Source of the DNA: Polyrhizophydium stewartii
Taxonomy: Eukaryota; Chytridiomycota; Chytridiomycetes; Rhizophydiales
Assembly: GCA_027604665.1 (NCBI GenBank)
Contig: JADGIZ010000631.1
Coordinates: 1 to 10,858 of the forward strand
DNA length: 10,858 bases
Reading direction: 5' to 3'
The stretch's first letter is position 1, and each line of letters begins with the position of its first letter. Under the pieces are notes generated by a model that worked only from the letters and a program-made list of their open reading frames with translations, did no database searches and was not told the DNA's origin. Both the position numbers and the translations under genes were made by a program. Below, piece after piece: positions 1 to 10,858 of the stretch.

Positions 1-59
1 GGGGGGGCCGCCGGTGCTTCAAGCACCGGGCCTCAGAAGAGCTTCTGAGGCGACGTCGC
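1..59. repeat. GC-rich compound hairpin repeat, copy 1 (window starts inside it)
   Basis: Two consecutive palindromes followed by a third. Bases 11-29 fold as a hairpin of CCGGTGC type with a short TTCA loop. Bases 31-50 form a 20-base palindrome with 9-bp arms (CCTCAGAAG / CTTCTGAGG) around AG. Bases 50-59 are the perfect palindrome GCGACGTCGC. The whole stretch is identical over 59 bases to 7892-7950. In that second copy the leading run of seven G is the right arm of a hairpin whose left arm lies just upstream, so the window edge probably cuts the same hairpin here. No coding role is seen. Confidence 0.93.
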
Positions 60-187
60 TAGCGATCTATCTATGTTGAATGGTTTTAGGTAAGTCTATA
101 TAACTATTGATAAAATTGGCTAATGATTATTCACCCGTAGGTATTTCATGTTTCATCCTTATCTAGCTCCGCTCACCTCTACTACCA

Positions 188-332
188 GGGTCGGCCCCAT
201 GGGGGCGACCCCCCGCCTACGCGGTGGGTCTAGCTATTATACGTATCGGCTCATTGGCCGCGACGTCGCGTCAGCACGCTTTAGCTAGGCCCCCCCCTTA
301 AGGGGGGCCGGTCGCTCCGCGACTCCGTCGCG
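188..332. repeat. Block of GC-rich hairpins
   Basis: Several hairpins lie close together. Bases 188-211 form an 11-position stem (GGGTCGGCCCC against GGGGGCGACCC, one mismatch) with an AT loop. Bases 212-228 form a 6-bp stem with one G-T pair and a TACGC loop. Bases 259-270 are the perfect palindrome CGCGACGTCGCG, which contains the recurrent GCGACGTCGC. Bases 288-309 pair a run of eight C with a run of six G around TTAA. At 320-332 there is a 13-base word, CGACTCCGTCGCG, whose reverse complement occurs at 697-709. This is the same kind of modular block as elsewhere, but with mostly different modules. Confidence 0.85.
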
Positions 333-442
333 TCATTAAATCATTCGCCTCACTCTCGGGGGTGACGCCCTGACCCAGGCAGATATTCCCGCTCTAAACT
401 CCATCTAATTGCTAGTCAACCTAAATGATAAAATGAAGCCTC

Positions 443-620
443 CGGTGTGGCGTAGGTGCTAGTAGGAGCCTTTACAAGGCTCCGGTCGCGGAGGCGACCG
501 GGCTTCGCCCCCCGGCGCTCCAAGCACCGGGTCCTGCTTCAGAGGCGACGTAGATCAGAAATCAGCCAATCAAATAATTCTGATCAGCCGGGGTGTCGGC
601 CCCGCCCGATGAGGTCGTCG
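443..620. repeat. Block of GC-rich hairpins, partly degenerate
   Basis: The order is: GGTGTGGCGTAGG (444-456, also at 8719-8731 and inverted at 4600-4612); the 19-base hairpin at 465-483 (8-bp stem GGAGCCTT / AAGGCTCC, loop TAC); a GGTCGC / GCGACC hairpin at 485-500; a GGGC / GCCC hairpin at 500-510; then a decayed copy of the compound repeat of 1-59 at about 512-551. The 36 bases 454-489 are identical to 10774-10809. A final GGGG / CCCC hairpin lies near 590-603. A reading frame of 73 codons runs across the block, but it merely follows the hairpins and is not a credible gene. Confidence 0.87.
512..551. repeat. Decayed copy of the 59-bp compound hairpin repeat
   Basis: Bases 512-530 match the 19-base hairpin of 11-29 except for two T-to-C changes, both in the left half (CCGGCGCTCC instead of CCGGTGCTTC). 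One of them creates a C-A mismatch in the stem, so it is not compensated. The palindrome that normally follows is then shortened: only GCTTCAGAGGCGACGT remains, so the left arm CCTCAGAAG is lost, and GCGACGTCGC stops after GCGACGT. This reads as a relic copy in the act of losing its palindromes. Confidence 0.75.
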
Positions 621-659
621 TTGACCTGGTGGTGTTTCCCTATTTTAATAGATGGTCTA

Positions 660-3600
660 ATGATAGATCTGATCTGACTTTTTGGCAATAATCAACCGCG
701 ACGGAGTCGCTCCAAATCGCTCATAACCTCATTTGATTTCTTGATTAGATGGTCTAGATAGCGGAAGTTAATAAAAGACAGGGAAAGGCGAGAATAATAG
801 GACTATTTGGTATGGACTAGAAACTAAGAACTGGCTAATGAATCCAGAGAAGGGTAAATCAATGAGACCTTTATTTGCATACAAGAGCAAGCCACTCTCA
901 ATCGACGCCGATTAATATCAGGACAGAAGCGTAGGAGGGGTCACATGTACCTCTAAAGAGATGGGTGGGTCAAAGCGACTCTTTATCATGACAGCCTAAT
1001 TGCCGCGACAAGAAATGTTACAGCTGGCTCTAGCCTTCTAATTGAGCCACCCCCTTTTTGCAAATGATGGCTTACGGGCGCTCTCTTAATCATTCTATCT
1101 AGCTCTGAGACTGCCGAATTTTGTTCCAACGAACTTGAATAGCGGCTCTCCTATTTATGCCACCCCCCAAAGGGTATCAAGGACAACGTAGTTCTCCATT
1201 CGAGTATTTGAACATAGACCCACAATATTCTCCTATATCAAGCGGCGAACCATACCATACGTTTGAGTGAGTCTGAATCCTTGAAACTGTATAAATGGCT
1301 GGGTAGGAAGGCTCTAGAGGGTAGAAACAATGGCCATCTAATTATTAAGGTCCTAGGTCTATGGTTACCCAATTTGAAATTGAATAGGCCACTATTCGAC
1401 CTACCTGGACTGCGAAATCATCCTAAGTTCTATTTGAATGTGAGTTCATAGTACGAATAATGCCTGTCAAGTTGATTTTGAGAAACCCAACACCATCTAA
1501 ATGGTAGAGCCTAAAAGGATCTACGAGAAGTCGTAAGGTCCAGCATAGAAAGATTTGACTATTGACCATCAAGCAGATGATAGCTCTTTGAGGACCGATA
1601 ATTAGTTCAATATATGCCTAAACCGGCGGGGGGGGCTTCACTATCGCTGCTCTTTTTCATGAACCAACCCACAAAACTACATTAGATTCGCAGTAAGCTG
1701 CTCCAGCCCTATTCATTTCTTAGATCGGGCAAATTATTGCTAAAGATTCGGGTTAGTCTGAATGTGAGCACCCAAAATGCATAATATCCGAATTAATCAT
1801 CTTTTAGGAGCCGGCGAGTTCTCAAAGCCTTTTTAGGCAATTTAGCAGTCAAACCATTGACAGGGTTAATTATATTAGCTGGAGGCTTTAAGTAATAGAC
1901 GAGGGATTAGTCTGTCAGTGATATAAAGCAAAGCGAGTTATGAATATATCCATATTGTGTATTAATTTGAACTACTTTTACGCCTTCAACCCACTATGTG
2001 ACGTAGAACGCTTATATAGGTATTTAGACCTCCCACTTGGCTCATCCCAAAGTCAGTAGTCTGCTTGTGAATTACTGATATATTAATTTGAGTAAATGGT
2101 CACTTCCTCCTTTGAAGATTATACCTCATACGCCTCTGAGTTGATCCGTGATATTTTACCATAGAAGGCGAATAGCCAGCCTTTTTGCAATTAATGGCCA
2201 GCTCCTTTAAAACAACCCGCGTTTATCGAGAATTTCAAAAGTCAAACAATCCTAATTTGGCTTAGGGATGTCTCAAAGATCCCGTCACACATTGAGCGTC
2301 CGTTGGCAAAAATCGGGTGCCTCCTGGAAAGCAGTTTCTCTTACTTCATGGTGGTACTTTTCTGTTCCCGTCAAAGTCAGTGATAGCTCTAGACAGTAGA
2401 AAAGGGATGGCTTCATTAATTCTGAAATAGAACGTATGGATTTGCAATCTGATCGGCTGGCCATTTATCCTGTGCCGCGAACCTGCCTAGTTGATAGATT
2501 CAGCCCAAATTGGATCGTCCAATGGGTTTCCTATACAAATGATGTATTGACACCTGCGAGTGTCAGTCTCTTCTTGCAGTACCTTCTGATAACATCCGAT
2601 TGTGATTTTAGTGCTAGAGATAATGGCTTCAAAGCTACAGAAGGTCTGAGTGCGGAATTCCGCCTATATGGAGGGTAATATTAATCTCATAAGAACAAGG
2701 AGTTCGGTACAATCACGCCCGGCAGGGTCACGTCAAAGGAATACGAGTCATTCTGAGTTGACATGAGCAAACTTTTTTGAGACAATTTCCATTCAAACGA
2801 TGTAGTTGTATCGTTACAGGGCAGCCCCCTAGTCTGGACCTCAAGAGTCGGTTTGAGTAGGGTCCTAATTTGAACTTAGAGTTCCTATCAAAATATCGAC
2901 AAACCTTGGATTTTTGTAAAGGTGACTCAGATGTCTCTCTTCAGCTCCTCGTTCAAGCTGGTGTTTTCCCATTTGCGAAGCCGTCTAACTACATCCCTAG
3001 ATTTTGCGGTCATGAGAATGTCAGAATAGTCGATTCTATCTATTGTTCCTTTGGCTTAAGGAGTTATAAGGGAATTCCGTGGCTAGGAGAAAGACTATGC
3101 ACCCCTCCGGGGTAAATCAATCCCTTGGGCATCAAATTGTTTAAGTAAATCCAATCAATCTGAGATTTCGAAACTCTTAGAAAATAATTGCCCCCTCCTA
3201 GACAAGTGTCCAACTATTAGTAGTCGCTACGTCAGGGCGATGGAAGCTCACGACCAAAAAAGTCAGAGGGGCCAATGTCTAATCCCTTGTTGACGATAAT
3301 CGTCATGACTTCGGCTTATCTCTCTAGGAATCCCTTCCTTCCACTTATAGAGCCATGATCAGTTAGTTTTGTGATTCGAAGCTTTTTCATCAAATAGGTC
3401 GTGATAAATCCTCTCCATTTAGTGCTCGACATACAAACCCGTTAAATGCCGGCAGTCTTTCGGACTATGCATCGGCCCAACTGCTTCATTGATGAACTCG
3501 GAGGGGGACCCACCAAGTTATTTCAAAGGACAAGAGATGTCGTGGGTGTAAAGTTAATTAAGCATAAAAGGCAGAAGTAGTCCTCGATGAGTTCTCAGAT

Positions 3601-3740
3601 ATCTACTAGAGTCAAAAGCCTCCTTAGCAGTATGACTTGTCAAGAGGTTAAATGAAGTACTGCCTCAAGTCTATTAGAAAGATGATCTAGTCCCTTAATA
3701 TTAGGTCATCTCTAAAGTACCTGAAAGCCAATGAATCACA
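660..3740. other. 3.1-kb hairpin-free stretch of intermediate G+C, no gene recognised
   Basis: This is the longest part of the window without any member of the GC hairpin family. Sampled lines have about 42-48% G+C, against about 25-30% in later spacers. The longest open frames on the + strand are at 1218-1451, 2436-2678 (ATG start, 80 codons; open back to 2256 apart from one TAG at 2397), 2870-3115 (TTG start, 81 codons) and 3446-3580 (ATG start, 44 codons). None shows a family motif, a ribosome binding site or a consistent partner frame. Runs of this length are expected by chance at this base composition. One isolated palindrome (3291-3305) is listed separately. I see no rRNA or tRNA. Confidence 0.6.
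3291..3305. repeat. 15-base perfect inverted repeat
   Basis: TGACGAT and ATCGTCA flank a single A, giving a perfect 7-bp stem with a one-base centre. It is not part of the GC hairpin family and is the clearest palindrome within the intermediate-G+C stretch. It resembles in size a protein-binding site, but nothing nearby supports an operator role. Confidence 0.6.
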
Positions 3741-3752
3741 CCAGGACTCAAT

Positions 3753-4076
3753 TTGACTAGAACCCTTTTAGGACAAAACTTTCTTAAGTTGTCAACACCT
3801 CTCTGGCTACTCCATTCAAACCGCAATTCAGGTCAAATTCCTAGTGTAGATATTGATATGATGTCAACCCATACCTATTTAATTTATAAACTATTAGGTT
3901 ACACTACTTTAATCGCTATATCTTTAGTATTGAGTCATATTAATTTATGGATCGACTATTTATTTTTGGTTTTACTCCTATCCTTGTTCGACTTGACCTA
4001 TATTGGGACTTTGCCTAAGAAACTAGATGAAAAGGAAGTATATTCTCATCGACTAAGATTTATTGTTACTTATTAG
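3753..4076 (+). other. Weak candidate reading frame for a small two-helix membrane protein
   Basis: This is the longest open frame in the window: 107 codons from a TTG at 3753, or 72 codons from the first ATG pair at 3858 and 3861, ending in TAG at 4074-4076. Counting from 3753, residues about 42-60 and 63-84 are strongly hydrophobic and could be two membrane helices. The tail (residues about 89-101) is rich in Lys, Glu and Arg. Codons end mostly in A or T from about 3860 on, where base composition also drops. Against a real gene: there is no Shine-Dalgarno-like sequence before either start, no recognised family, and chance alone predicts about one frame of this length here. Hydrophobic translations are also a usual product of T-rich DNA. 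I assign no function. Confidence 0.2.
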
Positions 4077-4450
4077 TTCGAGGTGATATTATTATTTAGA
4101 GTCTACATATTTTCATCTAATATTGTTAATAGCTCTTTTATAGTCAAATTCTTATGATAGCCATTTTTGCTAAGGAGGCCCCTCTAATCAGATTGAGGAT
4201 CAATCTCAACTATTAGTTCAAATAAGTAAGTCGAGGGCCAATGCGGTGACTCAAACATATCCCTACTTAAAAATGAGCCTATAAGAATCACTAGAAATAC
4301 TTCATAATCTTAGACCTTTCACTGGATTTCTAATCTATGGCATAGCATAGCCTGAGGCTCTGAGACCCTCTCACTTTCCAGGTATAGCGATATAGGTTTA
4401 GACGGGGAATTATCCCCATAACACTTACCAGAGTCCAGCAATTGTTAAGG
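4077..4450. other. AT-rich spacer, nothing recognised
   Basis: This runs between the weak open frame and the hairpin block at 4453. No open frame of note, RNA gene or hairpin module is visible. With TAG ignored, the preceding frame stays open only to a TGA near 4155, which adds no support for a longer gene. Confidence 0.5.
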
Positions 4451-4452
4451 AT

Positions 4453-4612
4453 TTATGAGCGGCGGCCGCGACGTCGCCTCATAAGCTCTTCTGAGGCCCG
4501 GGACTAGAAGTCCCGGGGCCACTCTAGAGAGTGGCGTCGCGGAGTGACCGGAGCCTTGTAAAGGCTCCTACGTCACGTCCGTGGCCGGCCCCGAAGGGGC
4601 CTACGCCACACC
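4453..4612. repeat. Compound GC-rich block of consecutive hairpins
   Basis: In order: an inverted copy of the CCTCAGAAG module at 4463-4501, matching the reverse complement of 8790-8828 at 38 of 39 bases; GCGACGTCGC at 4468-4477; a 9-bp hairpin CCCGGGACT / AGTCCCGGG with loop AGA at 4497-4517; an 8-bp hairpin GCCACTCT / AGAGTGGC with loop AG at 4518-4535; the 19-base hairpin in inverted orientation at 4550-4568, framed by GTGAC and GTCAC; then GGCCGGCCCC / GGGGCC and the inverted CCTACGCCACACC at 4600-4612. Bases 4536-4581 are identical to 7824-7869 (46 bp). The hairpins abut almost without spacer. Confidence 0.92.
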
Positions 4613-5550
4613 TAGCGATTTATTTCAGCAAGTATAGAATATTCAGTATGATTAGTTCAATACCCCCTGCCATCCTCTAGGGCGCTATTGAGAGGCAACG
4701 GAGTAGGGGTAACCAACTGAGCTTTGTACCTAGAGTTAACTGCCGCAAGAACTTGAAGAGCTAAACTGGAATTACATAAACTTCAATTCAGTTTCGATCC
4801 TAGAATTCTGATCAGATGTGGCTAAATTGTTAGCATAGCTGACGGAAGGACTACTTACGGGTAAGCAGCTTAGTTCTTTGTAATATTCAATTTAGTAGTA
4901 TCTCCTATAAGCCTGGGTCCCATGGTAAGGAATAGTTGGCTTAATGTCTAATGGAGATTAGAAACTCAAATATTAATAGCTTATAGAATTAAATCAATTT
5001 GAGTGAAGTTCCAAAGATTCTACAAGTCAAATTCCATAATCAAGAAACTATTTATGGAAGGCAGCAAATATTCATAGCAAACTAGATCCTTTCAATTATT
5101 AAGTAGGACTAGAGATTTTTTATTATCCTGAATATTCTAGTTCTAAATTACTAATATACCTGATCTTCAACTAGACGACTTATATATCATTTAGTTAATA
5201 TTAAACTCTAGTGTCTCTGATTTTGGATACTATAAAGATAATTATATGAATACTATATGATAAGATGGAGGGATCTAACATATTAATAGTCTATATAAGA
5301 GATTTTAGAAACTCAACTAGAAGTCTAATATAGAAAGATCTCATAGGATATTAGATTATATCGTAGTACTAAAACTGATACCACATCCAGATATAAGAAT
5401 AGACAAGATTACTAAGTGATAATAGTAGAGGGGTTAACTTGGCCCCCCCCCTTAATTATATATTAACTGACTACATGTGTGATTTTATGCTGGGATAAAG
5501 CTTATGAATAAAGGAAAATCTACCTCACAATAATTTGTTCTAATCACGCA
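4613..5550. other. AT-rich non-coding spacer with small inverted repeats
   Basis: Roughly 25-30% G+C in the lines counted, with stops dense in all six frames and no gene or RNA recognised. Bases 4763-4794 form an AT-rich hairpin: AAACTGGAATT against AATTCAGTTT, a 10-bp stem with one bulged G. A run of nine C at 5443-5451, followed by TTAA, resembles the left half of the C-run / TTAA / G-run palindrome at 288-309, without its right half. CTAG words are frequent, but I could not attach a meaning to that. Confidence 0.6.
4763..4794. repeat. AT-rich hairpin
   Basis: Left arm AAACTGGAATT (4763-4773) pairs with right arm AATTCAGTTT (4785-4794) with one bulged G, across an 11-base loop. It lacks a following U-run on either strand, so it is not an obvious terminator. 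Confidence 0.55.
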
Positions 5551-5592
5551 GTCACGTCCGTGACCGGAGCCTTGTAAAGGCTCCTACGTCAC
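5551..5592. repeat. Solitary hairpin unit in AT-rich DNA
   Basis: A single copy of the family, isolated by several hundred AT-rich bases on both sides. GTCAC-GTCC-GTGAC at 5551-5564 forms one small hairpin. The 19-base hairpin (5566-5584, GGAGCCTT / AAGGCTCC) follows, then TAC and a second GTCAC at 5588-5592. The central GTGAC can therefore pair with either the upstream or the downstream GTCAC. The 33 bases 5560-5592 are identical to 4544-4576 and 7832-7864. Because it stands alone, this copy best shows the boundaries of one unit. Confidence 0.9.
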
Positions 5593-5771
5593 TCAATATT
5601 TAGTTGTTCATTCTTTTACTGCTATACCTTTCCTATCATTTGGATCTTTTCTAGAGATCTTTATTTACTTATTTTAGCTGATATCTTTCCTATTTCTTTT
5701 ATCTCGGTGTTTAGATTATAAATATAGATTAGATGGTATTTATAGCTAAGAAATAGGGTCAATGTGGATCA

Positions 5772-5803
5772 GAAATCGAGCAAGGAATGTCCCAAATCGC
5801 TCA
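5772..5803. repeat. 32-bp direct repeat, copy 1
   Basis: Begins GAAATCGAGCAAGG and ends CCCAAATCGCTCA; identical over all 32 bases to 5984-6015, 212 bp downstream. Within the unit AAATCG occurs twice, and GAGC near the left end is complementary to GCTC near the right. It is not GC-rich and does not belong to the hairpin family. The word CCAAATCGCTCA also occurs at 712-723, suggesting a partial third copy. Confidence 0.9.
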
Positions 5804-5912
5804 AACTCAATTACCTCGTCACCAATTATCATGGCACTCATTTATCAAATCCCATATTTGACCTAATCAAACAACACTTGAAATTAATAGTTCTTCTAGA
5901 ATTTGCAATGAG

Positions 5913-5951
5913 ACTTGAACCCATTTACATTCTTCTGAATGGGGTTCAAGT
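5913..5951. repeat. 13-bp hairpin between the two direct-repeat copies
   Basis: ACTTGAACCCATT (5913-5925) pairs with AATGGGGTTCAAGT (5938-5951), 13 bp with one extra G in the right arm, around a 12-base loop. On the minus strand the left part superficially resembles a tRNA T-arm, but no acceptor stem, D-arm or anticodon arm can be built around it. Confidence 0.75.
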
Positions 5952-5983
5952 TTAGTTTATAAATTGGTTCGAGGGGCGGCGCT

Positions 5984-6015
5984 GAAATCGAGCAAGGAAT
6001 GTCCCAAATCGCTCA
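5984..6015. repeat. 32-bp direct repeat, copy 2
   Basis: Identical to 5772-5803. It is preceded by a short GC-rich run (GAGGGGCGGCGC, 5971-5982) that is absent before copy 1, and the flanks diverge at once on both sides, which fits a duplicated or inserted short unit. Confidence 0.9.
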
Positions 6016-6415
6016 GATCGATATATTCACATATTTGATTCACTCATTACATCAATTTGATCGATATAATATTCGAATCCAGTATACCAGCAATAGGGTC
6101 ATATCTATTGGGGATCTCATTTACCTTGTTACCGTCGATCACTAGTAATTTTCAACTAAAATAGGACATAACAAGGATAGATATTCCAAACAAAGAGGAC
6201 AACAGGGTTTGACCACAGAATAAATTAATGCTACATTTGATAAAGGACTTTGCCTATGAATTATTATATAGCGGGAATTACTCCTCCAGATTAATTAATG
6301 CCAAAACTCGATATAGTCAATAGATAGGGAAAATGATCATATAGAATAGCCAAATAAACGTGAGAAATAAGAGTCCCAGGAGCGATAGAATGCACTAAGA
6401 CCCTAATAGAGACTG

Positions 6416-6430
6416 ATCGACTTAGTCGAT
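6416..6430. repeat. 15-base perfect inverted repeat
   Basis: ATCGACT and AGTCGAT flank a single T. A second, outer pair, AGACT (6410-6414) and AGTCT (6439-6443), encloses it. Same format as the palindrome at 3291-3305 but unrelated in sequence. Confidence 0.55.
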
Positions 6431-6893
6431 TATTTCCTAGTCTGGATTGACCTTGCTGTAACAAAAATACTACAGAAGTTGATGATACCGCTTCGCTTAC
6501 TAAAATCCTAATTAGGAATGATTGTTTGTATGGAATGTTTTAAACAATAATAGTCAATTCTGATAGTTTACCAATTATTTCGTGCTTCAAGAATAGGATT
6601 AGAAATAGTCCTGAGTTCAATGTACTATTCTCATATTTTGGTTTCCACTCAATCCGGATTTTCCTAAATTACTATGACATATTGACCTGAACTCAATTCG
6701 GAGGACCTATCTTTTCACATGAGAACCCTAATAGCCAGACCCAGGACAGATTGTGGTTAACTTATTTTGTCTAGATCGCGCCTATCTTATGTAACCAATG
6801 GTCATCTAACGATGTTTTGCTACAATCCTATTGGGGTTTTCTTAAGGAAAGGTCTATTTCTGGATCATATTAAAGATCCTCACCTATATTCTG

Positions 6894-6909
6894 AGCAGCT
6901 CCGCTGCGG
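6894..6909. repeat. 16-bp hairpin word, inverted copy of 8161-8176
   Basis: GCAGC (6895-6899) and GCTGC (6903-6907) form a 5-bp stem with a TCC loop. The 16 bases are the exact reverse complement of 8161-8176, so this small hairpin exists as an inverted pair about 1.25 kb apart. Confidence 0.7.
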
Positions 6910-7548
6910 TTGATCGATGTTTATTGCTGTTACATTATCTCATAGTTCACCTCTAATTCAGATGATGGCATAATATACTACAAGCCAAAGATAAATACTT
7001 TACCAATCCAATAAACATCTTCGATGCTCCCAATGTCACCTATATCTAAGCTCAGAAACGTCTACTGCCTCCTTTGACTATTGATTGGATCCCGTCATAA
7101 TCTAATACCTTGGCCTATACAAACTACTTAGTTGTTCTTTTCCATTAATGACACTTCATCATTATTCTTTGTTTCTACTATTATCTTTAGTTCTTAGGGT
7201 TTTGAAATCTCTATAAAGGCTATCTTACTCATTATTTTTTACAGGATTAATTATTGAATAGTTTCTAGATCTATTTAAGCCACCTACTGTATTATTAGCC
7301 GCTAACATAGGCTGGGCTACCGTACATAATTTGATCTACTATTATTCATTCTGCAACTTGATTTGTTTATCTTTTAGTATTATCATTAATTCTACCGGAT
7401 ATTCGCTATTTACCCTTAGGCTTAGCTAGAGGATCTACCTTGTATCGAGTCCAGACGGCTGCTAGGTTATTAGTATTTGCCATGATAGTTTCAGAGGATC
7501 CTTGACTAAAATGCTTTAGGTTTGATTAGCTATGCTAACCTCTTCAGC

Positions 7549-7610
7549 GGCCCGCCCTACCCAAAAGGGCCGGCCGTAAGGCTAAGCAATTCTACGTATT
7601 GCCTCATTAC
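7549..7610. repeat. GC-rich hairpin pair
   Basis: Bases 7549-7575 pair GGCC and CCCT with AGGG and GGCC, with a symmetrical two-base internal mismatch and a 7-base loop. Just after it GTAAGGC (7576-7582) and GCCTCATTAC (7601-7610) enclose an inner stem GCAAT (7586-7590) / ATTGC (7598-7602). The sequence is unlike the common modules, so it may be an older or different family member. Confidence 0.65.
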
Positions 7611-7788
7611 GCCCCTATCCTGTTATCTAAGGATCTAGCTTCATTTACCTACGCTTGTGTAACTAGTTCACTGCCCTTTCAATATTGTCGTTCACTACAT
7701 ATTTAATAACTCTTAGAATATAGCTCTAACTGGGTTTAATGGATGTTCCTGATAGAGAATGAGATAAAATAAATTGATTAGACTCGAT
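7611..7788. other. Short spacer
   Basis: About 180 bases between two hairpin blocks with nothing recognisable. A 79-codon minus-strand frame starts inside the GC block downstream and runs across this spacer (7713-7952). Its arginine-rich start is just the translated hairpins, so it is not called. Confidence 0.5.
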
Positions 7789-8045
7789 CTGGGGCGGGCC
7801 GGAGCGACGTAGGGCGAAGCCCGGTCGCGGAGTGACCGGAGCCTTGTAAAGGCTCCTACGTCACGTCCGCGACCGGCCCCCCATCGAAGATGGGGGGGCC
7901 GCCGGTGCTTCAAGCACCGGGCCTCAGAAGAGCTTCTGAGGCGACGTCGCACCTGCGAGGCCTAGAAAGGCCCCGGGACCCCTAAAGGGGTCCCGGGCGG
8001 AGGCGACGTCGCGACCTAGCGGTCGCGGGGCGAGCGTAGCGCATA
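7789..8045. repeat. Largest GC-rich hairpin block
   Basis: About 250 bases made almost entirely of palindromes: GGGCGAAGCCC at 7813-7823; the 46-bp segment 7824-7869 with the inverted 19-base hairpin at 7838-7856; a long C-run / G-run hairpin at 7875-7900 with loop near GAAG; the 59-bp compound repeat at 7892-7950; GGCCT / AGGCC at 7959-7972; an 11-bp hairpin CCCGGGACCCC / GGGGTCCCGGG with loop TAAA at 7972-7997; GCGACGTCGC at 8003-8012; then CGCGACC / GGTCGCG around TAGC at 8011-8028. The 18 bases 7949-7966 occur inverted at 10762-10779. Modules from three other blocks are joined here, making it the best key to module order. Confidence 0.93.
7892..7950. repeat. GC-rich compound hairpin repeat, copy 2
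   Basis: Identical over 59 bases to 1-59. Unlike copy 1, its upstream side is visible: the leading G-run is the right arm of a C-run / G-run hairpin beginning at 7875. Downstream it diverges from copy 1 immediately after GCGACGTCGC. Confidence 0.95.
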
Positions 8046-8711
8046 TCTAGTAAGAAATAACCTAAGGTGTTGTAAACGCAGAAAGTAGAAAGCTTCGTAG
8101 ATGATAGGGCAATCTCGGCGTCAAGTTGCTGCCTCCGCGAATTGCTCAAATCCAACTTAGCCGCAGCGGAGCTGCTCCAGGCTCACCTCTTTTGATTCAA
8201 TCACAATACTACTTGTATTATCTAATAGCTCTTTTAGCTTTGATCCCTCTCTGATTATTAATATCAACTCTATACCTATTATATAGCCGCTCTATGAGGA
8301 TACACTCCGAGTCACTATTTATTATGATGCTCAATCCTAGTTGCTTTGCAACCTAATACCAAATACTTTATTATTGAGTCAAACTACTTAAATAGTTTTA
8401 GTTTAATCAACATATGAATGTCGATTGTGTCGATTAAGTCTAGTTTTAAATAAGTAGTTCATCCAATTGATAAAACCTTTAAATAACCAGACCACGCTAA
8501 AGGTTAGTGGTCCAAGTTAATATACAGTAGCAGTAATTAATCGGATATAATCTTTACCTTATCAATGCATTATTATCTTAGAACAACTCCCGTAAATGAA
8601 TGGAATTACTCGTGAATGATTTGGAGTTAGGCTCTAGACATGACCCTATATTCTATGAAATAGGCATAATTGAATTTAGATCGAATTAGTTCAATTTTAT
8701 CCTGATCTTTA
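8046..8711. other. AT-rich non-coding spacer with a long imperfect hairpin
   Basis: No gene or RNA recognised. Bases 8161-8176 are the inverted copy of the GCAGC hairpin at 6894-6909. Bases 8382-8459 form a long imperfect AT-rich inverted repeat. GACCAC / GTGGTC near 8490-8513 gives a 6-bp hairpin. A T-rich stretch at about 8200-8345 reads as hydrophobic residues in one frame only if TGA is taken as Trp, which is not enough to call a gene. Confidence 0.55.
8382..8459. repeat. Long imperfect AT-rich inverted repeat
   Basis: AACTACTTA (8382-8390) pairs perfectly with TAAGTAGTT (8451-8459). Farther in, TTTAATC (8402-8408) faces GATTAAG (8432-8438), with partial pairing between. The loop of about 23 bases holds the start of a GTCGATT direct repeat. 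It differs from the GC family in size and composition. Confidence 0.6.
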
Positions 8712-8830
8712 AGCGGCGGGTGTGGCGTAGGCGAAGGCCGGCCACTCCGCGACCGGAGCCTTTACAAGGCTCCCCCGGATCCTTCAGATCCGGGCCTCAG
8801 AAGAGCTTCTGAGGCGACGTCGCGGCCGCG
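8712..8830. repeat. Block of GC-rich hairpins
   Basis: Order: GGTGTGGCGTAGG at 8719-8731; GGCCGGCC near 8736; the 19-base hairpin at 8755-8773 (same orientation as 465-483 and 10785-10803); an 8-bp hairpin CCCGGATC / GATCCGGG with loop CTTCA at 8774-8794; the CCTCAGAAG palindrome at 8795-8814; GCGACGTCGC at 8814-8823, running on into GCGGCCGCG. The 34 bases 8790-8823 equal 26-59, and 8790-8828 match 4463-4501 inverted with one difference. This block combines modules that occur apart elsewhere. Confidence 0.92.
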
Positions 8831-8950
8831 ATTTAGGTGTTTTTCTAATTGTATGGAATTAGATGAAAGGTATTAGTTTAACCATTACTACAACTTTATT
8901 GTGAATATAATCTTGATTAGCTGCTACATTTGATGGATATTTATCAGTTA

Positions 8951-9145
8951 TCTTGGCCGCGACGTCGCCTATTGAATTATTCATCGGGCCCGTGAACGCG
9001 CAGCTCGCGCAGGCTAGGGCCCTAACCGGCCCGCCCCTTGAGGGGCCGGTCGCGGTCGTGACGTCGCCTCATCGCCGCTTTGCAGCTTCTTATGTTCCTC
9101 AGGCTAACCTGACCACCTTCGGTGGGCTCCGCGCCAAGGTTGCTT
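8951..9145. repeat. GC-rich hairpin region with an open frame across it
   Basis: GCGACGTCGC lies at 8959-8968 and a variant, GTGACGTCGC, at 9058-9067. Between them 9026-9049 fold as CCGG and CCCC around TTGA; this shares CCGGCCCGCCCC and TTGAGGGG with the hairpin at 10811-10831. Farther on are CAGG / CCTG (9100-9111) and CCACC / GGTGG with loop TTC (9113-9125). A 66-codon frame (ATG-less, from 8953 to TGA at 9151) stays open across all this. Codons in 9061-9145 look superficially natural, but GC-rich DNA rarely produces stops, and no family is recognisable. Confidence 0.75.
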
Positions 9146-9890
9146 CATGTTGATTTACTGCAAATTTCTGTAGGACCTTTATATAACACTCCTGTCTAAG
9201 TTGAACTTATAGAAACTCTCTAATCTAGTATTACTATTCAAGATGCACCTGTTTGAAGTATCAGATTAGCAGTCACTCATAGATTTGACAACTTGTTAAC
9301 CAACAGGGAAAGACTGGACATTGATTAGGGCAACATTATCTGTTAACTTGTCTGAATAGATTAGCTTCATCCAATCTCATCTTGAATTAGGTAGTGTTAC
9401 CAAGAGTCTAAATCAGTTTAGATGTTGATAATTAAAATTCAGCTTTAAAAATGAGTAGTAGATTCTCCATAGAACATAGTTACTCATAGATGCTAATCGA
9501 CACCATCCCATCTTCCATTCAAGTGATCTTGAATTGCTTTGACCTAATTCTCTAATCCATCAATGAATATCTTTTACTTATGCTTAGTCTATCATTAAGT
9601 AAGTAATCGTAGTAGTATAATATTGGTCATAGCATTATTGTTAGACTTACAGTTTAAGGTTTTAATGGTAAGAGGTGGGTGATCCTTTCATTTAATTACG
9701 AGTCTATTATGACCTCTATGCTACTAGTTAAAAACGTTATACCTTCAATTGTTAAAGTGGAAATATGGGTTATTGAAAATTCTGATATTGTATAAGCATT
9801 AAACTAAGTATAAGTACAATTTACATATGAATCTACTAAGGCTTTAGAATTCAACATTTAATTTGAGCCATTGAAAAGGTATGCAGATAG
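9146..9890. other. AT-rich spacer, nothing recognised
   Basis: About 745 bases near 27% G+C in the line counted, with stops in all frames, no RNA motif and no module of the GC family. Confidence 0.55.
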
Positions 9891-9914
9891 ATTGGCGCGA
9901 CTAGTCGCGCTAAT
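9891..9914. repeat. 24-base palindrome
   Basis: GCGCGACTAGTCGCGC (9895-9910) is a perfect 16-base palindrome. Three further pairs and one G-T pair extend it to 24 bases with no loop. It is followed by a short GC run, CGCCCCTCCGGGCCG, to 9929. The CGCGAC edge recalls the GC family, but the central CTAG replaces the usual GACGTC centre. Confidence 0.8.
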
Positions 9915-9931
9915 CGCCCCTCCGGGCCGAT

Positions 9932-10482
9932 TTATTGTAGTTAATAAAAGTTTTTCCATAGTCAATTACTTATACATTAACCTTTATTTCAATTATACAT
10001 TTAGGGTCCTAACCTATACCTGATCAGATATTGATGTGGTATTATTGAGCTATGAATAAACTCGCTCTTCCTTGAAACCTAATAATGGATGAATTATTGA
10101 GCCTACCCTCATAAAGCAATTTATATAAGACCTTCGATCCTCTGGATCGACAATTACATAATTTATCACAGCTAAGTTTATCCAATTCGTCCGGAGTGAC
10201 TGTTATTTATCAAGAGAAACACCAAATCTTTACAATGTTAATTTTCGATTAGTTCTTCTAGTTGATAATAGACTCATCTTTGATTATTAGATAGCAAATA
10301 GAGTGGGCATTTTAGAAATGGGAGTGATGAGAGGGGGGAACCACGAGATAACCAACACCAACTTCTTCTCTTATAACTAAAACAACAACCATCAGTAGAA
10401 CAGATAGCATAAATAGAGCCAAATACCAAAAGTACTCTCTAAATGGATAATAAGATAATTGACCAAAACCTCGATGATTATG
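9932..10482. other. AT-rich spacer with one small hairpin
   Basis: No gene or RNA recognised. TCGATCC (10134-10140) and GGATCGA (10144-10150) form a perfect 7-bp hairpin with loop TCT. Confidence 0.55.
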
Positions 10483-10506
10483 TGGGCCCGGCGCCGCGGC
10501 TTCGCG
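10483..10506. repeat. Short GC-rich palindromic island
   Basis: GGGCCC, GGCGCC and GCCGCGGC overlap in 24 bases within AT-rich DNA. It is too short to assign to a known module, and is perhaps a remnant of a block. Confidence 0.5.
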
Positions 10507-10699
10507 ATTTAAAGGGTAACCCTAAATTAGATAACAATGATAGCTATGATGATTTTAGAAATGGGACCTAAATGAGAAAACCACCAAAACGCTATCACGG
10601 TCGCGACTCCTTGCGATCATTTGACTATCTAATACGAATAAGTGGGTAAATAGGGGAGATAAATCTGAGATAAGGGACTAGAGAAGACAGAATCGTGGA

Positions 10700-10858
10700 G
10701 GTGGAGCCAGGGACCGGTCGCGGCTAGCCTCCACCCCGGATCTTAAGAGATCCGGGGGCCCTCTAGGCCTCGCAGGTGCTAGTAGGAGCCTTTACAAGGC
10801 TCCGGTCGCTCCGGCCCGCCCCCTTGAGGGGCGGGGGGCCCCTACAGGGGGCCCGTCA
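10700..10858. repeat. GC-rich hairpin block at the window end
   Basis: GGTGGAG (10700-10706) can pair with CTCCACC (10729-10735) around ACCGGT. A 10-bp hairpin CCCCGGATCT / AGATCCGGGG with loop TAAG follows (10734-10757). TCTAGGCCTCGCAGGTGC (10762-10779) is the inverse of 7949-7966. The 19-base hairpin is at 10785-10803, inside 36 bases identical to 454-489. CCCGCCCC / GGGGCGGG (10815-10835) and GGGCCCC / GGGGCCC (10836-10854) end the block. The window closes inside or just after it. Confidence 0.9.

Follow-up and report, generated by a model that had tools for sequence, protein, structure and literature searches.

Hairpin elements with exchanged and inverted arms in the mitochondrial DNA of a zoosporic fungus

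The window studied here, that is the whole stretch of 10,858 nucleotides, corresponds to contig C628 of a 12.86-Mb assembly of 690 contigs. Its GC-rich hairpin blocks are probably mobile elements of a double-hairpin-like kind, residing in a fungal mitochondrial genome of very large size and diversified by template switching, which we consider the best reading of the data presented below.

Hairpin Blocks of the Window

Perfect inverted repeats (arms of at least 7 bases, loops of 2 to 6) were extracted from the window, as an earlier note on this DNA had suggested. The extraction yielded 33 such repeats, 6 of them second readings of palindromes already counted, while 30 dinucleotide shuffles counted identically gave a mean of 4.2 (standard deviation 2.1, maximum 9), i.e., the window holds about eight times as many perfect inverted repeats as shuffled sequence. 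GC segmentation delimited 13 GC-rich blocks, the shortest of 14 bases, in line with the at least one dozen that had been announced, and the six 19-base GGAGCC hairpins were exact in position and orientation, with three copies in each direction. The blocks and hairpins needed below are the following:

1..64, minus-strand reading: block made of the CCGGTGCTT hairpin, the GCCTCAGAAG hairpin and the end ATCGCTAGCGACG
438..550: GC-rich hairpin block, from GC segmentation
465..483, plus strand: GGAGCC hairpin (arm module H1), copy 1, exact match
697..713, minus strand: small 17-base unit GGAGCGACTCCGTCGCG
4459..4617: GC-rich hairpin block of 159 bases, from GC segmentation
4544-4548 with 4572-4576: GTGAC/GTCAC frame around GGAGCC copy 2
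4550..4568, minus strand: GGAGCC hairpin, copy 2, within block 4459-4617
5566..5584, minus strand: GGAGCC hairpin, copy 3, in a GTGAC..GTCAC frame
7791..8042: longest block of the window, 252 bases, from GC segmentation
7838..7856, minus strand: GGAGCC hairpin, copy 4, within the 252-base block
8755..8773, plus strand: GGAGCC hairpin, copy 5, which is arm 3 of the 118-base element
10694..10858: hairpin block truncated at the contig end, from GC segmentation
10785..10803, plus strand: GGAGCC hairpin, copy 6, in the contig-end block

Copy 3 has only short GC-rich flanks and lies in AT-rich surroundings. The 17-base unit GGAGCGACTCCGTCGCG was found in 13 copies in a sample of 172 kb, with distinct flanks and with TT directly before GGAG in all of them. 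A tRNA search of the window found none, and none of the 4227 families of Rfam 15 exceeded its gathering threshold in it; at E-values up to 1, the stretch 7700-9200 gave a single match (E 0.85), far under the gathering score. Six of the eight open reading frames of the window, translated with standard stops, gave one weak Pfam match below cut-off and none that was convincing. The exact 19-mer was absent from the genome-contig and viral-contig collections searched, and positions 1-8000 of the window matched no plasmid sequence.

Spread and Rearrangement of the Modules

Over the whole assembly, the GGAGCC 19-mer was found in 92 exact copies on 32 contigs, that of the window included, which sum to 1,052,013 bases; the same pattern read backwards has no occurrence in the assembly. 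The modules are thus not confined to the window, in agreement with the earlier proposal of a modular hairpin family that spreads. The 172-kb sample, window included, contains 178 GC-rich blocks, corresponding to about one per kb and to 7.3% of bases. The commonest perfect palindromes are the GGAGCC hairpin (30), GCCTCAGAAG (16) and CCCGGATCC (9). In this sample, 36 blocks carry at least two of the 16 modules that we named, and they display 27 distinct arrangements, the GGAGCC hairpin having 11 different neighbors when only the first of two overlapping modules is counted. Neighboring modules indeed change from block to block, as had been claimed.

Mitochondrial Origin of the Hairpin-Bearing Contigs

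The hairpin-bearing contigs are poorer in GC than the other contigs sampled. The starts of 23 of them (200-300 bases each, those of C42 and C140 being excluded as they consist of N) have 21-52% GC. Seven of the 32, the window included, were sampled in longer pieces, and one piece each of C1, C2, C17, C98, C29 and C4 has 30-40% GC. By contrast, five 10-kb stretches sampled from other contigs have 63-67% GC and contain none of three common hairpins.

Mitochondrial genes sit on the hairpin-bearing contigs. Pieces of cox1 were located on C98, C29, C4 and C61, of which that on C61 and two on C4 score under the family cut-off. Pieces of cob lie on C285 and C42, and a further cob exon on C133, a contig without a copy of the 19-mer. 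The antiporter family has five matches in the assembly, the three strongest of which correspond to nad4 (C285, best solved match E 3e-88), nad5 (C4, E 4e-79) and nad2 (C611, E 1e-32). These three matches contain 3, 3 and 10 in-frame TAG codons, respectively, and no other stop, and the three TAGs of nad4 align to Leu, Met and Thr of a plant protein. Judged from these frames, TAG is a sense codon in the mitochondrial genes of the hairpin contigs, and TAG as leucine is described as the code of many Chytridiomycota (PMC8672057).

Regarding the host, genes of the chitin-synthase family are present in the assembly (best E 4e-198), a family which also matches 4 of 14 bacterial and archaeal control genomes, no fungus being among these controls. 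A radial-spoke protein gene was detected as well (E 9.5e-51), with a match in 0 of the 14 controls, and the psbA family has no match in the assembly contigs. The nad, cox1 and cob genes on the hairpin contigs, TAG as a sense codon, the chitin synthases, the radial-spoke protein and the absence of a psbA match thus together identify, at the level of sequence, the hairpin contigs as mitochondrial DNA of a zoosporic, i.e., flagellate, fungus, which is probably a chytrid. A plastid is not expected in such a fungus, and a green-algal reading was rejected on the chitin-synthase genes and the missing psbA. The organelle location put forward in the earlier note is therefore confirmed by the mitochondrial genes, while its view of a non-coding genome is contradicted by the cox1, cob and nad genes.

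Size of the Mitochondrial Genome

The nad2, nad4 and nad5 genes have one strong match each in the assembly. Apart from tandem duplicates, the elements themselves and a 277-base cox1 exon match, the sampled contigs do not share long segments, in a comparison which covered 172 kb with some stretches masked. On these two grounds, the 1.05 Mb look like a single large mitochondrial genome rather than several. Two cox1 first exons, on C29 and C4, are diverged (73.6% identity over 277 bases), which could reflect either the presence of a second genome or duplication of the exon. As the shortest contig seen has 10,013 bases, shorter ones may be missing from the assembly. Runs of 10 N occur within the fetched contigs, and with such gaps, and with the window ending in repeats, some joins could be wrong. 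A morel mitochondrial genome of 531 kb is known. Fungal mitochondrial genomes are given as 12-272 kb in PMC8672057, and a genome of at least 1.05 Mb would far exceed the upper value.

Discrete Elements with Fixed Ends

The best-studied block is an element of 118 bases, of which the parts are as follows, arm 3 being GGAGCC copy 5:

8713..8830, minus strand: 118-base element, closed in the predicted fold
8713..8717, plus strand: outer stem, one side, GCGGC, predicted pairing with 8825-8829
8722..8745: arm 4, GTGGC-GTA-GGCGAAGGCC-G-GCCAC
8748..8753, plus strand: inner stem, one side, CGCGAC, predicted pairing with 8819-8824
8774..8794: arm 2, CCCGGATCC hairpin
8794..8815: arm 1, GCCTCAGAAG hairpin
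8819..8824, plus strand: inner stem, other side, GTCGCG, predicted fold
8825..8829, plus strand: outer stem, other side, GCCGC, predicted fold

Its 18-base head has 14 occurrences in the assembly, that of the window included. Seven belong to perfect copies of the whole element, with unrelated flanks and an identical left end base; the others comprise one truncated by a contig end, one with a single changed base and five with altered arms. AT lies immediately outside the left end in 14 of 14 cases; the right flank can be read in 13, and in 12 of these TT lies outside the right end. C17 contains two copies of another form, 130 bases long, with differing flanks. Copying is therefore not restricted to single hairpins or pairs, as had been supposed, since whole blocks of 118 and 130 bases recur unchanged between unrelated flanks.

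Smaller families behave similarly. Family A comprises forms of 25, 35, 39-40 and 103 bases between identical ends, and because these ends are constant, the longer forms look like one element with further hairpins inside. Families B (36-42 bases) and C (37 bases) and the 17-base unit also have fixed ends. AT precedes the initial CG in 17 of 18 cases in family A, 5 of 5 in family B and 12 of 12 in the 118-base group, which are otherwise dissimilar. All these comparisons characterize the blocks as discrete units that have fixed ends and are copied whole.

Words of at least 3 bases shared by the left and right flanks were compared with shuffled pairings, and no target duplication of this length was detected in six families (P 0.25, 0.98, 0.32, 0.85, 0.07 and 0.13), although one of only 2 bases could go unnoticed in this test. 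The 172-kb sample yielded no empty site: 175 joined flanks gave 94 junction-spanning rows, all of them self matches or block-holding tandem duplicates. Nor was one found in the whole assembly for eight blocks of the window, the 12 matches all being the window itself. As no empty site was found, we infer insertion itself from the fixed ends and unrelated flanks. Among joined target words, AATTWACGAA and ATTWACGA of family A were not enriched, and ATCGCTCAA (4 versus 1.25 expected) and TTGATGATT (9 versus 3.6) were above expectation, in small numbers.

Exchange and Inversion of Arms

Elements with the same scaffold carry different arms. In L078 and L079, all 99 scaffold bases are identical to those of the window element, and arm 3 is GGGGCCCCCC..GGGGGGCCCC instead of GGAGCC, in opposite orientations (TAA versus TTA loops). 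The GGAGCC arm itself occurs in both orientations between identical 6-base flanks in two contexts, and such flips amount to three in total. In L034 and L073, the CCGGTGCTT hairpin replaces CCCGGATCC as arm 2, and the tip of arm 4 is GGAGCC..GGCTCC. For arm 1, GCCTCAGAAG..CTTCTGAGGC was found 14 times and GCCTCATAAG..CTTATGAGGC twice in a common flank context; this change is two-sided, so that the changed arm (L026:4257 and L038:6594) stays a perfect hairpin. At least 11 different tip hairpins, whose terminal stems have 4 pairs or more, were found within the frames. Comparison of the copies thus shows differences by arm exchange, by inversion in place or by two-sided changes that leave an arm perfect. 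Since arms are flipped and replaced by different hairpins, the blocks are not merely deletion derivatives of one ancestral block, one of two outcomes that the earlier note had named as fatal to its view.

Predicted Fold and Closing Frames

For the 118-base element, the predicted fold is a closed, branched structure with four arms, in which an inner stem encloses three hairpins, beside the fourth arm, within an outer stem. For this block, the prediction is thus a branched form and not a linear chain of hairpins. The DNA fold energy is -40 kcal/mol (z -5.9), a value matched by none of 200 shuffles. As the arms are perfect palindromes, much of this low energy is expected, and the information lies in the closing stems; the register of the outer stem shifts by a few bases, to 4 pairs, when the element is folded without its flanks.

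Closing frames around the tips are largely self-complementary. Frames of the form GYGRCGTA-X-GGYCRC around a simple hairpin are self-complementary in 40 of 41 cases, in three versions, namely GTGACGTA..GGTCAC (13), GCGACGTA..GGTCGC (19) and GTGGCGTA..GGCCAC (8). The simple-tip frames are 51 in all (40 self-complementary, 1 not, and 10 of a CTAGTA type without pairing), after 13 of 64 matches, 3 of these with non-matching ends, were left out because their insert is not a simple hairpin. Covariation was evaluated on 10 of the 19 distinct GGAGCC frames, a subset picked after the pairing frames had been seen, where five pairs are changed on both sides and the score was unreached in 500 shuffles. 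Repeated on all 19, the analysis showed pairing in 59.6% of outer-stem cells and two-sided changes in 17 cells, a number attained by none of 500 shuffles. One of the 500 reached the covariation score, but 59 had at least as many pairs changed on both sides as the 7 observed. The frame copies being related, this covariation is support for the closing stems, not proof.

Relation to Known Systems

Double-hairpin elements (DHEs) are described as potentially mobile, GC-rich elements of fungal mitochondria, first found in Chytridiomycota (PMC10085805, referring to Paquin 2000). The elements of Allomyces lack flanking duplications, and RNA intermediates were suggested on that ground (PMC2800124). Like the DHEs of Allomyces, other chytrids and fission yeasts (PMC10085805), the elements presented here are GC-rich, hairpin-forming, multicopy repeats of fungal mitochondrial DNA. 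They are also short, and in six families no flanking duplication of 3 bases or more was seen. The fold predicted for family C consists of two hairpins side by side, unlike that of the 118-base element with its four arms and closing stems. The larger elements differ from DHEs in this predicted closed and branched form and in their exchanged and flipped arms. They also differ in density, with about one GC-rich block per kb versus 1, 5 and 14 DHEs in three complete mitochondrial genomes of fission yeasts (PMC10085805). We therefore file them by analogy as a putative variant of the DHE kind, a kinship drawn from published descriptions of DHEs. The parallel with elements of fungal mitochondria drawn in the earlier note is upheld.

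The GC clusters of yeast mitochondria are short GC-rich hairpin elements found throughout an AT-rich mitochondrial DNA. DNA-level movement, in the manner of DNA transposons, is assumed for them (PMC2800124). The present elements resemble them as short GC-rich hairpins, but the target duplication of transposon-like insertion was not found here for words of at least 3 bases, a 2-base duplication being one that could escape. In sponge mitochondria, larger hairpin blocks are duplicated as well as single elements; there, the hosts are animals and the shorter blocks are explained as reduced full copies rather than products of arm exchange (PMC2800124). The palindromes of Volvox, Haematococcus and Stephanosphaera also lie in non-coding organelle DNA, and those of Volvox are often nested in one another, as in the long forms of family A, but these organisms are unrelated, and the mitochondrial palindromes of Volvox are AT-rich with TAAA or TTTA loops (PMC2670323). 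The green algal host with a plastid that characterizes chlorophycean palindromes is not found here. No scaffold with exchangeable arms is described in the consulted portions of the Volvox-type palindrome literature (PMC2670323, PMC7235400). More broadly, the accessible portions of the open-licence literature, the original Allomyces papers aside, contain no description of a closed scaffold with exchangeable and flippable arms (PMC10085805, PMC2800124, PMC2670323, PMC7235400, PMC7218506, PMC7194472, PMC12290462).

Possible Mechanism and Alternatives

From a mechanistic point of view, we infer that the element would insert whole, perhaps in the form of a folded single strand, next to AT in AT-rich sequence, a mitochondrial reverse transcriptase being one candidate for the inserting enzyme. 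Strand switching of a DNA polymerase at the hairpins may then exchange arms, flip them and keep them perfect, one side of an arm acting as template for the other, and short bases common to the feet of two hairpins would permit the replacement of one by the other. The flip of a loop would need the complementary strand as template, which favors a step at the DNA level. Hundreds of such insertions may contribute to the bloat of the genome.

The main alternative, which we consider rather unlikely, is retroposition at the RNA level, whereby branched transcripts would be reinserted by a mitochondrial reverse transcriptase and template switching of this enzyme would exchange arms. Such a route agrees with the fixed element ends, with the lack of target duplication, as argued for the Allomyces elements (PMC2800124), and with a reverse-transcriptase domain, with two in-frame TAGs, on the hairpin-bearing contig C31. 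It accounts poorly for arm flips, which require a complementary template, and for the mixed strand preference of the predicted folds, which differs among families. By RNA energy, one strand is preferred in 6 of 11 forms of family A (other strand 3, ties 2), the other strand in 3 of 3 of family B and in 9 of 14 of the D/R/T group (first strand 2, ties 3), and family C gives 2 ties out of 2, in a table where some rows overlap or are unrelated hits. This mixed preference also counts against our main reading.

Recombination alone, i.e., gene conversion and illegitimate recombination among GC-rich repeats in the absence of transposition, appears improbable. Recombination is suggested by near-perfect tandem duplications of 0.4-1 kb in the sampled contigs, which point to its being active, and by mosaic blocks such as window positions 7799-7904, 100% identical to L026:3943-4048, the sequence outside diverging. 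However, gene conversion should carry flanks along, and those of the seven perfect 118-base copies, with their common left end, are unrelated.

Conserved functional signals of RNA or DNA (processing sites, origins, terminators) under selection seem very improbable: the three self-complementary frame versions and a block overlapping the end of the cox1 frame would suit them, but not a density of about one block per kb, the many different tips tolerated and the absence of any Rfam family at gathering score. Least credible is an artefact of assembly or amplification in which misjoined repeats yield false mosaics, since, despite window ends lying inside hairpin blocks, the 10-N runs and a last-numbered contig of 10,013 bases with short contigs seemingly omitted, several contigs show the same exchanges, with small variants that are independent, and matching two-sided stem changes are hard to produce by misjoining.

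Returning to insertion of whole elements followed by strand switching, we advance, tentatively, a wider claim, namely that these elements constitute a combinatorial class of mobile element, with a conserved, self-closing branched scaffold that would move whole while its arms are freely exchanged and inverted, present as about 1000 GC-rich blocks (extrapolated from the 172-kb sample) in a fungal mitochondrial genome that exceeds 1 Mb. If true, a small kit of hairpins yields many different elements, in a genome far above the fungal range of 12-272 kb (PMC8672057). Identical scaffolds with swapped and flipped arms resemble frozen intermediates. The label selfish is often attached to short organelle palindromes, whose mechanism the available portions of the literature leave open (PMC2670323, PMC2800124, PMC7235400). 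Here, spread, which involves whole units with fixed ends and no duplication seen, can be separated from diversification, which proceeds arm by arm and probably at the DNA level; this makes the mechanism testable. It counts against insertion followed by strand switching that block-to-block breakpoints show only a weak tendency to avoid hairpins, 138 of the 695 interior ones falling within hairpins, which occupy 28% of positions.

Genetic code and coding content

Judging from the reading frames, TAG is a sense codon in the mitochondrial nad4, nad5 and nad2 frames, where it is read through three times in nad4 (stretch L062 of contig C285), three times in nad5 (L063, C4) and ten times in nad2 (L064, C611). 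Leucine stands opposite TAG at one of the three nad4 positions. Both versions of the cox1 first exon, from C29 and C4, are likewise open when TAG is counted as sense; these two versions (L009 on C29 versus L011/L039 on C4) have diverged, with an identity of 73.6% over 277 bases.

The cox1 reading frame enters a hairpin block at L037:7866-7897. Since the first TGA of this frame, at L037:7895-7897, lies within the hairpin, the cox1 stop codon may be supplied by the element itself. Two further coding features were found:

L037:1024-2880, 619-codon frame adjoining the cox1 exons
C31:34091-34414, reverse-transcriptase domain on a hairpin-bearing contig

The 619-codon frame carries motifs which we take to be LAGLIDADG-like, and contains a 602-base tandem duplication. 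The reverse-transcriptase domain includes two in-frame TAGs.

Size and stretches without recognised genes

The 32 hairpin-bearing contigs of the assembly, the window among them, total 1.05 Mb and include mitochondrial genes; for a fungal mitochondrial genome, such a size would be exceptional. Within the window, positions 1001-3500 have a GC content of 40-44% and contain no recognised genes; the only GC-rich block there is a short one at 1623, 14 bases in length. Elsewhere in the window, the following were noted:

3753-4076, 107-codon ORF
5772-5803 and 5984-6015, 32-base direct repeat, spacing 212 bases

The ORF encodes a hydrophobic stretch and gave no match in a Pfam search, and the direct repeat lies outside any GC-rich block. 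Tandem duplications of about 0.4-1 kb, with 97-100% identity, occur in the same DNA as the hairpin elements (stretches L026, L033/L034, L037, L018, L020, L023, L022 and L032).
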